From: Deltaproteobacteria bacterium
GTDB taxonomy: Bacteria; Desulfobacterota; Desulfobulbia; Desulfobulbales; Desulfurivibrionaceae
DNA: 64,000 nt
Assembly: GCA_013349285.1 (NCBI GenBank)
Contig: DUZU01000002.1
Coordinates: forward strand, 1 to 64,000
Reading direction: 5' to 3'
Below are positions 1 through 64,000 of this stretch, piece after piece; the first letter of the stretch is position 1; each line of letters opens with the position of its first letter. A model generated the notes under the pieces. That model saw nothing but the letters and a program-made list of their open reading frames with translations. It did not search any database and had not been told where the DNA came from. Both the position numbers and the translations under genes were made by a program.

Positions 1-124
1 CGGAGTAAATCTTGACAATGTGCACGAAATTGCCGCCACCGGGGTTGATCTTATCTCGGTCGGCGCCCTTACCCATTCGGCAAAGGCGGTTGATATCAGC
101 ATGCGGCTGAAGGTGGGTAGCTAA
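1..124 (+). CDS. nadC: NadC C-terminal end (quinolinate phosphoribosyltransferase), partial
   Basis: The first 124 bases encode the last 40 residues of a protein whose 5' part lies outside the window. The reading frame begins at base 2 and ends at TAA 122-124. The residues run [20 protein letters not shown] and continue with [14 protein letters not shown], which is the conserved C-terminal end of nicotinate-nucleotide pyrophosphorylase (carboxylating). This cytoplasmic enzyme converts quinolinate and PRPP to nicotinate mononucleotide, CO2 and PPi in de novo NAD synthesis. It converges on the minus-strand gene that ends at 143, leaving 18 bases and no visible terminator between the two. The call rests on the short tail alone but the motif is distinctive. 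Confidence 0.85.
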
Positions 125-142
125 GGAGGGGCGGTTGATCCG

Positions 143-1486
143 CTAAAAACTTCTGGCAATATTGAGCGAAACGACTTTTCGGGTATAGTCATAACCCGCC
201 ATATCGGAGTCATTGTCGGTGTACTGATACTCAAGGATCGCATCCCATTTCCCGCTCAGCCCGTAAGTCGCCTTTGCGGTTGAAATGGCCCTTTTATCCT
301 CCCGTTTAGCCCCTGTCCCATAGTCATAATCGCTGATTCTGTACTTTATGCCGCCGAAGAGATTTAACCGGGCAAACGGTGTATAACTCACCCCCGCCTT
401 AACCTGATGCCGGCGGGCGGAATAGTCGTCGTCATCCCGATCATTAAGCTCCAAAAGATAACCAAGAATGAGGCGAAATCCTTTTATTTTTGAGGAGGTA
501 TCCACCTCAAATCGCTGGCGCCAGCCGTTGAGGTAGCGATATTGCGAATCAAGGAAATCAAGATAGCTCAACCGGTAGCCCAGGTTGAGTCTGGTCCGGC
601 CGGCCAGGTATTTTTTCAGCTGCAGGTTAACCGATGGAATCTGCTCAAAGTTTTTGCCGTCCTGGGCCAGGTAGCTGTAATCAACTCCGGACTCCAACTG
701 CCAATTGTTGCCGACCGGCATCGTATGAAACAATCCGGCGGTGATCATCCCCAGGTCATACTCGACGAGATCGAAATATTTTTGATAATAAAGGGTGCCT
801 CTGGCCTGGAGGTTCTTGGTGAAAGTCGATTGAGGCAGGCTTGATTTGAAGTAAAAGAGAGCTTCGGCATAGCAATCGCCCTGGCCGCTGGTTGTGCTCG
901 TATCGGATGCCAGTTCGGCATTGTCATCATGGCCGAAGCCGGCGGAGATATATTTAGCAGCTGCCATGTGGGTGGCTTCATTGCTCGCGCCCATACGTTG
1001 AAGCGCGCTGGAGGCCAAGGTTTGCAGTTTGTCGTCATCAGTGAGGTTAAGGGCTTGGGTAAACCACTCTTTAGCCTCGGGCTGCTTATTTTCCTTAAGG
1101 GAAACAAGGCCCAGATTATAAAAGGCGATTGGCCGCATCTGAGCTGATTCGGCTGTTTTCAAAAAAGCCTGGCGGGAGATGGGATACTGCCCTTCCTTGA
1201 AAGCGCAAACCCCGATATTATAATAGAGCGAGGGTCGGTTGTCGCCGGCCTTTTCCGCCTGTTGGAAACAGGCAAGCGCCCGGGCAAAGTCCTTGGCCCG
1301 ATAATAGCGGACGCCCTCGGCAAACAGGGTTGAGGTGGTCGGGTTGGTGGCTTTTTCCGCCGCCATAACCCAGGAATTGTTATAGTCAGTCATCAGGCAA
1401 CAGACTGCGATCATTATGATTATAAGCCGGTATCTCATGGGGTTAAGCATCGTAGGTGATGATTTAAACGCAAAAAAGCCGTCCAT
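143..1486 (-). CDS. Secreted TPR protein with C-terminal outer-membrane beta-barrel
   Basis: The protein has up to 447 residues. A hydrophobic signal sequence lies at about residues 17-43 (MRYRLIIIMIAV...VMAAEK). Tetratricopeptide-type helices follow at about 50-165, with motifs such as ALACFQQAEKAGD and SLYYNIGVCAFKEGQY. From about 200 to the end it alternates short polar and aromatic strands and terminates in Phe (NIARSF), the usual C-terminal signature for BAM-inserted outer-membrane proteins. I infer a periplasmic TPR domain and an outer-membrane barrel. The layout recalls SLAM-type lipoprotein exporters, but the barrel is small and I cannot assign it. No candidate start has a good Shine-Dalgarno sequence; Met17 (base 1438) fits the signal peptide better than Met1. 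It is the last gene of the run sigma, anti-sigma, 114-residue protein, TPR-barrel. Confidence 0.7.
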   Translation of the reverse strand: MDGFFAFKSSPTMLNPMRYRLIIIMIAVCCLMTDYNNSWVMAAEKATNPTTSTLFAEGVRYYRAKDFARALACFQQAEKAGDNRPSLYYNIGVCAFKEGQYPISRQAFLKTAESAQMRPIAFYNLGLVSLKENKQPEAKEWFTQALNLTDDDKLQTLASSALQRMGASNEATHMAAAKYISAGFGHDDNAELASDTSTTSGQGDCYAEALFYFKSSLPQSTFTKNLQARGTLYYQKYFDLVEYDLGMITAGLFHTMPVGNNWQLESGVDYSYLAQDGKNFEQIPSVNLQLKKYLAGRTRLNLGYRLSYLDFLDSQYRYLNGWRQRFEVDTSSKIKGFRLILGYLLELNDRDDDDYSARRHQVKAGVSYTPFARLNLFGGIKYRISDYDYGTGAKREDKRAISTAKATYGLSGKWDAILEYQYTDNDSDMAGYDYTRKVVSLNIARSF

Positions 1487-1534
1487 TTAAAGTTGCTTAA
1501 ATGGGCAGCCTGCTAGTTATTATTTGTTTTGTTG

Positions 1535-1879
1535 TTAATCCGCTTTGGGGCCTGGTCCCGGTTTTTCGTAGCGTGGTGAATCGGAACTGAATGGAGTTTC
1601 TATCTCAACGCTTTTTTCAAAGGATTCTTTGGTCGGCCCATTGTCACCGGCGTCCATGCCGATTCTTTCCTGCTCCTGATGTTGAAATTCTTCTCTTTCC
1701 CTGAGTTGAAAGGGCAGCTCGATATTATTGGTTATTTCCTTGGAATTTTCGACATCGGCTCCGATTATCTCCATGGTAATATCCAGGTCGTCGAGATTAT
1801 CGGCCGCCAGGGCCGGAGTCATGGCGCCGGCTGAATAGAGCAAGGTTACAATAACAAGTATAATTAGGTTATTCTTCAT
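1535..1879 (-). CDS. Small secreted acidic protein of unknown function
   Basis: The gene encodes 114 residues and I do not recognise a family. Residues 1-25 form a clear Sec signal peptide (MKNNLIILVIVTLLYSAGAM, cleavage probably after ALA at about 25). The mature part of about 89 residues is acidic and rich in Glu, Asp, Gln and Pro, has no Cys, and ends with a Pro-Gly-rich tail (EKPGPGPKAD). It looks largely unstructured. AAGGAAAA lies just upstream of the ATG as a ribosome-binding site, which supports real translation. It sits between the anti-sigma gene and the TPR-barrel gene on the same strand, 70 bases from the former and 48 from the latter. It could be a periplasmic signal, a chaperone or cargo of the TPR-barrel protein; the sequence does not decide. 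Confidence 0.6.
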   Translation of the reverse strand: MKNNLIILVIVTLLYSAGAMTPALAADNLDDLDITMEIIGADVENSKEITNNIELPFQLREREEFQHQEQERIGMDAGDNGPTKESFEKSVEIETPFSSDSPRYEKPGPGPKAD

Positions 1880-1949
1880 TTAATTTTCCTTAAAAAGCCA
1901 TATGTAGGTAACAGGCAGCCATTCGAACTAATCTTAATAACATATGTAA

Positions 1950-2627
1950 TTAGACAAGGTGCAAGGTTTTATCCGCTGAGGTGGTCTGCCTGTCCCTGTT
2001 TATCTGCATTTGAAACTGCAGTTCCTTGCGCCGGTTAAGATGATCTATTCTGGTTGTCACCGAAACGAGTCCTTCCTTGGTGCCGACCAGAGGGATGGTG
2101 AGCAGATTGTTACCCTGTGACAAGTTGGCTATCCAGGAAATCTCTCTTTTTTCAGGATAACCGGCCAAGGCGATCTGCTCGGGCAGCATTATGGTGATCG
2201 TCGCATTTTCAAGATTTCGCGGTGATGTTACCAAGAGTTTCACCCTCTTGGTTTGGCTCAAGGTCAGGGTTGTTCTGCCGGCCACCTCATCCTTTGCCGG
2301 TAGATGGCTGTGCTTTGCGATGCCGAGATAGATAAACATCACAAAAACCGCCGCAATGGCCCCGCCGATCATGGTTAGACGATTGGCCCGCCCCTGCTGT
2401 CGCGTATGTTGCTGGTAAACGGATTGGAAAATATTGGCTGAAAATTCAGCAGACATGGCCGGGGAGCTTAGCCCTTTTAGTTTTTTTCTGAAGGCCGCCT
2501 CACGGCTGTATCGGCCGGAACACTTTTCGCAGCTAAGGAGATGGCTTTCGATCACCTTTCCTTCATAGTTTGTCAGTAAGTTGTCGAAATAATCATCAAG
2601 TAGTTCGCAAACTTTTTTACATTCCAT
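1950..2627 (-). CDS. Membrane-anchored zinc-finger anti-sigma factor
   Basis: This protein of 225 residues has an N-terminal zf-HC2/ZAS domain with the motif HLLSCEKC at about residues 28-35. One membrane segment follows at about 85-105 (LTMIGGAIAAVFVMFIYLGI). The remaining 120 residues would be periplasmic and look like an all-beta domain. Such proteins bind and hold an ECF sigma factor until an envelope signal releases it. I prefer the ATG at 2627 because GAAGAG precedes it at good spacing and it overlaps the sigma gene by 11 bases, so translation is probably coupled. An upstream in-frame ATG at 2642 has only an A-run before it. The regulated partner is almost certainly the adjacent sigma factor. 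Confidence 0.85.
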   Translation of the reverse strand: MECKKVCELLDDYFDNLLTNYEGKVIESHLLSCEKCSGRYSREAAFRKKLKGLSSPAMSAEFSANIFQSVYQQHTRQQGRANRLTMIGGAIAAVFVMFIYLGIAKHSHLPAKDEVAGRTTLTLSQTKRVKLLVTSPRNLENATITIMLPEQIALAGYPEKREISWIANLSQGNNLLTIPLVGTKEGLVSVTTRIDHLNRRKELQFQMQINRDRQTTSADKTLHLV

Positions 2628-3201
2628 AAGGAAGCTCTTCATTTTTTTTGTACAGTTTATCTCTTAAGGTCGCCCTAGCCCGATGTAGTCGGGATTTCAA
2701 GGTGCCTATCGGTGTTTCAAGTAACGCTACCAGTTCGAGCAGGGTGTACCCCTCCATATCATGCAACACGCATACTGCCCGCTGTTTTGGGTTGAGTGCC
2801 TTCAGGGCGGCATGGATTTGCCGGTTTACTATTTTACTTTCCCACACCTCGGCGGGACCCGGTTCGGGTGAGGATATAACCTCAAGGTAATCATAGTCAT
2901 CTTGAGCATGGTTGCTCGTCTTTAAAAGTTTTAAGGGCGAGCGCCAAAATTTGCGTTGCTGATCGATAAAAGTTCGGTAAAGCACCTTAGCCAACCAGGC
3001 CTTCAGGTTGCTTATCTCTGTAATATCGTTTTTTTTGAGGTATGCCTTAACCATCACCTCCTGCACCAGATCTTCAGCGTCCGCTTCCGATGCGGTAAAG
3101 CGGTAAGCAAGCCGATACATATTATCAAGGTGAGGTCGAATGATGTCTTCGAAATCCTCGACCCCTTCTTTACTGTTGATTAAGGTCAGTACTGATTCCA
3201 T
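2617..3201 (-). CDS. ECF-family RNA polymerase sigma factor
   Basis: The 194-residue protein has the two-domain layout of extracytoplasmic-function sigma factors. Region 2 lies at about residues 20-90, with DAEDLVQEVMVKAY and the aromatic core LKAWLAKVLYRTFIDQQR. Region 4 lies at about 130-185, with LNPKQRAVCVLHDMEGYTL and the recognition helix TPIGTLKSRLHRARATL. There is no region 1 or 3. It heads an apparent operon with its anti-sigma factor, whose start overlaps the sigma stop codon. No Shine-Dalgarno sequence precedes the ATG, and an ECF-like promoter lies about 13 bases upstream, so the transcript may be almost leaderless. It belongs to the RpoE-like group; the signal is unknown, but the downstream secreted and outer-membrane genes suggest an envelope response. 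Confidence 0.93.
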   Translation of the reverse strand: MESVLTLINSKEGVEDFEDIIRPHLDNMYRLAYRFTASEADAEDLVQEVMVKAYLKKNDITEISNLKAWLAKVLYRTFIDQQRKFWRSPLKLLKTSNHAQDDYDYLEVISSPEPGPAEVWESKIVNRQIHAALKALNPKQRAVCVLHDMEGYTLLELVALLETPIGTLKSRLHRARATLRDKLYKKNEELPYGM

Positions 3202-3213
3202 TTAACTTAAATA

Positions 3214-3238
3214 ACGTTTTTCTCTAAGATATGGTTCC
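3214..3238 (-). promoter_or_regulatory. Candidate ECF-type promoter of the sigma operon
   Basis: On the minus strand GGAAC (bases 3238-3234), a 17-base spacer and CGT (3216-3214) lie 13 bases before the sigma-factor ATG. GGAAC with a spacer of 16-17 and CGT is the usual ECF promoter pattern, so autoregulation is a reasonable inference. Transcription would start around 3205-3207, giving a leader of only a few bases. The match is by eye. Confidence 0.45.
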
Positions 3239-3333
3239 ATAAAAATTAAGATTATTACCAAAAAACAAAGAAAGTTGTTTCAGGGAATAATCTTAACCTT
3301 TATGAGGTTGCGCGGAACACGGCAAATTGACGG

Positions 3334-3362
3334 AGATCGGCAGGGGCGGATCCTGCCGATCT
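3334..3362. terminator. 11-bp perfect hairpin downstream of cobA-hemD
   Basis: AGATCGGCAGG at 3334-3344 pairs perfectly with CCTGCCGATCT at 3352-3362 around a 7-base loop. It lies 35 bases past the cobA-hemD stop. No U-tract follows on either strand, so it may be a weak terminator or an mRNA 3'-end stabiliser rather than a classical intrinsic terminator. Confidence 0.4.
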
Positions 3363-3396
3363 TTCGAGGAAAATCAAGCTTGGGGGTTACGGGGCA

Positions 3397-4947
3397 TTAC
3401 TTGGCGTAATAATCTAAAATGCTCTCCACCATTTCCGGGATAGTGAAGATCTCCGGCTGGACATCAATCTTCAACCCCTTTTTCTCAGCGGTTTTGGCGG
3501 TAATCGGCCCGATACAGGCAAGGGCGACGTTATTGAGCAGCCTGCCCTTGTTTTCTTCCCTGATCATCTCAATAAAATTGCTGACGGTGGAAGAGCTGGT
3601 AAAGGTAACCATGTCGATTCGGCCCGATTCCAGCTCGGCGACTATCTTCTCATAGCCCTTTGGTTGCACGTTTTGATAAACAGGCACCACCGTAACATCG
3701 GCGCCATGCTGCGCCAAGGTTTCCGGTACAATCTCCCTTGCTTTTTTGGCGCGGGGGATAAGCACTTTTTTGCCATTGATGCCCTGGTCGATAAGGCTCT
3801 TGGCCAGCCCGTCCCCGGTGTATTCCGCGGGGATGAGATCGGCTATCACCCCGTATTCCTTCAGCACCTCGGCGGTTGCCTCCCCCACCACCGCGATTTT
3901 TTGGCCGTGCAAGGCTCGGGTGTCCAGGCCATTGGCGTTCATCCGCTCAAAGAAGAAACGGATGCCGTTGATGCTTGAAAATACAATCCAGTGGTAATCG
4001 GCAATCTCGGTCAGGGCCTTATCCAGCGGCTCCCAGCTATCCGGCGGCTCGATGGCGATGGTGGCGCCTTCAACGCAGTCAGCGCCCTGGTCTTCCAGCA
4101 AGCGCACCAGCTCACTGGCCTGCTCCCTGGTTCTGGTCACCAGGATGCGTTTGCCGAAAAGCGGCCTTTTTTCAAACCAGTTGATTTTTTCCCGCAGATT
4201 GACGACCTCGCCCACCACCACCAGGGCCGGCGGGGTAATCCCCCCTTCCTTAACCACCTCGGCGATGTTGGCCAGGGTGCCGACCACTGATTTCTGGGCA
4301 GGGGTCGAGGCCCAGCGCACCACGGCAACCGGGGTTTGCGGATCACGGCCGTTGGCGATCAGATTCTTGGAGATGGAGGGCAGGTTCTTGATCCCCATGT
4401 AGAAAACCAGGGTGCCGATGCCGGTGGAAATCTTATCCCAGGCGATACTGCTGCTTTCCTTGGTCGGATCTTCATGGCCGGTGATAAAGGCGACGGAGGC
4501 GGTATAACCGCGATGGGTAATGGGAACGCCCGCATAGGTTGCCGCCGCGGTTGCCGAGGTAACGCCGGGCACCACCTCGAAACTGATGCCCGCGTCGACC
4601 AGTTCTTCAATCTCTTCCCCGCCGCGACCGAAGATAAATGGGTCGCCGCCCTTGAGGCGAACCACGATTTTCCCGGCCCTGGCATGATCAACCAGCATCT
4701 GGTTGATTTCTTCCTGGGTATGGGCGTGGCAGACTCCGCCCTTTTTGCCGGCATAGATAAACTCAGCCTCTTTGGGCACATATTTAAGAAGCTTGGGGCT
4801 GGCCAGATAATCATAGACAACCACTTCCGCCCTTTTTAAAAGTTCCAGACCCTTAACCGTGATTAAGGTCGGGTCGCCGGGGCCGGCGCCGATCAGGTAA
4901 ACTTTGCCCTTGGATTTCATATTGCTGTTTTTTGCTGTTGCATTCAT
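3397..4947 (-). CDS. cobA-hemD: Uroporphyrinogen-III C-methyltransferase / uroporphyrinogen-III synthase fusion
   Basis: This bifunctional cytoplasmic enzyme of about 516 residues joins two tetrapyrrole activities. The N-terminal half (about residues 10-255) is the SAM-dependent methyltransferase that makes precorrin-2, with [20 protein letters not shown], the [17 protein letters not shown] loop and [20 protein letters not shown]. The C-terminal half (about 265-516) is uroporphyrinogen-III synthase, starting [19 protein letters not shown] and containing [12 protein letters not shown]. Together with hemC upstream it carries porphobilinogen to precorrin-2, the branch point to siroheme and cobalamin. 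In sulfate reducers siroheme also feeds the alternative haem pathway. The ATG at 4947 is chosen; a TTG at 4959 and an ATG at 4920, closest to the usual family start, are alternatives, and none has a clear ribosome-binding site. Confidence 0.95.
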
Positions 4948-4960
4948 GTTTATACTCAAT

Positions 4961-4987
4961 AAAAAAACCGGCTCAGCCGGTTTTTTT
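4961..4987 (-). terminator. Intrinsic terminator between hemC and cobA-hemD
   Basis: A 12-bp stem (seven A:T plus CCGGC:GCCGG) with loop TCA is followed by a U-tract. It starts 28 bases after the hemC stop and ends 13 bases before the cobA-hemD ATG. The symmetric A/T ends let it work on both strands. Its place inside a seemingly single operon suggests reduced read-through into cobA-hemD or a separate promoter. Confidence 0.75.
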
Positions 4988-5014
4988 TATCCCGTTGGTT
5001 TGATTCTTAAAAAA

Positions 5015-5953
5015 TTATTCCATATTCTGACCGTAAACCTCGGTCAGAATTTCTTTGCCGCCCATGGCCAGCAACTCTTCCGCCACTTGAATGCCAAGGG
5101 CGACAGGATCATCAGTCGGGCCGCTCATCGTTTTTTTCACAACCTGCCTGCCGTCAACCGAGGCAACCAAACCGGTCATCTGCAGGGTGTTTTCCGCGGA
5201 GAGGGTTGCAAATCCGGCAATGGGCACCTGGCAGCCGCCCTCCAGGCGATGGAGAAAGCCGCGTTCCGCCATAACCGCAAGAGCGGTTTCCCGATGGTCC
5301 ATAAACATCAGGCCGGCCAGCAATTCTTTATCCGCAATCCGCAACTCGATGCCCACCGCGCCCTGGGCTACGGCCGGCAGCATCTCTTCCTCGGTGAAAC
5401 AGGACTTGGCTCTTTCCCCCCATCCCAAGCGGTTGAGGCCGGCGGAAGCGAGGATAATGGCATCGTACTGGCCCTCATCAAGTTTGCGCAGCCGGGTGTC
5501 GAGATTGCCGCGCAGATCCTCAATCACCAGATCCGGCCGGATATTGGCCAGCTGGGATTTGCGTCTGAGGCTGCTGGTGCCCACCTTGGCTCCCTGGGGC
5601 AGATCCCGGCAGGTCGAGCAGCTGTTGGCGATAAAGGCATCAAAGGGGTTTTCACGTTTGGTGATAATGCCGATATGGAGGCCTTCCGGCAGCTCGGCCG
5701 GCACATCCTTCATGCTGTGTACGGCAATATCAACCTCGTGGCTGAGCATCGCCTCTTCCAGTTCCTTTACAAACAGCCCTTTTCCGCCCACTTTGGCAAG
5801 GGGCACATCAAGAATTTTATCACCCTTGGTTATGATCTTGACCAGTTCAACGGTAACCTCGGGATAACGCTCTTCAATCATGGATTTGATCCAGTTGGAC
5901 TGGGTCAAGGCGAGCAGGCTTCCTCTGGTGCCGATTTTAATGGTTTTTTGCAT
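5015..5953 (-). CDS. hemC: Porphobilinogen deaminase (hydroxymethylbilane synthase)
   Basis: The 312-residue protein polymerises four porphobilinogens into hydroxymethylbilane in the cytoplasm, the substrate of the HemD half encoded just downstream. Recognisable motifs are KIGTRGSLLALTQSNWI at the N-terminus, VDIAVHSMKDVPAELPEGL, the substrate-binding RRKSQLANIRPDL, and the dipyrromethane-cofactor cysteine in LEGGCQVPIAGFA at about residue 241. Length is normal for the family. AAGGAA precedes the ATG at good spacing. A strong hairpin terminator follows the gene, so expression may be partly uncoupled from cobA-hemD. Confidence 0.97.
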   Translation of the reverse strand: MQKTIKIGTRGSLLALTQSNWIKSMIEERYPEVTVELVKIITKGDKILDVPLAKVGGKGLFVKELEEAMLSHEVDIAVHSMKDVPAELPEGLHIGIITKRENPFDAFIANSCSTCRDLPQGAKVGTSSLRRKSQLANIRPDLVIEDLRGNLDTRLRKLDEGQYDAIILASAGLNRLGWGERAKSCFTEEEMLPAVAQGAVGIELRIADKELLAGLMFMDHRETALAVMAERGFLHRLEGGCQVPIAGFATLSAENTLQMTGLVASVDGRQVVKKTMSGPTDDPVALGIQVAEELLAMGGKEILTEVYGQNME

Positions 5954-6300
5954 TGATTGATTCCTTATTCTTTCAAGTTATCCAGCAGCGGTAAGCCTTG
6001 GGCGCTAGATGTTCTCTCTGAGCGATTCGGCAAAGGTCTGCGGCTAAATCGCAATATTGTTAGCCGCCGGACAACAATTCGACCGGAGGCAGTCGGACCA
6101 TCGGATGGTATAAAAGGAGATTTTTTAAGATTTACTTTTATGCCCTGCGCAGATCCCGGGGATATCTTTGTTGATTACAAGTACTTAAAACAATTGGCCC
6201 TGATCCTTGCCGATAACGGCCTGAACCCAACTGAGTTTTTTATCTTTTTTCACCTGATTTTGCAACATAATACCGATTACCCTTACTGACAAGGCATGGA
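5954..6300. other. Intergenic region upstream of hemC
   Basis: This 347-base gap separates the hemC start from the 3' end of the deoxyhypusine-synthase-like gene, both on the minus strand, so it should hold the hemC promoter. ATTGTT and AACAAT (6056-6079) form a short inverted repeat around an 11-base spacer. A 110-codon plus-strand frame starts at 5957 but has no ribosome-binding site and no recognisable sequence, so I do not call it. Confidence 0.4.
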
Positions 6301-7248
6301 TTAATCTTGCAGGGCATCAACGAGGGCGGCGGCCAGCAGCGGGATCATCAGCTCATGGTGGCCGATCAGGTTATAACCTTTGCCGCCGCTCATGGTGGGC
6401 CGGTTCACCACGTTGGTGATCGTCCGGTAATGGCGGATAAAATCAAAATTGGCCGTGGTGAATTTATTGACGGTATGACCAAGATTACGGGCAACGGTCA
6501 GGGCCTTGAGGAAAACCTCGGGCATCAAAACCGCGGAGCCGAAATTAAGATATGCCCCGCCTTCGAGGTCAGCCACCATGCTGCAGAACAACCTGAAATC
6601 ATGATGGCTGGTCTGGCCGATGGCCGCTCCATCGGCGGATGGGTGGAGGTGGACGATATCGGTGCCCACTGCGACATGGACGGTGAGCGGGATCTCCAGT
6701 CGTTTGGCCGTGGCCAGCAGACTGACGTTGTTGTGGGGGAAATCCTGCGCCAGCAGATAAGCGCCCATTGCCTCGCCCAGCCCCATGCCCTTGGCCGCCC
6801 CCTGGTTGATGGCGGCGTTGACCACCTCCCCGGTTTCCTTGGCCGCCCCGAAAGCGCCGCTGCCGAGAACATCGCTCACCTCTTCCGAGGTTCGGCCCAC
6901 CATGGCGATCTCGGTGTCATGGACGATGCCGGCCCCGTTCAAGGCGATGGAGGTAATGATCCCCCTTTCCATCAAATCGATGAGAATGGGGTTGAGTCCG
7001 ACCTTGATGACATGGGCGCCCATGCCGACCATAATCGGCCGGTTGTTTTTATGGCTTTGGGACAGGCGGTCGACCAGCTCGGGAAAGTCGATACCGAGCA
7101 GCTGGTCCGGCAAGGATTCGATAAACTGTTTAAGGGTGGAACCCGGCGCCAGCGGTTTGCCGAAATTATCGACCGTTACCTTGGAAAACCGATCATGGAC
7201 CGAATAGGTATTCAGGCCGGAAAAATTTAAAGGCTCGTATTTTTTCAT
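6301..7248 (-). CDS. Deoxyhypusine-synthase-like protein of unknown substrate
   Basis: The 315-residue cytoplasmic protein resembles the deoxyhypusine synthase fold family. Supporting stretches are VGMGAHVIKVGLNPILIDLM (about 73-92), ALNGAGIVHDTEIAMVGRTS (about 101-120), VGTDIVHLHP (about 197-206) and the C-terminal GGKGYNLIGHHELMIPLL. True deoxyhypusine synthases act on eIF5A or aIF5A, which bacteria of this kind lack, and I cannot align the usual catalytic lysine with certainty. Some bacterial relatives act on polyamines such as homospermidine. AGGG lies 9 bases before the ATG. It follows gmhA by 18 bases in the same direction, so the two are probably co-transcribed. The family call is moderate and the function is unknown. 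Confidence 0.55.
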   Translation of the reverse strand: MKKYEPLNFSGLNTYSVHDRFSKVTVDNFGKPLAPGSTLKQFIESLPDQLLGIDFPELVDRLSQSHKNNRPIMVGMGAHVIKVGLNPILIDLMERGIITSIALNGAGIVHDTEIAMVGRTSEEVSDVLGSGAFGAAKETGEVVNAAINQGAAKGMGLGEAMGAYLLAQDFPHNNVSLLATAKRLEIPLTVHVAVGTDIVHLHPSADGAAIGQTSHHDFRLFCSMVADLEGGAYLNFGSAVLMPEVFLKALTVARNLGHTVNKFTTANFDFIRHYRTITNVVNRPTMSGGKGYNLIGHHELMIPLLAAALVDALQD

Positions 7249-7266
7249 AGCTTATGCCCTGAATAA

Positions 7267-7851
7267 TCAGGGGGTCACTCCTTTGCCGTAAAGGGCCTCA
7301 TCTACAATCTGACAGAGAAGATGCTCCACCCAGATATGGGCCTCCTGGATGGCCGGCGTCATTTTGGAAGGAACGTTCAGGGTGAGCTCCGCCGTATCCT
7401 TCAATTTGCCGCCGCTGCCGCCGGTGAGGGCCGCGGTTTTGATCCCCATCTGCCGGGCAACCTCGATAGCGGCGAGCACATTGGGTGAGTTGCCGCTGGT
7501 GGAGATGCCAAGAACCAAATCCCCTTTCTTGCCCAGGGCCCGGATCTGTTTGGCAAAGATATCGTCATAGGAAAAATCGTTGCCCACACTGGTAAGGATC
7601 GAGGTGTCGGTGGTCAGGGCAATGGCGGCCAGGGGCGGCCGGTCGATGAGGAAGCGGTTTACAAACTCGGCAGCCAGATGCTGGGCATCGGCGGCAGAGC
7701 CGCCGTTGCCGAAAAACATCAATTTGTTGCCGCTCTTGATGGTATCGATCATCCATTGCGCCAGAACTTTGATGTCTTGCAACTGGCTTGAATATAAGGC
7801 CTGCTTGGCCTCAATGGAATTTTTAAGGCTTTCGGCTATGAGCTTGTCCAT
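7267..7851 (-). CDS. gmhA: Phosphoheptose isomerase (sedoheptulose-7-phosphate isomerase)
   Basis: The 194-residue SIS-domain enzyme converts sedoheptulose 7-phosphate to D-glycero-D-manno-heptose 7-phosphate, the first step of ADP-heptose synthesis for lipopolysaccharide inner core. Hallmarks are FFGNGGSAADAQHLAAEFVN (about residues 46-65), the phosphate loop GISTSGNSPNVLAA (about 113-126) and the metal-site EAHIWVEHLLC near the C-terminus. Length matches the family. It lies between the zinc-ribbon miniprotein gene and the deoxyhypusine-synthase-like gene. The presence of heptose synthesis supports a Gram-negative envelope, in line with the Tol system further along. Confidence 0.95.
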   Translation of the reverse strand: MDKLIAESLKNSIEAKQALYSSQLQDIKVLAQWMIDTIKSGNKLMFFGNGGSAADAQHLAAEFVNRFLIDRPPLAAIALTTDTSILTSVGNDFSYDDIFAKQIRALGKKGDLVLGISTSGNSPNVLAAIEVARQMGIKTAALTGGSGGKLKDTAELTLNVPSKMTPAIQEAHIWVEHLLCQIVDEALYGKGVTP

Positions 7852-7893
7852 CAGCTGTCTCTAGATTAATTTTTGATGAAATTGCAACTATTG

Positions 7894-8061
7894 TTAGTCA
7901 ATTACTTCCATGTCGGATTGCTTGCATTCGGAGCAGCGCAGCATGGGTTCGGTTTTATCAAAGGCCACCCGCCATTTCTCTTCCTTAATCTCTTTTTCGT
8001 ATTGCTCCTCGCAGATCTCACAGAGCCAGCGATCCCCTTTCGGGGTTACCCATAATTTCAT
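7894..8061 (-). CDS. 55-residue zinc-ribbon-like protein
   Basis: The start is placed at ATG 8059-8061, which has AGGTAAG upstream and gives a compact 55-residue protein beginning MKLWVTPKGDRWLCEICEEQ. A longer in-frame upstream extension lacks any ribosome-binding site. Two CxxC pairs, CEIC at residues 14-17 and CSEC at 43-46, bracket a charged Glu/Lys-rich loop, so a single bound zinc or iron is likely. No family is recognised. It lies 42 bases upstream of gmhA and 171 bases downstream of rubrerythrin on the same strand, with a strong inverted repeat in the latter gap. It could be a small redox or nucleic-acid-binding protein. Confidence 0.65.
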   Translation of the reverse strand: MKLWVTPKGDRWLCEICEEQYEKEIKEEKWRVAFDKTEPMLRCSECKQSDMEVID

Positions 8062-8102
8062 GTTACTTACCTGTCTTTTTGATATTGAAAGGACATAGTT
8101 GA

Positions 8103-8135
8103 TCCTTGGCCAACATAGCTGATATTGGCCAAGGA
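8103..8135. repeat. 11-bp perfect inverted repeat
   Basis: TCCTTGGCCAA at 8103-8113 and TTGGCCAAGGA at 8125-8135 are perfect complements around an 11-base spacer. It lies between the rubrerythrin stop and the start of the zinc-ribbon miniprotein. No T-run follows on either strand, so a processing or stability hairpin, or an operator, is as likely as a terminator. Confidence 0.6.
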
Positions 8136-8232
8136 CGCAACAATGCCGAAGAAAATGAGAAACAAGGCAACACAAATTCTGCCGGCTTTTTAAAGGGTGA
8201 AATCTCCAATAAGGGCCGGATATTACGTGTTG

Positions 8233-8727
8233 CTAATCAATTACGGTAAAAGCCTTGGCATTGGCGCCGCAGACCGGACATTTCCCCTCCATTTCCCCTT
8301 CGTGGGTATAGCCGCAGACCTCGCACACCGAGATCTTGGTTGCCGGCAGATTGTCCATGTTGTCCAAAGCCTTCTGGTAAAGGGCGGCATGGATTTTTTC
8401 AACATCGTTGGCAAAGTTGAAGGACATTAACGCGGCCTTGTGCCCCTCTTTTTTGGCGGTTTCGATCATGGCCGGATACATGTTTTTAAACTCGTGGGTC
8501 TCGCCGGCAATGGCCTCCTTGAGGTTGGCCGCGGTGTCGCCCACCGCCTGCAGGGCACGCAGATGGGCATGGGCATGCACGGTTTCGGCATGGGCTGCCG
8601 CCCGAAACAGTTTTGCCACCTGGGTGTAGCCTTCCTTGTCGGCTTTTTTGGCAAAAGCAAGATATTTGCGATTGGCTTGGGATTCGCCGGCAAAGGCTTC
8701 CAATAGATTTTTTTCTGAGTTACTCAT
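8233..8727 (-). CDS. rbr: Rubrerythrin
   Basis: The 164-residue cytoplasmic protein is a non-haem iron peroxidase that reduces hydrogen peroxide in anaerobes. The ferritin-like domain (1-125) carries the diiron ligands in GESQANRKY (E15), AETVH (E48, H51), AGETHEF (E76) and DVEKIH (E110, H113). A rubredoxin-like [FeS4] site follows with Cys135, Cys138, Cys150 and Cys153 (CEVCGY and CPVCGA). A strong GGAG lies 8 bases before the ATG. It is divergent from the PBP4-like gene, with 142 bases between them. The gene points to an anaerobic or microaerophilic host. Confidence 0.96.
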   Translation of the reverse strand: MSNSEKNLLEAFAGESQANRKYLAFAKKADKEGYTQVAKLFRAAAHAETVHAHAHLRALQAVGDTAANLKEAIAGETHEFKNMYPAMIETAKKEGHKAALMSFNFANDVEKIHAALYQKALDNMDNLPATKISVCEVCGYTHEGEMEGKCPVCGANAKAFTVID

Positions 8728-8869
8728 ATTTTTCTCCTTACCAAAGTGGATTAATAATCTTACGATTGATTTGTGTGCGGCAAAAGCGACATATTATTTA
8801 GGCCTTAATTATCGCAATAAGAAAAAATCATTGAACAGTACAAAAAAATAGCTGTTATTAAAAGATATT

Positions 8870-10120
8870 ATGCATAACCAAAAAAACTGTCTATCCCTTA
8901 ATTTTATAAAAATGGCCCGGCTGCCGCTGATTGCCATGCTGGCGGCTCTGCTGCCAATAACCGGGGCCGCCAATGTCGCCGCCCTATCCACCCCGGAGCG
9001 AATGGCCAAGCTCGTTGACCACGGCGGCATTCTGCTGGAGGACAATGGGGCAATAATTTACAGCCATAATGCGAACCGATTACTGATGCCGGCCAGTATT
9101 ATGAAGATAGCCACGGCCCTGGCCGCCTTTGAAATCCTAGGGCCTGATTACCGGTTTGAAACCCGACTTTATCTTTCTTCGGACAACGATCTATACATCA
9201 AAGGCTTGGGCGATCCCCTGCTCGTTTCGGAAGAGGTGGGGCTGATCGCAGAAAAGATCAAGGCGAAAGGGGTTAGCCGGGTGCGGAATCTTGTGCTTGA
9301 CGACACCGCCTATGCCTTAACCGCTGTTGCCGACGGCATCGGCTCCAGCCTCAATCCCTATGATGCGGTCAACAGCGGCCTGGCGGTTAATTTCAACACC
9401 ATCAATATTGAGGTAAGCGGTGGCCGTATCCATTCCGCCGAGGAACAGACCCCGACCCTGCCGATCATGGGCAAGCTTGCCGCCGGTCTGCCGCCCGGCG
9501 TGCACCGCATTAATATTAGCGCGGATCGGGACCAGAGCCTTATCTATGCCGGGGAACTTTTTGGCGAAATCTGCAGACGGGCCGGGATTGAGGTAACCGG
9601 TAGCGTCCTGAGCCGGGCCGTGCCCGATGGACTTATTCCCTTTTATCGCCATCAGTCGAGCAAGGGGCTTGACGACTGTGTGGAGGGCTTGCTCCTTTAT
9701 TCCAATAATTTTATTGCCAACCAGCTCTTTCTGGCCTGTGGCGCAAAGCGCTTCGGTTATCCGGCCACCTGGGACAAAGGGCAAAAGGCCGTGGCTGATT
9801 TTTTTGCACGGAAAATGGGGATCGGTGATGATCGGCTGCATTTTGCCGAGGGCTCCGGGCTTTCCCGAAAGAATCGAGTATCCCCCGCCGTCATGCTGGC
9901 CGTTCTTGATGCCTTTAAGCCCCATGCCCGGTTGTTGCCGGTCCACAACGGGGCATGGGTGAAATCAGGAACCCTTACCGGGGTTTATTCCTATGCCGGT
10001 TATTTGAAAAATAACGATAGGCTCCTCGCCTTTGCGATTATCCTCAACCAGAAGCGAAACACCCGGGATGCCCTGCTTGAACTGCTCAAGCAGTATGCCG
10101 GTGAAAAAATTGTCGATTAA
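8870..10120 (+). CDS. dacB: D-alanyl-D-alanine carboxypeptidase/endopeptidase, PBP4 type (peptidase S13)
   Basis: The protein has up to 416 residues and acts in the periplasm on peptidoglycan cross-links. A signal peptide is visible at MARLPLIAMLAALLPITGAA; that Met15 at base 8912 may be the true start, since neither ATG has a good ribosome-binding site. Catalytic motifs of the serine penicillin-binding fold are present: SIMK (about 75-78, in LMPASIMKIATALAAFEIL), SNN (YSNNFIANQLF, about 268) and KSG (WVKSGTLTGVYSYAGYL, about 364). It is shorter than E. coli PBP4, so the insert domain is reduced. Its TAA overlaps the stop codon of the convergent rRNA methyltransferase gene in the palindrome TTAA at 10117-10120. 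Confidence 0.88.
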   Translation: MHNQKNCLSLNFIKMARLPLIAMLAALLPITGAANVAALSTPERMAKLVDHGGILLEDNGAIIYSHNANRLLMPASIMKIATALAAFEILGPDYRFETRLYLSSDNDLYIKGLGDPLLVSEEVGLIAEKIKAKGVSRVRNLVLDDTAYALTAVADGIGSSLNPYDAVNSGLAVNFNTINIEVSGGRIHSAEEQTPTLPIMGKLAAGLPPGVHRINISADRDQSLIYAGELFGEICRRAGIEVTGSVLSRAVPDGLIPFYRHQSSKGLDDCVEGLLLYSNNFIANQLFLACGAKRFGYPATWDKGQKAVADFFARKMGIGDDRLHFAEGSGLSRKNRVSPAVMLAVLDAFKPHARLLPVHNGAWVKSGTLTGVYSYAGYLKNNDRLLAFAIILNQKRNTRDALLELLKQYAGEKIVD

Positions 10121-11460
10121 GCACCCTTGCGCAGGTTGACCATGGACTCAAGATGCGGGGTCTGGGGAAACATATCAACCATGCGCGCTTCATCTAAGTT
10201 GAATCCCACCTTTTTGAGTTCGGCCAGATCACGGACCAGGGTGGCCGGATCACAGGAGATATAGATGAGCTGTCGGGCTCCCAGCTGGTGCAGGTAAGGG
10301 ATTAACTCAATACAGCCCGCCCGCGGCGGATCCAGGAGAATAAGGTCGAATTTCTCCTGGTGGCTGATTAGCTTTTGGGCGGCTTTCACGGCCGCCTCCT
10401 TTTCAAAGCGGCAGTTGTCGAGGCCGGCCTCGGCCGCATTATGAACGGCGCTTCTGATTGAGGAGCGCTGCAGATCCATGCCGATCACGCTTTCTGCGCC
10501 CAAGGCCAGGGGAATGGAAAAATTGCCCATGCCGCAGAAAAGATCCAGCACCCTTTTGCCGGCGAGATCGCCGGCCCAGTTCAGCATTAACTCAATACAG
10601 TTGATATTCTGCTCCAGGTTGACCTGGCAAAAGCCGCCGGGCTCAAAGGCCAGGTTTAACGGGCGGCCCAACACCTCGGCCGGCAACGGCAGGGTGATCT
10701 TATGCTCGGCAATGGAGTTTATTTCTTCTTTTTCGGTAAGCAACGGCCCTGCCGCCTGATTTTCAGCATGGAAGAGAATAAAGTCGACCGGTTGGCAGCG
10801 GCGGCAAAAGTTCATGGCCGCTTTTTTGTCGGCCGGCCTCGGCTTGCGGGTAAAATGAAGGATGATGATGACCTTGGCAGAGGCCGGGTTGAGAACAAAC
10901 TCCACGGCCGTGGAGTTTTCCCGCAATGAAGCAAGCTGCTCTGATTGGATGAATGCCTCAAGCACCGTATTGAGCTCTTCCCGGGCCAATAGACATTGCT
11001 TAACCGCCACCAACTTATGGGAGCCCTGCTGGAAAAATCCCAGTTGCCCCTCCTCGACCTGCAGCCGAAGCCTTTGCCGATAATGTATCGGCCGGGGGGA
11101 TACCAGGGGGGGGCCGAAAATATTTTTGATTTCGTTATCTTCTAAAACCTTGCCGCGCAGCATCAATTCTTGAAGGATGCCGTTTTTTATTGCCACCTGC
11201 TCTTGGTAAGAGGCATGCTGCAAGCCGCATCCCCCGCAGGTTTGGTTATAGGCGCAACCGGGGAGGCGCCGACTGGCGGAGGGCTGCAACACCTCGATCA
11301 GCCGAGCTTCTATATAGTTTTTTCTCGAGCGCAGGGGTTCGGCGACAATTTTTTCACCGGGCAGCACGTCGGCAACCATCACGACTTGCCCCTCGGCGTC
11401 GTGGGCTAGGCCGCTCCCGCCTTTTATAACTTTTTCGATATCCAGCTGTAGATAATTCAT
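10117..11460 (-). CDS. rlmD: 23S rRNA (uracil-5-)-methyltransferase, RumA/RlmD family
   Basis: The 447-residue cytoplasmic enzyme methylates a uridine of 23S rRNA using SAM. An N-terminal TRAM domain (1-60) is followed by a four-cysteine Fe-S motif, CAYNQTCGGCGLQH plus CLLAREE, at about residues 68-82 and 156. The Rossmann methyltransferase domain contains VLDLFCGMGNFSIPLA (about 308-323), LILLDPPRAG and the nucleophilic cysteine in IYISCDPATLVRDLAEL (about 402). The family also contains RlmCD and TrmA; the Fe-S cluster argues against TrmA, and the exact uridine target is not certain. It ends in a four-base overlap with the convergent dacB. Confidence 0.9.
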   Translation of the reverse strand: MNYLQLDIEKVIKGGSGLAHDAEGQVVMVADVLPGEKIVAEPLRSRKNYIEARLIEVLQPSASRRLPGCAYNQTCGGCGLQHASYQEQVAIKNGILQELMLRGKVLEDNEIKNIFGPPLVSPRPIHYRQRLRLQVEEGQLGFFQQGSHKLVAVKQCLLAREELNTVLEAFIQSEQLASLRENSTAVEFVLNPASAKVIIILHFTRKPRPADKKAAMNFCRRCQPVDFILFHAENQAAGPLLTEKEEINSIAEHKITLPLPAEVLGRPLNLAFEPGGFCQVNLEQNINCIELMLNWAGDLAGKRVLDLFCGMGNFSIPLALGAESVIGMDLQRSSIRSAVHNAAEAGLDNCRFEKEAAVKAAQKLISHQEKFDLILLDPPRAGCIELIPYLHQLGARQLIYISCDPATLVRDLAELKKVGFNLDEARMVDMFPQTPHLESMVNLRKGA

Positions 11461-11612
11461 ATTTATAATATATTGTTATGTATGTTAGATATGGCGTCAG
11501 TCTGTTTTATAAGGTAATTATTCAATAATTACGGTGCACAAAAAACATTATATGTTTTTTGCTTGATGCTGACTTCGAGTAATTTTTCAATGCGGTGCAG
11601 GTCTGATCATCT

Positions 11613-13208
11613 ATGAAATTATTAGCCATTATTCTCGTTGTTTTTGGTTTGACCTGCCTGGCCATCTCACTTTATTCCGCCCAGCGGATCTGCAGAGTCA
11701 TTCAGCCCAATAAACCAAGCTGGAAATTTCTCTGCTTTCTTATTTCGTTCTTTATAGTCGGTTATATCTTCTTCGTCTATTTACTCTATTGCTCTCCTTT
11801 TAATTTTTCATATTTATTTGTCGCCGCTGTTTTTTGCGGCGGCGGTCTTTTTGTACTGATGATTATTCGGTTGAGCAAGTTTAATATCGAAGATTTAAGG
11901 CGGGTTGCCGCCCTGGAACGCCACCGGGCGCTTTATGATGATATCACCAACCTGCCTAACCGCAACCTGCTTTGCGAGTTTATCGATATGGCCACCACCA
12001 CGGCGGGAAAACAAGGTCAATCCATCGTGGTCCTTCTGGTTGACATGGTCAGTTTTCGCAACATCAATAATACCTTGGGCCATTATTACGGAGATTATCT
12101 GCTGCAGCTCATGGTGCCTCGCCTTAAACAATGCGTAAAAAACGGGGATATGATCGCTCGCCTCGGCGGCGATGAATTTGTCTTGGTTCTTAAAGATACT
12201 ACCGTTGAAGAAGCCACCCTGGGCGCCGATTGCGTTTTGGCGCAGATGGAGAAACCGTTTCGCATCGAAGGCCAGGAGCTTAAGGTCGATGTGACGGTAG
12301 GTATTGCCGTTTATCCGGAACATGGGATTGAAAGTGAGTCCCTGCTCCAGCATGCTTATATTGCCAAAGATATTGCCCAGTTAACCGGAACCAAGTTTGA
12401 AATCTATAACGCGAACAAGGACAAGTTTAAGATCGACCGACTGATGCTCATAGGTGAATTGCGCGAAGCCATTAAGAAAAATCAATTAATCTTGCATTAC
12501 CAGCCCAAGGTCACCTTAAAGGACGGCCTGATCAAGGGCGTGGAAGTCCTGTTGCGCTGGAAACATCCTGAAACCGGGGCGCTGGTTCAGCCTGATAATT
12601 TTATCGGAGTGGCTGAAAAATCAGACCTTATCAATGAGATCACCTATTGGGTCTTGGATAATGCTTTTCGACAAAAGGCAGAGTGGCAAAAGATGGGGCT
12701 CGATCTCATAATCTCCGTCAATTTATCGATTAAAAACCTCCATGATTCCGGCTTTCCGAATCAGGTGACACAACTTTTGAATAAATGGAACATCGATCCG
12801 AGCGGCGTTATTTTAGAAATTACGGAAAGCAGTATGATTATCGATCCGGTACAAACCTATGAAGTAACGACCAAGTTGCATAATTTGGGGGTAAATCTGT
12901 CCATTGACGATTTCGGCACCGGTTATTCTTCCCTGTCCTATCTCAAGCAGTTACCGGCCACCGAACTCAAGGTGGATAAATCATTTGTCATGGATATGCT
13001 CAAGGATGAAAATGATCAGGTGATCGTAAAAACCACCATTGATTTGGCCAGGAATCTCGGCATGCAGGTGGTCGCCGAGGGGGTCGAGGATCAACAGGTT
13101 CTGGATCTGTTGAAAAAGCTTGGCTGCGATGCGGTTCAGGGCTACCACCTCAGCCACCCTCTGCCTGCGGACGAGCTTTATCAGAAAATGATGAGCCTTA
13201 AAAAGTAA
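11613..13208 (+). CDS. Membrane GGDEF-EAL protein (cyclic-di-GMP turnover)
   Basis: The 531-residue protein has three N-terminal hydrophobic segments (about 3-22, 38-60, 66-86), a GGDEF domain (about 105-270) and an EAL domain (about 275-528). The GGDEF signature RLGGDEFVL is intact at 183-191. The inhibitory I-site RxxD is KNGD at 176-179, so product inhibition may be weak. In the EAL domain the first motif reads EVLLRW (311-316), a tolerated variant, and the rest is intact: NLS (370-372), EITES (402-406), DDFGTGYSS (432-440), KVDKSF (453-458) and QGY (509-511). Both cyclase and phosphodiesterase activity look possible. There is no recognisable periplasmic sensor, so the membrane segments themselves may be the input. 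It stands alone, followed by a two-way terminator. Confidence 0.93.
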   Translation: MKLLAIILVVFGLTCLAISLYSAQRICRVIQPNKPSWKFLCFLISFFIVGYIFFVYLLYCSPFNFSYLFVAAVFCGGGLFVLMIIRLSKFNIEDLRRVAALERHRALYDDITNLPNRNLLCEFIDMATTTAGKQGQSIVVLLVDMVSFRNINNTLGHYYGDYLLQLMVPRLKQCVKNGDMIARLGGDEFVLVLKDTTVEEATLGADCVLAQMEKPFRIEGQELKVDVTVGIAVYPEHGIESESLLQHAYIAKDIAQLTGTKFEIYNANKDKFKIDRLMLIGELREAIKKNQLILHYQPKVTLKDGLIKGVEVLLRWKHPETGALVQPDNFIGVAEKSDLINEITYWVLDNAFRQKAEWQKMGLDLIISVNLSIKNLHDSGFPNQVTQLLNKWNIDPSGVILEITESSMIIDPVQTYEVTTKLHNLGVNLSIDDFGTGYSSLSYLKQLPATELKVDKSFVMDMLKDENDQVIVKTTIDLARNLGMQVVAEGVEDQQVLDLLKKLGCDAVQGYHLSHPLPADELYQKMMSLKK

Positions 13209-13280
13209 GGGCTGGATTTTTTTGTTAATGCGGCCGGCAAGGCAATCGGTCGATTAGTTGCCGGCTCCATCATAAAAAAA

Positions 13281-13315
13281 AGAGGCCGGGAGCGAATATT
13301 GCCGCCCCGGCCTCT
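13281..13315. terminator. Bidirectional intrinsic terminator
   Basis: AGAGGCCGGG at 13281-13290 and CCCGGCCTCT at 13306-13315 form a perfect 10-bp stem, flanked by an A-run on the left and a T-run on the right. It can end transcription of the GGDEF-EAL gene and of leuD, which converge here. Confidence 0.85.
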
Positions 13316-13354
13316 GATCTTTTTTTCTAACCGCCCGACCTATCTGTTAAGCAA

Positions 13355-13873
13355 TCAATATTTGTTGTCGGCATAGGTCAGCCAACCACCGTTTTCCACC
13401 AATTCCTTATCGAACTCATTGATTGAGAAAGTAAAACTAAGTTCTTTGGCACCATTTTTAGCGCTGATCGTACATGTTGCCAGGTCAACGGCGATCTCAA
13501 CCTCATTGCCGAGGGCGGTGATGGCATCAATTTCGCTGGGGAGCAATTCCACGGCCAGCATGCCGCAGTTGTACATATTTTGCCGGAAAATTCTGGCAAA
13601 ACTTTCAGCGATGACAATATTGATATCATTGACCTCAAAAACCCAAACCGCATGCTCCCGGGAAGAGCCGCAGCCGAAGTTGGCCCTGGTTATAATCGCG
13701 CCTTTGCCTTGAATATCCGTTCTCGGGTTAAAGCCGCCAAGTTTAAGATCCTCAAGGATAAAAGGCTGCAGGGCCATTTTAGTGTTTTCGGTCAAGTATT
13801 TGGCCGGAATAATTTCATCGGTATTTATATCGCTTCTGTCGAGAAAGAGCGCTTTGCCGCCAAAATCCTTCAT
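13355..13873 (-). CDS. leuD: 3-isopropylmalate dehydratase small subunit
   Basis: The 172-residue protein is the swivelling small subunit of the LeuCD isomerase that interconverts 2- and 3-isopropylmalate in leucine synthesis. The opening LFLDRSDINTDEIIPAKYL and the substrate-binding loop NFGCGSSREHAVWVF (about 67-81) are diagnostic for the aconitase-family small domain. GGAG stands 8 bases before the ATG. It follows leuC by 68 bases on the same strand. The archaeal-like short subtype also includes homoaconitase and methyl-citrate enzymes, so the substrate is inferred from family usage. Confidence 0.9.
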   Translation of the reverse strand: MKDFGGKALFLDRSDINTDEIIPAKYLTENTKMALQPFILEDLKLGGFNPRTDIQGKGAIITRANFGCGSSREHAVWVFEVNDINIVIAESFARIFRQNMYNCGMLAVELLPSEIDAITALGNEVEIAVDLATCTISAKNGAKELSFTFSINEFDKELVENGGWLTYADNKY

Positions 13874-13941
13874 ATCAGTTACTCCAACTTGCTTAGTTGA
13901 TTTTAGTTAACATCATTTGCCACGGAGGAAACAGCTGCCGA

Positions 13942-15225
13942 TTACAGCAGCTTGCGTGGGTCGGTAATGTGCCCCTTGACCGCAGCGGCCGCAGCACTTA
14001 GCGGGCTCATCAGGTGCACAATGCCGCCTTTGCCCATCCGGCCGTTAAAGTTCCGGTTGGTGGTGGAGGCGCAGATCTCGCCTTCGGCGAGAACTCCGTT
14101 GCTCATCCCGAGACAGGCGCCGCAGGTCGGGTTGGTGACACAGAAACCCGCATCCATAAAGATCTTGATAATACCCTCCTCCAGGGCCTGGGAATAAACC
14201 TGGGGGGTGGCCGGTGACAGAATGCCGCGGGTGGTATCGGCAATTTTGCGATCTTTCAGGATCCGGGCGGCGGAGCGCAGATCCTCGATTCGGCCATTGG
14301 TGCAGGAGCCGATGTATACTTGGTCGATCGGCGTCCCTTCCATCGCGGTGATGTCCTTGACCTCATCCGGTTTATAGCCATAGGTTACCTGGGGTTCCAG
14401 ATCAGAGACGTCAAAGGTCAGTTCCTTGGCATAAACCGCATCGGGGTCGGAATGCCATTGCTTGAAATCCTTGACGGCGATCTCAAGGGATTCATATTCA
14501 TCCTTGATAAAGGGCCAGAGGTATTGCGCGGTAACCTGATCCGGCATACAGATGCCTGAGGTGCCGCCGGCCTCAATGGCCATGTTGCACAAGGTCATCC
14601 TGGACTCCATGCTCATCTTGTCAATGACCGGCCCGACAAATTCCATAACCTTGTTGGTGGCGCCGTTCACCGTCAGCTTCTTGATGATGTTGAGGATGAC
14701 ATCCTTGGCCGATACGCCGTCGGCCAGGGTGCCTTTGATGGTGATTTTGATCGTCTCCGGCTTGAGAAAAGCGCAAACCCCCTTGAGGATGCCCACCTCA
14801 AGGTCGGTGGTGCCGATACCTGCCGCGAAAGCGCCAAAGGCGCCGTGGGTACAGGTGTGGGAGTCGCCCATGATCACGGTGTAGCCCGGCCGGATAAAGC
14901 CTTTCTCGGGAAAGATCGCATGGCAGACGCCGTTGAAGCCGATATCAAAGAAATCCTTGATCTTATGCCTTCTTGCCCAGTCCCTTAATATCTTGGCCTG
15001 GGTGGCGGTTTTGGAATCCTTGGAAGGGGTTACATGGTCGATAACCACCTTTATCTTGTTGGTGTCAAAAACCCGGTCCATGCCCCGCGCTTCCAGATCG
15101 GTAATGGCAATAGGCGTGGTGATTTCATGACACATGACAACGTCAATGTCCAAGATCATATTTTCCGGGGTGGGTTTATCGCGTAGATGTGCAGCAAAGA
15201 TTTTTTCCGCTATGGTCTTACCCAT
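13942..15225 (-). CDS. leuC: 3-isopropylmalate dehydratase large subunit
   Basis: The 427-residue cytoplasmic subunit binds the catalytic [4Fe-4S] cluster through Cys308 (IGSCTNGR), Cys368 and Cys371 (NPTCGACLGM). Other family motifs are VVIDHVTPSKDSKTA (about 60-74), GDSHTCTHGAFGAFAAGIG (about 120-138) and the C-terminal TTNRNFNGRMG. The length is that of the shorter HACN-type LeuC found in archaea and many anaerobes, not the 460-residue enterobacterial type, so homoaconitase-like activity cannot be excluded. GGAGGA lies 9 bases before the ATG. It is the first gene of a leuC-leuD pair. Confidence 0.9.
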   Translation of the reverse strand: MGKTIAEKIFAAHLRDKPTPENMILDIDVVMCHEITTPIAITDLEARGMDRVFDTNKIKVVIDHVTPSKDSKTATQAKILRDWARRHKIKDFFDIGFNGVCHAIFPEKGFIRPGYTVIMGDSHTCTHGAFGAFAAGIGTTDLEVGILKGVCAFLKPETIKITIKGTLADGVSAKDVILNIIKKLTVNGATNKVMEFVGPVIDKMSMESRMTLCNMAIEAGGTSGICMPDQVTAQYLWPFIKDEYESLEIAVKDFKQWHSDPDAVYAKELTFDVSDLEPQVTYGYKPDEVKDITAMEGTPIDQVYIGSCTNGRIEDLRSAARILKDRKIADTTRGILSPATPQVYSQALEEGIIKIFMDAGFCVTNPTCGACLGMSNGVLAEGEICASTTNRNFNGRMGKGGIVHLMSPLSAAAAAVKGHITDPRKLL

Positions 15226-15536
15226 TTACTTGATCCTCCATCAGGGGATGTTTTTTAATATCAGGTATAAAATTGATTATAATTAACTTTGGAATAAGGT
15301 TTTCTTATAATCGTATGTTCATTGGCCAGTCAGCCATGAGTAATATATAGATTGTATTTATTTTTCAAACTCTTTTTTGCCAAGTTATGGTTTGACCAAT
15401 CTCGACAGGCTGTATATCATGGTTTTTAAAGACAATATTAACCATGATTTTGATTGGAAGATAATTGAGCATAATTTTATTTTTTTATAAGTTAAACCTC
15501 TGATTATATTTTATCCAACACGGCGCAGGAGTTTGC
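15226..15536. other. AT-rich divergent intergenic region
   Basis: This 311-base gap between the starts of leuC (minus) and the HD-GAF gene (plus) should hold both promoters. It is strongly AT-rich. I saw no leader peptide, T-box or other attenuator for leuC and no clear operator. Confidence 0.4.
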
Positions 15537-17213
15537 ATGGCCACAGCCAATATCCGTATTCACCCTAACGGACATAATGATAACCAATTTATATATCAAC
15601 AGGGGTTTGAGCGTATCAGCGAGATCTCTGTTAACGAATATGGCTCTGTTGCTTCTTCTCTTGAAAAGCTTTTTGCCGATATCGCCGATCTCTATGCGGG
15701 CAAATGGTCCAGCCATGAAGCCTGCCAGGTCACCTATCATAATCTGGAACACGCGATCGATGTTTCCCTGGCGGTGGCCAGGATGATCTCCGGCTGGAAC
15801 CAAATTGAAAAAGATCGTTTTCTACCCCAGGATTTATTCGTCATGGCGATGGCCGCGGCTTTTTTTCATGACAGCGGCTATATCAAAGATAAAGGCGACC
15901 ATCAAGGGCATGGCGGGAAATTCACCCTGATTCACGTTGATCGCAGCTGTAAAATTGCCAGCGAATACCTTACGAAAAATAATTGGCCGCTAAAAGATAT
16001 CGAAGCAATTTCTAAGATTATCTCGATTACTGATTATTCTAAAAAGCCTGAGCTGGACTTGATCTTTAGCGATGAGCAATGCAAGATCATAGGGCAGATG
16101 GTTGCCACCGCCGATCTTGTCGCCCAGATGGCCGACATTCATTATCTTCAGCGAATTGACGATCTGTTTGCCGAATTTCAAGAGGTCTATCAGTTTGAAA
16201 AAACAGAGACCCTGGCGGAAAAAGGCACCAAGGTATACAGTTCGGTGCAGGAGATAAAATCAGGAACCATATCCTTCTATGAGCATTTTGTGGTCCCGAC
16301 TCTTCGTCGAATGGGCCGCATGGATAGATATCTCACCAGCTTTTTTGGCGACGGCCGCAACCCATATCAAGAAAACATCGCGGCAAATCTTTCCTGCCAT
16401 CTCATGGATGTTCGTTCCCAGTGGCGGCGAATTGGCGATGTCCTGGAAGAACTCGGTTTGGCTACCGGGGAGCAGATTCAGCAGGCCCTGGCTAAACAGA
16501 GAAACAGCAGTCTTAATGAAAATAATCTGAACGGTAAATTCAACAAAACCTTGTTTGGCAAACAGCTCCTTGCCTGGTTTGATGAAAATTCAAAGGACCA
16601 TAAATGCCTTGGTGATTACCTGATGGAGATGGAGGCGGTAAGCCCTTCGGCCTTGGCCAATGGTTTGCTCACTCAAATGCTTCCCGAATCCGAATACAAA
16701 AACTTAACCGCCAAGGAACTGCATTTTTTACTCAAGACGGCCCTGCTATTGCAGAATATATGCAAAGGTGCATGGATTATCGAGGTGGTAATGGAAATGC
16801 TCAACCAGGTGATTGGTTGCGAAGCAAGCTCGATCCTGTTGGCCGATGTTGATGACAAGGAAATGTTTATCGCCTTTCCCACCGGACCTAAAAAAAAGCT
16901 GGTTACCGGGAAACGAATCTCCTCCGACAAAGGGTTGAGCGGTTGGGTTTATCGAAACGGGCAACCTGCATCCGTGGCCAATGTTATGGATGACGAACGT
17001 TTCGACTCGATTATCGATAAAAACGTCGGTTTTACCACCCGTTCGATCCTGGTCGTTCCTATGTATGTTAATGGAGAATGTGTCGGGGTGCTAGAGGCCC
17101 TTAATAAAAATGATGACAATTTTACCCATCATGATATGAGTGTGTTAACCATTCTGGCGACCATGCTTGCCAATGTGATGGCGGGTATTTTATGCATTAA
17201 TACAATGTCCTAA
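15537..17213 (+). CDS. HD-type phosphodiesterase-like protein with MshEN-like motifs and GAF domain
   Basis: The 558-residue soluble protein has an unusual order. Residues about 40-260 form an HD-superfamily metal phosphohydrolase; YHNLEHAIDV (67-76) resembles the YHNxxHAxDV motif of class I cyclic-nucleotide phosphodiesterases, followed by FFHDSGY (109-115) and TADLVAQM (191-198). Residues 298-322 (RIGDVLEELGLATGEQI...) and 358-381 (LGDYLMEMEAVSPSALANGL) look like the two repeats of the MshEN/GspE N-terminal cyclic-di-GMP-binding motif, though with a longer linker. Residues about 410-550 are a GAF domain (SSILLADVDD, DKGLSGWVYRNGQP, SILVVPMYVNGECVGVLEAL). I infer a signal-controlled cyclic-nucleotide hydrolase. 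AGGAG lies just upstream of the ATG. The nucleotide substrate is not known, and the MshEN match is by eye. Confidence 0.75.
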   Translation: MATANIRIHPNGHNDNQFIYQQGFERISEISVNEYGSVASSLEKLFADIADLYAGKWSSHEACQVTYHNLEHAIDVSLAVARMISGWNQIEKDRFLPQDLFVMAMAAAFFHDSGYIKDKGDHQGHGGKFTLIHVDRSCKIASEYLTKNNWPLKDIEAISKIISITDYSKKPELDLIFSDEQCKIIGQMVATADLVAQMADIHYLQRIDDLFAEFQEVYQFEKTETLAEKGTKVYSSVQEIKSGTISFYEHFVVPTLRRMGRMDRYLTSFFGDGRNPYQENIAANLSCHLMDVRSQWRRIGDVLEELGLATGEQIQQALAKQRNSSLNENNLNGKFNKTLFGKQLLAWFDENSKDHKCLGDYLMEMEAVSPSALANGLLTQMLPESEYKNLTAKELHFLLKTALLLQNICKGAWIIEVVMEMLNQVIGCEASSILLADVDDKEMFIAFPTGPKKKLVTGKRISSDKGLSGWVYRNGQPASVANVMDDERFDSIIDKNVGFTTRSILVVPMYVNGECVGVLEALNKNDDNFTHHDMSVLTILATMLANVMAGILCINTMS

Positions 17214-17267
17214 TCCTTTTGCCCGTTATCTGATAAAGATCCATCTCCTTTTGTTATTGAGAATTCC

Positions 17268-19055
17268 ATGAAAAAATTAATCGTTTTCATGCTGTTTTTT
17301 GCCCTTATCCCCTTGGTCGGCCACGCCGGGCAAGGGATCAGCATTGACGGTAAGGTCAAGTATCAGCCCGGGTTTGCAAAATTCGATTACACCTCGGATA
17401 AGGCGGTAAAAGGCGGCAATCTGGTGCTGCACGACCTGGGCAGCTTCGACAAGCTGAATCCCTTTACCTTAAAAGGGACGCCGCCGGCAGGGCTGGACAC
17501 CATGGTTTTTGAAACGCTTGCCGTTGCAAGCCTTGACGAACCCTTTGCCGCTTACGGCCTTATTGCCAAGGATATCGAACTTGCCGCAGATCGGCTGTCG
17601 GTCACCTTTACCTTGCATGAAAATGCGAAATTTTCAGACGGCTCACCCATTACCCCGGAAGATGTCAAATTTTCCCTGGAAACATTGCAGAGCGATCTGG
17701 CAAGCCCTGCCTACCAGATTTATTTCAAAGACATCAGTAAGGCGGAAATACTGGACCAATATCGAATCCGTTTTCATTTCAGCCAGCGGAATCGGGAGCT
17801 GCACATGATTGCCAGCCAACTTCCGGTATTGTCAAAAGCGTTTTACCTCACACACAGCTTTGAAAATCCATCCATGGTGCCGCCAATCGGTTCCGGCCCA
17901 TATCGAATAAAGGAGGTTGTTCCCGGCAAAGCAATAAGCTATGTCGCCAATCCTGATTATTGGGCCAAGGATCTCAATGTCCGCAAGGGAATGTTTAATT
18001 TTACCACCGTAACCTATAAATATTTCAAGGATCAGATTGTCTCGGTTGAGGCGTTCAAGGCCGGAGAATTTGATTTTATGGAGATCAACATTGCCAAACA
18101 ATGGGCCCGGGATCTGAAAGGGCCACATTTTGATTCCGGCCAACTAATCAAGGAAACGCTGCCCCATAAAAACAACGCCGGGATGCAGGCCTTTGTCTTC
18201 AATCTGCGCAAACCGATATTTCAAGATCGAATGGTCCGCAAGGCCCTGACTTTGGCCTTTGATTTCGAGTGGACCAATGCCGCCCTGTTTTTTGACCAGT
18301 ACACCAGGTGCAACAGTTTTTTCAGCAACTCGACCTTTGCCGCCGCCAATCTGCCTAAAGGGCTGGAGCTTTCATATCTGGAGCCCTTCCGTGACCGGTT
18401 GCCCCCGGAGGTTTTCAGTGAAGCGCCGACCTCGGTTACCACGGCGCCGCCCAACAGCCTGCGCAACAATCTGCGCCGGGCGAAACAGCTTCTTAGCCAA
18501 GCCGGCTGGGATGTGAAAAACGGCATCTTGACCGATAAAGACGGCCGGCAGCTTGAATTTGAAATTTTGTTGGTCTCCCCTTCATTTGAACGGGTGATGG
18601 AACCCTTTATCAACAACCTGAAAAAACTTGGGGTAAACGCCCATTCCCGCATTATTGATCCAGCCCTTTACGTGCGACGGTTGAATGATTTTGATTATGA
18701 CATGACGGTAACGGTTTTCGGCCAGTCGCAATCACCCGGCAATGAACAACGCAATTACTGGCATTCAACCGCTGCCGATCACAAGGGCTCCCGCAACCTG
18801 ATCGGCATAAAAGACCAGGTGGTTGATGCGCTGGTTGATCGTATTATTTACGCCGAGACCCAGGAGCAACTGACGGCCGCCTGCAAAGCGCTGGACCGGG
18901 TTCTCTTGGCCGGCAATTATGTGGTGCCTAATTGGTACTTAGCAAAACATCGCATTTCATATAAAAATATCTTTTCCCGCCCCGCCACCCTGCCTATCTA
19001 CTTTGCGCCATCCCAGGCCTTGATGACCTGGTGGATAAATCCACAAAATCAATAA
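17268..19055 (+). CDS. yejA: Periplasmic peptide-binding protein of a Yej-type ABC transporter
   Basis: The 595-residue family-5 solute-binding protein starts with a signal peptide (MKKLIVFMLFFALIPLVGHA, cleavage near residue 20). FDYTSDKAVKGGNLVLHDLG and FDKLNPFTLKGTPPAG are typical of the YejA branch, and SDGSPITPEDVKFSLETL is the general family-5 signature. It should deliver oligopeptides, possibly larger ones, to the YejBEF complex encoded downstream. The two permease genes and the ATPase follow in the same direction, but a response-regulator gene and a candidate promoter separate yejA from yejB. No lipobox is seen, so the protein is probably free in the periplasm. Confidence 0.9.
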   Translation: MKKLIVFMLFFALIPLVGHAGQGISIDGKVKYQPGFAKFDYTSDKAVKGGNLVLHDLGSFDKLNPFTLKGTPPAGLDTMVFETLAVASLDEPFAAYGLIAKDIELAADRLSVTFTLHENAKFSDGSPITPEDVKFSLETLQSDLASPAYQIYFKDISKAEILDQYRIRFHFSQRNRELHMIASQLPVLSKAFYLTHSFENPSMVPPIGSGPYRIKEVVPGKAISYVANPDYWAKDLNVRKGMFNFTTVTYKYFKDQIVSVEAFKAGEFDFMEINIAKQWARDLKGPHFDSGQLIKETLPHKNNAGMQAFVFNLRKPIFQDRMVRKALTLAFDFEWTNAALFFDQYTRCNSFFSNSTFAAANLPKGLELSYLEPFRDRLPPEVFSEAPTSVTTAPPNSLRNNLRRAKQLLSQAGWDVKNGILTDKDGRQLEFEILLVSPSFERVMEPFINNLKKLGVNAHSRIIDPALYVRRLNDFDYDMTVTVFGQSQSPGNEQRNYWHSTAADHKGSRNLIGIKDQVVDALVDRIIYAETQEQLTAACKALDRVLLAGNYVVPNWYLAKHRISYKNIFSRPATLPIYFAPSQALMTWWINPQNQ

Positions 19056-19187
19056 CTACCTCTTGTGCTGCTATTCTTTATATGTTATTGAAAACAAGTT
19101 TTTTTTGAATACTACTTATAAATTATATCTTCACTTAAACGGGAAGCCTTCACTTCTGATTAAGGGGAAGATTATTACTCCCATCAT

Positions 19188-19628
19188 GTGTTTAGCAACA
19201 TGCACAATAGTAACGAAAATAATTGTCTGTCGATTTCGGAAGGCAACCACGGATTAAATATTTTAGTGGTTGAGGATAACCCCGTTAATCAGAAGCTTCT
19301 CAGTCTCATGTTGGACGATTTCGGTTATAATCTTTGTATTACCGAAAACGGCCTGGAAGGGGTTAAGGCTTATCAGGCCCAACATTTCGATCTGATTCTG
19401 ATGGATATCCAGATGCCGATTATGGACGGCTTCACGGCCACGGCTGAAATTCGGGCTCTGGAAAAAATAAGCGGGCGGCATGTCCCCATTATTGCGGTAA
19501 CCGCTCATTCATTGCCCGGCTACAAGGAAAAATGTCTGCAGGCCGGGATGGATAATTACCTGGCTAAACCTTATCACATCGATGAGTTGCATAACATAAT
19601 CACCGAAACCCTCGACACCCTCTCCTGA
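19188..19628 (+). CDS. Single-domain response regulator
   Basis: The 146-residue protein is a receiver domain with no output domain. After about 22 polar residues it reads LNILVVEDNPVNQKLLSLML (acidic pair at the Mg site), with the phospho-acceptor Asp in DLILMDIQMPIMDGF (about residue 74), the TAH switch residue in IIAVTAHS and the conserved Lys in NYLAKPYHIDEL (about 126). All key residues are present. The sequence is of the type fused to hybrid kinases. It is inserted between yejA and yejB, with 132 and 159 bases on either side, so it could take phosphate from a hybrid kinase elsewhere. ATGs at 19188 and 19200 are both possible starts. Confidence 0.9.
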   Translation: MFSNMHNSNENNCLSISEGNHGLNILVVEDNPVNQKLLSLMLDDFGYNLCITENGLEGVKAYQAQHFDLILMDIQMPIMDGFTATAEIRALEKISGRHVPIIAVTAHSLPGYKEKCLQAGMDNYLAKPYHIDELHNIITETLDTLS

Positions 19629-19671
19629 GTTACCCATTTTTCAGATAAAAAAGTAACACCTCCAATTGACC

Positions 19672-19699
19672 TTGACGGCCTCAGTCGATAGACTATATT
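19672..19699 (+). promoter_or_regulatory. Candidate sigma-70 promoter for yejBEF
   Basis: TTGACG (19672-19677) and TATATT (19694-19699) are separated by 16 bases, about 90 bases upstream of yejB. If real, the permease and ATPase genes can be transcribed separately from yejA and the response regulator. Assigned by eye. Confidence 0.4.
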
Positions 19700-19787
19700 G
19701 AAATTCTTCAGGGTAGCGAACAGCTCATTGCCCTTAGCCCATGTCTAAATTTTTATAAACTCGGATTTCCCAAAACTATATATTCCT

Positions 19788-20843
19788 ATGGCAGCTTATA
19801 TTCTGCGCAGATTTCTGCTGATGATCCCGACCATCTTCGGAATTATGCTGGTTACCTTCACGGTCACGCAATTTGTGCCTGGTGGTCCGGTGGAGAGGAT
19901 GCTTGCTGCGATGGAGGGCCATGGTGGCGGCGGTGAAGTGCGGGCGTCACGGGCCATGAATATCTATCAGGGCGATAAAGGCCTTGATGCGGAACGGGTC
20001 GACAAACTCAAAAAACTATATGGGTTTGACAAGCCGCCGGTGGCACGCTTTCTGGCCATGATGAAGAACTACCTGGTTTTTGATTTTGGCGAGAGCTATT
20101 ATCATCACCGGTCGGTGGTTTCCCTGGTGATCTCCAAGATGCCGGTGTCCATGTCCCTGGGGCTCTGGTCATTTCTCATTGTCTACGGCACCTGCATCCC
20201 CCTGGGGATCAGCAAGGCGGTGCGGGACGGCTCGCGGTTTGATGTCCTGACCAGTTCCTTTATTTTGGTCGGTTATGCGATCCCCGGTTTTGTCCTGGCC
20301 ATCCTCTTGATCGTGCTGTTCGGCGGCGGCAGCTTCTGGAGCATTTTTCCCCTGCGCGGCCTGGTCTCCGACAACTGGGCCAGTTTGGGCTGGTTCGCCA
20401 AGGTAACCGATTATCTGTGGCATATGGTGCTGCCCATCATCGCCAGTACGGTGGGCAGCCTGGCGGTGATGACCCTGCTCACCAAGAACAGCTTTCTGGA
20501 AGAGATCCGCAAGCAATATGTGCTTACCGCCCGGGCCAAGGGGTTAAGTGAAAAAAATATTCTTTACCGCCATGTCTTCAGAAACGCGATCATCCCGATT
20601 ATTACCGGTTTTCCCGGCTCCTTTATCACCGCGTTTTTCACCGGCAGCCTGTTGATCGAAACCATTTTTTCCCTGGACGGCATGGGCCTTTTGGCCTATG
20701 AGTCGATCATGAACCGTGATTACCCGGTGGTGCTCGGCACCCTGTACTTTTTCACCATTATCGGGCTGATCTCCCGGCTGCTTTCTGATTTAAGTTATGT
20801 GGTGGTTGATCCCCGCATCAGTTTTGAAGGGGTGGAACACTAG
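19788..20843 (+). CDS. yejB: Peptide ABC transporter permease (YejB type)
   Basis: The 351-residue inner-membrane protein is a binding-protein-dependent permease with about six membrane segments, beginning AAYILRRFLLMIPTIFGIML. The EAA loop that contacts the ATPase is present as RAKGLSEKNILYRHVFRNA near residue 245-263. The periplasmic stretch at about residues 30-90, with MEGHGGGGEVRASRA, is typical of YejB rather than of DppB or OppB, and length agrees. It pairs with YejE encoded one base downstream of its stop codon. There is no clear ribosome-binding site before the ATG. Confidence 0.9.
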   Translation: MAAYILRRFLLMIPTIFGIMLVTFTVTQFVPGGPVERMLAAMEGHGGGGEVRASRAMNIYQGDKGLDAERVDKLKKLYGFDKPPVARFLAMMKNYLVFDFGESYYHHRSVVSLVISKMPVSMSLGLWSFLIVYGTCIPLGISKAVRDGSRFDVLTSSFILVGYAIPGFVLAILLIVLFGGGSFWSIFPLRGLVSDNWASLGWFAKVTDYLWHMVLPIIASTVGSLAVMTLLTKNSFLEEIRKQYVLTARAKGLSEKNILYRHVFRNAIIPIITGFPGSFITAFFTGSLLIETIFSLDGMGLLAYESIMNRDYPVVLGTLYFFTIIGLISRLLSDLSYVVVDPRISFEGVEH

Positions 20844-20844
20844 G

Positions 20845-21876
20845 ATGACGAAAAGCGCTAAACAGACTTTATCCTCCCGGCGTTGGCGCCGTTTCAAGGC
20901 CAACAAAAGGGGTTTTTTCAGCCTGATTATCTTTGCCGTGGTCTTTTTCCTCAGCCTGTTCGCGGAAGGGCTCAGCAACGACAAGCCGTTTCTGGTCTAT
21001 TATGACAGCGGTTTTTATTTCCCGATCTTCAAGGTCTATCCGGAAACCACCTTTGGCGGAGATTTTGAAACGGAAACCGATTATCAGGATCCCTACATCC
21101 GGGAGATTTTAACCAACAATAACAACAAGGTTTTTTTTCCGCTCAATCCCTATAGTTTTGACTCGATCAACCTCGAACTCAATCAACCGGTCCCCTCACC
21201 GCCCACCGACAAAAATTATCTGGGCACCGATGACCGGGGCCGCGATGTTCTCGCCCGCCTGCTCTACGGCTTTCGCCTCTCGGTGCTGTTCGGTTTAGCC
21301 CTTACCCTTATCGGCACCGGGGTCGGCATTATCTCCGGCGCGGTGCAGGGCTATCTCGGCGGCCGGACCGATCTTTTCCTGCAACGCTTCATCGAGATAT
21401 GGAGCGCCATGCCCGAGCTCTATCTGCTCATTATCTTCGCCTCTATCTTTAAACCCAGTGTCTTGCTCCTGCTTACCCTGCTGGCCCTGTTCGGCTGGAT
21501 GGGGCTGTCCGATTATGTGCGGGCCGAGTTTCTCAAGGGCCGCAACATGGATTACGTCAAGGCCGCCAAGGCCCTGGGCGTAAACAATATTACCATTATG
21601 ATTCGTCACCTGCTGCCCAACGGCATGACCCCGGTCATCACCTTTCTCCCCTTCCGAATGAGCGGCTCCATCCTGGCCTTGACCAGTTTGGACTTTCTCG
21701 GCTTGGGGGTGCCGCCGCCCACGCCGAGTCTTGGCGAGCTGCTGGCCCAGGGCAAAAATAATATAGAGGCCTGGTGGCTCTCCCTCAGCACCTTTGGCGT
21801 ACTGGTCGGCACCTTGATTCTTTTGATCTTTATCGGCGAGGCCCTGCGGGAATCCTTTGATCCCCGCAAGGTATAA
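20845..21876 (+). CDS. yejE: Peptide ABC transporter permease (YejE type)
   Basis: The 343-residue inner-membrane permease starts at ATG 20845, one base after the yejB stop. A longer in-frame start inside yejB is less likely. It has an N-terminal membrane segment (FFSLIIFAVVFFLSLFAEGL), then a long periplasmic insert of about 80 residues (SNDKPFLVYYD to LNQPVPSPPTDKN) that is characteristic of YejE. The domain opening GTDDRGRDVLARLLYGFRLS and the EAA loop KAAKALGVNNITIMIRHLLP follow. It forms the translocation pore with YejB. Confidence 0.9.
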   Translation: MTKSAKQTLSSRRWRRFKANKRGFFSLIIFAVVFFLSLFAEGLSNDKPFLVYYDSGFYFPIFKVYPETTFGGDFETETDYQDPYIREILTNNNNKVFFPLNPYSFDSINLELNQPVPSPPTDKNYLGTDDRGRDVLARLLYGFRLSVLFGLALTLIGTGVGIISGAVQGYLGGRTDLFLQRFIEIWSAMPELYLLIIFASIFKPSVLLLLTLLALFGWMGLSDYVRAEFLKGRNMDYVKAAKALGVNNITIMIRHLLPNGMTPVITFLPFRMSGSILALTSLDFLGLGVPPPTPSLGELLAQGKNNIEAWWLSLSTFGVLVGTLILLIFIGEALRESFDPRKV

Positions 21877-23484
21877 ATGAAGAGGCCCATGGACATGCTT
21901 CTTGAGATAAATTCCCTGTGCACCGGTTTTCATACCGACCGTGGTTACAGCCAAGTGCTCAACAATGTCGATCTGACCATTGCTGACGGGCAAACCGTTG
22001 CCCTGGTCGGGGAATCGGGCTCCGGCAAATCGGTGACCGCCCTATCCATCCTCCAGCTTTTTGAACGGGGTGCCACGGTGATGAGCGGCGAGATCTTGTT
22101 TCAGGGCGAGAATCTGCTGAATTGTACGGAAAACCGGATGCGGCAACTGCGGGGCAACCGGATTGCCATGATCTTCCAGGAGCCGATGATCTCCATGAAT
22201 CCGGTTTATCCCATCGGCGATCAGCTGATGGAGCCGATCATGCTCCACCAGGGGCTGAATAAAAACCAGGCCAGAGCCAAGGCGATCAGCCTGCTCAGGC
22301 GGGCGGAAATATCCGATCCGGCCGGCCGGTTGGCAAGTTTCCCCCATCAGCTCTCCGGCGGCCAGATCCAACGGGTGATGATCGCCATGGCCCTGGCCTG
22401 TCAACCCCGGCTCCTTATTGCCGATGAACCGACCACCGCGCTCGATGTAACGATCCAGGCCCAGATCCTGACCTTGATCAAGGATATTCAGCAGGAACAG
22501 AAGATGGCGATGCTGCTGATCACCCATGATCTCAACATGGTCAGAAAAATTGCCGATCAGGTCCATATCATGCACCAGGGCAAAATCGTCGAAGCAGGCC
22601 CCACCGATCAGGTCTTTACTCAACCGAAAAACGATTATACCATCAAGCTGCTAAGCAGTGTGCCCCATGGTACGCCGCCGGTAAAGAATAACGCCCCGCC
22701 CCTCCTCGATCTAAAAGAGGTTCGCTGCCATTTTCCGATAAAATCCGGCTTTTTCAAGAAAACAGTCGGGATGATCAAGGCGGTGGACGGGGTGAGTTTT
22801 ACCATCAGGCAAGGCACAACCTTCGGGGTGGTCGGCGAGTCCGGTTCCGGCAAAACCACCCTGGGCATGAGTATTCTAAAACTTGTTGCCGGGACCGGGG
22901 CTATTGTCTATCAGGGCAAAAATCTGCTGGCAACGAGCGATCGCAACTGGCGGCCCCTGCGCAGGGAACTGCAGGTTGTTTTCCAAGATCCATTTTCTTC
23001 GCTGTCGCCAAGGCTTAATGTCGGGCAAATTATCGGCGAAGGATTGTCCGCGCATGGGATCGGCTCTAAAACGGAACGCTTGGAGATTGTACGGGCCGCC
23101 TTGCTCGAGGTGGGCCTGGAGCCGGAGATGGCGGATCGTTATCCCCATGAGTTTTCCGGCGGCCAACGACAACGGATCGCCATAGCCCGGGCAATTGTCC
23201 TCCAGCCCAAGTTCATTGTCCTGGATGAGCCGACCAGCGCCCTGGACATGACCATTCAGGCTCAGATTATCGAACTGCTGAAAAAACTGCAGGACAAATA
23301 TGGCATTACCTACTTCTTTATCTCCCACGATCTCAGGGTGATCAAGGCCATGGCCGATGAGGTGGCGGTGATGCAGAATGGCGAGGTTGTTGAATGCGGG
23401 CCGGCGGCGCAGCTTTTCGCCGCGCCGGAGCATCCTTACACCCGCAAACTATTTGCCGCCGCCTTTGACCTTGCCGGCAGCTGA
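21877..23484 (+). CDS. yejF: Peptide ABC transporter ATPase with two nucleotide-binding domains
   Basis: This 535-residue cytoplasmic protein carries both ATPase domains in one chain, as YejF does. The first domain (about 5-255) has Walker A GESGSGKS, signature LSGGQIQRV and Walker B LLIADEPTTALD. The second (about 270-535) has GESGSGKTT, FSGGQRQRIAIARAIV and FIVLDEPTSALD. The start lies directly behind the yejE stop; Met5 and Met7 are also possible starts because the ribosome-binding site is not decisive. Its last 36 bases overlap the 3' end of pepA on the opposite strand. Confidence 0.93.
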   Translation: MKRPMDMLLEINSLCTGFHTDRGYSQVLNNVDLTIADGQTVALVGESGSGKSVTALSILQLFERGATVMSGEILFQGENLLNCTENRMRQLRGNRIAMIFQEPMISMNPVYPIGDQLMEPIMLHQGLNKNQARAKAISLLRRAEISDPAGRLASFPHQLSGGQIQRVMIAMALACQPRLLIADEPTTALDVTIQAQILTLIKDIQQEQKMAMLLITHDLNMVRKIADQVHIMHQGKIVEAGPTDQVFTQPKNDYTIKLLSSVPHGTPPVKNNAPPLLDLKEVRCHFPIKSGFFKKTVGMIKAVDGVSFTIRQGTTFGVVGESGSGKTTLGMSILKLVAGTGAIVYQGKNLLATSDRNWRPLRRELQVVFQDPFSSLSPRLNVGQIIGEGLSAHGIGSKTERLEIVRAALLEVGLEPEMADRYPHEFSGGQRQRIAIARAIVLQPKFIVLDEPTSALDMTIQAQIIELLKKLQDKYGITYFFISHDLRVIKAMADEVAVMQNGEVVECGPAAQLFAAPEHPYTRKLFAAAFDLAGS

Positions 23485-24990
23485 GGTTTTTTGTTTTTTG
23501 CCGACCCTTCTGACCAGCTCGAACAAGGTCCGCACCGCAATGCCGGATGGGCCTTTGGGCACATAGGATTTCTTGGTGAAGTTCCAGGCGGTGCCCGCGA
23601 TATCAAGGTGCGCCCATGGGGTGTCGCCGACAAATTCCTTTAAAAACGCTGCGGCCGTAATCGTGCCGCCATCGCGTTTGCCCACGTTTTTAAGATCGGC
23701 AATATCCGACTTGAGCTGCTTGGTGTATTCCTTATCCAGCGGCAGCCGCCAGAGCAACTCACCGGCATGATCGCCCGCGGCCGACAGTTGGTCGCAAAGC
23801 TCGTCATTATTGCCCAACATCCCGGTCCGATGATGACCCAGCCCGACGATTACCGCACCGGTAAGGGTCGCCACATCAACCACCATGTCCGGCTTGAACT
23901 TTTTGATGCCGTAGGCCAAGGCATCGGCCAGAATCAGGCGTCCTTCGGCATCGGTATTGATTACCTCAACCGTCTTGCCGCCATATTGGTTGATCAAATC
24001 GCCGGGCTTGATGGCGGAAGGGCCGGGAAGATTCTCGGTTGCCGGAACAATGGCAACCACGTTTACCCCTTTGAGTTTTGCTTCGGCAACGGCCTGCATG
24101 GTGGCCAGTACCGCTGCGCCGCCGCACATGTCATATTTCATCTCCTCCATGCCGCCACTGGGCTTTAAGGAGATGCCGCCCGAATCAAAGGTGAGCCCCT
24201 TGCCGACCAGCAGCAGGGTCTTGGCCTTAGGTGCGGTTTTATATTCGAGAATAACCATTTTCGGGGGTTGGTCAGATCCCTGGTTGACGCCGATGATCCC
24301 GCCCATGCCCAGTTTCTTCATCTGCTCGGCGGAAAGCACCTTGCAGGCCATCCCGAATTTATCAGCCAGTTCTTTGCCATACGCGGCAAAATGAGCAGGG
24401 GTCCAGTGGCTGGCAGGCTCGTTGGCCATATCCCGGGCAATGGTCGCCGCCCGGGCTGCAATTTCGCCCTGTTTCATGCCCTTGCGGACCGCTTTGTCAT
24501 CACCGGCGAAAAAAGAAACCTCTTTTAATTCACCGTGGCTTTCATCCGGTTCATTCTTGGTTTTATATTTTTCAAAACAATAGGAGCCCAGAACCAGGCC
24601 TTCGGTCAGGCACTCGGCCAGTTCATCCTTGGCAAAGGGAATTTCTTCCGGGACCACCACCATGATCTTGCTGATATTATGTTTTGAAACCACGGCGGCG
24701 ATCTGGCCGCCTGCTTCCCGGAAGAGTTCCCGGTTAAGCTCCTCCTTGCCCAGCCCGACCATAAGAATCCGCCGCGGGCCATGCTGGCCCTTTGCCGTAG
24801 GGGCGGGGTAATACATAAGGGTCTCCCCTTCCTTTCCTTTAAAGTCACCGATGTCAAAGGTGCGTTTCAAGATTTTGGCCACGGATGAATCTTGGCATTG
24901 AGGGGCGCCTTTTAAAGATTGCCGAACCAGGTGCACAAGCAGATCACCATTATATTCGGCCGGCATAATTTTGCTTAATTTGAACATCAT
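23449..24990 (-). CDS. pepA: Leucyl aminopeptidase (M17 family)
   Basis: The 513-residue cytoplasmic enzyme removes N-terminal residues from peptides with two bound metal ions. The catalytic core shows LLVGKGLTFDSGGISLKPSG (metal Lys and Asp), MKYDMCGGAAVLATM and NTDAEGRLILADALAYG. Length is normal. GGAG precedes two adjacent ATGs at 24990 and 24987; spacing favours the second. The C-terminal basic tail (KKQKTSAAGKVKGGGK) is translated from the antisense of the yejF 3' end, a convergent overlap of 36 bases. The neighbouring Yej importer would supply peptides, so the pair makes sense for peptide use, although they are not co-transcribed. Confidence 0.95.
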   Translation of the reverse strand: MMFKLSKIMPAEYNGDLLVHLVRQSLKGAPQCQDSSVAKILKRTFDIGDFKGKEGETLMYYPAPTAKGQHGPRRILMVGLGKEELNRELFREAGGQIAAVVSKHNISKIMVVVPEEIPFAKDELAECLTEGLVLGSYCFEKYKTKNEPDESHGELKEVSFFAGDDKAVRKGMKQGEIAARAATIARDMANEPASHWTPAHFAAYGKELADKFGMACKVLSAEQMKKLGMGGIIGVNQGSDQPPKMVILEYKTAPKAKTLLLVGKGLTFDSGGISLKPSGGMEEMKYDMCGGAAVLATMQAVAEAKLKGVNVVAIVPATENLPGPSAIKPGDLINQYGGKTVEVINTDAEGRLILADALAYGIKKFKPDMVVDVATLTGAVIVGLGHHRTGMLGNNDELCDQLSAAGDHAGELLWRLPLDKEYTKQLKSDIADLKNVGKRDGGTITAAAFLKEFVGDTPWAHLDIAGTAWNFTKKSYVPKGPSGIAVRTLFELVRRVGKKQKTSAAGKVKGGGK

Positions 24991-25034
24991 AAATCTCCGT
25001 AAAAAAATAAAGCTGTTCGCAACTGACTAAAGAA

Positions 25035-26234
25035 TTACACAGCTAGGGACAGGGAATCTTCTTTAATAATGTTATGGGCAAATTCCATCCATTTTTCAAC
25101 GGGAAATTTATTTTTTAAAAAGTCGAAATCATTGGTGACCATGGATTTGTTCATGGCCATAAAAAGACATCGATCGGCAATAGCCACACATTTAGTGACG
25201 CCGTCGAGGGTATGCAGGGGTTGGCTGTGGTTGGCCGCCGCATCGATCAGAGAAAAAGGGAAATTCCACCAGATCAACAGGGAACTGCCGAGTTCCTGAT
25301 GGGTTATCCCGAAAACCTCATTTTCTAGTTTAGAGGCATAAAGTCCGTAATTTTCCATAAATGCGCTGCAATTTCTCAGCGTTCCGTCCAAAGAGGCCAA
25401 AAAAACCAGCTTGCCGATATCATGCAACAGGCCGGCGGTTACTGCGGTATCGGTCTGTTCCGGCATAAGTTCATGGGCAATGATGCCGGCGAGTTTGCCG
25501 CATTGGATACTGTGATTGATTATGCGAAGGGCATGACCGTGAAATTTTTTAGGATATTGAAAATGACGGATGGCGCAAAGAAACAAAACCATTTTTCTTG
25601 TTTTGCTGATGCCGAGAAAGAGGATCGCGCGGTACAGGTCTGAAATTTGATTTGTTTTTGAAAAAAGCGCTGAGTTAACCAACTGCAATAGACGGGCACA
25701 TAACACCGGATCTTTTTTAATGATATTGACAACATCATCCATGGCATAATCAGGTTGCTTAAGAAGATCTTCAAGTTCGACAATCAAGGGAGGCAGGCTG
25801 GGCAATCTCTGGCCTTTTTGAATGAAATCCCAACATTTTCTCACCCTTATCTTGGCGCGGACAACAATATCATGCTCAAGGGAATAGCAGGTTGAACTTT
25901 CCAAGGGTAAACAAAATTGACGATGCGCAAGTCCTGCGCCGACAATTTTCAAGAGCGACTCCTCGTTGTTTTTCTTTGAGTAGACAACGCGAAGCGCGTG
26001 GGGACAGTTAACTTGAATATAGCGTAAAAATTCTTCTTTGATAAAACCGGGCAATTGGATATTACAGAGAACCAGATCCGGACGGACCCCGGTTAATAAT
26101 GCTTTTAATTCTTTAAAGGAGTTGCAAAAACATATAAGATGCGACCAATCCTTGAAAGCCACACGGAATAAGGTCTGCAAGTCGGGGTCGGGCTCAACGA
26201 TAAATACCGAACAACTTTTTATTACTTTACGCAA
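25035..26234 (-). CDS. HDOD-domain protein with a degenerate receiver domain
   Basis: The 399-residue protein begins with a receiver-like domain (about 7-125). Its phospho-acceptor position is Asn58 (PDLVLCNIQLPG) and the usual Lys-Pro is Leu-Pro (FCLPLESS), so it should not be phosphorylated. The HDOD domain (about 135-335) starts KGQRLPSLPPLIVELEDLL and includes DPVLCARLLQLVNSALFSK; an HD motif is kept as LLHDIGKLVF (269-278). HDOD proteins serve as signalling scaffolds, often linked to motility or stress. The start is a TTG at 26234 with GGGGGA just upstream; no ATG gives the full receiver fold. The gene is followed by pepA on the same strand. Confidence 0.85.
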   Translation of the reverse strand: MRKVIKSCSVFIVEPDPDLQTLFRVAFKDWSHLICFCNSFKELKALLTGVRPDLVLCNIQLPGFIKEEFLRYIQVNCPHALRVVYSKKNNEESLLKIVGAGLAHRQFCLPLESSTCYSLEHDIVVRAKIRVRKCWDFIQKGQRLPSLPPLIVELEDLLKQPDYAMDDVVNIIKKDPVLCARLLQLVNSALFSKTNQISDLYRAILFLGISKTRKMVLFLCAIRHFQYPKKFHGHALRIINHSIQCGKLAGIIAHELMPEQTDTAVTAGLLHDIGKLVFLASLDGTLRNCSAFMENYGLYASKLENEVFGITHQELGSSLLIWWNFPFSLIDAAANHSQPLHTLDGVTKCVAIADRCLFMAMNKSMVTNDFDFLKNKFPVEKWMEFAHNIIKEDSLSLAV

Positions 26235-26292
26235 AAAAATCCCCCTGGATCACAACATTAAAAGTGATCCTCATAACAGATAAAGGTGCCCC

Positions 26293-26309
26293 TTCACCTA
26301 CCAGGTGAA
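26293..26309. promoter_or_regulatory. Palindrome TTCACCT-acc-AGGTGAA in a divergent promoter region
   Basis: A perfect 7-bp inverted repeat with a 3-base centre lies between the divergent starts of the HDOD gene (59 bases away) and the CNNM-type gene (168 bases away). The size and symmetry fit a dimeric repressor site. It has no T-run. No regulator can be named. Confidence 0.4.
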
Positions 26310-26477
26310 AACTAAAAAATTCGGTGGATTTTTTTCACAACAACGCTTAAGGGAGTTCTATATCTTTAAACTGATGTTTTCTCTTATGCAACAATAAAAT
26401 TCCAAAAACATGCTCATAACAAACTTTATAGGTTTTATGTTTTTGGTCAAGAATTGACAATAACAACGGAGTGTTAG

Positions 26478-27551
26478 ATGATTATACAATTATGCCTGTC
26501 CGCTGGATTAGCCATTATCGTTTCAGCCATGTGCAGTGTTTTTGAGGCGGTCTTATACTCGCTGCCACTGAGCCAGATAGAGATAGTCGGTAAAAAACAT
26601 AAGCAGGTCGGCCGGATCCTTTTAAGTTTAAAAAAGGATATTCATCGCCCCATTATAGCCATTCTCACCCTGAATACCATCGCCAACACCTCCGGCGCCG
26701 CCATCGCCGGCGCCGCCGCGGCGGCGGTGTTCGGTGAGCAGAACATGATCTGGTTTTCCATAATTTTTACCTCCGTTATTCTTACCTTTTCCGAAATAAT
26801 CCCTAAAACTTTAGGCGTTGCCTACTGCCGGGATCTCTCCCTCTGGATATCCTATCCCCTGCTATGGATTGTAAACGTGTTAAAGCCGGTAATCTGGATG
26901 ATACAGACCTTAACCAGGCTGTTGCCGGCCAAGGAAGACGCCTTGCTCGTTTCCGGTGAAGAGATTCAAGCCTTAGCCAGACAGAGCCAGAAATCCGGGG
27001 AAATCAGCATGCAGGAACGGAGGGTTATAACAAACATTCTTGACCTTAAGGGCAAGTCCGTCCGCTCGGTTATGACGCCCCTGACCGTAACCTTTATGCT
27101 CGATGGCAACCTGACGGTTTTAGATGCCATGGGCTTAAAGGAGAATATGACCATGCACAGCAGGATCCCGGTTTACGACCAACATATCGACAATGTCATC
27201 GGATTGTTGCTCCTGAAAGATCTGCTGACCGAGGTAGCTCTGGGTGGCCAACACAAGAAAATCAAAGAACTGATTCAACCTGTTCATTTTGTTCCTGAGA
27301 CCGCCAGGCTTTCAAGCGTTATGCCTGAATTTTTTGACCACAGCAAACATCTGTTCGTAGTGGTCGATGAATATGGTTCTGTGACCGGGGTTATCAGTCT
27401 AGAAGATATTTTTGAGGAAATAATCGGTCGAGAGATTATCGATGAGTCGGATCAGGCCACTGATATGCGTGAACTTGCCAAGCGCAAGCGCAGTACCTTG
27501 CTGAGTCACCTTGCCACCTTAAAAGATGACCAACAGGTAAAAAAGAAGTAA
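26478..27551 (+). CDS. CNNM/CorC-type membrane protein with CBS pair
   Basis: The 357-residue protein has a DUF21/CNNM membrane domain (1-150, about four hydrophobic segments, with ILTLNTIANTSGAAIAGAAA and SEIIPKTLGVAYCRDL) followed by a CBS pair (about 190-330, RSVMTPLTVTFML and VVVDEYGSVTGVISLEDI). Members of this family move or regulate Mg2+ or other cations, and were once called haemolysin C/TlyC-like. It lacks the C-terminal CorC/HlyC domain seen in longer relatives. GGAG stands 6 bases before the ATG. Its stop overlaps the 3' end of the convergent ferredoxin gene by 33 bases. Presence of MgtE nearby suggests more than one route for magnesium. Confidence 0.88.
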   Translation: MIIQLCLSAGLAIIVSAMCSVFEAVLYSLPLSQIEIVGKKHKQVGRILLSLKKDIHRPIIAILTLNTIANTSGAAIAGAAAAAVFGEQNMIWFSIIFTSVILTFSEIIPKTLGVAYCRDLSLWISYPLLWIVNVLKPVIWMIQTLTRLLPAKEDALLVSGEEIQALARQSQKSGEISMQERRVITNILDLKGKSVRSVMTPLTVTFMLDGNLTVLDAMGLKENMTMHSRIPVYDQHIDNVIGLLLLKDLLTEVALGGQHKKIKELIQPVHFVPETARLSSVMPEFFDHSKHLFVVVDEYGSVTGVISLEDIFEEIIGREIIDESDQATDMRELAKRKRSTLLSHLATLKDDQQVKKK

Positions 27552-28895
27552 TCCGAGAATGAGCATGCTGATCCCGATAAAATTTTTAAAGAGCAGCCTG
27601 CCTTCAAAATCTTTAAGGCAGTATTGCCAAAGGATATAACAACCGGCAATGGCGCCGTTCATCATGAAAAAAGCAGACAATACCTGGACCGGGAAATCGG
27701 GGATGGAAAACGCTGTTTTTTCGAGAATGGCAATGCCGAATTGTCTGCCGAAGGTCGGGATAAAATCACCCAACCCGGCCGAAGAGTAACCCATTCGATA
27801 CACAAGCTCACCGGTAAATGCCATGGGAATCAAGATCGGCACCATGGGTGAGAATTTGCCGAACAAAGGATCCTCGGTTATGCCGAATAGCTTACTGCCG
27901 AACCTGATCAGAGCCATCATGATGATAAAGCCGACCAGCAGCATCAAGCTGAACAGCACCGCATCCGGCCATGCTGTTGCTTGGGCCAGCTGGGCATAGA
28001 TATCTTTTTGGCGTAGAAATCTTGCCAATTGCGAACCGATCAAAAACGGCACGATATAGGAACAGGTGATATAGCGCCCCTTGTTGCGGATCAATTCGGA
28101 ATAGGGATTTCTCAGCAGAAGTTGCGGTGAATCACGGTCGCATAACGGCAGACAATGGCCGCAGACCAGGCAGTGCAAGTTGTTCTGGACATTAAAGGCC
28201 CCCAGGTATACCGGGCAGCCGCGCTTATCCTGTTTGCCTTTCCGGCAGGCAAAGGTTTCACAACCCCGACATTTTTCATAATCAGGCCTGAACTCGGTAA
28301 TAGCCAGGGTCGCAGCCGCGCCGCTTATCCGACCAAGGGGGCAGAGATGGCGACACCAGGCCTGGCCGGGATAGAGGATGCCGAGCAAGGCCGCGCCGAA
28401 AACGATGGATAAGACAAAATAGGAAGTGCCCACCGGTGAAAAATCAAGGCCGGCAACCACCTCGGTCCAGATGATCAGGGCAAACAAAAAAACCGAGGTA
28501 TAAACCCCGTACTTTTGCAGAAGACGGGGAACGGGCAATGAAAAGCTCAAACCCTTGCGCTGTAAAAAAAAGCCGAGCCCCGGGAAGGGACAGATGCCGC
28601 ACCACATGCGGCCGACAAAGAACCAGCTGAGAACGATGGTTGGCCAAAGAACGCCCCAGGCCAGAAAGACCGCTACATTTTTTTGAGGGTCCCTGGGGCC
28701 GAACAGGCCGGAGATGACCACCAAAACAAAGAGAATATCACCGGCGGTACGCAGGTAGGCATAATGGTGACGAGCGGCCAGGAATCGCCTGATTCCCGGA
28801 AAAATCCGAAAGAGATCCAAGCGCTCCTCTTCGGCTGAGATAAGACTTTTCAGTGCTCTGGTCCACCAAGTCAAGCTATCACCTCGCCTCTTCAA
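27519..28895 (-). CDS. Polytopic membrane 4Fe-4S ferredoxin (NapH/NosR C-terminal type)
   Basis: The protein has up to 458 residues and at least eight hydrophobic segments. Cys motifs typical of the NapH/CcoG/NosR membrane ferredoxins occur: CGICPF (about 118), CRHLCPLG (about 182), a CRGCETFAC...GCP set (about 210-226) and CLVCGHCLPLCD (about 245). It should move electrons through the inner membrane, but no nap, nos or cco partner is near and the redox partner is unknown. Both plausible starts are TTG: 28895, and 28874, which has AGGTGA just upstream and seems better. The start region overlaps the htrA stop. The 3' end overlaps the CNNM-type gene. Confidence 0.8.
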   Translation of the reverse strand: MKRRGDSLTWWTRALKSLISAEEERLDLFRIFPGIRRFLAARHHYAYLRTAGDILFVLVVISGLFGPRDPQKNVAVFLAWGVLWPTIVLSWFFVGRMWCGICPFPGLGFFLQRKGLSFSLPVPRLLQKYGVYTSVFLFALIIWTEVVAGLDFSPVGTSYFVLSIVFGAALLGILYPGQAWCRHLCPLGRISGAAATLAITEFRPDYEKCRGCETFACRKGKQDKRGCPVYLGAFNVQNNLHCLVCGHCLPLCDRDSPQLLLRNPYSELIRNKGRYITCSYIVPFLIGSQLARFLRQKDIYAQLAQATAWPDAVLFSLMLLVGFIIMMALIRFGSKLFGITEDPLFGKFSPMVPILIPMAFTGELVYRMGYSSAGLGDFIPTFGRQFGIAILEKTAFSIPDFPVQVLSAFFMMNGAIAGCYILWQYCLKDFEGRLLFKNFIGISMLILGLLLFYLLVIF

Positions 28896-29991
28896 GAATT
28901 ATAGGAAGCTGTTGTTGTTGGCCGGCGCGGATAATGGTCAGCGTCACCTTGTCGCCCACCCGATATTTGTCCATGGCATTACGCAGATCATCATACGAGG
29001 ATATTTTTATCTTGTCGATGGCGACAATGATGTCACCGAGAATTATTTCGCCATTGACGGTGGTGGTCCCCCTCAACCCTATCTCCTCGGCGGTGGAGCC
29101 GGTCATGATATTGATGATCAAGACTCCTTTGATGCCGATACGCTCGGCAATCATGTCATTGGCGACGGTAATACCGATGCCGGGATGAATTTGCCGACCA
29201 TAGCGGATAATCTCGGGAACCACTCGGTTGACAACATCCACCGGTACGGCAAAACCTATACCGGAACTGCCGCCGGACGGGCTGTAGATCGCGGTATTGA
29301 CCCCGATCAGCAAACCGGCGCTGTCGAGCAGCGGCCCCCCTGAATTACCTGGATTAATCGCGGCATCGGTCTGAACAACGCCCTGGATGGTGCGGCCGTT
29401 GACGGCTTTTATTTCTCGGCCCAGCGCACTGACAATGCCTGCGGTTAAGGTCTGGTCAAGGCCGAAGGGGTTGCCGATGGCAAAAACCTTCTGGCCCACC
29501 ATCAGGGTAGAGGAATTGCCGATGGGCAGCGGATGGAGTTTCTCGGCGGGAGCTTTGATCTGCAAGACGGCCAGGTCTTTGTCCGGAGCAACCCCGACCA
29601 ATCTGGCTTTCCAGGTGGAATGATCGGCCAAGGTCACCTCGACCCGGCTTGCCGAGTTAATCACATGGTAATTGGTAACGATCCGACCCTCTTTATCCCA
29701 GACAAAGCCGGAACCGGTGCCCTGGGGAATCTCGTAGACATTGAGACTGAACAGGTTGCGCCTTACCTCGATATTGGTAATATAGACCACCGACGGCGAG
29801 GATGCGCGAAAGATTTCAATGGTGTTTTTTTCGTCGGCGGCAAGATCACCACGGGCGAGAATAGCGCGAGGGGTGGCATCCGGATCATGGAGGGGTTTTT
29901 CATAATTGAAAAAAAACCACCATCCCACCAGGATCAGCGCCAGGATAACAAAGGAAGGAATACGCCTTTTCTCTGTTTGCGGATGATCCAT
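28879..29991 (-). CDS. Membrane-anchored HtrA/DegP-type serine protease with PDZ domain
   Basis: The 370-residue protein has one N-terminal membrane anchor (IPSFVILALILVGWWFFF, 11-28) and a periplasmic trypsin-like domain (about 60-250). The catalytic triad is His109 (VTNYHVIN), Asp139 (PDKDLAVLQI) and Ser217 (INPGNSGGPLLD). One PDZ domain follows (about 270-366). The single PDZ and membrane anchor are like DegS rather than DegP, but there is no RseA partner beside it, so quality control or regulated proteolysis are both possible. It starts 3 bases after the mgtE stop and overlaps the downstream ferredoxin, so the three are probably one transcript. Confidence 0.9.
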   Translation of the reverse strand: MDHPQTEKRRIPSFVILALILVGWWFFFNYEKPLHDPDATPRAILARGDLAADEKNTIEIFRASSPSVVYITNIEVRRNLFSLNVYEIPQGTGSGFVWDKEGRIVTNYHVINSASRVEVTLADHSTWKARLVGVAPDKDLAVLQIKAPAEKLHPLPIGNSSTLMVGQKVFAIGNPFGLDQTLTAGIVSALGREIKAVNGRTIQGVVQTDAAINPGNSGGPLLDSAGLLIGVNTAIYSPSGGSSGIGFAVPVDVVNRVVPEIIRYGRQIHPGIGITVANDMIAERIGIKGVLIINIMTGSTAEEIGLRGTTTVNGEIILGDIIVAIDKIKISSYDDLRNAMDKYRVGDKVTLTIIRAGQQQQLPIILEEAR

Positions 29992-29994
29992 AAG

Positions 29995-31380
29995 TTATAG
30001 GGTCAGAAATATTTTGGCGATCATAAAATAGGCGGTAACGCCGAGAATATCGATGGCCGTGGTGACAAAGGGTCCGGTGGCAATGGCCGCGTCAATTTCC
30101 AGCCGCCGCAGGACAAGGGGAACAAAGGTGCCCACCGTGGCCGCCAGGGTCATGGAGAAAAAGATCGACAAGCCCACGACCAGACCAAGTTTCGATGGTT
30201 CGGCATAACCTAAAAAGGCAAGCACGCCGAGGAGCAATCCATAAAAACTGCCCAGGATCAACCCCACTCTCATTTCCTTGAATAACAGGCTGCCCAGGGC
30301 ATTCATGTTGATCCGGCCGGTGGCGAGACCACGGACGACAATGGTGCTGGACTGGGTTGCAATATTCCCACCCATACCGGCGATTATGGGGATAAAAGCT
30401 GCCAGGGCAAGAACCTTCTGCAGTTCAACCTGAAACGAGGTTATGATCAAAATATTGACGATACCGCCCACCCAGGTTGCAAAGAGCCAGGGCGCCCGGA
30501 TCAGGGCATTATTAAAAACAGGTTTGAGTAAAATCTCCTGGTCCTTACCGACACCGGCCATTTGCAGAAATTCTTCCGAGGCCTCTTCGCGGATAACGTC
30601 GATAATATCGTCAACCGTAACAATGCCGACCAGTTTATAATTCTGGTCAATTACCGGCACCGCCAGAAAATTATACTTGGAGACAATATGGGCGACTTCC
30701 CCCTTGTCCATTTCTGTGGTGACCGCAACCACCTTGGGGTTCATGATATTTTTAAGCTGGCGGTAAGGCGGATGCATCAATAATTCGCGCAGGGAAAGCA
30801 CCCCGGACAGCCGGCTGTCCGGGCCATGGGTGATATAGAGATAAAAGGCCATCTCTTTTTCTTCACTGTATTCCTGCACCTTTTTGATGGCATCCCCGAC
30901 GGTCATTTCCTCGTCATGGGCCATAAAGTCGGGAGACATGAGACCACCGGCGGTATTGGGGTCGTACTTAAGAAGCTCGTCCACCTCCTCCCGATCTGAT
31001 TTTTCCATACCCTTACGGATTTCATTGGCTACATTTTCGGGCAGGGCTTCAAAAAGATCGGCGGCATCGTCCTTATCCATCTCTTTGATGATGGAGACCA
31101 TGTATTGGGGGGTGAGATCTTCCACCAGTTCCAGCATGATGGCCTGGTCGATTTCGCTCAGGAAATAACCGACGATGTCGGTCTGGGCGATGATATTAAA
31201 GATATTACGCCGTTCGTCGGTATTGAGATGGCGAAAAATGATCGCAAGATCGGCGGGATGTGTTTTGTTGACCATTTTCAGCAAATGATCAACGGCATTA
31301 CGACGGTTCAACCGACGAATGGTGTCAAGGATGACAACCGCTTCGTTTCCTATGAGTTCTCTTTTGCTTGAAACATTCAT
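29995..31380 (-). CDS. mgtE: Magnesium transporter MgtE
   Basis: The 461-residue protein has the full MgtE layout: a cytoplasmic N-domain of helical repeats (about 20-135, FRHLNTDERRNIF and DDAADLFEALPEN), a CBS pair (about 150-270, MSPDFMAHDEEMTVGDAIKK and GIVTVDDIIDVI) and a C-terminal five-helix pore (about 300-461, with IPIIAGMGGNIATQSSTIVV). Mg2+ binding to the cytoplasmic domains closes the channel. It is the first gene of the mgtE-htrA-ferredoxin run. The 5' untranslated region shows no recognisable M-box riboswitch. Confidence 0.96.
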   Translation of the reverse strand: MNVSSKRELIGNEAVVILDTIRRLNRRNAVDHLLKMVNKTHPADLAIIFRHLNTDERRNIFNIIAQTDIVGYFLSEIDQAIMLELVEDLTPQYMVSIIKEMDKDDAADLFEALPENVANEIRKGMEKSDREEVDELLKYDPNTAGGLMSPDFMAHDEEMTVGDAIKKVQEYSEEKEMAFYLYITHGPDSRLSGVLSLRELLMHPPYRQLKNIMNPKVVAVTTEMDKGEVAHIVSKYNFLAVPVIDQNYKLVGIVTVDDIIDVIREEASEEFLQMAGVGKDQEILLKPVFNNALIRAPWLFATWVGGIVNILIITSFQVELQKVLALAAFIPIIAGMGGNIATQSSTIVVRGLATGRINMNALGSLLFKEMRVGLILGSFYGLLLGVLAFLGYAEPSKLGLVVGLSIFFSMTLAATVGTFVPLVLRRLEIDAAIATGPFVTTAIDILGVTAYFMIAKIFLTL

Positions 31381-31560
31381 GGTCGATTCCCGTCCGTATC
31401 TAAGAAATAGGCGGTGCTACAGCTTGAAACTATAGCTTTATTAAGCAAAATCCGTCAACCCCAAAGGGGGAAGTAGCAAGCTGAATAAATAAGTTTTTTA
31501 TAACGCAACAACATGAACCGCAAATTAAAAAATATCCTGATCCGTTTAAAGACTCTCGCC

Positions 31561-31842
31561 CTAGCCCATCCAGCCGCTCAAGGCGTCGATTATCTTCTGG
31601 GCCTGATCCGGGCTTGAAATATTAAATTTCGACTGCGGGCTGTACTGGCCGTTGATTTTACGATAACGACGGATGGTGTAGCGGTCGGCGCTATACTCCT
31701 CTTTTTTCGCATCCCACTGCTGATAACGAAAAATTATGGTGGCCCAAGCACCCTTGGAAAGCACGACCTTGTCAAGTTCCTTAACAATAACCACACCTTC
31801 TTCTTCATAATTGATCGTTACTTCATCGACAGTTGCAGCCAT
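31561..31842 (-). CDS. Conserved small protein, possibly PC4-like
   Basis: The protein has 93 residues, no signal peptide and no Cys. AGGAT stands 8 bases before the ATG, which supports translation. The order of strands (VVIVKEL, ATIIFRYQQWD, DRYTIRRYRKING) followed by a short helix (DQAQKIIDALSGWM) resembles the PC4/PurA-like single-strand nucleic-acid-binding fold, but this is a visual guess from pattern and length. It is monocistronic by spacing: 180 bases to mgtE and 248 bases from dtxR, with a terminator in the latter gap. If not PC4-like, it is simply an uncharacterised cytoplasmic protein. Confidence 0.6.
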   Translation of the reverse strand: MAATVDEVTINYEEEGVVIVKELDKVVLSKGAWATIIFRYQQWDAKKEEYSADRYTIRRYRKINGQYSPQSKFNISSPDQAQKIIDALSGWMG

Positions 31843-31914
31843 ATTATATATCCTGATTTGTTTATAGTTTAAAAGAAATGCTCTGAATGGATTGTTGTGA
31901 AAATCTTAAAAAAA

Positions 31915-31946
31915 ACAAGGACTAAGCCGAAAAGCTAAGTCCTTGT
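31915..31946 (-). terminator. Terminator of the feoB-dtxR operon
   Basis: ACAAGGACTAAGC (31915-31927) and GCTAAGTCCTTGT (31934-31946) form a 13-bp stem with one mismatch and a 6-base loop. On the minus strand a run of eight Ts follows. It lies 145 bases after the dtxR stop. Confidence 0.8.
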
Positions 31947-32090
31947 GCATGTTTTAATTTCAATGTTTCAAGTAAACAGGGTCAACCTGCTTAAAAAATT
32001 AATTTTACACATAAAAAAAGTATTTTTTTTTACCATACCGGAACTGAAAAGTCCATCAATTGCACATTTTCCTCTGGAAAGCAGAAAAAT

Positions 32091-32741
32091 CTAATTATCC
32101 AGTTTCCACACAAAGATGTTTTTTACGATTTCCACATCAAGGGCCAGTTCGGTCTGCTCGAATTTTATACAAAAAGCCGGACTCTTACGATGGACGGTAA
32201 CCACCACCCCGGGGCTCAGCCCTAAGGATATCAAATGATGCAGGTTCGAGTGGCTGCCCGGCTTGATATAGGTGATTTTGCCGCTTTGGCCGGGGACAAG
32301 CTGATCAAGGCTGATCACCGTATTGTTAACCACCTGAAGGCCATGGGTGCAGCACTTTCCCTTGGGGATTGGTTTGCCGTCCGGGCAGATCTCGGGATGA
32401 CCGAGCAGAATGCAGATCGATTCCTCAACCTCGGGGTGGAGGTAATGTTCGACCTTGCAGGCTATTTTCTCCATCTCCGTGCTTTTTAGTTTTAAAATGC
32501 TGGTAACCAAAACCTCGGCCAGTCGATGCCGGCGCATAATGCCCTCGGCCAGTTTCTTGCCCTCGTCGGAAAAAATGATCTTTTCCTGTTCTCTGACGAT
32601 CATGCCCGTGGATTCAAGTTCGGCCAGATCGGCATCGACAAAATTGACCGCGCATCTTTTTTTGATCGCCTCAAGGGAATACTTTTTATTCTCACTTGCC
32701 GCCCAAATCGCCTCGAGTATTTCCTCGTATTTTTCATCCAT
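32091..32741 (-). CDS. DtxR-family metal-dependent repressor with C-terminal FeoA domain
   Basis: The 216-residue protein has an N-terminal winged helix (about 1-65), a metal-binding dimerisation region (about 66-125, with KVEHYLHPEVEESICILLGH and PEICPDGKPIPKG) and a C-terminal SH3-like FeoA domain (about 145-216, LDQLVPGQSGKITYIKPG and LGLSPGVVVTVHR). It should sense Fe2+ or Mn2+ and repress metal uptake. It lies 11 bases downstream of feoB with AGGTTGAG before its ATG. No separate feoA exists in the cluster, so the FeoA domain may also contact FeoB. Iron-box-like palindromes upstream of feoB are probable targets. Confidence 0.9.
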   Translation of the reverse strand: MDEKYEEILEAIWAASENKKYSLEAIKKRCAVNFVDADLAELESTGMIVREQEKIIFSDEGKKLAEGIMRRHRLAEVLVTSILKLKSTEMEKIACKVEHYLHPEVEESICILLGHPEICPDGKPIPKGKCCTHGLQVVNNTVISLDQLVPGQSGKITYIKPGSHSNLHHLISLGLSPGVVVTVHRKSPAFCIKFEQTELALDVEIVKNIFVWKLDN

Positions 32742-32752
32742 ATCTCAACCTG

Positions 32753-34750
32753 CTAGGTGAAGGTAATGCCAAAGAAATGGCAGGTGTAATTCATAATGCT
32801 GCCCACGGCAATAGCATAGAATATTACGGTGCCGATGATAATCGAAGCTACCAGCCATCCCCGTTCCTTGAAAAGGACGATGATCGCGTTCAGGCAAGGG
32901 GCGATAAAGGTCATCACCAGCAGATTGATCACGAGCTGGAGATTGGTATAAAACCCGCTCAGGTGCTCAAGCTCGGCCGCGCCGCTTTCCCGACGGATCA
33001 TGGTTTTGATAAAAACCTGCACACTTTTTTCCGGCAACCCCATCACCTGGCCGATTATCGGTCCCAGACTCTGTTCGAGCAGATCCAGGCCCCCGACCCA
33101 TTTAAACATATAAACCGCCAGGGAGGCATAGACAAAAACCGGCAGCGCCTCCTTCATGAAGAAAAAAGTTTTGGCCGAAGCCATCTTTATCACCTGATAA
33201 AACTTGGGCACCCGCATGGTCGGGATCTCGAGCAGTAAAGGCGAACGGCTGCCCGGCAGGATTTTATCGGCCAGGTAGCCGGCAATCAGGATCTGCAGAA
33301 AGATCATCCCGAAAACCGTTATCGTCGCGGAAATGGGCATTTTGTCGAGCACCACGAACATCACGGCAATCAGCGGCGCACAAGGCATACAGAGGAACAA
33401 CAGAAACGAGGCGATATTCTTTTCCTTTTCCGTGTTCAGCACCCTGGTGGTGAGCAAGGCCATGGTAACGCAGGAAAAGCCCATAACCAAGGGGATAACA
33501 CCCTTGCCGTTCAGGCCCATTTTCTGAAAAATCCGATCAAGCAGAATGGAGAGCCGGGGCAGATATCCCGAATCCTCCAACATGCCGAAGGCGAGATAAA
33601 AACAGAAGATCACCGGCAACACCAGGCCCAGGGCCAGAAAGATACCGGAAGGCAGCACCCCGAAGTCCGGATCGGCAATCATGCCCTTGATAAAGGGGCT
33701 GGGGATCGATGCGGTGATATGATTAATCCAAGGAATCAGCGTTCCTTCAAAAATAATTCTATTAATGCTGTCCGCCAGAAAAGTTGCGCCGAATGATCCC
33801 ACAAAAAGATACATGAGAGCAACAACCGTAAAGGCAATGGGAATGCCGGTGGAAAGCTTGGTGCACCAATCACCCAGGGTCAAAATAAACGGATGGCGGC
33901 TGGGCGGTTCAACCTTCTGGGCTGCCGCGGCGATCCAGGATGCCTCCCGTTGATAGATGTTGGCCAGACTGATCTCAAAGGCTACCGGGTCTTTCTGGCT
34001 GTATTCCTCTGCCAGTTGTTTGAGCTGAAGCAGCAACTCCTCGCCGAACTGCCTTTGGATATAGGCCTCAACGCCTTGATCGCCGCAGAGAAGAAGCAGG
34101 CCAACGGCTCTGGGCGACACCTTGGCCTGCTTAAGCAACCGGCAGACCAGATCAAGAAACTTTTCAACCTGGTCGGAATAGCGTAACCGTTTCTGCCGGG
34201 GGGTGATTGCAGGCAATTTCGCGGCCAACTCCCTGATGCCTAAGCCTTCCCTGGCAATGGTGGTGGAGAGCTCAACCCCGAGTTGTTCGGACAGGCGGTG
34301 ATAATCGATCTCGATCCCGCGGGATGCCGCCTCGTCTATCATATTGACCACGAAGATCATGGGCAGGCCGTATTCCGCATACTGCAGAAAAATCGCGATT
34401 GATCGCTTCAGATTTTTGGCATCGGCCACCATGATGATGCCGATCCCCTCTTCCTGAAGTTTGGGAGAAAGCAGAATATCGCGGGAGGCACGCTCGTCTT
34501 CGTTGGAGGAAAAGATATAATGAATGCCCGGAGTGTCGTAAATGTGTCCATTTTGCCCGGAGATGCCGCCCTTGCGCACGGAAATAGTACTGCCCGGTAT
34601 ATTGACACTGATACCTTCGGCACCACGCATTCGGGCAAACAAGGTCGATTTCCCGACATTCATGTTGCCGACGATAATATAATTTGCCTTTGCAGAAGAG
34701 TCGGCCGGGATCAAATTACGGCACGATTGGCATTCTTCACAGTTTTTCAT
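32753..34750 (-). CDS. feoB: Ferrous iron transporter FeoB, variant with N-terminal Cys motif
   Basis: The 665-residue inner-membrane Fe2+ transporter has a cytosolic G domain and a membrane domain. G1 is GNMNVGKST (28-36), the G2 Thr lies in PGSTIS (about 55), G3 is DTPG (72-75) and G4 is NMID (136-139). The membrane part runs from about 290 to the end with two gate repeats (MLEDSGYLPR, GFSCVTMALLTTR). Unlike classical FeoB it opens with MKNCEECQSC, a CxxCxxC motif that could bind iron or an Fe-S centre. It is shorter than E. coli FeoB (773) and lacks a FeoC. It is the first gene of the operon with the DtxR-FeoA regulator. Confidence 0.93.
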   Translation of the reverse strand: MKNCEECQSCRNLIPADSSAKANYIIVGNMNVGKSTLFARMRGAEGISVNIPGSTISVRKGGISGQNGHIYDTPGIHYIFSSNEDERASRDILLSPKLQEEGIGIIMVADAKNLKRSIAIFLQYAEYGLPMIFVVNMIDEAASRGIEIDYHRLSEQLGVELSTTIAREGLGIRELAAKLPAITPRQKRLRYSDQVEKFLDLVCRLLKQAKVSPRAVGLLLLCGDQGVEAYIQRQFGEELLLQLKQLAEEYSQKDPVAFEISLANIYQREASWIAAAAQKVEPPSRHPFILTLGDWCTKLSTGIPIAFTVVALMYLFVGSFGATFLADSINRIIFEGTLIPWINHITASIPSPFIKGMIADPDFGVLPSGIFLALGLVLPVIFCFYLAFGMLEDSGYLPRLSILLDRIFQKMGLNGKGVIPLVMGFSCVTMALLTTRVLNTEKEKNIASFLLFLCMPCAPLIAVMFVVLDKMPISATITVFGMIFLQILIAGYLADKILPGSRSPLLLEIPTMRVPKFYQVIKMASAKTFFFMKEALPVFVYASLAVYMFKWVGGLDLLEQSLGPIIGQVMGLPEKSVQVFIKTMIRRESGAAELEHLSGFYTNLQLVINLLVMTFIAPCLNAIIVLFKERGWLVASIIIGTVIFYAIAVGSIMNYTCHFFGITFT

Positions 34751-34815
34751 ATTAGTTATCTATTAAACAAATTCTATTTTGATATATATAAAAATAATAG
34801 CTAGTTAAACAGTAA

Positions 34816-34831
34816 ATTAGGCATGCCTAAT
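34816..34831. promoter_or_regulatory. Palindromic DtxR-type operator candidate
   Basis: ATTAGGCATGCCTAAT is a perfect 16-base palindrome 66 bases upstream of feoB. TTAGG and CCTAA are the half-sites of DtxR/IdeR iron boxes. The downstream DtxR-FeoA protein is the natural ligand, giving iron-dependent repression of feoB and of itself. Confidence 0.6.
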
Positions 34832-34834
34832 AAT

Positions 34835-34843
34835 TTAGGTTAA
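34835..34843. promoter_or_regulatory. Iron-box half-site TTAGGTTAA
   Basis: TTAGGTTAA is identical to the first eight bases plus one of the DtxR consensus half and lies 4 bases from the palindrome at 34816-34831. It may extend the site for a second dimer. Confidence 0.4.
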
Positions 34844-34870
34844 ACATAACAATAATACATTCCGACGAAC

Positions 34871-34883
34871 TTAGGTAGTACCT
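34871..34883. promoter_or_regulatory. Second iron-box-like inverted repeat
   Basis: TTAGGTAGTACCT contains AGGTA-G-TACCT, a perfect inverted repeat with a TTAGG half-site, 120 bases upstream of feoB. With the other two elements it forms a cluster of TTAGG sites. Confidence 0.45.
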
Positions 34884-35092
34884 CTTTTAAAAAAAACAGA
34901 TAATATTTTTCGAATAAAAATTGATCACCATTATTTGTCAACCTGTCTGAGAATACCTACAACTTATGGGTATCAATGTGATTTTGTTAACCATGTTTTA
35001 GTTTATGGCTGATAGGCGAAGGTAGGCAGATATATAATCAATTTTGCATTTTGCGAATGATCACCGGCCGCTATGATCGAGGAGGCTAAAAA

Positions 35093-35122
35093 ATGTTTGA
35101 TAATGATCCATGGCGCTGCTAG
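35093..35122 (+). CDS. Nine-codon frame with strong ribosome-binding site
   Basis: GAGGAGG at 35079-35085 stands 7 bases before an ATG that opens MFDNDPWRC and then TAG. It lies 255 bases upstream of the Hpt-REC-REC gene. It may be a leader peptide, or the remaining start of a lost gene; no continuation in other frames was found. I give low confidence that it is a functional gene. Confidence 0.25.
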   Translation: MFDNDPWRC

Positions 35123-35377
35123 GATATGATTGGCTTTATAATTTGAAAAATACTCGTAGATTCCTGCAAAGACTGATTGTCAACGGTCACCCAATCTGGC
35201 TCGGCGATAGCCGGTCGGTTGCTTGATCTCCACCCTAACTGTTTAAGTTGAAATTTCACTCATTAATGGCTTGATTAATGCCTGACAATCTTCTGGCTAT
35301 TTAACACCTGTGACTGATTTGTAATTGCGAAAATACCCTTAACTAATCCTTGCCAACTTAATAACGGGTTTCAGCAG

Positions 35378-36541
35378 ATGGAAGATCAAAATGTGTCAAT
35401 GCGCGATGATTATCTTTCGTCGTTAGCCGAACAAATTGAAAACATCGAGTACCTTTTAATGGCCTTACGACATGATAAGCCACCTAACTCATCATGGGAT
35501 GATCTTTTGCGGGTTATACATTCGGTAAAGGGTGCGGCAGGCTCACTTGGGGTTAATTTTATCGGCACGGTTTGTCATCAATTCGAGACATATTTGTCCG
35601 CCACCGGTCCCACTAAGATAAATCTTGATCTATGCCTGCAACTTATCGATTTACTTTTCGAATATATTAACCACTGCCTTGAAGGTAAAAACATTGCCAA
35701 CGACATCCTTTTCAACAAAAAGCTTGAAGCGATCATTCCTTCAAAGAAGACCGCCGACTTTAAGATTTTAATAGTCGAGAATACCCAGGCGATGTCCGAA
35801 TACTATGCCAAAACCTTGTCCGAAAAATTCATGGTAACTATTACTTATGAAAAAACCGGCATCAGGGCTTTTGCACGACTCATAAAGGAAGATTACGACG
35901 CGTTGCTGACCTCTGTCTATGTGGGCGAACTAGATGGCCCTTCACTTATATCCGCCGTAAAGGTCTGCCGAGGACCAAATCGTAATATCCCCACCTTGCT
36001 TATCACCTCGGATCAGAATAAGGCGATAAGCGGCACCGGCTTTGATTCTGATTTCGTTTTAAAAAAATCACAGAATCTACACAACGATTTGTTGGTGTAT
36101 TTCGAGGATATTTTTAATAAGAGATTTTTTATCGGTGCAATTGCTAAAAATGACAGAGGCGAGCTGAAAAAAATCCTGTGTGTTGATGATGACGAGTTGA
36201 TCCGCGGCCTGGTAAAAATCGGCCTTAAAAAACTTCTGCCCTTGCCGGAAGTTCAGTTTGCCGAATCGGGGAAAAATGCCCTGGCCAAACTTGAAAATTA
36301 TCACCCCGATCTGATTATCATGGATGTGATGATGCCGGAAATGACCGGTCCGGAAACCTTAAACCAGATAAGGCTAGATAAGTTAACTCGCGCTATCCCG
36401 GTTATTTTTTTAACCGGTCAACATGAAAAAGCTGAAATAAACGCCCTGCTTGAATTAGGTGTTCTGGGGGTTATTCGTAAACCGTTTGATAACAAGAAAC
36501 TTGCCGGTTACATAGAAGCTATCTGGCACCGAAAATGTTGA
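35378..36541 (+). CDS. Hpt-receiver-receiver phosphorelay protein
   Basis: The 387-residue cytoplasmic protein joins a histidine phosphotransfer domain (about 10-110, His48 in VIHSVKGAAGSLG) to two receivers. The first (128-245) begins FKILIVENTQAMSEYY; its phospho-acceptor position is Ser179 (DALLTSVYVGELDG), so it should not be phosphorylated. The second (265-385) is intact, with ILCVDDDELIRG, Asp316 in DLIIMDVMMPEMTG, the Thr in VIFLTGQHE and Lys368 in VIRKPFDNK. No output domain follows. It could relay phosphate between kinases and targets encoded elsewhere, such as the hybrid kinase at 49.6-52.8 kb, but nothing in the sequence proves that. The ATG lacks a clear ribosome-binding site. Confidence 0.88.
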   Translation: MEDQNVSMRDDYLSSLAEQIENIEYLLMALRHDKPPNSSWDDLLRVIHSVKGAAGSLGVNFIGTVCHQFETYLSATGPTKINLDLCLQLIDLLFEYINHCLEGKNIANDILFNKKLEAIIPSKKTADFKILIVENTQAMSEYYAKTLSEKFMVTITYEKTGIRAFARLIKEDYDALLTSVYVGELDGPSLISAVKVCRGPNRNIPTLLITSDQNKAISGTGFDSDFVLKKSQNLHNDLLVYFEDIFNKRFFIGAIAKNDRGELKKILCVDDDELIRGLVKIGLKKLLPLPEVQFAESGKNALAKLENYHPDLIIMDVMMPEMTGPETLNQIRLDKLTRAIPVIFLTGQHEKAEINALLELGVLGVIRKPFDNKKLAGYIEAIWHRKC

Positions 36542-36591
36542 GCCGGTAGGTAAAATCGCAAGAGATGCATTGAAAGAGGTTATATTCTTTA

Positions 36592-36885
36592 TTATCCCTT
36601 TACCTGGTGATAGCTTATTGAGGCCGAAGCACCGTAAACCGGGTGGTGTTTACATTCCTTGGTGCAGAATCCGATTTTGTCATTAAATAAAAAAAAGCAG
36701 TCATCGCAAAACTCGGGAAACCGTAGATTGCTCATCCTTCTGTGATACCTGATCCGACACCACAAAATAATAAGGAGAAGCGCCACGATAATCATCCCGT
36801 TGGTAAAGAAAATCAACTCTCCCCCACTGCCGCCGGAATTTAATGCGGCATCCGAAATGGCTTTTAAGTAAATCTCCTTATCCAT
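36592..36885 (-). CDS. Small single-pass membrane protein with Cys-rich tail
   Basis: The protein has 97 residues with one membrane segment at about 25-44 (LIFFTNGMIIVALLLIILWC) and a cytoplasmic tail. The tail has CDDCFFLFNDKIGFCTKECK, four cysteines spaced like a zinc or Fe-S site, then a His pair. AAAGGG precedes the ATG at good spacing, so translation is likely. No family is recognised. It converges on the Hpt-REC-REC gene, 50 bases apart. Confidence 0.6.
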   Translation of the reverse strand: MDKEIYLKAISDAALNSGGSGGELIFFTNGMIIVALLLIILWCRIRYHRRMSNLRFPEFCDDCFFLFNDKIGFCTKECKHHPVYGASASISYHQVKG

Positions 36886-37017
36886 AGCACCCTTTCCTTA
36901 AAAGGTTTGAGTCAAGCAAAATCGACCGGCACTATTCTTTATAAGAACTCGTCAATGCCTCAATTAAATATTAGGATAATCACCAGATATTTTCACCGCA
37001 AAAAAAACCAAAAAAAA

Positions 37018-37048
37018 AAGCACCTAACCCAAAAAGAGTTAAGTGCTT
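37018..37048 (-). terminator. Terminator of the tRNA-fMet gene
   Basis: On the minus strand AAGCACTTAACTC pairs with GGTTAGGTGCTT (with G:U pairs) around a loop of about six bases, followed by a run of nine Ts. It begins 10 bases after the tRNA. Confidence 0.8.
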
Positions 37049-37057
37049 GAATTTTCG

Positions 37058-37134
<77 letters not shown>

Positions 37135-37192
37135 TCAGTGAGAATGTATTTAACATATTCCCCGGGAATGTCAATCGTTGATCAGAGAATTA

Positions 37193-37633
37193 TCAAGGTT
37201 TTACCGAGTTTTTTTGCAATCTCTCCATTATCGTCCCGGGAAGTTTGGCCAGCTTGCCGGTGCGATCAACCACCGCGTGGACGGTATAGCCCTGGATCAG
37301 GACCTTGCCGTCGCCTTGACGGATGATTCGGTAATTAAACCGGCAGGAAACGGCCTTGACATCCAACAGGCAGGTTTCAATCACCAGCAGGTCGTCGTAA
37401 AGAGCCGAGGCCTTATAACGAACATGGCATTCGACCACCGGCAGGATAAAGCCCTCATCCTCGATGGATTTATAGGAGGTGATCTGTTCCCGCATGAACT
37501 CGGTGCGGGCCGCCTCGAAATAGCGCAGATAGTTGGCATAATAAACCACGCCGCCGGAGTCGGTGTCACCGTAGATGACTCGACATTGATGGCGATAGAG
37601 CGGTTCATGCATGGACAGACTTTTCTCGACCAT
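37193..37633 (-). CDS. YbgC-type acyl-CoA thioesterase (hotdog fold)
   Basis: The 146-residue protein carries the 4HBT signature YGDTDSGGVVYYANYLRYFE (about 21-40), where the Asp is catalytic. Members hydrolyse acyl- or 4-hydroxybenzoyl-CoA; YbgC often belongs to Tol clusters, and a Tol operon lies 3 kb away but on the other strand. The ATG overlaps the stop of the ApgM-like gene by one base (TAATG), so translation is coupled. Met8 is a second possible start. Substrate is not known. Confidence 0.88.
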   Translation of the reverse strand: MVEKSLSMHEPLYRHQCRVIYGDTDSGGVVYYANYLRYFEAARTEFMREQITSYKSIEDEGFILPVVECHVRYKASALYDDLLVIETCLLDVKAVSCRFNYRIIRQGDGKVLIQGYTVHAVVDRTGKLAKLPGTIMERLQKNSVKP

Positions 37634-38841
37634 TACTGCTGCTCAAGGATGCGTTTGAAAAACTTTAAGCCGTCGCCGATCATACTGCCGGCGGCGGTCG
37701 CGTTTTCTTCATTATAGGCCAAACCACTGCCCTGCCCCTTGCCCCGGGAGTCGTAGATCGCCACCGGCACCGGCTGCGAGGTGTGGGTCTGCAGGGAGAG
37801 CGGGGTAAAATGATCCATGGCGATCACCAGGCGAAAATCTTCGCCCCTTTGTTTCATTCCCTCAAATATCGGTTTAACGATCCGGCTGTCAAAATCCTCG
37901 ATGGCCTGCATTTTTTCTTTGAGCAGACCTTGATGGCCGGCCTCGTCCGGGGCCTCGACATGGACAAAAACCAGATCCTTGCTCTCTAAGGCCTTAAGGG
38001 CGGCATCAGCCTTGCCTTGATAATTGGTGTCAAGATAACCGGTGGCGCCGTCCACATTGATAATTTCCAGATCGGCATAGACCCCGATCCCCTTGAGCAG
38101 GTCAACGGCGGAGATCAGCGCTCCGCTCACCCCGAACTGTGCCTTAATGGTCGGCATGGTCGGGGCCTTGCCCTCGCCCCAGAGCCAGATAGCATTGGCC
38201 TGATTGCGGTTGGCCGCAGAGCGCTTTTGGTTAACCTCATGCTTGCTTAAAAAAGCAACGGCTTTGGCCAGCATCTCTTTAAATTGGGGGATGGCCTGGT
38301 AACGCTGCCAGTAGCGGGTTACATCCTTGCCGGTATGATCGTGGGGCGGCACGGTTTCAAGCTCGGCCACCACCCCCTTATGGACCAACAGGTGGCGGTA
38401 GCTGATGCCCGGATGGAATTTGAGCTGGTCGCTGCCTGCGGCCTGATCCAACCCCTGGACCAGAATCCGGGCCTCAGCGCTGCTGATGTGACCGGCGCTG
38501 TAATCCACCATCTTTACCGTGCCGTCGTCTTTAAAGTCGAGGCTCACCAGGTTACAGCGGAAGGCAACCTCATCGGCGCCAAGCTGCACTCCCATGCTGG
38601 CCGCCTCCAGGGGAGCCCGGCCCGAATAACACTTTGTCGGCAAATAGCCTAACAGCGAGAGATTGGCAACATCACTGCCCGGCGGAAAGCCATCCGGCAC
38701 GGTCTGCAGCAGATGGAGTTCGCCCTCGGCGGCCAGATAGTCCATGGCCGGGGTCTTGGCTGCGGCAAGCGGGGTTTGGTTGTCAAGTTCGGCAAGGGGC
38801 AGGTCGCCCATCCCATCACCGACCAGAATGATATATTTCAT
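37633..38841 (-). CDS. ApgM-family phosphoglycerate-mutase-like enzyme; possible homoserine kinase analogue
   Basis: The 402-residue protein belongs to the cofactor-independent, archaeal-type phosphoglycerate mutase family within the alkaline-phosphatase superfamily. The metal site opens with ILVGDGMGDLPL and the catalytic Ser56 lies in PPGSDVANLSLLGY. Further metal ligands occur in VEAPDEAGHQG and AMDHFTP. The genes of this subgroup that lie beside homoserine dehydrogenase have been proposed to replace homoserine kinase (ThrB). Here the gene starts 2 bases after hom. No thrB-type kinase is seen in the window. The mutase role is equally possible, so the function is left open. Confidence 0.82.
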   Translation of the reverse strand: MKYIILVGDGMGDLPLAELDNQTPLAAAKTPAMDYLAAEGELHLLQTVPDGFPPGSDVANLSLLGYLPTKCYSGRAPLEAASMGVQLGADEVAFRCNLVSLDFKDDGTVKMVDYSAGHISSAEARILVQGLDQAAGSDQLKFHPGISYRHLLVHKGVVAELETVPPHDHTGKDVTRYWQRYQAIPQFKEMLAKAVAFLSKHEVNQKRSAANRNQANAIWLWGEGKAPTMPTIKAQFGVSGALISAVDLLKGIGVYADLEIINVDGATGYLDTNYQGKADAALKALESKDLVFVHVEAPDEAGHQGLLKEKMQAIEDFDSRIVKPIFEGMKQRGEDFRLVIAMDHFTPLSLQTHTSQPVPVAIYDSRGKGQGSGLAYNEENATAAGSMIGDGLKFFKRILEQQ

Positions 38842-38843
38842 AA

Positions 38844-40169
38844 TCAGTTTTCGTCGTGGTCAACCATGATTCTGATCTTGACGGTCTTGGCCGAGCAGAA
38901 ATCCTTGGCGTCAATCTCGGCCAGGGCCAGCTGAACCGCGGACTCCTGGGCCTCATAGGTGGTAATCACCACCGGCACCGTGCCGGCCTTTTTGCTGCGC
39001 CCTTTCTGCAGCACCGATTCGATACTGATGTTGTGCTTGGCCAGGATGCCGGCAATGGTGGAGAGAACGCCGGGTTTATCCAGGGCGGAGATCCTGAAGT
39101 AATAGGGGCACCGCAGATTCGCCATGGGGGTAATGGCCCGCGGCTTGATCTCATCGGGCAAATAGGAAAGACAGGGCACCCGGTTGATGCAATTGTTTAT
39201 GATATTGCGGGAAATATCCACCACATCGGCGGCCACCGCGCTGCCGGTCTGCATCTTGCCGGCGCCATAGCCGTAGAGCAGGACATCCTCCACCATATCG
39301 CCGGTAAACAAAAAACCGTTGTAGGCGCCGTTTACATTGGCGAGCATATGCTTTTCCGGGACCATGGTCGGATGGACCCTGGCCTCCACCGTATCGCCGT
39401 GATTATTGCTGATCGCCAGCAACTTGATCTTGTAACCGAACTCATGGGCAAAATCGATATCAATGGGATCAATTTGGGAAATGCCCTCAATACTGACATC
39501 GTTGAGGCTCATCTTCATCCCGTATGCCATGGTCATCAGGATCACCAGCTTATGGGCGGTATCAATCCCCTCGACATCATAGGTCGGATCGGCCTCGGCA
39601 TAGCCTTTGGCCTGGGCTTCCTTTAATACCTCGGCAAAAGGGGTGCCATGGGCGGTCATTTTATTGAGAATGAAGTTGGCGGTGCCGTTCATGATGCCCA
39701 TGATCGACAAAATCTTGTTGGCGACCAGTCCTTCTTTCAGGGACTTGATCACCGGGATGCCGCCTCCGACGCTGGCCTCGAAACCAACCTCGACATTTTT
39801 GGCAGCGGCCGCCTCGAAGATCTCCATGCCATGTTGGGAGACCAAGGCCTTATTGGCGGTAACCACATGCTTGCCGTTGGCAATGGCCTTTAAGATAAAG
39901 GTTTTGGCCGGCTCAATCCCGCCGATCAACTCGACGACAATATCGATCGCCGGATCATTAATGATAAGATCGGCATCACGGACCAGTTCGACGGCCGAGA
40001 ATTTTTCAGGCAAGGCTTCAATCCTGGTATCGGCAACCTTGGCCAGAATAATGTCCGCGCCGGTTTTACGAGACAAACGCTGATTCTGGGCATAAAGTAC
40101 CTCGGCCAGACCACTGCCAACCGTGCCGAAACCAATCAACCCGACTTTAATTTCTTTCTTTTCAGTCAT
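38844..40169 (-). CDS. hom: Homoserine dehydrogenase with C-terminal ACT domain
   Basis: The 441-residue cytoplasmic enzyme reduces aspartate semialdehyde to homoserine for threonine and methionine. The NAD(P) site is GLIGFGTVGSGLAEVL (9-24). The catalytic domain shows KHVVTANKALVSQHG (about 98-112), SVGGGIPVIKSL and GTANFILNKM. A C-terminal ACT domain (about 355-435, FRISALDKPGVLSTIAGILA) suggests allosteric control by threonine. It is the first gene of a hom, ApgM-like, thioesterase operon. Confidence 0.96.
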   Translation of the reverse strand: MTEKKEIKVGLIGFGTVGSGLAEVLYAQNQRLSRKTGADIILAKVADTRIEALPEKFSAVELVRDADLIINDPAIDIVVELIGGIEPAKTFILKAIANGKHVVTANKALVSQHGMEIFEAAAAKNVEVGFEASVGGGIPVIKSLKEGLVANKILSIMGIMNGTANFILNKMTAHGTPFAEVLKEAQAKGYAEADPTYDVEGIDTAHKLVILMTMAYGMKMSLNDVSIEGISQIDPIDIDFAHEFGYKIKLLAISNNHGDTVEARVHPTMVPEKHMLANVNGAYNGFLFTGDMVEDVLLYGYGAGKMQTGSAVAADVVDISRNIINNCINRVPCLSYLPDEIKPRAITPMANLRCPYYFRISALDKPGVLSTIAGILAKHNISIESVLQKGRSKKAGTVPVVITTYEAQESAVQLALAEIDAKDFCSAKTVKIRIMVDHDEN

Positions 40170-40566
40170 TACGCTAAAATCTCCACATCAAATATAAGGT
40201 GATGATATATTTAACAAATATTAAGTATATTACACGGAATCAAGTCATAAACAATCCCCTGGATCAATTATAACCAAACACAAATACCCTCTTTGATTGT
40301 TGATGTCAAAAAAATTAAGGAAAAACAGCGGGAGTTTGTCGGCTGCTTTTAGTATGGTATTTTCTTAATTGCCATAGTCGTTACATTGACAATATCCAAA
40401 AAAAAAATTAAAAATGATATAAATTAACTCTTTGCTTTTCTTTGTCAAAAGACGCTAATACCTTCCCTTTACTCAATATCCATTTGGACCAGTTCAGTTT
40501 TTCAACGAAATCCATGAAAATAAAATTTTAATCTTTAACTTAACTTTAAAGACGAGGTCGCAAGCA
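40170..40566. other. Divergent promoter region between hom and tolQ
   Basis: The 397 bases are AT-rich and hold the promoters for both operons. TTGACA at 40386-40391 matches a consensus -35 facing tolQ, but the best -10 (TAAAAA at 40409) is weak. No gene, riboswitch or strong inverted repeat was found. The consensus -35 is offered only as a hint. Confidence 0.4.
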
Positions 40567-41268
40567 GTGGGTCATCTTAATGTATTTACAATGTTCTGGA
40601 GCGCCGGGATCATGGTTAAATTTGTCATGCTCCTTCTTCTCGGCTTTTCGTTGTATTCCTGGTTTATCGTGTTTCAAAAATTCTCCTTGTACAAAAAAGC
40701 CAAAGAAGAATCCTCCACCTTTCTCGAAACATTCTGGCACAGTAAACATCTGTCCGAGGCTCATAAATTTGCCGAACAATTCCTTCTTTGTCCAGAGGCG
40801 ACAATATTTAAAACCGGCTACCATGAACTTCAAAAACTTGGGAAAAAGCACTCGACATCAAGAGAAACCGACGAAACCCTTGAAATGCGCATGGCCGGCA
40901 TGGAGCCGCTGAAAAGAGCGTTGCGCAAGGCGGAAGACCAGGAAAGTTCCCGTTTGGGTGAGTCCCTACCCTTTCTGGCCACCACCGGCAGCACCGCCCC
41001 TTTTATCGGCTTGTTCGGCACGGTCTGGGGCATTATGACTGCGTTTCAGGAAATCGGCATGAAGGGTTCCGCCTCCCTGGCCGTTGTTGCTCCCGGTGTT
41101 TCCGAGGCCCTGGTGGTAACCGCCGCCGGTCTGGCCGTGGCAATCCCGGCCGTGGTTTTTTATAATTATTACTCAAACCAACTGGCGGAAATGGAACATA
41201 AGATGCACAGCTTTTCGGTGGACTTTTTAAATCTGGTGGAACGCGATTTCATCTCAAGGCAGGGGTAA
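40567..41268 (+). CDS. tolQ: TolQ inner-membrane proton channel subunit
   Basis: The 233-residue protein has three membrane segments: residues about 12-34, 130-155 and 165-190. The MotA/TolQ/ExbB signature is clear in [20 protein letters not shown] and in [20 protein letters not shown]. With TolR it forms the proton-driven motor that energises TolA for outer-membrane constriction at division. The start is GTG at 40567 with GAGG upstream; the ATG nine codons in is an alternative. It is the first gene of tolQRAB-cpoB. Confidence 0.95.
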
Positions 41269-41300
41269 TCCCATTTACTATTTCGCGGAGATAACTGATT

Positions 41301-41726
41301 ATGGGACCCATTGAGGGAAAATGCAAAAGGCGGCTGGTGTCGGATATAAATGTCACGCCCCTGGTTGACGTCATGTTGGTGTTGCTGATTATTTTCATGA
41401 TCACCGCCCCCATGATGACCCAAGGGGTTGATGTTGATCTGCCGGAAACCACCGCCCGACCTCTGCAGCAGGAAAAAGCGCCGCTGATTATCACCATCGA
41501 CAAAAAAGGCGCGATCTTTCTCAATCAGACCAAGGGAAGCCAGGCGCTGGTCAAACAGCAATTGGCTCAATTTGCGGCTAAGGACCCCAACCGCACCGTG
41601 CTGTTGAGGGCCGACAAGGAAGTGCCCTATGGCCTGGTGGTTTCACTTATGGCGGATATCAAGGAAGTCGGTTTCGATAAGCTCGGCATGGTCACCCAGC
41701 CCCAAGTCAATAAAGCAACCCGGTAA
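41301..41726 (+). CDS. tolR: TolR inner-membrane motor subunit (ExbD family)
   Basis: The 141-residue protein has one membrane helix at about 21-40. The essential Asp23 is kept in [18 protein letters not shown], followed by the periplasmic VDVDLPE and the C-terminal [12 protein letters not shown]. The Asp carries protons during motor turnover. GGAG lies about 10 bases before the ATG. It follows tolQ by 32 bases. Confidence 0.95.
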
Positions 41727-41743
41727 CGAGTTAAAATATTACA

Positions 41744-42592
41744 GTGCAAATTTTTTCACACCTAAACGCAGAGCATCCGGAAGATCAATGGCGAATATCC
41801 CTTGGCCTGGCCATCGGCGCCCATTTGCTGATTGTCGTCATAACGCTGCTTGCCCCGTATTTGTTTCAATATCACCGGAAGATGCCTGAGGTCTATACGG
41901 TAAACCTTTTCACGGTTGAGGATATACCTGCCCCCCAATTGGCCCGTCCGCCTCAACCGCAGATTGCTCCTAGAAAAATCAAGGAGATAAAACCCGAACC
42001 GGCACCGGTCAAGGCGCAGCCCACCCCGCCACCGGCGGCCACCCCGGTCTCGGCGGCTCCCAAAACCATTTCCCTAAAGCCGGTCAAGAAAAAGACCAAG
42101 AGCGACATTGAAAATGTCAATCGCCTCCGCAACAAATTGCTGGCGGAAAACAAGGCTCAAAAAGCGCGGCAGGTGGCGGACCAAAGGGCCAAGGATGCCC
42201 TGGAAAGTCTTAAACAGGCGATTAAGGCAGGGGATACCTCCAAAGATGCGGTTGAAGCCCCGGCTCCGGCCCCACGGTCAGGGGCCGGGGTGACCGTGGA
42301 TGAAAATACCAGACGTTATCTGGTGGCGGTGAATAACCATGTGCAGGAACATTGGCTCTTGCCTGACCTGCAAAGCTGGAATGATGATCTTGAAGCGATT
42401 ATCATTATTCATGTCCGCAGGGATGGGGTGGTGATTAAGGATTATTTTGAAAGCAAGTCCGAAAATATATATTTTAATCAATTTGTGCAAAAGGCCATCC
42501 GTGACGCCTCACCACTTCCCCCTTTTCCGATCGGCATTAATGACCAGGAAATGGAAATCGGTTTAAGATTCAGACCAGGAGCAATTTTTTAG
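41744..42592 (+). CDS. tolA: TolA-like energy transducer
   Basis: The 282-residue protein has an N-terminal membrane helix (about 18-40, LGLAIGAHLLIVVITLLAPY). A Pro-rich, then Lys/Ala-rich linker follows (about 60-175, with PAPVKAQPTPPPAATPV). A C-terminal TonB/TolA-type domain spans about 185-282 (YLVAVNNHVQEHWLLPDLQS and DASPLPPFPI). It couples TolQR to TolB and Pal across the periplasm. The start is GTG at 41744, with no good ribosome-binding site. The linker is short compared with E. coli TolA (421 residues). TonB is a possible alternative name, but tolB adjacency decides. Confidence 0.85.
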   Translation: MQIFSHLNAEHPEDQWRISLGLAIGAHLLIVVITLLAPYLFQYHRKMPEVYTVNLFTVEDIPAPQLARPPQPQIAPRKIKEIKPEPAPVKAQPTPPPAATPVSAAPKTISLKPVKKKTKSDIENVNRLRNKLLAENKAQKARQVADQRAKDALESLKQAIKAGDTSKDAVEAPAPAPRSGAGVTVDENTRRYLVAVNNHVQEHWLLPDLQSWNDDLEAIIIIHVRRDGVVIKDYFESKSENIYFNQFVQKAIRDASPLPPFPIGINDQEMEIGLRFRPGAIF

Positions 42593-42594
42593 CA

Positions 42595-43902
42595 ATGCAA
42601 CTATCCACAAAGACAGTTTCTTATTTTTTGCCCTCAGTGCTGCTTGCCGCCCTGTTGCTTTTATTGATGCCGACCCCGGCCTCGACTCGTGTCTATCTTG
42701 ATATCACCTCTCCGGGGTTTCGCAAGGTGGTGATGACGGTTCCTTATTTTATCGACAAAAACCGGCCGGAGATAACGATTGATTCGGGGAAAAAGATGGC
42801 TGCTCTGCTGGGCCGGGCCCTGACCTTTCATGGCTTTGTCGATTTGATTGATCCTGATTCCTATGGCGGCAGTCAGGTAAAAGATTGGGCGTCGATAGGC
42901 ACGGAATTCACCCTTTTAGGGCAATATGAGCTCAGGGGAGAAGACATCATCCTTGAGATCAGACTGGTTGACATTCAGGCCGGTCAAATGATCCTTGGTC
43001 GAAGATATCGAGGGAAATTCAGCAACCATGAGGTCATGATCAAAAAATTCTGTGACGAGGTCGTCTTGAAACTCACCGGGGAAAAAGGGGTTAGCCTTAC
43101 CAAAATAGCATTTTCCTCCAATGCCTCCGGCTACAAGGAAATTTATCTGGCTGATGTTCTGGGTAATGAGGTTCAGCAGGTGACCAAACACAAGGATCTG
43201 GCCGTTTCCCCTAGATTCTCGCCGGATGGCAAGCAGCTGGCCTATACCTCTTATCATCGCGGCAACCCCAATCTCTATGTGACCAACATCGATAAGCTGA
43301 CCGTTACCAGGGCGTTATCCAGACGAAAGGGGCTGAACATGTCCCCGGCCTGGTCCCCCGACGGCACGACCATGGCTGTCACCCTTAGCAAAGACGGCAA
43401 CCCCGACCTGTTTTTATTGGACACCAAAGGTAAGATCCTCAGAAAACTTACCGGCGGTGAAGGCATAAATGTTTCCCCGACCTGGTCTCCCGACGGCAAA
43501 CGATTGGCATTTGTTTCCGACCGTAGCGGATCACCCCAAATATATGTTATGGATGTACGAACAAAAGCAGTTTCCAGAATAACCTATCTCGGCACGGAAA
43601 ATACCACGCCCAGCTGGTCTCCGGATGGCGAGCTGATTGCTTATACCGGGCGAGTTAACAGTAATTATCAGATTCTCTTGATAAAACCTGAAGGGGGTAC
43701 GCCGATTCAGTTGACCCAATATTGGGGGGATCATGAGTCTCCTTCTTGGTCACCGGACAGCAGACAGATTGTTTTCACCAATAAACGATATGATGAACAG
43801 AAAATTTGTGCCATCTTCAAAAGCGGCACGGGATTGCGTACTTTATTTGCCTTTGACGGCGACCAGTTTACACCACAATGGTCGCCACGGCAGGACAATT
43901 AA
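42595..43902 (+). CDS. tolB: TolB periplasmic beta-propeller
   Basis: The 435-residue protein has a signal peptide (YFLPSVLLAALLLLLMPTPA, cleavage near residue 31) and an N-terminal TolB domain (32-160, YLDITSPGFRKVVMTVPYFI). A six-blade WD40-like propeller follows with repeated SPDGK motifs (PRFSPDGKQLAYTSY, PTWSPDGKRLAFVSD, PSWSPDGELIAYTG). TolB binds Pal and TolA. It starts 2 bases after the tolA stop and its end is 32 bases from the cpoB start. Confidence 0.95.
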   Translation: MQLSTKTVSYFLPSVLLAALLLLLMPTPASTRVYLDITSPGFRKVVMTVPYFIDKNRPEITIDSGKKMAALLGRALTFHGFVDLIDPDSYGGSQVKDWASIGTEFTLLGQYELRGEDIILEIRLVDIQAGQMILGRRYRGKFSNHEVMIKKFCDEVVLKLTGEKGVSLTKIAFSSNASGYKEIYLADVLGNEVQQVTKHKDLAVSPRFSPDGKQLAYTSYHRGNPNLYVTNIDKLTVTRALSRRKGLNMSPAWSPDGTTMAVTLSKDGNPDLFLLDTKGKILRKLTGGEGINVSPTWSPDGKRLAFVSDRSGSPQIYVMDVRTKAVSRITYLGTENTTPSWSPDGELIAYTGRVNSNYQILLIKPEGGTPIQLTQYWGDHESPSWSPDSRQIVFTNKRYDEQKICAIFKSGTGLRTLFAFDGDQFTPQWSPRQDN

Positions 43903-43934
43903 CAGCATTGAATAACCAGGGAGGAGACCCGTTG

Positions 43935-44942
43935 ATGAAGAATAAACCTATGGTAAACCTGGCGTTGACCCTATGCCTTTCACCTTTACTGATGCAATGT
44001 GTTGCCGCGGAAAAGGATGTTAAGGGGCTTGACTTGCGGCTGCGGACAATGGATACCAAGATTGTCGATATCGGCCACTCGGTTGAAACCCTTAAAAATA
44101 AAAGCAGCGGCTTGGCCGATATGGGCCAGCAGCTCGACCAGATTAATACCAGGATGCTCAAGATTGAAGGACAAGTAGACGAAGCAACCCATCAGCGTCA
44201 GAAAAAAGATAAAGAGCAAACATCCTTTAAAGAGGCGATGAATAACCAACTCGCGCAACTGCAAAATATCGTGACCGAGATGGGTACCCAGTTGACCGAA
44301 CTCAAGGGCCAGCTGGCCCTTATTACCGACAACTATAAAAAACTGCATGAACAACGGGCCGCCGAGGCTGAGGAAAGGGCCAAAGAGGCGGCCGCTGCAG
44401 CCGCCGAAGCGGCAAGAGCCGCCGAAGAGGCTCTAAAAAAGGCTCAAACAGCAGCCGAACCGCGCAGCATCGAACCGGCCAAGGTCAAGAAAAAACCATC
44501 CGGCTCGGAAGCGGCGGCCGAGGCCAAGCCTGCGGTTAAAGACGAACCGCAAAAAACAGTGCAGTCCGCGGCGACCCTCGGCGGTTATGAAAAGGGCGCG
44601 GCTGCCTATAAAGCTAAAAAATACAAAGAGGCATACAATGCCCTGTCTGATTATTTAGAAAAAAAACCCAATGACAAAAACGCAAAGGACGCTCGCTTCA
44701 TGCTGGGAGAAAGCCTTTACCACCAGCAGGAATATGAGTTGGCCATCCTGGAATACCAGCGGGTTATCGCCGATTTCCCGCAAAGCGCACAAGCGTCGGC
44801 CGCCCTGTTTCAGCAAGGGTTGGCCTTTGAAAAACTTGATGAAAAAGAAACGGCGAAAATTGTTTATAATAAGCTGATTGCCGATTATCCGAAAAGCTTG
44901 CAGGTTGACGATGCCAAGAAACGGCTGAGCTACTTGAAATAA
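43935..44942 (+). CDS. cpoB: CpoB/YbgF-type TPR protein of the Tol system
   Basis: The 335-residue periplasmic protein starts at ATG 43935, chosen for GGAGGAG about 8 bases upstream. After a hydrophobic leader (MVNLALTLCLSPLLMQC) comes a long coiled coil (about 30-140), then an Ala/Glu-rich helix (EERAKEAAAAAAEAARAAEE), a basic/Pro linker, and three TPR repeats at about 215-335 (YEKGAAAYKAKKYKEAYNAL and SQASAALFQQGLAFEKLDE). In E. coli CpoB coordinates peptidoglycan synthesis with Tol constriction. The leader may be a lipoprotein signal, but Gln before Cys22 is unusual. No pal gene follows, as it often does elsewhere; a terminator ends the operon. Confidence 0.85.
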   Translation: MKNKPMVNLALTLCLSPLLMQCVAAEKDVKGLDLRLRTMDTKIVDIGHSVETLKNKSSGLADMGQQLDQINTRMLKIEGQVDEATHQRQKKDKEQTSFKEAMNNQLAQLQNIVTEMGTQLTELKGQLALITDNYKKLHEQRAAEAEERAKEAAAAAAEAARAAEEALKKAQTAAEPRSIEPAKVKKKPSGSEAAAEAKPAVKDEPQKTVQSAATLGGYEKGAAAYKAKKYKEAYNALSDYLEKKPNDKNAKDARFMLGESLYHQQEYELAILEYQRVIADFPQSAQASAALFQQGLAFEKLDEKETAKIVYNKLIADYPKSLQVDDAKKRLSYLK

Positions 44943-44996
44943 AGAAAAATTGCAGCCGTTAAGGTTGTAATTTTAGCAAGACAACTTGATAAAAAA

Positions 44997-45024
44997 AGAG
45001 GCTGCCCCATTCGGGACAGCCTCT
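44997..45024. terminator. Bidirectional terminator between cpoB and ppsA
   Basis: AGAGGCTGCCCC (44997-45008) pairs with GGGACAGCCTCT (45013-45024) with one mismatch, flanked by seven As on the left and eight Ts on the right. It can stop both the tol operon and ppsA. Confidence 0.85.
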
Positions 45025-45056
45025 TTTTTTTAGTTACCTTGTTTTTGCTAAAAAGA

Positions 45057-47498
45057 TCAGGGGTTGATGCCCATCTCTTTTTCTTTGGCCGCAACTGCCA
45101 GCCTGGTCTTAACCGCAGTGTCAGGAATCAGGCTCATGGAGTCGATGCCGCACTCAACCAGGAAGGTGGCGAATTCGGGGAAGTCGGAAGGACCCTGACC
45201 ACAGATTCCGATCTTTTTGCCGCGCCGCTTGGCGGTGGCGATAACCATTTTGATCATCTCCTTGACCGCATCGTGCCGCTCGTCGGCAATGCCGGCGATC
45301 AGCCCGGAGTCGCGATCAAGTCCGTAAGTGAGCTGGGTCAAGTCGTTGGAACCGATGGAGAAGCCGTCAAAGACATCGGCAAAGGCGTCGGCGCAAATAA
45401 CGTTGCTGGGAATCTCGCACATAACATAGAGCTCCAGGCCATTTTCACCCTGGACCAATCCGCAATCCCTCATAACCTCGATGACCTTCCGTCCTTCTTC
45501 CGGGGTACGGCAGAAAGGAACCATCAACTTGATGTTGTTCAAACCCATGTCGTTACGGGCCTTAAGCAGACCCTGACACTCCAGCTCGAAGGCCGGCCGA
45601 TATTTGGGGTCGTAATAACGGGAGGCGCCACGCCAGCCGATCATCGGGTTTTCCTCCTCCGGCTCATAGAAGGTGCCGCCGGTGAGGTTGGCATACTCGT
45701 TGCTCTTGAAGTCGGAAAGACGGACAATTACGTCCTTGGGATAAAAACCGGCGGCAATCCGGCCAACGCCCTCGGCGACCTTGTCGATGAAGAACTGTTT
45801 CTTGTCGGCATAGGCGCCGGTCTTGGCGTCAATCGCCTTAACCACGGCCTGTTTTTCAGGATTGGAGGATTTTTTCAACTCTTCGTAATTGAACAATGCC
45901 AAAGGATGAATGCCGATGTGGGAGTTGATGACAAACTCCTCCCGAGCCAAGCCTACCCCGTCGTTGGGGATCTGGCACTCGGTAAAGGCCTTTTCCGGAA
46001 TGGCGAGGTTCATCATGATCTTGGTCTTGGTCTGGGGCAAATCGCCGAGATCCAGTCTCTCGATCTCGAAATCAAGAAGGCCCTCATAGACATAACCGGT
46101 TTCACCCTCGGCAGAGGAAACGGTGATATCCTGACCGTCGGTGATATCTTTCGAACCGGTACCGGTGCCGATAACACAAGGAATTCCGAGCTCACGGGAG
46201 ATAATCGCGGCATGGCAGGTTCGCCCGCCCCGGTTGGTGACGATGGCGGAGGCGATCTTCATGATCGGCTCCCAATCCGGATCGGTCATATCGGTGACCA
46301 GAACCTGGCCTTTCTTGAAGTCATGAATATCGGCAACACTATGGATTACATTAGCCACACCCTGGCCGATCTTGGTGCCGACGGCAAGGCCCTCAACGAG
46401 AACTTTGCCGCCTTTCTCCTTGAGTTTATAGGTTTCCATCAGTTTCTTGCTGTCCTGGGAGTGAACGGTCTCAGGGCGGGCCTGAACGATGAAGAGCTCA
46501 CCGGTGCCCACCTTGACGCCGTCACCATCCTTGGCCCACTCGATATCCATACCCTTGCCGTAATGCTCTTCAATAATACAGGCCCATTTGGCAAGCTGGA
46601 GAATCTCGTCATCGCTGATGACGTAGCTGCGCCGCTCTTCCGGGGTGGTCGGGATGGTAATTACCGGTTCTTCGGTGTTGGGATCGTTATCATAGATCAT
46701 TTTGATCTCTTTGCTGCCGACCCTTTTCCCGACAATGGGGCGCTTACCCTCTTTCAGGGTGGGCTTGAATACATAATATTCATCAGGATTGACCGCCCCC
46801 TGCACAACCGTCTCTCCCAGACCCCAGGCGCCGGTGATAAATACGGCATCTTCAAAACCGCTCTCGGTATCGATGGAAAAGAGAACACCGGAGGAAGCGG
46901 AATCACTGCGGGCCATTTTCTGAACCACAATCGAGAGGTAAACGTCAAACTGGCCAAAGCCCTTATCATGACGATAGGAGATGGCCCGATCGGTAAAAAG
47001 GCTGGCGAAACAACGCCGGCAGGCGTCGATCAGCTGCTCGGGTCCACGGATATTAAGGTAGGTTTCCTGCTGGCCGGCAAAAGAGGCATCGGGCAGATCT
47101 TCGGCCGTGGCGGAGGAGCGTACCGCGACATCAACATCGTTACCGTACATCTCTTCCATTTTTTTATAGGCGGCATGGATTTCATCACGAAGATCATCTG
47201 GAAATTCGGCGGTACGAATGATATCCCTGACTTTTGCTCCCCGAGCCTGGAGATTTCTCAGATCATGGGTATCGAGTCCCTCAAGGGCATCAAGAATGGC
47301 CTGTTCCACCCCGGCGGTTTTCAGCAGATGTTGATAGGCATAAGCCGTAATCGCATAGCCGTTCGGCACCGATACGCCTTTGGCGGACAAATGCTGATGC
47401 ATTTCACCCAGGGATGCGTTTTTACCACCAACCATTGGTACATCTTCAATGCCGATTTCATCGAACCATAAAATGAAAGCCTTATCATGTTTAGCCAT
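45057..47498 (-). CDS. ppsA: Phosphoenolpyruvate synthase (pyruvate, water dikinase)
   Basis: The 813-residue cytoplasmic enzyme makes PEP from pyruvate and ATP for gluconeogenesis. The N-terminal ATP-grasp domain opens with DVPMVGGKNASLGEMHQHLS (about 19-38) and carries RSSATAEDLPDASFAGQQET. The swivelling domain has the phospho-His in GGRTCHAAIISRELGIPCV (about 420). The C-terminal PEP-binding barrel has GLAREEF, the substrate Arg/Glu sites MIGWRGASRYY and the catalytic Cys in KKIGICGQGPSDFPEFA. Length is normal. GGGAGC lies before the ATG, and a good sigma-70 promoter is visible upstream. Confidence 0.96.
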   Translation of the reverse strand: MAKHDKAFILWFDEIGIEDVPMVGGKNASLGEMHQHLSAKGVSVPNGYAITAYAYQHLLKTAGVEQAILDALEGLDTHDLRNLQARGAKVRDIIRTAEFPDDLRDEIHAAYKKMEEMYGNDVDVAVRSSATAEDLPDASFAGQQETYLNIRGPEQLIDACRRCFASLFTDRAISYRHDKGFGQFDVYLSIVVQKMARSDSASSGVLFSIDTESGFEDAVFITGAWGLGETVVQGAVNPDEYYVFKPTLKEGKRPIVGKRVGSKEIKMIYDNDPNTEEPVITIPTTPEERRSYVISDDEILQLAKWACIIEEHYGKGMDIEWAKDGDGVKVGTGELFIVQARPETVHSQDSKKLMETYKLKEKGGKVLVEGLAVGTKIGQGVANVIHSVADIHDFKKGQVLVTDMTDPDWEPIMKIASAIVTNRGGRTCHAAIISRELGIPCVIGTGTGSKDITDGQDITVSSAEGETGYVYEGLLDFEIERLDLGDLPQTKTKIMMNLAIPEKAFTECQIPNDGVGLAREEFVINSHIGIHPLALFNYEELKKSSNPEKQAVVKAIDAKTGAYADKKQFFIDKVAEGVGRIAAGFYPKDVIVRLSDFKSNEYANLTGGTFYEPEEENPMIGWRGASRYYDPKYRPAFELECQGLLKARNDMGLNNIKLMVPFCRTPEEGRKVIEVMRDCGLVQGENGLELYVMCEIPSNVICADAFADVFDGFSIGSNDLTQLTYGLDRDSGLIAGIADERHDAVKEMIKMVIATAKRRGKKIGICGQGPSDFPEFATFLVECGIDSMSLIPDTAVKTRLAVAAKEKEMGINP

Positions 47499-47836
47499 CT
47501 TGCTTTGCTCCCAGAATGATTTATTAAAAGTTTATGATAATAAAAAATGATTATTTATTTGACAATTCAAGGGTTACGCCCCCATTTTATAGCTAATCTT
47601 GCCGACAGGGTCAACCTAAACCTGCCGAATATATCAATTATTAATTATGAAGGTATAATAAATGGCTGAATAAGCCCCAGTCGAACTACCTGACACAATA
47701 GATAATTAAGAATATTTTTAAATTTCATGACAAAGAAACTTTTCATAAAGATGATAAGCTTATATCATATTTTTTAAACAGACTTTTATTTTTTTAAACG
47801 GTAATTTCGATTTTCACCTTATTAAGGATTTATGCG
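47499..47836. other. Divergent promoter region of ppsA and the phosphohexomutase gene
   Basis: The 338 bases hold the ppsA promoter (47537-47565). A TATAAT at 47654-47659 faces the phosphohexomutase gene but has no convincing -35 box. No other structure was seen. Confidence 0.4.
47537..47565 (-). promoter_or_regulatory. Candidate sigma-70 promoter of ppsA
   Basis: On the minus strand TTGTCA (47565-47560), a 17-base spacer and TATTAT (47542-47537) lie 39 bases before the ppsA ATG. Both boxes differ from consensus by one base. Start of transcription would be near 47530. Confidence 0.55.
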
Positions 47837-49567
47837 ATGATTGACTCCCCCTATACCCTGAAAATATTCCAAAAACACACAACGCCCAATAGTCACCGGC
47901 AAAGTGATTATTTTTCCGTGATCAAGGAACTTGTCGGCAAACGAAACGAATTATCCGCCGACGATCCGGAATATGAAGCGATTGAACATGGGATTAATCA
48001 GGCCTACGCCCTGGTTGAAGACGAAATTATCAACAATAACGACCCCTCGATCAAAGCGGTTTCCTTCGGAACCTCCGGCTGGCGAGGCATTATCGGCAAA
48101 GACCTTTTTTTAAAATCAATCTCTCAGGTCACCCAGGCGATCGTTAATCTTTATTCGCAACTTGATAGCGACAACAGCCTGGCCGCCGATCTTGGCGTGC
48201 AAAGCCTTAAGCAAGCCCAAGGCAAGGGGGCGGTGGTGGGTTTCGACAATCGGTTCGGCGGCAAACTCATGGCCGATCGGGTGGTTGACATCTTAACCGG
48301 CAACGGCTTCACCGTTCATTATGCGGGAGAAGCCACAACCGGGACCCTTTCGGCCGCGGTACTCATCCTTGACGCGGCTTTTTCCATCAATCTCACCCCT
48401 AGCCATAATCCCCTTGAGTACGGCGGCTTCAAATTCAATGCGGCTGACGCCGGCCCGGCCGCTGCCACCGTTACCAATGCCATCACCCAAAACGCCCGGG
48501 CGATTATCGAAGCTGATCAAGCAATCAACCTCTCGCCGGATCCGGATTTGGTCAACCGGATTGATGCCCTGGCCTGCTGGCAAGAACTGGTTGCCAAAGG
48601 AGTCTATCGACACGGCTTGAACTATCTGGATATAATCAAACGCTTTGCCGCGGCCCAAGATTGTGTGGTGGCAATTGATTGCGTCCATGGCGCCAGCCGG
48701 GTGCATATGCCCTCTTTTTTCAACAAGATGAACAGCGATCATTTCCTGCTCTTGCGGGAGAATGCTGATCCAACCTTTGGCGGCGTGGCCCCCGAGCCCT
48801 CATCCGTTAATATGCAGCAGGTAACCGATATCCTGCGGGCCAGGCCGGAAAAACTCAAACTCGGGGCGATAATCGATCCTGACGGCGACCGCATTCGCTT
48901 TACCGACGGCACCAACGAAATCGACATGAACATGTTCGGGGCCATGGCCTATCATTATCTGCATGAGGTCAAGGGCAAAAAAGGGTTGGTGGCCAAAACC
49001 GTCGCCACCAGTAACTTTGCCAATGCCATTGCTAAAAAACTCGGCGAAGATATCTTTGAACCCAGGGTCGGGTTCAAGGAATTCAAACCGGTCATCGGCC
49101 GGGCCCTGGTCTGTTTCGAGGAGTCGGACGGGATTACGGTGATCGGCCACACCCCGGAAAAAGACGCCTATATCGGTCTGATCATGGCCCTTGATATGAT
49201 CCTCACCCTGCAAAAAAATCTCGGGGATTATGTAACCGAGGTCCAGAATGAATTCGGTTATTACTATCCGGGCCGCGGTGGAGTTGAAGTAACCCAGCAG
49301 GGAAATGAACTGAAAGCAACCTTGGCCGGGCTGGACAAATATGGCCCGGGTGCAACCGTTGCCATCGGCGCTGAGATAAAAAAAATCAGCGAGGTGATTA
49401 CCATTGACGGCCGCAAGATGATTCTTGAGGATGGCAGCTGGCTGATGATCCGCCCCTCGGGCACCGAGCCCAAGGTTCGTTTTTATCTCGAGGCCAGAAG
49501 CGAGGCCGGCAAGGATGGCCTGATGCAAGCGGCCAAGGCGATGCTCAAAGAGATCGGCCTGCTCTGA
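47837..49567 (+). CDS. Alpha-D-phosphohexomutase (phosphoglucomutase/phosphomannomutase)
   Basis: The 576-residue cytoplasmic enzyme interconverts hexose 1- and 6-phosphates. The phosphoserine loop reads LTPSHNPLEYGGFKFN (Ser189), the metal loop is DPDGDRIRF (about 342-350), the sugar-binding loop is CFEESDGITV and the phosphate-binding loop is RPSGTEPKVRFYLE. TPSHNP (rather than TASHNP) favours a phosphoglucomutase of the Pgm type. An N-terminal extension of about 70 residues precedes the SFGTSGWRG opening. AAGGAT lies 8 bases upstream of the ATG. It likely feeds glycogen, LPS or other glycan synthesis, and lies divergently from ppsA. Confidence 0.9.
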   Translation: MIDSPYTLKIFQKHTTPNSHRQSDYFSVIKELVGKRNELSADDPEYEAIEHGINQAYALVEDEIINNNDPSIKAVSFGTSGWRGIIGKDLFLKSISQVTQAIVNLYSQLDSDNSLAADLGVQSLKQAQGKGAVVGFDNRFGGKLMADRVVDILTGNGFTVHYAGEATTGTLSAAVLILDAAFSINLTPSHNPLEYGGFKFNAADAGPAAATVTNAITQNARAIIEADQAINLSPDPDLVNRIDALACWQELVAKGVYRHGLNYLDIIKRFAAAQDCVVAIDCVHGASRVHMPSFFNKMNSDHFLLLRENADPTFGGVAPEPSSVNMQQVTDILRARPEKLKLGAIIDPDGDRIRFTDGTNEIDMNMFGAMAYHYLHEVKGKKGLVAKTVATSNFANAIAKKLGEDIFEPRVGFKEFKPVIGRALVCFEESDGITVIGHTPEKDAYIGLIMALDMILTLQKNLGDYVTEVQNEFGYYYPGRGGVEVTQQGNELKATLAGLDKYGPGATVAIGAEIKKISEVITIDGRKMILEDGSWLMIRPSGTEPKVRFYLEARSEAGKDGLMQAAKAMLKEIGLL

Positions 49568-49624
49568 TAATTATCTTAGCCCGGTCGAGATAAAGACAGG
49601 GGGATAAGGAATGATTTCAGACGA

Positions 49625-52600
49625 TTACCACCCCTGTCTCTTTATGCGATCAAGCAGGGAGAAGACCTCTTCCGGCACAAAAGGCTTGGAGATATAATCA
49701 TCCATCCCGGCCTCGAGACACCTTTCGCGATCACCGTTCATGGCATGGGCGGTCATGGCGACAATCAGGACATGGCTGTTATAAATCCTGGCGGACAAGC
49801 GGCGGATCAATTCAGGATACTCCCTGGCCTGGGGGTTGCTCTCGTTTTCACAGCGCCGGATGATGGTGGTGGCGGTGATGCCGTCCATGGCCGGCATCTG
49901 AATATCCATCAGAACCACATCAAAACCTTTCATGGTCAATATTTCAAGGGCTTCCAAGCCGTTGGCGGCGGTGAAAACCTTGTGCCCCTTATTTTCAAGG
50001 ACAATCCGGGCCAGATCCAGGTTGACCTTGTTGTCTTCAACCAGGAGCACCTCAAGATTTGAGGGGGATGCCGGTAAGGGATTTTTCATTTTATGTTCAT
50101 CAAGAAAACCCTCGGCATGGTCTTTTAAAAAAGCGGCAGTCAGGAAAAAGCTGCTGCCCTTATCCTTTTCACTCTCAACCCACATTTCGCCACCGAGCAG
50201 CGCCGAGAGCCTCTTGCATATTGCCAGCCCAAGGCCTGTGCCGCCATAACGTCTGGTCACACTGCTGTCGGCCTGGGTGAAAGAATCAAAAATAGAGTTG
50301 GTGAATTTCTCGGCAATACCGATGCCGGTATCAGTCACCGTGAAGCGTAAGGCCATTTCCTTATGGTTCTCCGACAAAATTTCCACGCCAAACTTGACCA
50401 TGCCGGTTTCAGTGAATTTAATCGCATTACCGATCAGATTTATAAAAATTTGCCGTAATCTCAGCTCATCACCAATCAACTTGGTGTGCATGCGCTCCGG
50501 AAGCTCATAGGATAAATCAAGCCCCTTTTCCTGGGCTTTGACCTCCATGGTGGATAAGATTGCATTAAATAATCGATCAAGATCAAATGGCCGCTCTTCC
50601 AATTCCATTTGTCCGGCCTCGATCTTGGAAAAGTCCAAGATGTCATTGATCAGACTTAACAACGCCTCGGATGCTTGTTGCACGGTCAACAGATAATTCT
50701 TCTGCACCTCTGAAACAGAGGTGTCAAGCACCAGACGATTCATGCCTAAAATAGCATTCATCGGGGTTCGGATTTCGTGGCTCATGTTTGCCAGAAACAT
50801 ACTTTTGGCAATATTGGCACTCTCCGCCTCGTCCCTGGCCCGCCGCAGCTCAACTTCAATCTCTTTGTGGACGGTGATATCCCGACTCAGTCGAACAACC
50901 CTTACAACCTTGCCTTTGTTATCCTTGAGGGGCGAAGTGGTAATCTCGAAATAACTTTTTTTGCCGTCAACCGGCGAAAAATGGATGTGTTCCGCGGTTG
51001 ACGGCAAGCCGGTGGCCACGGTCTCCTGCAGCGGACAGATATCATAAGGGACGACACAGGGTGTATCACGATTATGGGTCACCTTGTGACACTTATTGCC
51101 GATAATATTGACGTTGCCATGCAGTTCTTTGAATTTGTTATTGCAATCAACAATAGTAAAGTCATCGGCATCAATCAAACATATGGAGTCATAAATGGCA
51201 TTGAAGATGGTATCGCTCAACTCTACCGAACGTTTGAGGGCGATTTCAGTTAACTGCTTTTCTAAAATCGTTGCGTGCAGATCTTGATTGGCAGCCTCAA
51301 GCTCCTTGGTCCTCTCTTTAATCCTCAGATCCAAGGTGTCGTTCAATCTGGTTAATTCATCCTCGGCATTCTTCCGATCGGTGATATCTTCATGCAACAA
51401 CACGACATTAATGATCCGGCCATTTTCATCAAAGATCGGATAAATCTGGGTCTGCACCCAGCGTTTGGCGCCGATCCCCAAGGTCTCGGCTACATCATAC
51501 TGGAGAGCAGGGATAAAGGTGGTGCTCCCGGCAAAGGCATTTTTTACCCGGGGTAAAACCCCATATTTTTCAAGCTGTTTATCCTCAAAAAGGTTGTAGC
51601 CGGCCAAATCACTAAGGGTGATTCCCCATAGATTTTCCCAAGCCCTGTTAACCTGAATGGTAACTCCGTCCGGCGCCATGATTTGAATACTTACCGGGGA
51701 TTGCTCGAAAATGGTGCGGAATCTCTCTTCATTGGCCCAAAGTTCTTTGTTTTTTTTGTATATTTTCTTTTCAAGCTTGTCGGTTACAACAAAGAAAAGA
51801 AAAAACATGACCGCGCAAATCAATCCGGAAAGAATAGTGATATAACTAATTGCTTTATTAAAAAATATTTTTTGGCCGGTGATGTCATTTAACACAAACA
51901 TTTTGCCCACCGGGATTGATCCGACATCGTTAATCGGTACCATGCCTACTCGATAAGAGCGGCGGTTCAAGGTAACCTCATTAGCAAATGAGAGAGGAAA
52001 ATCATCCTGCGAAGATAAAAAATCGGCAAGGAAATCAGGAAAGATATTCAAGGTTTGATCAATAAGAATCAACGATGGAAATCTGTCCCAGTTGATTTCG
52101 CGGTTGACCATCTGCATGCCGATTTCAAAGTCGTGCCGATTGAGTAACTTTTTCTGCAAAAAAACATAGATTTCAATCCCGATTGTTTCATGCAATTTAT
52201 CAATAATACTTTCTATTTCTTCACCCAACTCCACAAAACCCAGCAGTCGGTTATCTTGATAAAACGGAACAACCACCCGCAGGGTCAAAGTCCCCAAGGG
52301 GCCCAACTCAATGCCGGAAGACTGTAACCCGGTCTGCTCCGCCTTTAGGGTGGTAAATCGTTTTACTTCATCGCCAAAAATATCCGGTTTATGGGCTCGG
52401 AGGATAATTCGCCGATCCGGACCGGTAAAGTATAAGTGGGTGATTTTATGAGTTGAATTCAGTTCGTTAAACAATGAACTGGTTTGATTTAATAATAATT
52501 CTCTATCTTGTGCTTGCAGAGCGGCGCTGATAATTTCATTATGAAGCAGGGTGTCAATGGTTGCGCCCATCATCCTGGCGTCATTGACCAGTTGTCCGTT

Positions 52601-52765
52601 AAATATCTCATTGAAATTGTCCAGGCTGCGCCTGGTCATCTTCATGGTGACATTATGCTGGAAACTATAAAAACTTGCGATAAAACCACCGATCAAAACA
52701 AGCATGGATATCAACAAGGTTATAAGTATTCGGTTTTTGATGCTGAAGCATTTCATAGTTAACAT
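49625..52765 (-). CDS. Hybrid sensor histidine kinase with Cache-type sensor, two PAS domains and receiver
   Basis: The 1046-residue protein has a membrane helix at about 12-33, a periplasmic Cache-like sensor domain (about 35-300, with HLYFTGPDRRIILRAHKPD and GIELGPLGTLTLRVVVPFY) and a second helix at about 306-328. PAS domains lie at about 345-465 and 515-635, joined by a coiled coil; the second contains three cysteines in a CxxxxxxC pattern near 559-577. The kinase core follows with His663 (MSHEIRTPMN), G boxes DTGIGIA and GGTGLGLAICKRLS, then a receiver (905-1040) with Asp954 (VVLMDIQMPAMDG) and Lys1027. No transmitter target is adjacent. Both starts (52765 and 52756) lack a ribosome-binding site. 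Confidence 0.92.
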   Translation of the reverse strand: MLTMKCFSIKNRILITLLISMLVLIGGFIASFYSFQHNVTMKMTRRSLDNFNEIFNGQLVNDARMMGATIDTLLHNEIISAALQAQDRELLLNQTSSLFNELNSTHKITHLYFTGPDRRIILRAHKPDIFGDEVKRFTTLKAEQTGLQSSGIELGPLGTLTLRVVVPFYQDNRLLGFVELGEEIESIIDKLHETIGIEIYVFLQKKLLNRHDFEIGMQMVNREINWDRFPSLILIDQTLNIFPDFLADFLSSQDDFPLSFANEVTLNRRSYRVGMVPINDVGSIPVGKMFVLNDITGQKIFFNKAISYITILSGLICAVMFFLFFVVTDKLEKKIYKKNKELWANEERFRTIFEQSPVSIQIMAPDGVTIQVNRAWENLWGITLSDLAGYNLFEDKQLEKYGVLPRVKNAFAGSTTFIPALQYDVAETLGIGAKRWVQTQIYPIFDENGRIINVVLLHEDITDRKNAEDELTRLNDTLDLRIKERTKELEAANQDLHATILEKQLTEIALKRSVELSDTIFNAIYDSICLIDADDFTIVDCNNKFKELHGNVNIIGNKCHKVTHNRDTPCVVPYDICPLQETVATGLPSTAEHIHFSPVDGKKSYFEITTSPLKDNKGKVVRVVRLSRDITVHKEIEVELRRARDEAESANIAKSMFLANMSHEIRTPMNAILGMNRLVLDTSVSEVQKNYLLTVQQASEALLSLINDILDFSKIEAGQMELEERPFDLDRLFNAILSTMEVKAQEKGLDLSYELPERMHTKLIGDELRLRQIFINLIGNAIKFTETGMVKFGVEILSENHKEMALRFTVTDTGIGIAEKFTNSIFDSFTQADSSVTRRYGGTGLGLAICKRLSALLGGEMWVESEKDKGSSFFLTAAFLKDHAEGFLDEHKMKNPLPASPSNLEVLLVEDNKVNLDLARIVLENKGHKVFTAANGLEALEILTMKGFDVVLMDIQMPAMDGITATTIIRRCENESNPQAREYPELIRRLSARIYNSHVLIVAMTAHAMNGDRERCLEAGMDDYISKPFVPEEVFSLLDRIKRQGW

Positions 52766-53241
52766 GTAATTATTAGGTACTTCGAATAAAGGCTTATCGT
52801 AAAATTACTTACCCTAACCTGACCAATCATGTGATTATAGAAAAAATAAAAAAACCATCTACTTTATTAATCTTCAGCCTGCCTTGCAGATTGACCCTTA
52901 TGTCGATCGCAATATGACCATATCATTAAAAAATCAATAACTGCAAGCAGTTATCATAAATAGACAAACATCTTTTAGTACTAATACGCTCTAGGCGATA
53001 ATGTAAAAGTTGCAAATTAGGCGACTTTTCGGCTCGATAAATATCATTCAAAAAAAAATCAACAGGAATAAATTGAAGTATTTTGATCACCAACGAGTTA
53101 AGGCCGTCGAAAAAGATGACGGTACTCCTGGACATGATTGAGAATATTTTTTTGGGAGGGAATAGCCAATGGAGGTGCAACTTAAAACCGGTCCAGGTTA
53201 ATTTCGCTCAGGCTATCTAACTACCAGGTGGCGCCCGGAAA
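52766..53241. other. AT-rich intergenic region upstream of the hybrid kinase
   Basis: The 476 bases hold the kinase promoter and the 3' side of recD. An 84-codon minus-strand frame at 52926-53180 has no recognisable product or ribosome-binding site and is not called. Short plus-strand frames near 53090-53210 have SD-like GGGAGG and GGAGG but no recognisable protein. Confidence 0.4.
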
Positions 53242-55041
53242 TCAATCTGCCATGATTCTTTCGCCAAGCCCTGAAACCCGGTTTACCCTTCTATTCAACG
53301 CGCTTTCAACCAGTTGATCACTGCCGACAATAACCACCTGCTCCCGGGCCCGGGTCACCCCGGTGTAGAGCAGCTCCCTGGTAAGCACGGCCGACTCTTG
53401 GTTGGGCAGCACCAGCATGACCATATCAAATTCCGAGCCCTGGCTTTTATGAATGGTCATGGCAAAGGCGGTCTCATGGGCGGGCAGGCGCATGGGGGGG
53501 AAAGCTCGAAGTGAATCCGGGGCGGAACCGGGAAAAAAGACCTTGAGGGTGCCGTCAACTGCATCAGGCCAGACAACGCCGGTGTCACCGTTGAACAATC
53601 TCAGCTTATAATCATTGGCCGTTATCAGGATCGGTCGACCCTGGTACCAGATATTATCTAAAGAAATAAGCCCCTGCCCTTTCAAGATCTTTTCGGTCAG
53701 CAGATTGAAATGCCCAACCCCGCCAGGCCCGCGCCGATGGGCGCAAAGCACCCGAAACTTGCTGAGGTTCTCCAGGGCGGCCAACGGCGAGCCGGCCGTT
53801 AACATCTCCTGGTAGCCCGCCAGGATCAACGCATCAATCCCAGCCGAATGCGCGGCCTGATCATCCGCCGCCAACAGGCTGATCTCCGGCTGGGCCGGAT
53901 CATGGAGCACGGCAAGGGCCTGGGCAATATCCCCGGCCTCGACGGCGCCGGCAAAGCTGCCGATCCCCCGGTCGAGGGCAAAACGGAAACTTTTGCTTAG
54001 GGAAACCACGCAATCGGCCAGGGGAAAAGCTGCGGGTTGCGTGGAAGCATCAGCGGCAACAACCGAACAGATATCGCCGAGAATGGAGCCTGCCTCCACC
54101 GAGGCCAACTGGTTCTTGTCGCCAAGCAAGATCAGCTTGGCCAAAGGGGAAACCGCCTCGAAAAGTTTGGCCATCAGGGCCATGTCCACCATGGAGGCCT
54201 CGTCAACAATGACGATGTCTCCATCAAGATAATTATGGCGATTATGCCTGAATGAGGTCGGTTTTTGCGGATTATAGCCCAGGGCGCGATGGATGGTGGA
54301 GGCCTGCTCCGGGATCTCCTCCTTGATTTCCGGGGCGATGAGCAGATCATTCTTCCGCTGCCGGATCGACTCGGTTAGCCGGGCGGCCGCCTTGCCGGTG
54401 GGTGCCAGAAGAATGATGCGGGGTCGGTGGGCGCCGGTCCGTTTGGCCTGGATTAGCAGCTGGCTCAATATTCTGACAACCACCGTGGTCTTGCCGGTCC
54501 CCGGACCGCCGCTGATAATCAGCAGCTGTTTTTTCGCGGCCTGCAGACAGGCCTGATACTGTTCTTTGTTAATCCGGCCCTGTTGATCGGCAAACACCTG
54601 GGCCAGATCGGCGGCCACCAGCTCCTGATCAACGGCCAAATCAGCATCATCAGCCCTGGCCAGGATAGCCTCTGCCAAGCCCTGCTCGTAGGTCCAGTAG
54701 CGGTGCAGATACAGGCGGCCTTGCTCATAAACAAGGGGGGTTACCTCCCGGCCGTCGCCGATCAGGCGGCTTTCAGCAAGGGCCTCTTCCATCTCGGCTA
54801 ATGGCGGCCACCACTCGTGCACGGCCCGATTCTCCTCCTCCCCGGCCAAGATCGGGGTTTTGGCCAACGAGGCAAGTTCGACACAGACATGGCCCGCACT
54901 TACCGCCTTTCGGGCAAAGGCGGTAAGCAACAGCACCATGGGCCCGGCATCCGGATCCAACTGTTGCAGCAATCTGACAAAGTATCGGTCAAAATGATCC
55001 AGCCGCTGCAGACTGATCAGTTTTTCAATAATGCTGATCAT
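53242..55041 (-). CDS. recD: RecBCD enzyme, RecD (alpha) subunit
   Basis: The 599-residue protein is the 5'-3' motor of the RecBCD helicase-nuclease for double-strand break repair. Walker A is GGPGTGKTTVVVRILSQLL (about 178-196), Walker B is IVIVDEASMVDMAL, and TIHKSQGSEFDMVMLVLP plus YTGVTRAREQVVIVGS are superfamily I motifs V and VI. Its ATG overlaps the recB stop (4 bases, ATGA), so the three subunits are made together. It is the last gene of recC-recB-recD. Confidence 0.95.
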   Translation of the reverse strand: MISIIEKLISLQRLDHFDRYFVRLLQQLDPDAGPMVLLLTAFARKAVSAGHVCVELASLAKTPILAGEEENRAVHEWWPPLAEMEEALAESRLIGDGREVTPLVYEQGRLYLHRYWTYEQGLAEAILARADDADLAVDQELVAADLAQVFADQQGRINKEQYQACLQAAKKQLLIISGGPGTGKTTVVVRILSQLLIQAKRTGAHRPRIILLAPTGKAAARLTESIRQRKNDLLIAPEIKEEIPEQASTIHRALGYNPQKPTSFRHNRHNYLDGDIVIVDEASMVDMALMAKLFEAVSPLAKLILLGDKNQLASVEAGSILGDICSVVAADASTQPAAFPLADCVVSLSKSFRFALDRGIGSFAGAVEAGDIAQALAVLHDPAQPEISLLAADDQAAHSAGIDALILAGYQEMLTAGSPLAALENLSKFRVLCAHRRGPGGVGHFNLLTEKILKGQGLISLDNIWYQGRPILITANDYKLRLFNGDTGVVWPDAVDGTLKVFFPGSAPDSLRAFPPMRLPAHETAFAMTIHKSQGSEFDMVMLVLPNQESAVLTRELLYTGVTRAREQVVIVGSDQLVESALNRRVNRVSGLGERIMAD

Positions 55042-58000
55042 CTTGCGCCTCCGGCTTGCTCAATCAGGGTGGAGAGCTGCTCGATCCGGGCAAAAGGGGG
55101 CAGATCATAAAAAACCCCTGTATCCGGGCCAAAGCTGGAATGGATGCCCTTGAGGTAGAGATAGAACACCCCGCCGAAGTGATCCTGGTAGCAATAACCG
55201 GGCAGGCGGCAGCTAAGATAACGATGGAGGGCCACGGTGTAGAGATGGTACTGCAGAAAATAATGATGCTCGGCCATGGAGGTCATCAGCCGCCCCGCTT
55301 GGTAATCAGTCCGGCGGTTGCCCAGATGGTTGCTCTTGTAATCGACAATAAACCATTTGCCGTTATGTTCGAAAATCAGATCGACAAAACCTTTCAGATA
55401 GCCCTGCAGGGGGACAAAAGGCAGACTGCGCAAGGACTCGCCATAGCCGGGCGGCAGGCCATTATTATGCTCGATAAAGGGCTGCGCCAAAAGTTTTGCG
55501 TCAAAGCTTGATGAAAAATTACCCGAGCTTGCCACCGGCAAGGTAAAGGCCATCTCGTTAAGCCGCTTATCGGCGCTAATGTCCTTGAGGCAAAAATCAT
55601 GAGCTTGATGGAGCCTGGTGGTCAACACCTCGAACACCCCACTGGTCACCGGCTTCAGCCAGGCCTGGTCATAACCGTAATAAGTCAGTTGTTCCGCCAC
55701 CAGCTCTTCAAGGGTTTCCGGGGCTGCACACATAGAAAAATCGATATGCTCAAAGAGATTATGAAAAAAATTACCGGCCACCGGCCCCTTGGGAAAATCG
55801 GCCAGGATCAGTTCATCGTGATCAGTCCTGCCTTGCTCTTCGTCCGCCGCCACCTCGAGGTAATCATGAAAATGGTCCCCGAGATGTTCCTGGTGGCCTG
55901 CGATCATATGGGAAAAACTGCCGATGCGCCAGACATGGTCAAGTTTTCGGGTGGCCTGTCGGCTTACAAAGGCAAGGGCCGCCGACTCCTTGCCTGATTT
56001 TGCTTTTGACGCGCTGCCATCAATGGTCCGCGAATGCCAGCCCGGGGTGCTGCCGATCCGCGCGGTCAGGTCGGCCACAAGCTCCGGCAGGGTAAAATCA
56101 CTCAGATATTGCTGCCAGGCGGCAAGCGAGAGCCGTTCATGGCTCGGGGCGGTGCGGCCATGGACGAGATAGGCCAGAGGCGAGCTGTCGTAACCGGCAA
56201 TGGGCGCCCAGAAAATCTTGCAGCAATGGCGGGCTCTGGTTACGGCCACGTAGAAGAGCCGCAACTGCTCGGCAAACTCCTCCCGTTGTGCCTGCTCTTG
56301 CTCATGGGGTTGCGGGTTGACCGTTATCTTGCCCTGCCAGTCCTGATTGGGATCATGATAGCTCAAAAACAATTTCCGGACCGGATCGCTCACCCCCTGC
56401 CATAGATATGGACAATAAACAATGGGAAATTCAAGGCCCTTGCTGCGGTGCACGGTGATCAACTGCACCGCGTCCTCATCACTTTCAAGGCGCAGCTCCC
56501 CGGCCTCGGCGATCTCTGAGTTTTTCAGCTGATCACCCAGCCAGCCGAGCAGCATCACCGGCGAAAGATGGTCGCTGCTTTCGGCCTGCTGCAGCAACTC
56601 GGTGAGATGGCGGATATTGGTGAGCCGCCGGTCGCCATCATCAAAGGCCAGCAGCCGGCGATACACCTCGTTCTCTTCAGCCAGGGTCCTGAACATCTGC
56701 ATGATGCCGCGGGTCTGCCAGAGTTGGGCGTAACGCTGAAATTTCTCAAGAACCGCCAGCCAACCGTTCTCATCGTTATTAAGGCGGTCAATCTCGTTGG
56801 CGCTCAACCCGAAGATACTGGTGGCCAGTCCGTTGCGGATCTTGGTTTCGTTGCCCGGTTCCGCCGCCGCCTTGAGCACCAGATTGACCTCGGTTGCCTC
56901 CCGACTTTGATAGACACTTGCCCGGCTTTGTAAAACAGCGGCGATCCCCAGCCGGCGCAACTCCTGCTGCATCTCATCAGCCTGCTCGTTTTTGCGGACC
57001 AGCACCGCGATGTCTTTGGGCCGCACCGGATTATCGCCCAGCCCGGCATCGCTGTCATCAAGCAATCGCGCGATATCCGCGGCAATCAGCGGGGCAATCT
57101 GCGGCTCCAGCCGGCTTTTGACAAAACGTTTGCCGCGCTGGGGAAAACTTTCCGCGGAAACCTGCAAAAATTGCAGCGGCGCGTCACCCAGCTGTTGCGA
57201 GTGCCAGGCATCGGTTGCCCCTGGCTTGGCGTTAACCCTGGGGCAAGCTATCCGCCTGTCGAAAAAAGGATCAAGCTCCTCAGTAAACAAGCTGTTCACC
57301 GCCTCCACCATCAACGCATCGGCCCGCCAGTTGGTGAACATGGTGTACTTGGCCCGGGCCGCATGGTCGGCGGCATTGAGATAGGCATAGATATCCGCGC
57401 CCCGGAAGCTGTAGATCGCCTGCTTGGGGTCGCCGATCAGAAACAGGGCCTCTTGATTGCCTTGGTAGATGGTGTTGAAGATCCGGTATTGAACCGGATC
57501 GGTATCCTGAAATTCATCGATCAGGGCGGCCGGATGCTTTTGCCTTATCTTGGCGGCCAAAAGATGCCCTTCTCCCTTTCCGAGAGCATGGTCAAGGCTG
57601 TGCAGGAGATCGTCAAAGGATTGAAGATTATGGGCCACCAGGCGGGCCGGCAGCTCGCTCCGCACGTAGAGCGCCGCCTCTTTTAAAAAGTCGATCCTCA
57701 ATCTTTCGCCCAGCTGCTCGTAAGCCGTAACCAGCTGGTGCCAAAGGGTAAAAAAGGGATTTTCCGGCACCTGCCCCTTTTTGATGGCGGTGGCGGTAAA
57801 GATCTTGGCGCCGGGATCATGGAGATTACCATCGGTAATGAGCCGACAATCCTTCTGAACCAGATAGGATAAGGGCTTATCTCCGGCCAGAAAATCATCG
57901 ATCCGGGCAAGCAGGCCGTCTGCCAGCAGCCTTTTGCCCTGGGCGGCAAGGCCCTGGGCGTTATCAAAGAGCTGAGAGATCGTCGCCTTTTCGGCCTGCC

Positions 58001-58670
58001 AGCATTGCCGGGCTTGTTGATAAGTTTCATCACACAACTCGACCAAACCGGCGATTGCCATTGGGGCATCATCGCCGCCGACCACCGGGTAATCCCGTTT
58101 ACCGCTGACCTGGCCGGCAAATTTGATAAGATCTTTGCCATCAATCGCCTTTCTTACCAAGGCGGCAAGGCGGCGGTCCATGTGGTAGAAGGATTCAACC
58201 CAGAAATCCTCCACCACCTCCTGCAGCAGATCGCTGGTGGCGCCGGTAAGCTCCAGATCAAAAAGCAGGCCGCTGTCAAGGGCGTGCTGCTGCAAGACCC
58301 GGTGACAAAAGCCGTGGATGGTGGAAATGGCCGCGTTGTCGATCTCGCCCAGGGCTCGGAGCAAAAAGGCATGGTCTGCCTGAAGATCAGGGCTGTCCGC
58401 CAGCAGTTTTTGGAAAAATTCATCCTGCGGGGGCTTCCCGGCAAAGGCATCAACCGCATCCCGCACCCGGTTGCGGATCCTGGCGTGCAACTCGGCGGTG
58501 GCCGCTTCGGTGAAGGTGACCACCAGAATCTGCTCCACGGTCAGCCGCCTTTTGAGCAGTAACAGCAGATAAAGGGAGGCAATCGAATAGGTCTTGCCGG
58601 TGCCGGCGCTGGCCTCGATCAGCTGGCTGCCGACCAGGGGCAAGGTAAATGGATCAAAAGGCCGGCTCAT
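55038..58670 (-). CDS. recB: RecBCD enzyme, RecB (beta) subunit
   Basis: The 1210-residue protein combines a 3'-5' UvrD-like helicase (about 1-870) with a C-terminal nuclease domain (about 930-1200). Walker A is IEASAGTGKTYSIASLYLLL (18-37) and motif II is LIDEFQDTDPVQYRIF. QLITVHRSKGLEFPIVYCPY and LFYVAVTRARHCC are motifs V and VI. The nuclease active site reads FIVDYKSNHLG (about 1090). Length fits RecB rather than AddA. It overlaps recC and recD by four bases each. Confidence 0.96.
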   Translation of the reverse strand: MSRPFDPFTLPLVGSQLIEASAGTGKTYSIASLYLLLLLKRRLTVEQILVVTFTEAATAELHARIRNRVRDAVDAFAGKPPQDEFFQKLLADSPDLQADHAFLLRALGEIDNAAISTIHGFCHRVLQQHALDSGLLFDLELTGATSDLLQEVVEDFWVESFYHMDRRLAALVRKAIDGKDLIKFAGQVSGKRDYPVVGGDDAPMAIAGLVELCDETYQQARQCWQAEKATISQLFDNAQGLAAQGKRLLADGLLARIDDFLAGDKPLSYLVQKDCRLITDGNLHDPGAKIFTATAIKKGQVPENPFFTLWHQLVTAYEQLGERLRIDFLKEAALYVRSELPARLVAHNLQSFDDLLHSLDHALGKGEGHLLAAKIRQKHPAALIDEFQDTDPVQYRIFNTIYQGNQEALFLIGDPKQAIYSFRGADIYAYLNAADHAARAKYTMFTNWRADALMVEAVNSLFTEELDPFFDRRIACPRVNAKPGATDAWHSQQLGDAPLQFLQVSAESFPQRGKRFVKSRLEPQIAPLIAADIARLLDDSDAGLGDNPVRPKDIAVLVRKNEQADEMQQELRRLGIAAVLQSRASVYQSREATEVNLVLKAAAEPGNETKIRNGLATSIFGLSANEIDRLNNDENGWLAVLEKFQRYAQLWQTRGIMQMFRTLAEENEVYRRLLAFDDGDRRLTNIRHLTELLQQAESSDHLSPVMLLGWLGDQLKNSEIAEAGELRLESDEDAVQLITVHRSKGLEFPIVYCPYLWQGVSDPVRKLFLSYHDPNQDWQGKITVNPQPHEQEQAQREEFAEQLRLFYVAVTRARHCCKIFWAPIAGYDSSPLAYLVHGRTAPSHERLSLAAWQQYLSDFTLPELVADLTARIGSTPGWHSRTIDGSASKAKSGKESAALAFVSRQATRKLDHVWRIGSFSHMIAGHQEHLGDHFHDYLEVAADEEQGRTDHDELILADFPKGPVAGNFFHNLFEHIDFSMCAAPETLEELVAEQLTYYGYDQAWLKPVTSGVFEVLTTRLHQAHDFCLKDISADKRLNEMAFTLPVASSGNFSSSFDAKLLAQPFIEHNNGLPPGYGESLRSLPFVPLQGYLKGFVDLIFEHNGKWFIVDYKSNHLGNRRTDYQAGRLMTSMAEHHYFLQYHLYTVALHRYLSCRLPGYCYQDHFGGVFYLYLKGIHSSFGPDTGVFYDLPPFARIEQLSTLIEQAGGAR

Positions 58671-61600
58671 GCTACAACCTCCAAGTGGGCCAGCAGGGGG
58701 CTGAAAATAATCAGGGCCAGCTCTTCAAAGGTGTAGGCCGGAGGCCGGTCGGCAAAAAAGCGGTAGCCCGGGGGCAAAGGGTCGGCCCCTTGAAAGAGCT
58801 GCAAATAATAAAGATCATCATTTTCCGGCTTGCGGCCGAAGGCCTCTCTTGAAAAAATCTCTGCGGCCTTGTCCCGGGCCTTTGCCAGAACCTGGGGATC
58901 TTCGCCATCGCCGGCAGAGATGATTCGGGCAAAGTGATAGGAGCTTTTCGGAAAGAACAACAACGGTTCCTGGTCGCCCTTAACAAAAAGAGAGGCCAGC
59001 TCGCCCAGGATTTCCCCGGCCCTTATCACCTTGCTGAACCGGACAATCTGGATCGGGGCCGACTCTCCTTTACAGATAAGGGTGGTGATCGGTTGCTGAT
59101 CAGCCGGAGCCGCGGCGGAGAGAAACAGGTGATCCAGCCAGGCCGAGAGCAAGAGCCCTCCCTGCAGGCGTTTATTGGTGTAGCAGAGCAGACACTCGGC
59201 AAAACGGTTATGGAGCTCACCGACCAGAGTCAGGCCACCAGTCAGGCGCAGCTCCTTGGTCAAGGGCATGAGCATGGGCTGGCCAATAAAGGGTTGCAAC
59301 CCTTGCAGCAGGGGGCGGACCGACTCGTTCACCTCTTCCCAGATCGCATGGGCGGCCTCGCCCAAGGGGACGATGCCCCTGCCCTGCCATGTGGCAAGCA
59401 CCTCTTCAGGCGGCCCGCTGTTAGCCATCCGCCAGCGCAACAACTCGGCGCCGAGATGGTATTTCTCCAGATTATCCGGCATGACCGGCTCCCGGTCGTT
59501 GAGCTCAATGGCATAATCATCAAGATTAAGCAACAACCGGTTTTTGAGAAACCAGCGCACCGGATGCTGAAAAAAACGATGCAGCATTAACAAGGAGAGA
59601 TGGGCCGGCGCTTCAGCGGTCTCGGGCAAGGGCCCGGCCAGAAATGATTGAGGCCGGCAGGTGGCCGCAGCCCGCTGCCGGGCGGCCTGCAGAAAGTCAT
59701 CCCCATAGCTGAACAGCCGGGAGTCATTGCCGGTAAAATATCTGGAGCTATAGGGCTGCAAGGGGTGGCGCACGGTCAGCCGCTCAACGATCAGCTCATG
59801 GTGGGTCGGCGCGTCCTGACGGTCTCCGGCCGGCACAAAGCTTTGGCTGATGACATCCAGCAACTCCTCGACCACGATGGAGGGCGGCAGATGACTGCCG
59901 TCTCTGGCACTGTTGCCCTGGTAAAAAATCATGAATTTACTGCGGGCCGCCAGAAGCGCCTCCAGAAAGATATAACGATCATCATTGCGTTTGGAGCGGT
60001 CACCGGAGCGCGGATAACGGGCCAGCAGATCAAAGCTCTGGGGATGGTCGAGGCGGGGAAACTCATGGTCGTTCATCCCCAGCAGGCAAACGACCTTAAA
60101 GGGAATGGAGCGCATGGGCAGCATGCCGCAAAAAGAGAGTCCCCCCTCGAGAAAACCCTGGCCGCTATCAGCCTGGAGCAGTTTATCCTGCAACACCAGC
60201 TGTAACTGGCCAAGTTCGAAGTCTTTACTTAAACCCACCTCAGCGGACTCGGTAACCAGCGCTCCCATGGCGTCGCGGATTTTCTGCAACTGCCAGGCCT
60301 GAGGCGAATCAGGGTTGAACATGGAGTCAAGCAGATCAAAAATTCTTTGCTGCCAGTTGCCGATGGAGCATGGGCCGGCAACGGTCTTGGTCCAATCGAA
60401 AAAATTTTCACAAAAATAGATAAAGCGGCCCAGAAGATCGGCCCCCTGCCCTTCTATCTCATCATAGGGCAGGATTCGATTAAAAATCCGGCTGCTGTTG
60501 CCGGTGGCATAGCCGAGCAGCAACCGGTCGAAACCAAAGCGCCAGGTATTCTGCCGATCAGCGGGCTGCTGATGGGCCTTGCGGTGGCCCTCATCAATAC
60601 CCCAGCAGATCCCGGCGTCGGCCACCCAGCTTCGGATCTGGTCAAGATCATCCTCGCCGATGGAGAAATGTTCGCGGACCGCCTCACAGGCCAGGATGGC
60701 CAACAGCTCGGAAGAGGCCATCCGGCCCGGCGCCAGCTGCAGGATGCGGAAAAAGACATCGATCAACTGCGCGCCGCCCAGCAAAGAGCGATCGCCAACC
60801 CGATAGGGGATATAACGGGAATCCGAGGCGGGCCGGTCGAAAACCGCATCGACCAACGGCGCATAGGTGGCGACATCAGGCAACAGGATCAGTACATCTC
60901 TCGGCATCAGCTCCCGATCATTATGCAAGAGCTCCAGCAGCTGATCCTGCAGCACTTCCAGCTCCCGCAACCGGCTGTAACAGGAATGGATGACAATGGT
61001 GCCGTCATCGGGGGCCATGGGCAAGGGCTCGACATCCTCCCCCCCAGGTCTGCGGTGCTGCAGGTTGAGGATATCATGCTGAATAACCTCCAGCATGGTT
61101 TGCGGATTTTCCTGATCAACATAGAGCTCCTGCTCCAGCTCATAGGTGATCCCCGCCTCAATCAAGCGCTGCAGATCCCGGCCGACAAAGCCAAAGGAGG
61201 CGAGCATCGGGTTGCCCACCTCCAGATGCAGATCTTCGCAAAATTCAGGGTGTAAGACTGTGGACCTGCGGTGCATCTCCTTGACCGCCATTATATCGCC
61301 CCAGTATTTCACCGACGGCGACAGCAGAAAAAGATGGACCGGCAGTATCTTGGCGACGGCGTCAAACAGGCTGAGATAGAGCGGCGGCAGCCCGGCTATC
61401 CCGAAGATGGCAATCCGGTCGGGAAGCATCTCCCGATGCAGGACCGTCTGCGCAAGAAGCCGGTCCCGGGCCATCACCATCAACCGGGCCGGGGAACAGC
61501 AGCCCAGGTGGTTAACCAGCCGCCGCCAGAGAGCGGGCTGCCAGGAATCGTTATTGAGGGGCTGGCCGAGAACGGAATTATCGCCATCTTCCCAGGCCAG

Positions 61601-62044
61601 GATCAATTCCGGCCGGAAAACCACGTATTGATCAAAGGTATCGGCAATATGGGAGGCAAGCTGGAGAACCTTGACCCCGTCCCCTGCCCCGACATAATGA
61701 GCAAGGGAGGCAAACTCGGGTTCAGCCAGGCAAGCTGGCAAAATCTCGATGATGGCAAAGGTCAGCCTTTCCCGGCTGTAGCGCTCCACCAGATCGCCTT
61801 CCCGGCCCAGGGTCGAACGCAAAAGCCGTTGAACAAACTGGCGGGGGTGGGGATAATCAGGATTGGCCCACACCCCGAACTGGGCGGAGAGCTGCATGTT
61901 GAGCCAGGTTGCCATCCCCTTGCTCTGGACCATGATACATTCCGGGGCAAAGGGTGAAGCCAGGGGCGAACTCAAGATATCACTCAAGGCGGCCAACAGC
62001 AGTTCAACCTTGTTTGATCGATAGATCTTGATGCAATTATTCAT
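58667..62044 (-). CDS. recC: RecBCD enzyme, RecC (gamma) subunit
   Basis: The 1125-residue protein is the Chi-recognition and clamp subunit. It opens with IYRSNKVELLLAALSDIL and has the RecC landmarks VQSKGMATWLNMQLSAQFG (about 39-57), IFGIAGLPPLYLSLFDAV and VCLLGMNDHEFPRLDHPQSF; helicase motifs are degraded, as expected for RecC. A C-terminal inactive nuclease-like region ends FEELALIIFSPLLAHLEVVA. It is first in the recC-recB-recD operon, and no ribosome-binding site is visible before the ATG. There is no ptr (pitrilysin) gene in the cluster. Confidence 0.93.
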   Translation of the reverse strand: MNNCIKIYRSNKVELLLAALSDILSSPLASPFAPECIMVQSKGMATWLNMQLSAQFGVWANPDYPHPRQFVQRLLRSTLGREGDLVERYSRERLTFAIIEILPACLAEPEFASLAHYVGAGDGVKVLQLASHIADTFDQYVVFRPELILAWEDGDNSVLGQPLNNDSWQPALWRRLVNHLGCCSPARLMVMARDRLLAQTVLHREMLPDRIAIFGIAGLPPLYLSLFDAVAKILPVHLFLLSPSVKYWGDIMAVKEMHRRSTVLHPEFCEDLHLEVGNPMLASFGFVGRDLQRLIEAGITYELEQELYVDQENPQTMLEVIQHDILNLQHRRPGGEDVEPLPMAPDDGTIVIHSCYSRLRELEVLQDQLLELLHNDRELMPRDVLILLPDVATYAPLVDAVFDRPASDSRYIPYRVGDRSLLGGAQLIDVFFRILQLAPGRMASSELLAILACEAVREHFSIGEDDLDQIRSWVADAGICWGIDEGHRKAHQQPADRQNTWRFGFDRLLLGYATGNSSRIFNRILPYDEIEGQGADLLGRFIYFCENFFDWTKTVAGPCSIGNWQQRIFDLLDSMFNPDSPQAWQLQKIRDAMGALVTESAEVGLSKDFELGQLQLVLQDKLLQADSGQGFLEGGLSFCGMLPMRSIPFKVVCLLGMNDHEFPRLDHPQSFDLLARYPRSGDRSKRNDDRYIFLEALLAARSKFMIFYQGNSARDGSHLPPSIVVEELLDVISQSFVPAGDRQDAPTHHELIVERLTVRHPLQPYSSRYFTGNDSRLFSYGDDFLQAARQRAAATCRPQSFLAGPLPETAEAPAHLSLLMLHRFFQHPVRWFLKNRLLLNLDDYAIELNDREPVMPDNLEKYHLGAELLRWRMANSGPPEEVLATWQGRGIVPLGEAAHAIWEEVNESVRPLLQGLQPFIGQPMLMPLTKELRLTGGLTLVGELHNRFAECLLCYTNKRLQGGLLLSAWLDHLFLSAAAPADQQPITTLICKGESAPIQIVRFSKVIRAGEILGELASLFVKGDQEPLLFFPKSSYHFARIISAGDGEDPQVLAKARDKAAEIFSREAFGRKPENDDLYYLQLFQGADPLPPGYRFFADRPPAYTFEELALIIFSPLLAHLEVVA

Positions 62045-62151
62045 ATAAAAACAAATGGCTGAAAAGAGAAAAAACCGAAAGAACTTATATCCTTATCACA
62101 GGATATAACCATTCATTTTCAAATGAAGCAAACCAAAATAACTTATTTGAA

Positions 62152-63123
62152 TCAACCCTGCCTTTTATGGAGACAGGCCTGCAACCGGCTAACGAGCTGG
62201 CCCAGTTCCGGCTTGGTGATCTGGTCGTCGGCGCCGACCGATTCGCCCTTATGGCGGGCCGCGTCATTAATCAGCGAGGAAAAGAGCATGACCGGGATTT
62301 TGTTAAAGGCCGAATCTTCCTTGATCCGCAGACAAAGGTGATGGCCGTCCATCCGCGGCATTTCAATGTCGGTGATCACCGCCAGCACCTCGGTGTCAAT
62401 GGTCCCCTGTTCCCGAAGAGCTTCCAGATAATTCCAGGCATCCAAGCCGTCGGAATGGGCAACCACCCGATAACCGGCCCGATCCAGGGTTTTGATGATC
62501 TGCTCCTGGATGAGCTTGGAATCTTCGGCAATGACCACGGCCTTATGGACTTGATCGGCATCCGGCCGCACGGTAATGGCATGGGCCGCCGAATCAATCA
62601 CCATGGACGGATCAATGGAGGCGATGATCTTTTCAAAGTCAACCATCTGGATAATATTGTTATCGACCAGACAAACGCCGGTCAGGCTGCTGTAATGGGA
62701 GACAATATCAGGCGGCGGCAGAATCTCCTTCCAGCTGACCCGGTAGACTTTATCCACCCCGTGGGCGACAAAACCGAAGAACTTGCCGTTTATTTCGCTG
62801 ACGATAACCACCCATTTGGCCCTGGCCTCGGGAGAAAGATCGGCCTCATACTCAAACCATTCGCAAAGATCGATCAAGGGAATAGTGCGGTCTCTGAGGA
62901 GAAAAACCCCCTTCATGGCGGCGGAGGGGCTGTCCGGCAGCTCGGTCAACTTTTCCGGCATGGCCACCAGCTCTCGTACCTTGGCGGCATTTATACCGTA
63001 TGAGGTTTTACAAACCTCTTTCTTGGTCGGGTCAAACCATTGCAGATAAAAGGTAATGATTTCCAGCTCATTGGTGCCTGATTTCAATAAAATTTCACTT
63101 TGCCGCGACTGGGTTTGACTCAT
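62152..63123 (-). CDS. cheV: CheV-type chemotaxis coupling protein
   Basis: The 323-residue cytoplasmic protein has a CheW-like coupling domain (about 15-170, with YGINAAKVRELVAMPEKLTE and RDRTIPLIDLCEWF) and a C-terminal receiver (about 190-318). The receiver keeps the acidic pair in AVVIAEDSKLIQEQI, the phospho-acceptor Asp in AVITDIEMPRMDGHH (about 249) and the Lys in ADDQITKPELGQLV. CheV links receptors to CheA and adapts by phosphorylation. GGAG lies 8 bases before the ATG. No other che or fla gene is in the window. Confidence 0.93.
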   Translation of the reverse strand: MSQTQSRQSEILLKSGTNELEIITFYLQWFDPTKKEVCKTSYGINAAKVRELVAMPEKLTELPDSPSAAMKGVFLLRDRTIPLIDLCEWFEYEADLSPEARAKWVVIVSEINGKFFGFVAHGVDKVYRVSWKEILPPPDIVSHYSSLTGVCLVDNNIIQMVDFEKIIASIDPSMVIDSAAHAITVRPDADQVHKAVVIAEDSKLIQEQIIKTLDRAGYRVVAHSDGLDAWNYLEALREQGTIDTEVLAVITDIEMPRMDGHHLCLRIKEDSAFNKIPVMLFSSLINDAARHKGESVGADDQITKPELGQLVSRLQACLHKRQG

Positions 63124-63321
63124 ATGATAACTCCGACGGAACAGTTAAATTATAGCTCTAGAAATACACAATAAAATTAGATTATAAGAATGAGAATATT
63201 TACTCAACTAAAATGTAATTGTCTGCAACTTTACTTCATGTCCATTTTTTTGTTAAAAAAAATAAGACATTGATCATTGAGGCTATCAAAAAAAAGAACA
63301 GAAAGGACCAAGGCAAAAAAA

Positions 63322-63792
63322 CTATTTATGATAACCGGTCCCGGCTTTGATGGTATAAGCGCGGTATAGCTGCTCAAAGACCAGCATCCTTGCCATTTCG
63401 TGGGTAAAAGTCATTTGTGACAGGGAGAGAACCAGGTCGGCTTTACGAATGATCTCATCAGCCAACCCCAACGGGCCACCGATCAAAAAAGCCACCTCCT
63501 TGACCCCCTGATTCTCCCATTTGCTGATAAGTTCGGCAAATCCATCGGAACTGAGTTGACTGCCGCTGGGATCAAGAGCGACAATGGTTGCTGCGCTTGA
63601 TATATTTTGGAGAAGAAGCCTGGCCTCTTCATCTTTTAATCTCTCGGGCGAATCCTTGGCCGATTTTTTCTTATCTTTGAGCACCGGACAATCAAACTGG
63701 ACAAAGTGCTTGAGGCGGTTGGCAAAATCGTCGATCCCCGCGGCCAGATACTTCTCCCTGGTTTTACCGAGGAAAGGCAGATAAATTTTCAA
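63322..63792 (-). CDS. rlmH: 23S rRNA pseudouridine-1915 N3-methyltransferase
   Basis: The 156-residue SPOUT-family enzyme methylates pseudouridine 1915 in helix 69 of 23S rRNA. The SAM knot is visible in VAFLIGGPLGLADEIIRKAD (about 98-117), and the tail LSLSQMTFTHEMARMLVFEQ followed by LYRAYTIKAGTGYHK is diagnostic. Length is exactly that of the family. It follows the partial YkgJ-family gene by 8 bases on the same strand. Confidence 0.97.
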   Translation of the reverse strand: MKIYLPFLGKTREKYLAAGIDDFANRLKHFVQFDCPVLKDKKKSAKDSPERLKDEEARLLLQNISSAATIVALDPSGSQLSSDGFAELISKWENQGVKEVAFLIGGPLGLADEIIRKADLVLSLSQMTFTHEMARMLVFEQLYRAYTIKAGTGYHK

Positions 63793-63800
63793 ACCACTAC

Positions 63801-64000
63801 CTACTTACTCTTTTTTGGTTCGGCATTAAGGATTTCCGCCAGTTTCGAGCGGAAGACTTCATAACCCAACTCACCCTTTATGCCTGGGCAGGACTGACGA
63901 ATGGAATCAAAATTATTGGAATCGGTAAGCATACTCGGGTGCAGGGGCCATTGGCTGCAACGCCACGGTTTGCCCTGATGGATGGTGCAGCCCTCATTGT
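63801..64000 (-). CDS. YkgJ-family Cys-cluster protein, C-terminal part
   Basis: This is the 3' end of a minus-strand gene whose start lies past 64000. The readable part is 65 codons plus the TAG at 63801-63803: NEGCTIHQGKPWRCSQWPLH, then a helical tail ending AEPKKSK. GCTIHxGKPWRCxQWP matches the last two Cys of the YkgJ zinc/iron-chelating cluster (pattern CxxCxxxC then CxIYxxRPxxCR). Function of the family is unknown. It lies directly upstream of rlmH and may be co-transcribed. Confidence 0.75.
   Translation of the reverse strand, partial: NEGCTIHQGKPWRCSQWPLHPSMLTDSNNFDSIRQSCPGIKGELGYEVFRSKLAEILNAEPKKSK

Follow-up and report, generated by a model that had tools for sequence, protein, structure and literature searches.

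Four open reading frames lie on the minus strand between positions 143 and 3201 of the window (the whole stretch of 64,000 nucleotides that was analyzed), in the order sigma factor, anti-sigma factor, small protein and TPR-barrel protein. A preliminary description of this DNA had proposed the same order, coordinates and strand, and these were confirmed from the open reading frames, the Pfam matches and independent searches that met at the same loci. The genes and features are:

3214..3238, minus strand: putative ECF promoter P1, GGAACCATATCTTAGAGAAAAACGT, whose -35 box starts 37 bases upstream of the sigma ATG (pattern conserved at the equivalent place in relatives)
2617..3201, minus strand: ECF sigma factor, 194 aa (Pfam Sigma70_r2 51 bits and Sigma70_r4_2 43 bits, both above cut-off; TIGR02937 sigma70-ECF 89 bits, cut-off 42.9)
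1950..2642, minus strand: zf-HC2 anti-sigma factor, 230 aa (Pfam zf-HC2 28 bits, cut-off 22.2)
1535..1879, minus strand: small secreted protein, 114 aa, with signal peptide, acidic (open reading frame; relatives at the corresponding locus)
1712..1795, minus strand: conserved head of the mature small protein, residues 29-56, LDDLDITMEIIG...NNIELP (family alignment and 62 motifs)
1538..1711, minus strand: disordered charged tail of the small protein, residues 57-114, no Cys, net charge -6 (composition; charge match with the barrel lumen across the family)
143..1486, minus strand: TPR and 14-strand outer-membrane barrel protein, 447 aa, with C-terminal Phe (Pfam TPR_2 48 bits; BBP2_2 29.3 bits, cut-off 23.7; AlphaFold2 model)
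983..1336, minus strand: predicted periplasmic TPR domain, residues 51-168, seven helices (Pfam TPR; AlphaFold2)
149..958, minus strand: predicted 14-strand barrel, residues 177-446, followed by the C-terminal Phe 447 (AlphaFold2)

The anti-sigma and sigma genes overlap by 26 bases. The true start of the TPR-barrel gene may be an in-frame ATG a few codons further in. The window begins at base 1 of its contig; by eye, the bases before position 143 resemble the convergent end of a plus-strand gene, so the operon itself does not appear to be cut by the contig edge.

Judged from its sequence, the sigma factor fits the canonical features of the ECF class (PMC8103513): its 194 aa hold sigma2 and sigma4 domains only (Pfam), and a promoter with AAC at -35 and CGT at -10, autoregulation and an adjacent anti-sigma factor are predicted from P1 and its conservation in relatives. 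Sigma orthologs stand first in the gene order of all complete loci. The anti-sigma factor has the parts expected of the zf-HC2 class, namely an HC2 zinc finger (the H and CxxC are conserved in the family alignment), one transmembrane segment (a hydrophobic stretch at about residues 91-109) and a periplasmic domain. Its AlphaFold2 model shows the HC2 part, a long transmembrane helix and an eight-strand Ig-like periplasmic sandwich at residues 121-215, with pLDDT >90 over most of residues 131-210; this comes close to the periplasmic domain of roughly 120 residues that had been proposed. When the periplasmic fold was searched against the PDB, the matches were generic Ig/macroglobulin-like folds only (for instance, complement C3).

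The small protein had been described as belonging to no recognized family, and neither Pfam (up to E = 1) nor NCBIfam (above cut-off) yields a match to it. In the 97 genomes searched from the same family and order, its relatives at E <1e-3 are confined to the equivalent locus. We collected 64 members, 62 of which could be parsed, and these 62 share one design: a hydrophobic signal-type N-terminus, then the head, then the tail. The head follows the motif [DE][VI]T[MIL]x[VIM][IVM] and closes with IxLP or similar; the Thr is present in 61 of the 62, a count that describes the head and does not test it, because parsing relied on the head pattern (a few rows caught an adjoining stretch instead). 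Tails range from 41 to 240 residues, with a median of 30% D+E and 10% hydrophobic residues. None of the 62 tails contains Cys, and 55 are net negative.

The C-terminal half of the 447-residue protein had been expected to be a barrel, and the AlphaFold2 model (13 sequences, mean pLDDT 86) agrees, with seven TPR-type helices at residues 51-168 and 14 strands at residues 177-446, the last of which stops just short of the C-terminal Phe. In a Foldseek search of the PDB with this model, BcsC ranked first, with CymA and OmpG also among the best matches. Compared with the Pfam family BBP2_2 (PF10082, putative beta-barrel porin 2), the barrel half scores above the gathering cut-off over profile positions 295-375 of 378 only, and a TPR domain is added here. 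We also observed a weak NCBIfam similarity of this protein to PEP-CTERM/EPS outer-membrane proteins.

The four genes form a unit that is kept together at about 60 sampled loci in two distant groups, Desulfobulbales relatives and Gammaproteobacteria, at 25-40% identity. These loci have the sigma, anti-sigma and barrel genes, and a small protein of like design lies between anti-sigma and barrel in nearly all of them, one locus (L238) being ambiguous. The proposed order is conserved, in that the last two genes stand beside the sigma/anti-sigma pair in almost all relatives examined. Separate searches of the 97 genomes (own genome aside) found the barrel at E <1e-40 in 10 genomes, the anti-sigma factor at E <1e-28 in 10 and the small protein at E <1e-3 in 8, landing at nearly all the same loci. 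The loci of Desulfobulbales relatives have the order sigma, anti-sigma, small protein, barrel; at two loci (L041 and L042) the barrel gene is convergent. Among the carriers identified by scanning genome contigs with the barrel are assemblies of Desulfobulbaceae and Desulfurivibrio, along with an uncultured gammaproteobacterium. In one genome (G012) the locus appears to be divided between two contigs.

We found the barrel in 22 of the 40 genomes of that gammaproteobacterium's order and in 41 of 369 (about 11%) of its class. Searched independently, the anti-sigma factor was found in 38 of these 369 gammaproteobacterial genomes. It occurs together with the barrel in 37 of them; one has the anti-sigma factor only, four the barrel only and 327 neither (Fisher p 4e-45). 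The phylum-wide anti-sigma profile was flooded by unrelated zf-HC2 matches, and full-length matches alone were retained. Remote TPR-barrel homologs (L249-L253) were excluded because no sigma/anti-sigma match lies nearby. Some loci hold only part of the unit. L086 (genome G048) and L325 have the sigma factor, anti-sigma factor and small protein with no adjacent barrel gene, and their small proteins keep the head, with tails that are neutral or slightly basic, at +0.10 (L086) and +0.03 (L325). Conversely, the gammaproteobacterial locus L326 has the barrel and a small protein with the head kept, the sigma/anti-sigma pair not being beside them, and L327, also gammaproteobacterial, has the barrel alone.

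The pattern GGAACC(A/T)T-N14-CGT lies about 35 bases before the sigma start codon in many loci, including the window. In many loci a second copy lies inside the 3' end of the sigma gene, typically some 48 bases upstream of the anti-sigma start. Among 63 loci, this strict pattern precedes sigma in 28, anti-sigma in 31, either of the two in 41 and both in 18. A looser pattern, G(G/A)AAC(C/T)-N16-CGT, occurs before sigma in 33 of these loci, before anti-sigma in 51 and before either in 54. As background, the same 702 kb contain seven strict sites elsewhere (both strands) and one match to the reversed pattern. In the window itself, neither the strict nor the loose pattern revealed a second promoter before the anti-sigma gene. 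Coding constraint was discarded as the source of the internal promoter, since the motif falls in differing sigma reading frames (a few loci, worked by hand).

We sought the regulon by searching for the promoter pattern. The window's genome contains five strict sites, versus two for a control pattern. One of the five is P1, in front of the present operon. Another precedes a gene for a secreted protein of 107 aa, and after that gene comes a second barrel gene, which lacks TPRs and contains one in-frame TAA (L260); others precede genes for 71-aa and 142-aa secreted low-complexity proteins. These three additional promoter-bearing proteins are small, secreted and charged. A further strict site (C13:49322) sits within another gene and was counted as a chance match. 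Two other genomes (G028 and G091) encode Gly-rich secreted proteins with such a site, divergent from sigma. Across 20 locus-carrying genomes, the strict sites fall mostly within the locus, and few targets elsewhere are common to them.

For the 62 loci with all parts, we compared the charge density of the tail with the net charges of eight regions, drawn from the TPR domain, the lumen-facing strand residues, the outward residues, the loops, the parts of the anti-sigma factor and the sigma factor. Lumen residues were defined as the less hydrophobic parity of each strand, taken from one predicted model. Lumen charge falls as tail charge density rises (rho -0.70, p 2e-10, n=62), and the D/E fraction of the tail follows the K/R count of the lumen (rho 0.77). 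The relation persists in phylogenetic independent contrasts, with r -0.50 (p 3e-5; about 2e-4 after Bonferroni correction for eight regions) on a sigma plus anti-sigma tree and r -0.48 on a barrel tree. It also holds when the Gammaproteobacteria are taken by themselves (r -0.55, p 4e-5) but is not seen among the 12 loci from Desulfobulbales, the window's own group (rho -0.19, p 0.56). None of 300 random strand-parity controls was as strong as the observed pattern.

Uncorrected, the tail is also related to the TPR domain (rho -0.56), the extracellular loops (rho -0.52) and the anti-sigma periplasmic domain (rho -0.41). After phylogenetic correction no clear relation is left for any of these (p 0.09, p 0.12 and, with r -0.25, p 0.05, respectively). 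The outward residues (corrected r +0.30), the sigma factor (no relation) and the cytoplasmic part of the anti-sigma factor show no negative relation with the tail, and lumen charge does not vary with the length of the tail. Two further loci, which were not part of the fit, agree in direction. For L328, whose tail is basic (+0.33 per residue), a lumen charge of about -6 was predicted and -8 was observed, while all 62 fitted lumens are at -5 or above. For L326 (tail -0.15) the prediction was about +6 and the observed value of +16 is high (residual sd 4.0). Proteome-wide acidity was rejected as the cause, because it would give tail and lumen the same sign and because the outward residues and the sigma factor do not follow. 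The relation points to physical contact between the small protein and the barrel, as read from sequences and a modeled lumen. Charge matching of tail and lumen does not by itself distinguish export from plugging.

We interpret the locus as a self-contained, sigma-controlled envelope module whose output is the small protein and the barrel, the latter most likely being the outer-membrane conduit of the former; we give this reading a probability of about 50%. The zf-HC2 anti-sigma factor would hold the ECF sigma factor. Once freed, the sigma factor would transcribe its own gene from the GGAACCTTTT-N12-CGT promoter ahead of it; in most relatives, the second promoter in the sigma 3' end would drive the anti-sigma factor, the small protein and the barrel. 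Given the gene order and the promoter layout, the anti-sigma factor would act as negative feedback and the small protein and barrel would be the sigma output. The small protein would be secreted into the periplasm; there its tail, disordered and charged, would engage the oppositely charged lumen of the 14-strand barrel, the TPR domain serving as the receptor on the periplasmic side. The barrel would then be an outer-membrane conduit for the small protein as cargo, as in TPR-barrel (type 11) export, with plugging of the lumen as the near alternative. The barrel probably either carries the small protein or is plugged by it.

It had been suggested earlier that the small protein may serve the barrel as cargo, ligand or signal. 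The tail-lumen charge relation supports the cargo or ligand idea independently; export and signaling we infer. While gene order, predicted folds, promoter layout and charge matching were computed here, the transport direction, the head-sensor contact and the signal enter as our interpretation. The conserved head, which is retained also at loci lacking an adjacent barrel gene, would be the leading candidate to contact the sensor domain of the anti-sigma factor. It may serve that sensor, though L326 keeps the head without a sigma/anti-sigma pair beside it. The module could in this way report whether the barrel works. It had also been proposed that the sigma/anti-sigma pair may sense the state of the barrel or the envelope; among the present results, the promoter layout is the one relevant to that idea. 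A more elaborate version, in which the tail occupies or crosses the matched lumen while the head reads out to the anti-sigma factor, so that the cell gauges its outer-membrane export capacity and adjusts sigma activity, seems to us rather unlikely.

Other readings divide the same evidence differently. The tail could be the plug or gate of a porin-like barrel for some small solute, with the protein staying in the periplasm or lumen and opening or closing the pore. Charge matching predicts that the lumen is occupied, not that anything is transported, and the porins CymA and OmpG are among the Foldseek matches. Yet the length of the tail varies (41 to 240 residues) beyond what a plug would require and bears no relation to lumen charge, and TPR adaptors typically belong to barrels that export. 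We infer export rather than plugging from this adaptor and from the very variable tail length, and we regard the plug as unlikely. The small protein could instead act chiefly on the anti-sigma factor, as a regulator in the periplasm placed like RseB in rpoE-rseA-rseB, with its head bound to the Ig-like sensor domain and the barrel as one sigma target of several. Its gene directly follows the anti-sigma gene, as RseB does; L086 and L325 keep the head without an adjacent barrel gene; and the anti-sigma periplasmic domain has a weak charge relation with the tail (the corrected r of -0.25 given above). However, of the regions compared, the barrel lumen is the one to which tail charge is most strongly related, L326 has the head beside a barrel with no sigma/anti-sigma pair, and the small protein is far smaller than RseB and mostly disordered. 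We consider this regulatory role unlikely.

Quite improbable, in our view, is a third account, in which an envelope-stress sigma factor has the secreted proteins as independent, protective outputs of hydrophilin-like type, the barrel being devoted to a different polymer, for example an exopolysaccharide. The other target proteins of the genome are likewise small, secreted and of low complexity, the structure in the PDB that the barrel model matches best is a cellulose exporter (BcsC), and the weak similarity to PEP-CTERM/EPS proteins would fit. However, no polysaccharide genes lie beside the module at the loci listed in full, and this account does not predict that tail and lumen match in charge.

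A literature search found no description of this module, which shares features with several known systems. Like T11SS/SLAM (DUF560, PF04575; NilB, HrpB, Slam1/2), it has a single outer-membrane protein with an N-terminal periplasmic TPR domain and a secreted partner encoded adjacently (PMC8406197). NilB, of the DUF560 family, has a periplasmic TPR domain of about 140 residues, and T11SS cargo proteins have in common an eight-stranded barrel at the C-terminus (PMC8406197). The likeness to SLAM drawn in the preliminary description stands as to architecture, a TPR domain and a 14-strand barrel being found in the AlphaFold2 model, but does not extend to family membership or cargo. The window protein has no match to PF04575 or the SLAM TPR profile up to E = 1, and the best SLAM TPR score in a relative is 19.8 bits (cut-off 35.2). 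Nor does the small protein have the C-terminal eight-stranded barrel of T11SS cargo (TbpB_B_D): it has no Pfam match, and its tail is polar and cysteine-free. Because profile membership and cargo fold were both tested with these results, we do not assign the module to T11SS/SLAM, from which it further differs in having a disordered partner and in being coupled to a sigma/anti-sigma pair.

The exopolysaccharide exporters BcsC, PgaA and PelB also combine TPRs with a barrel, and BcsC is the top Foldseek match. Unlike them, the module has 14 strands, at most four TPRs and no glycosyltransferase genes at the loci listed in full. It resembles rpoE-rseA-rseB-rseC in having an ECF sigma factor, a membrane anti-sigma factor and a periplasmic protein in identical order; it differs in its zf-HC2 anti-sigma factor with an Ig-like domain, in the small disordered protein that replaces RseB and in its dedicated barrel. 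The small protein, too small and mostly disordered, has no match to the RseB/MucB profile (Pfam, NCBIfam). SigW/RsiW has a different anti-sigma class and different targets from this module. The promoter found here is like the SigW type of Bacillus subtilis, whose -35 target is ATTGAAACCTTT, the canonical ECF boxes being AAC and CGT (PMC8103513).

If the preferred reading is right, the module would add a TPR-barrel/partner pair outside the SLAM family, with a disordered partner instead of a folded barrel protein, and would show lumen and cargo co-evolving in charge. It would also assign a function to one ECF sigma system among the many that are uncharacterized; by the count of one review, 102 of 157 ECF groups lack mechanistic insight (PMC8103513). 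Since the module is present in about 11% (41/369) of the sampled gammaproteobacterial genomes, a cultivable host should exist.

Elsewhere in the genome of the window, a second barrel gene and further small secreted proteins lie behind promoters of the module type:

L260:3284-4768 (contig C21), a second sigma-type promoter, a secreted protein and a barrel gene
L262:3026-3515 (contig C20), the promoter pattern and a small secreted low-complexity protein
L261:3163-3450 (contig C42), the promoter pattern and a small secreted low-complexity protein

At L260 the secreted protein is charged and 107 aa long, and the barrel gene lacks TPRs and carries one TAA in frame. The secreted protein of L262 is Gly-rich with QDRDRD stretches, and that of L261 (71 aa) is of the QKTRTQ type.

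Three further loci come from other genomes:

L177:3139-5924 (genome G461), a promoter, a secreted protein, a P-loop protein and a TPR-less barrel, consecutively
L237:1899-4400 (genome G509), two additional genes separating the small protein from the barrel
L265 (relative G048, contig C36), the strict promoter pattern about 163 bases upstream of a protease-like gene

The L177 secreted protein is Ser/Pro-rich with a twin-arginine-like signal, and the P-loop protein (416 aa) appears HprK-like by eye. Also by eye, one of the genes inserted at L237 is membrane phosphatase-like, and the L265 gene resembles HtrA/DegP, a protease that is a classical target of envelope stress; G048 is the relative in which no barrel adjoins the module locus.

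Upstream of the module itself lie two further genes:

Window 3397-5953, same strand as the module, heme-pathway-like neighbours (judged by eye)

One resembles a fused uroporphyrinogen methyltransferase/synthase, and the other a hydroxymethylbilane synthase.
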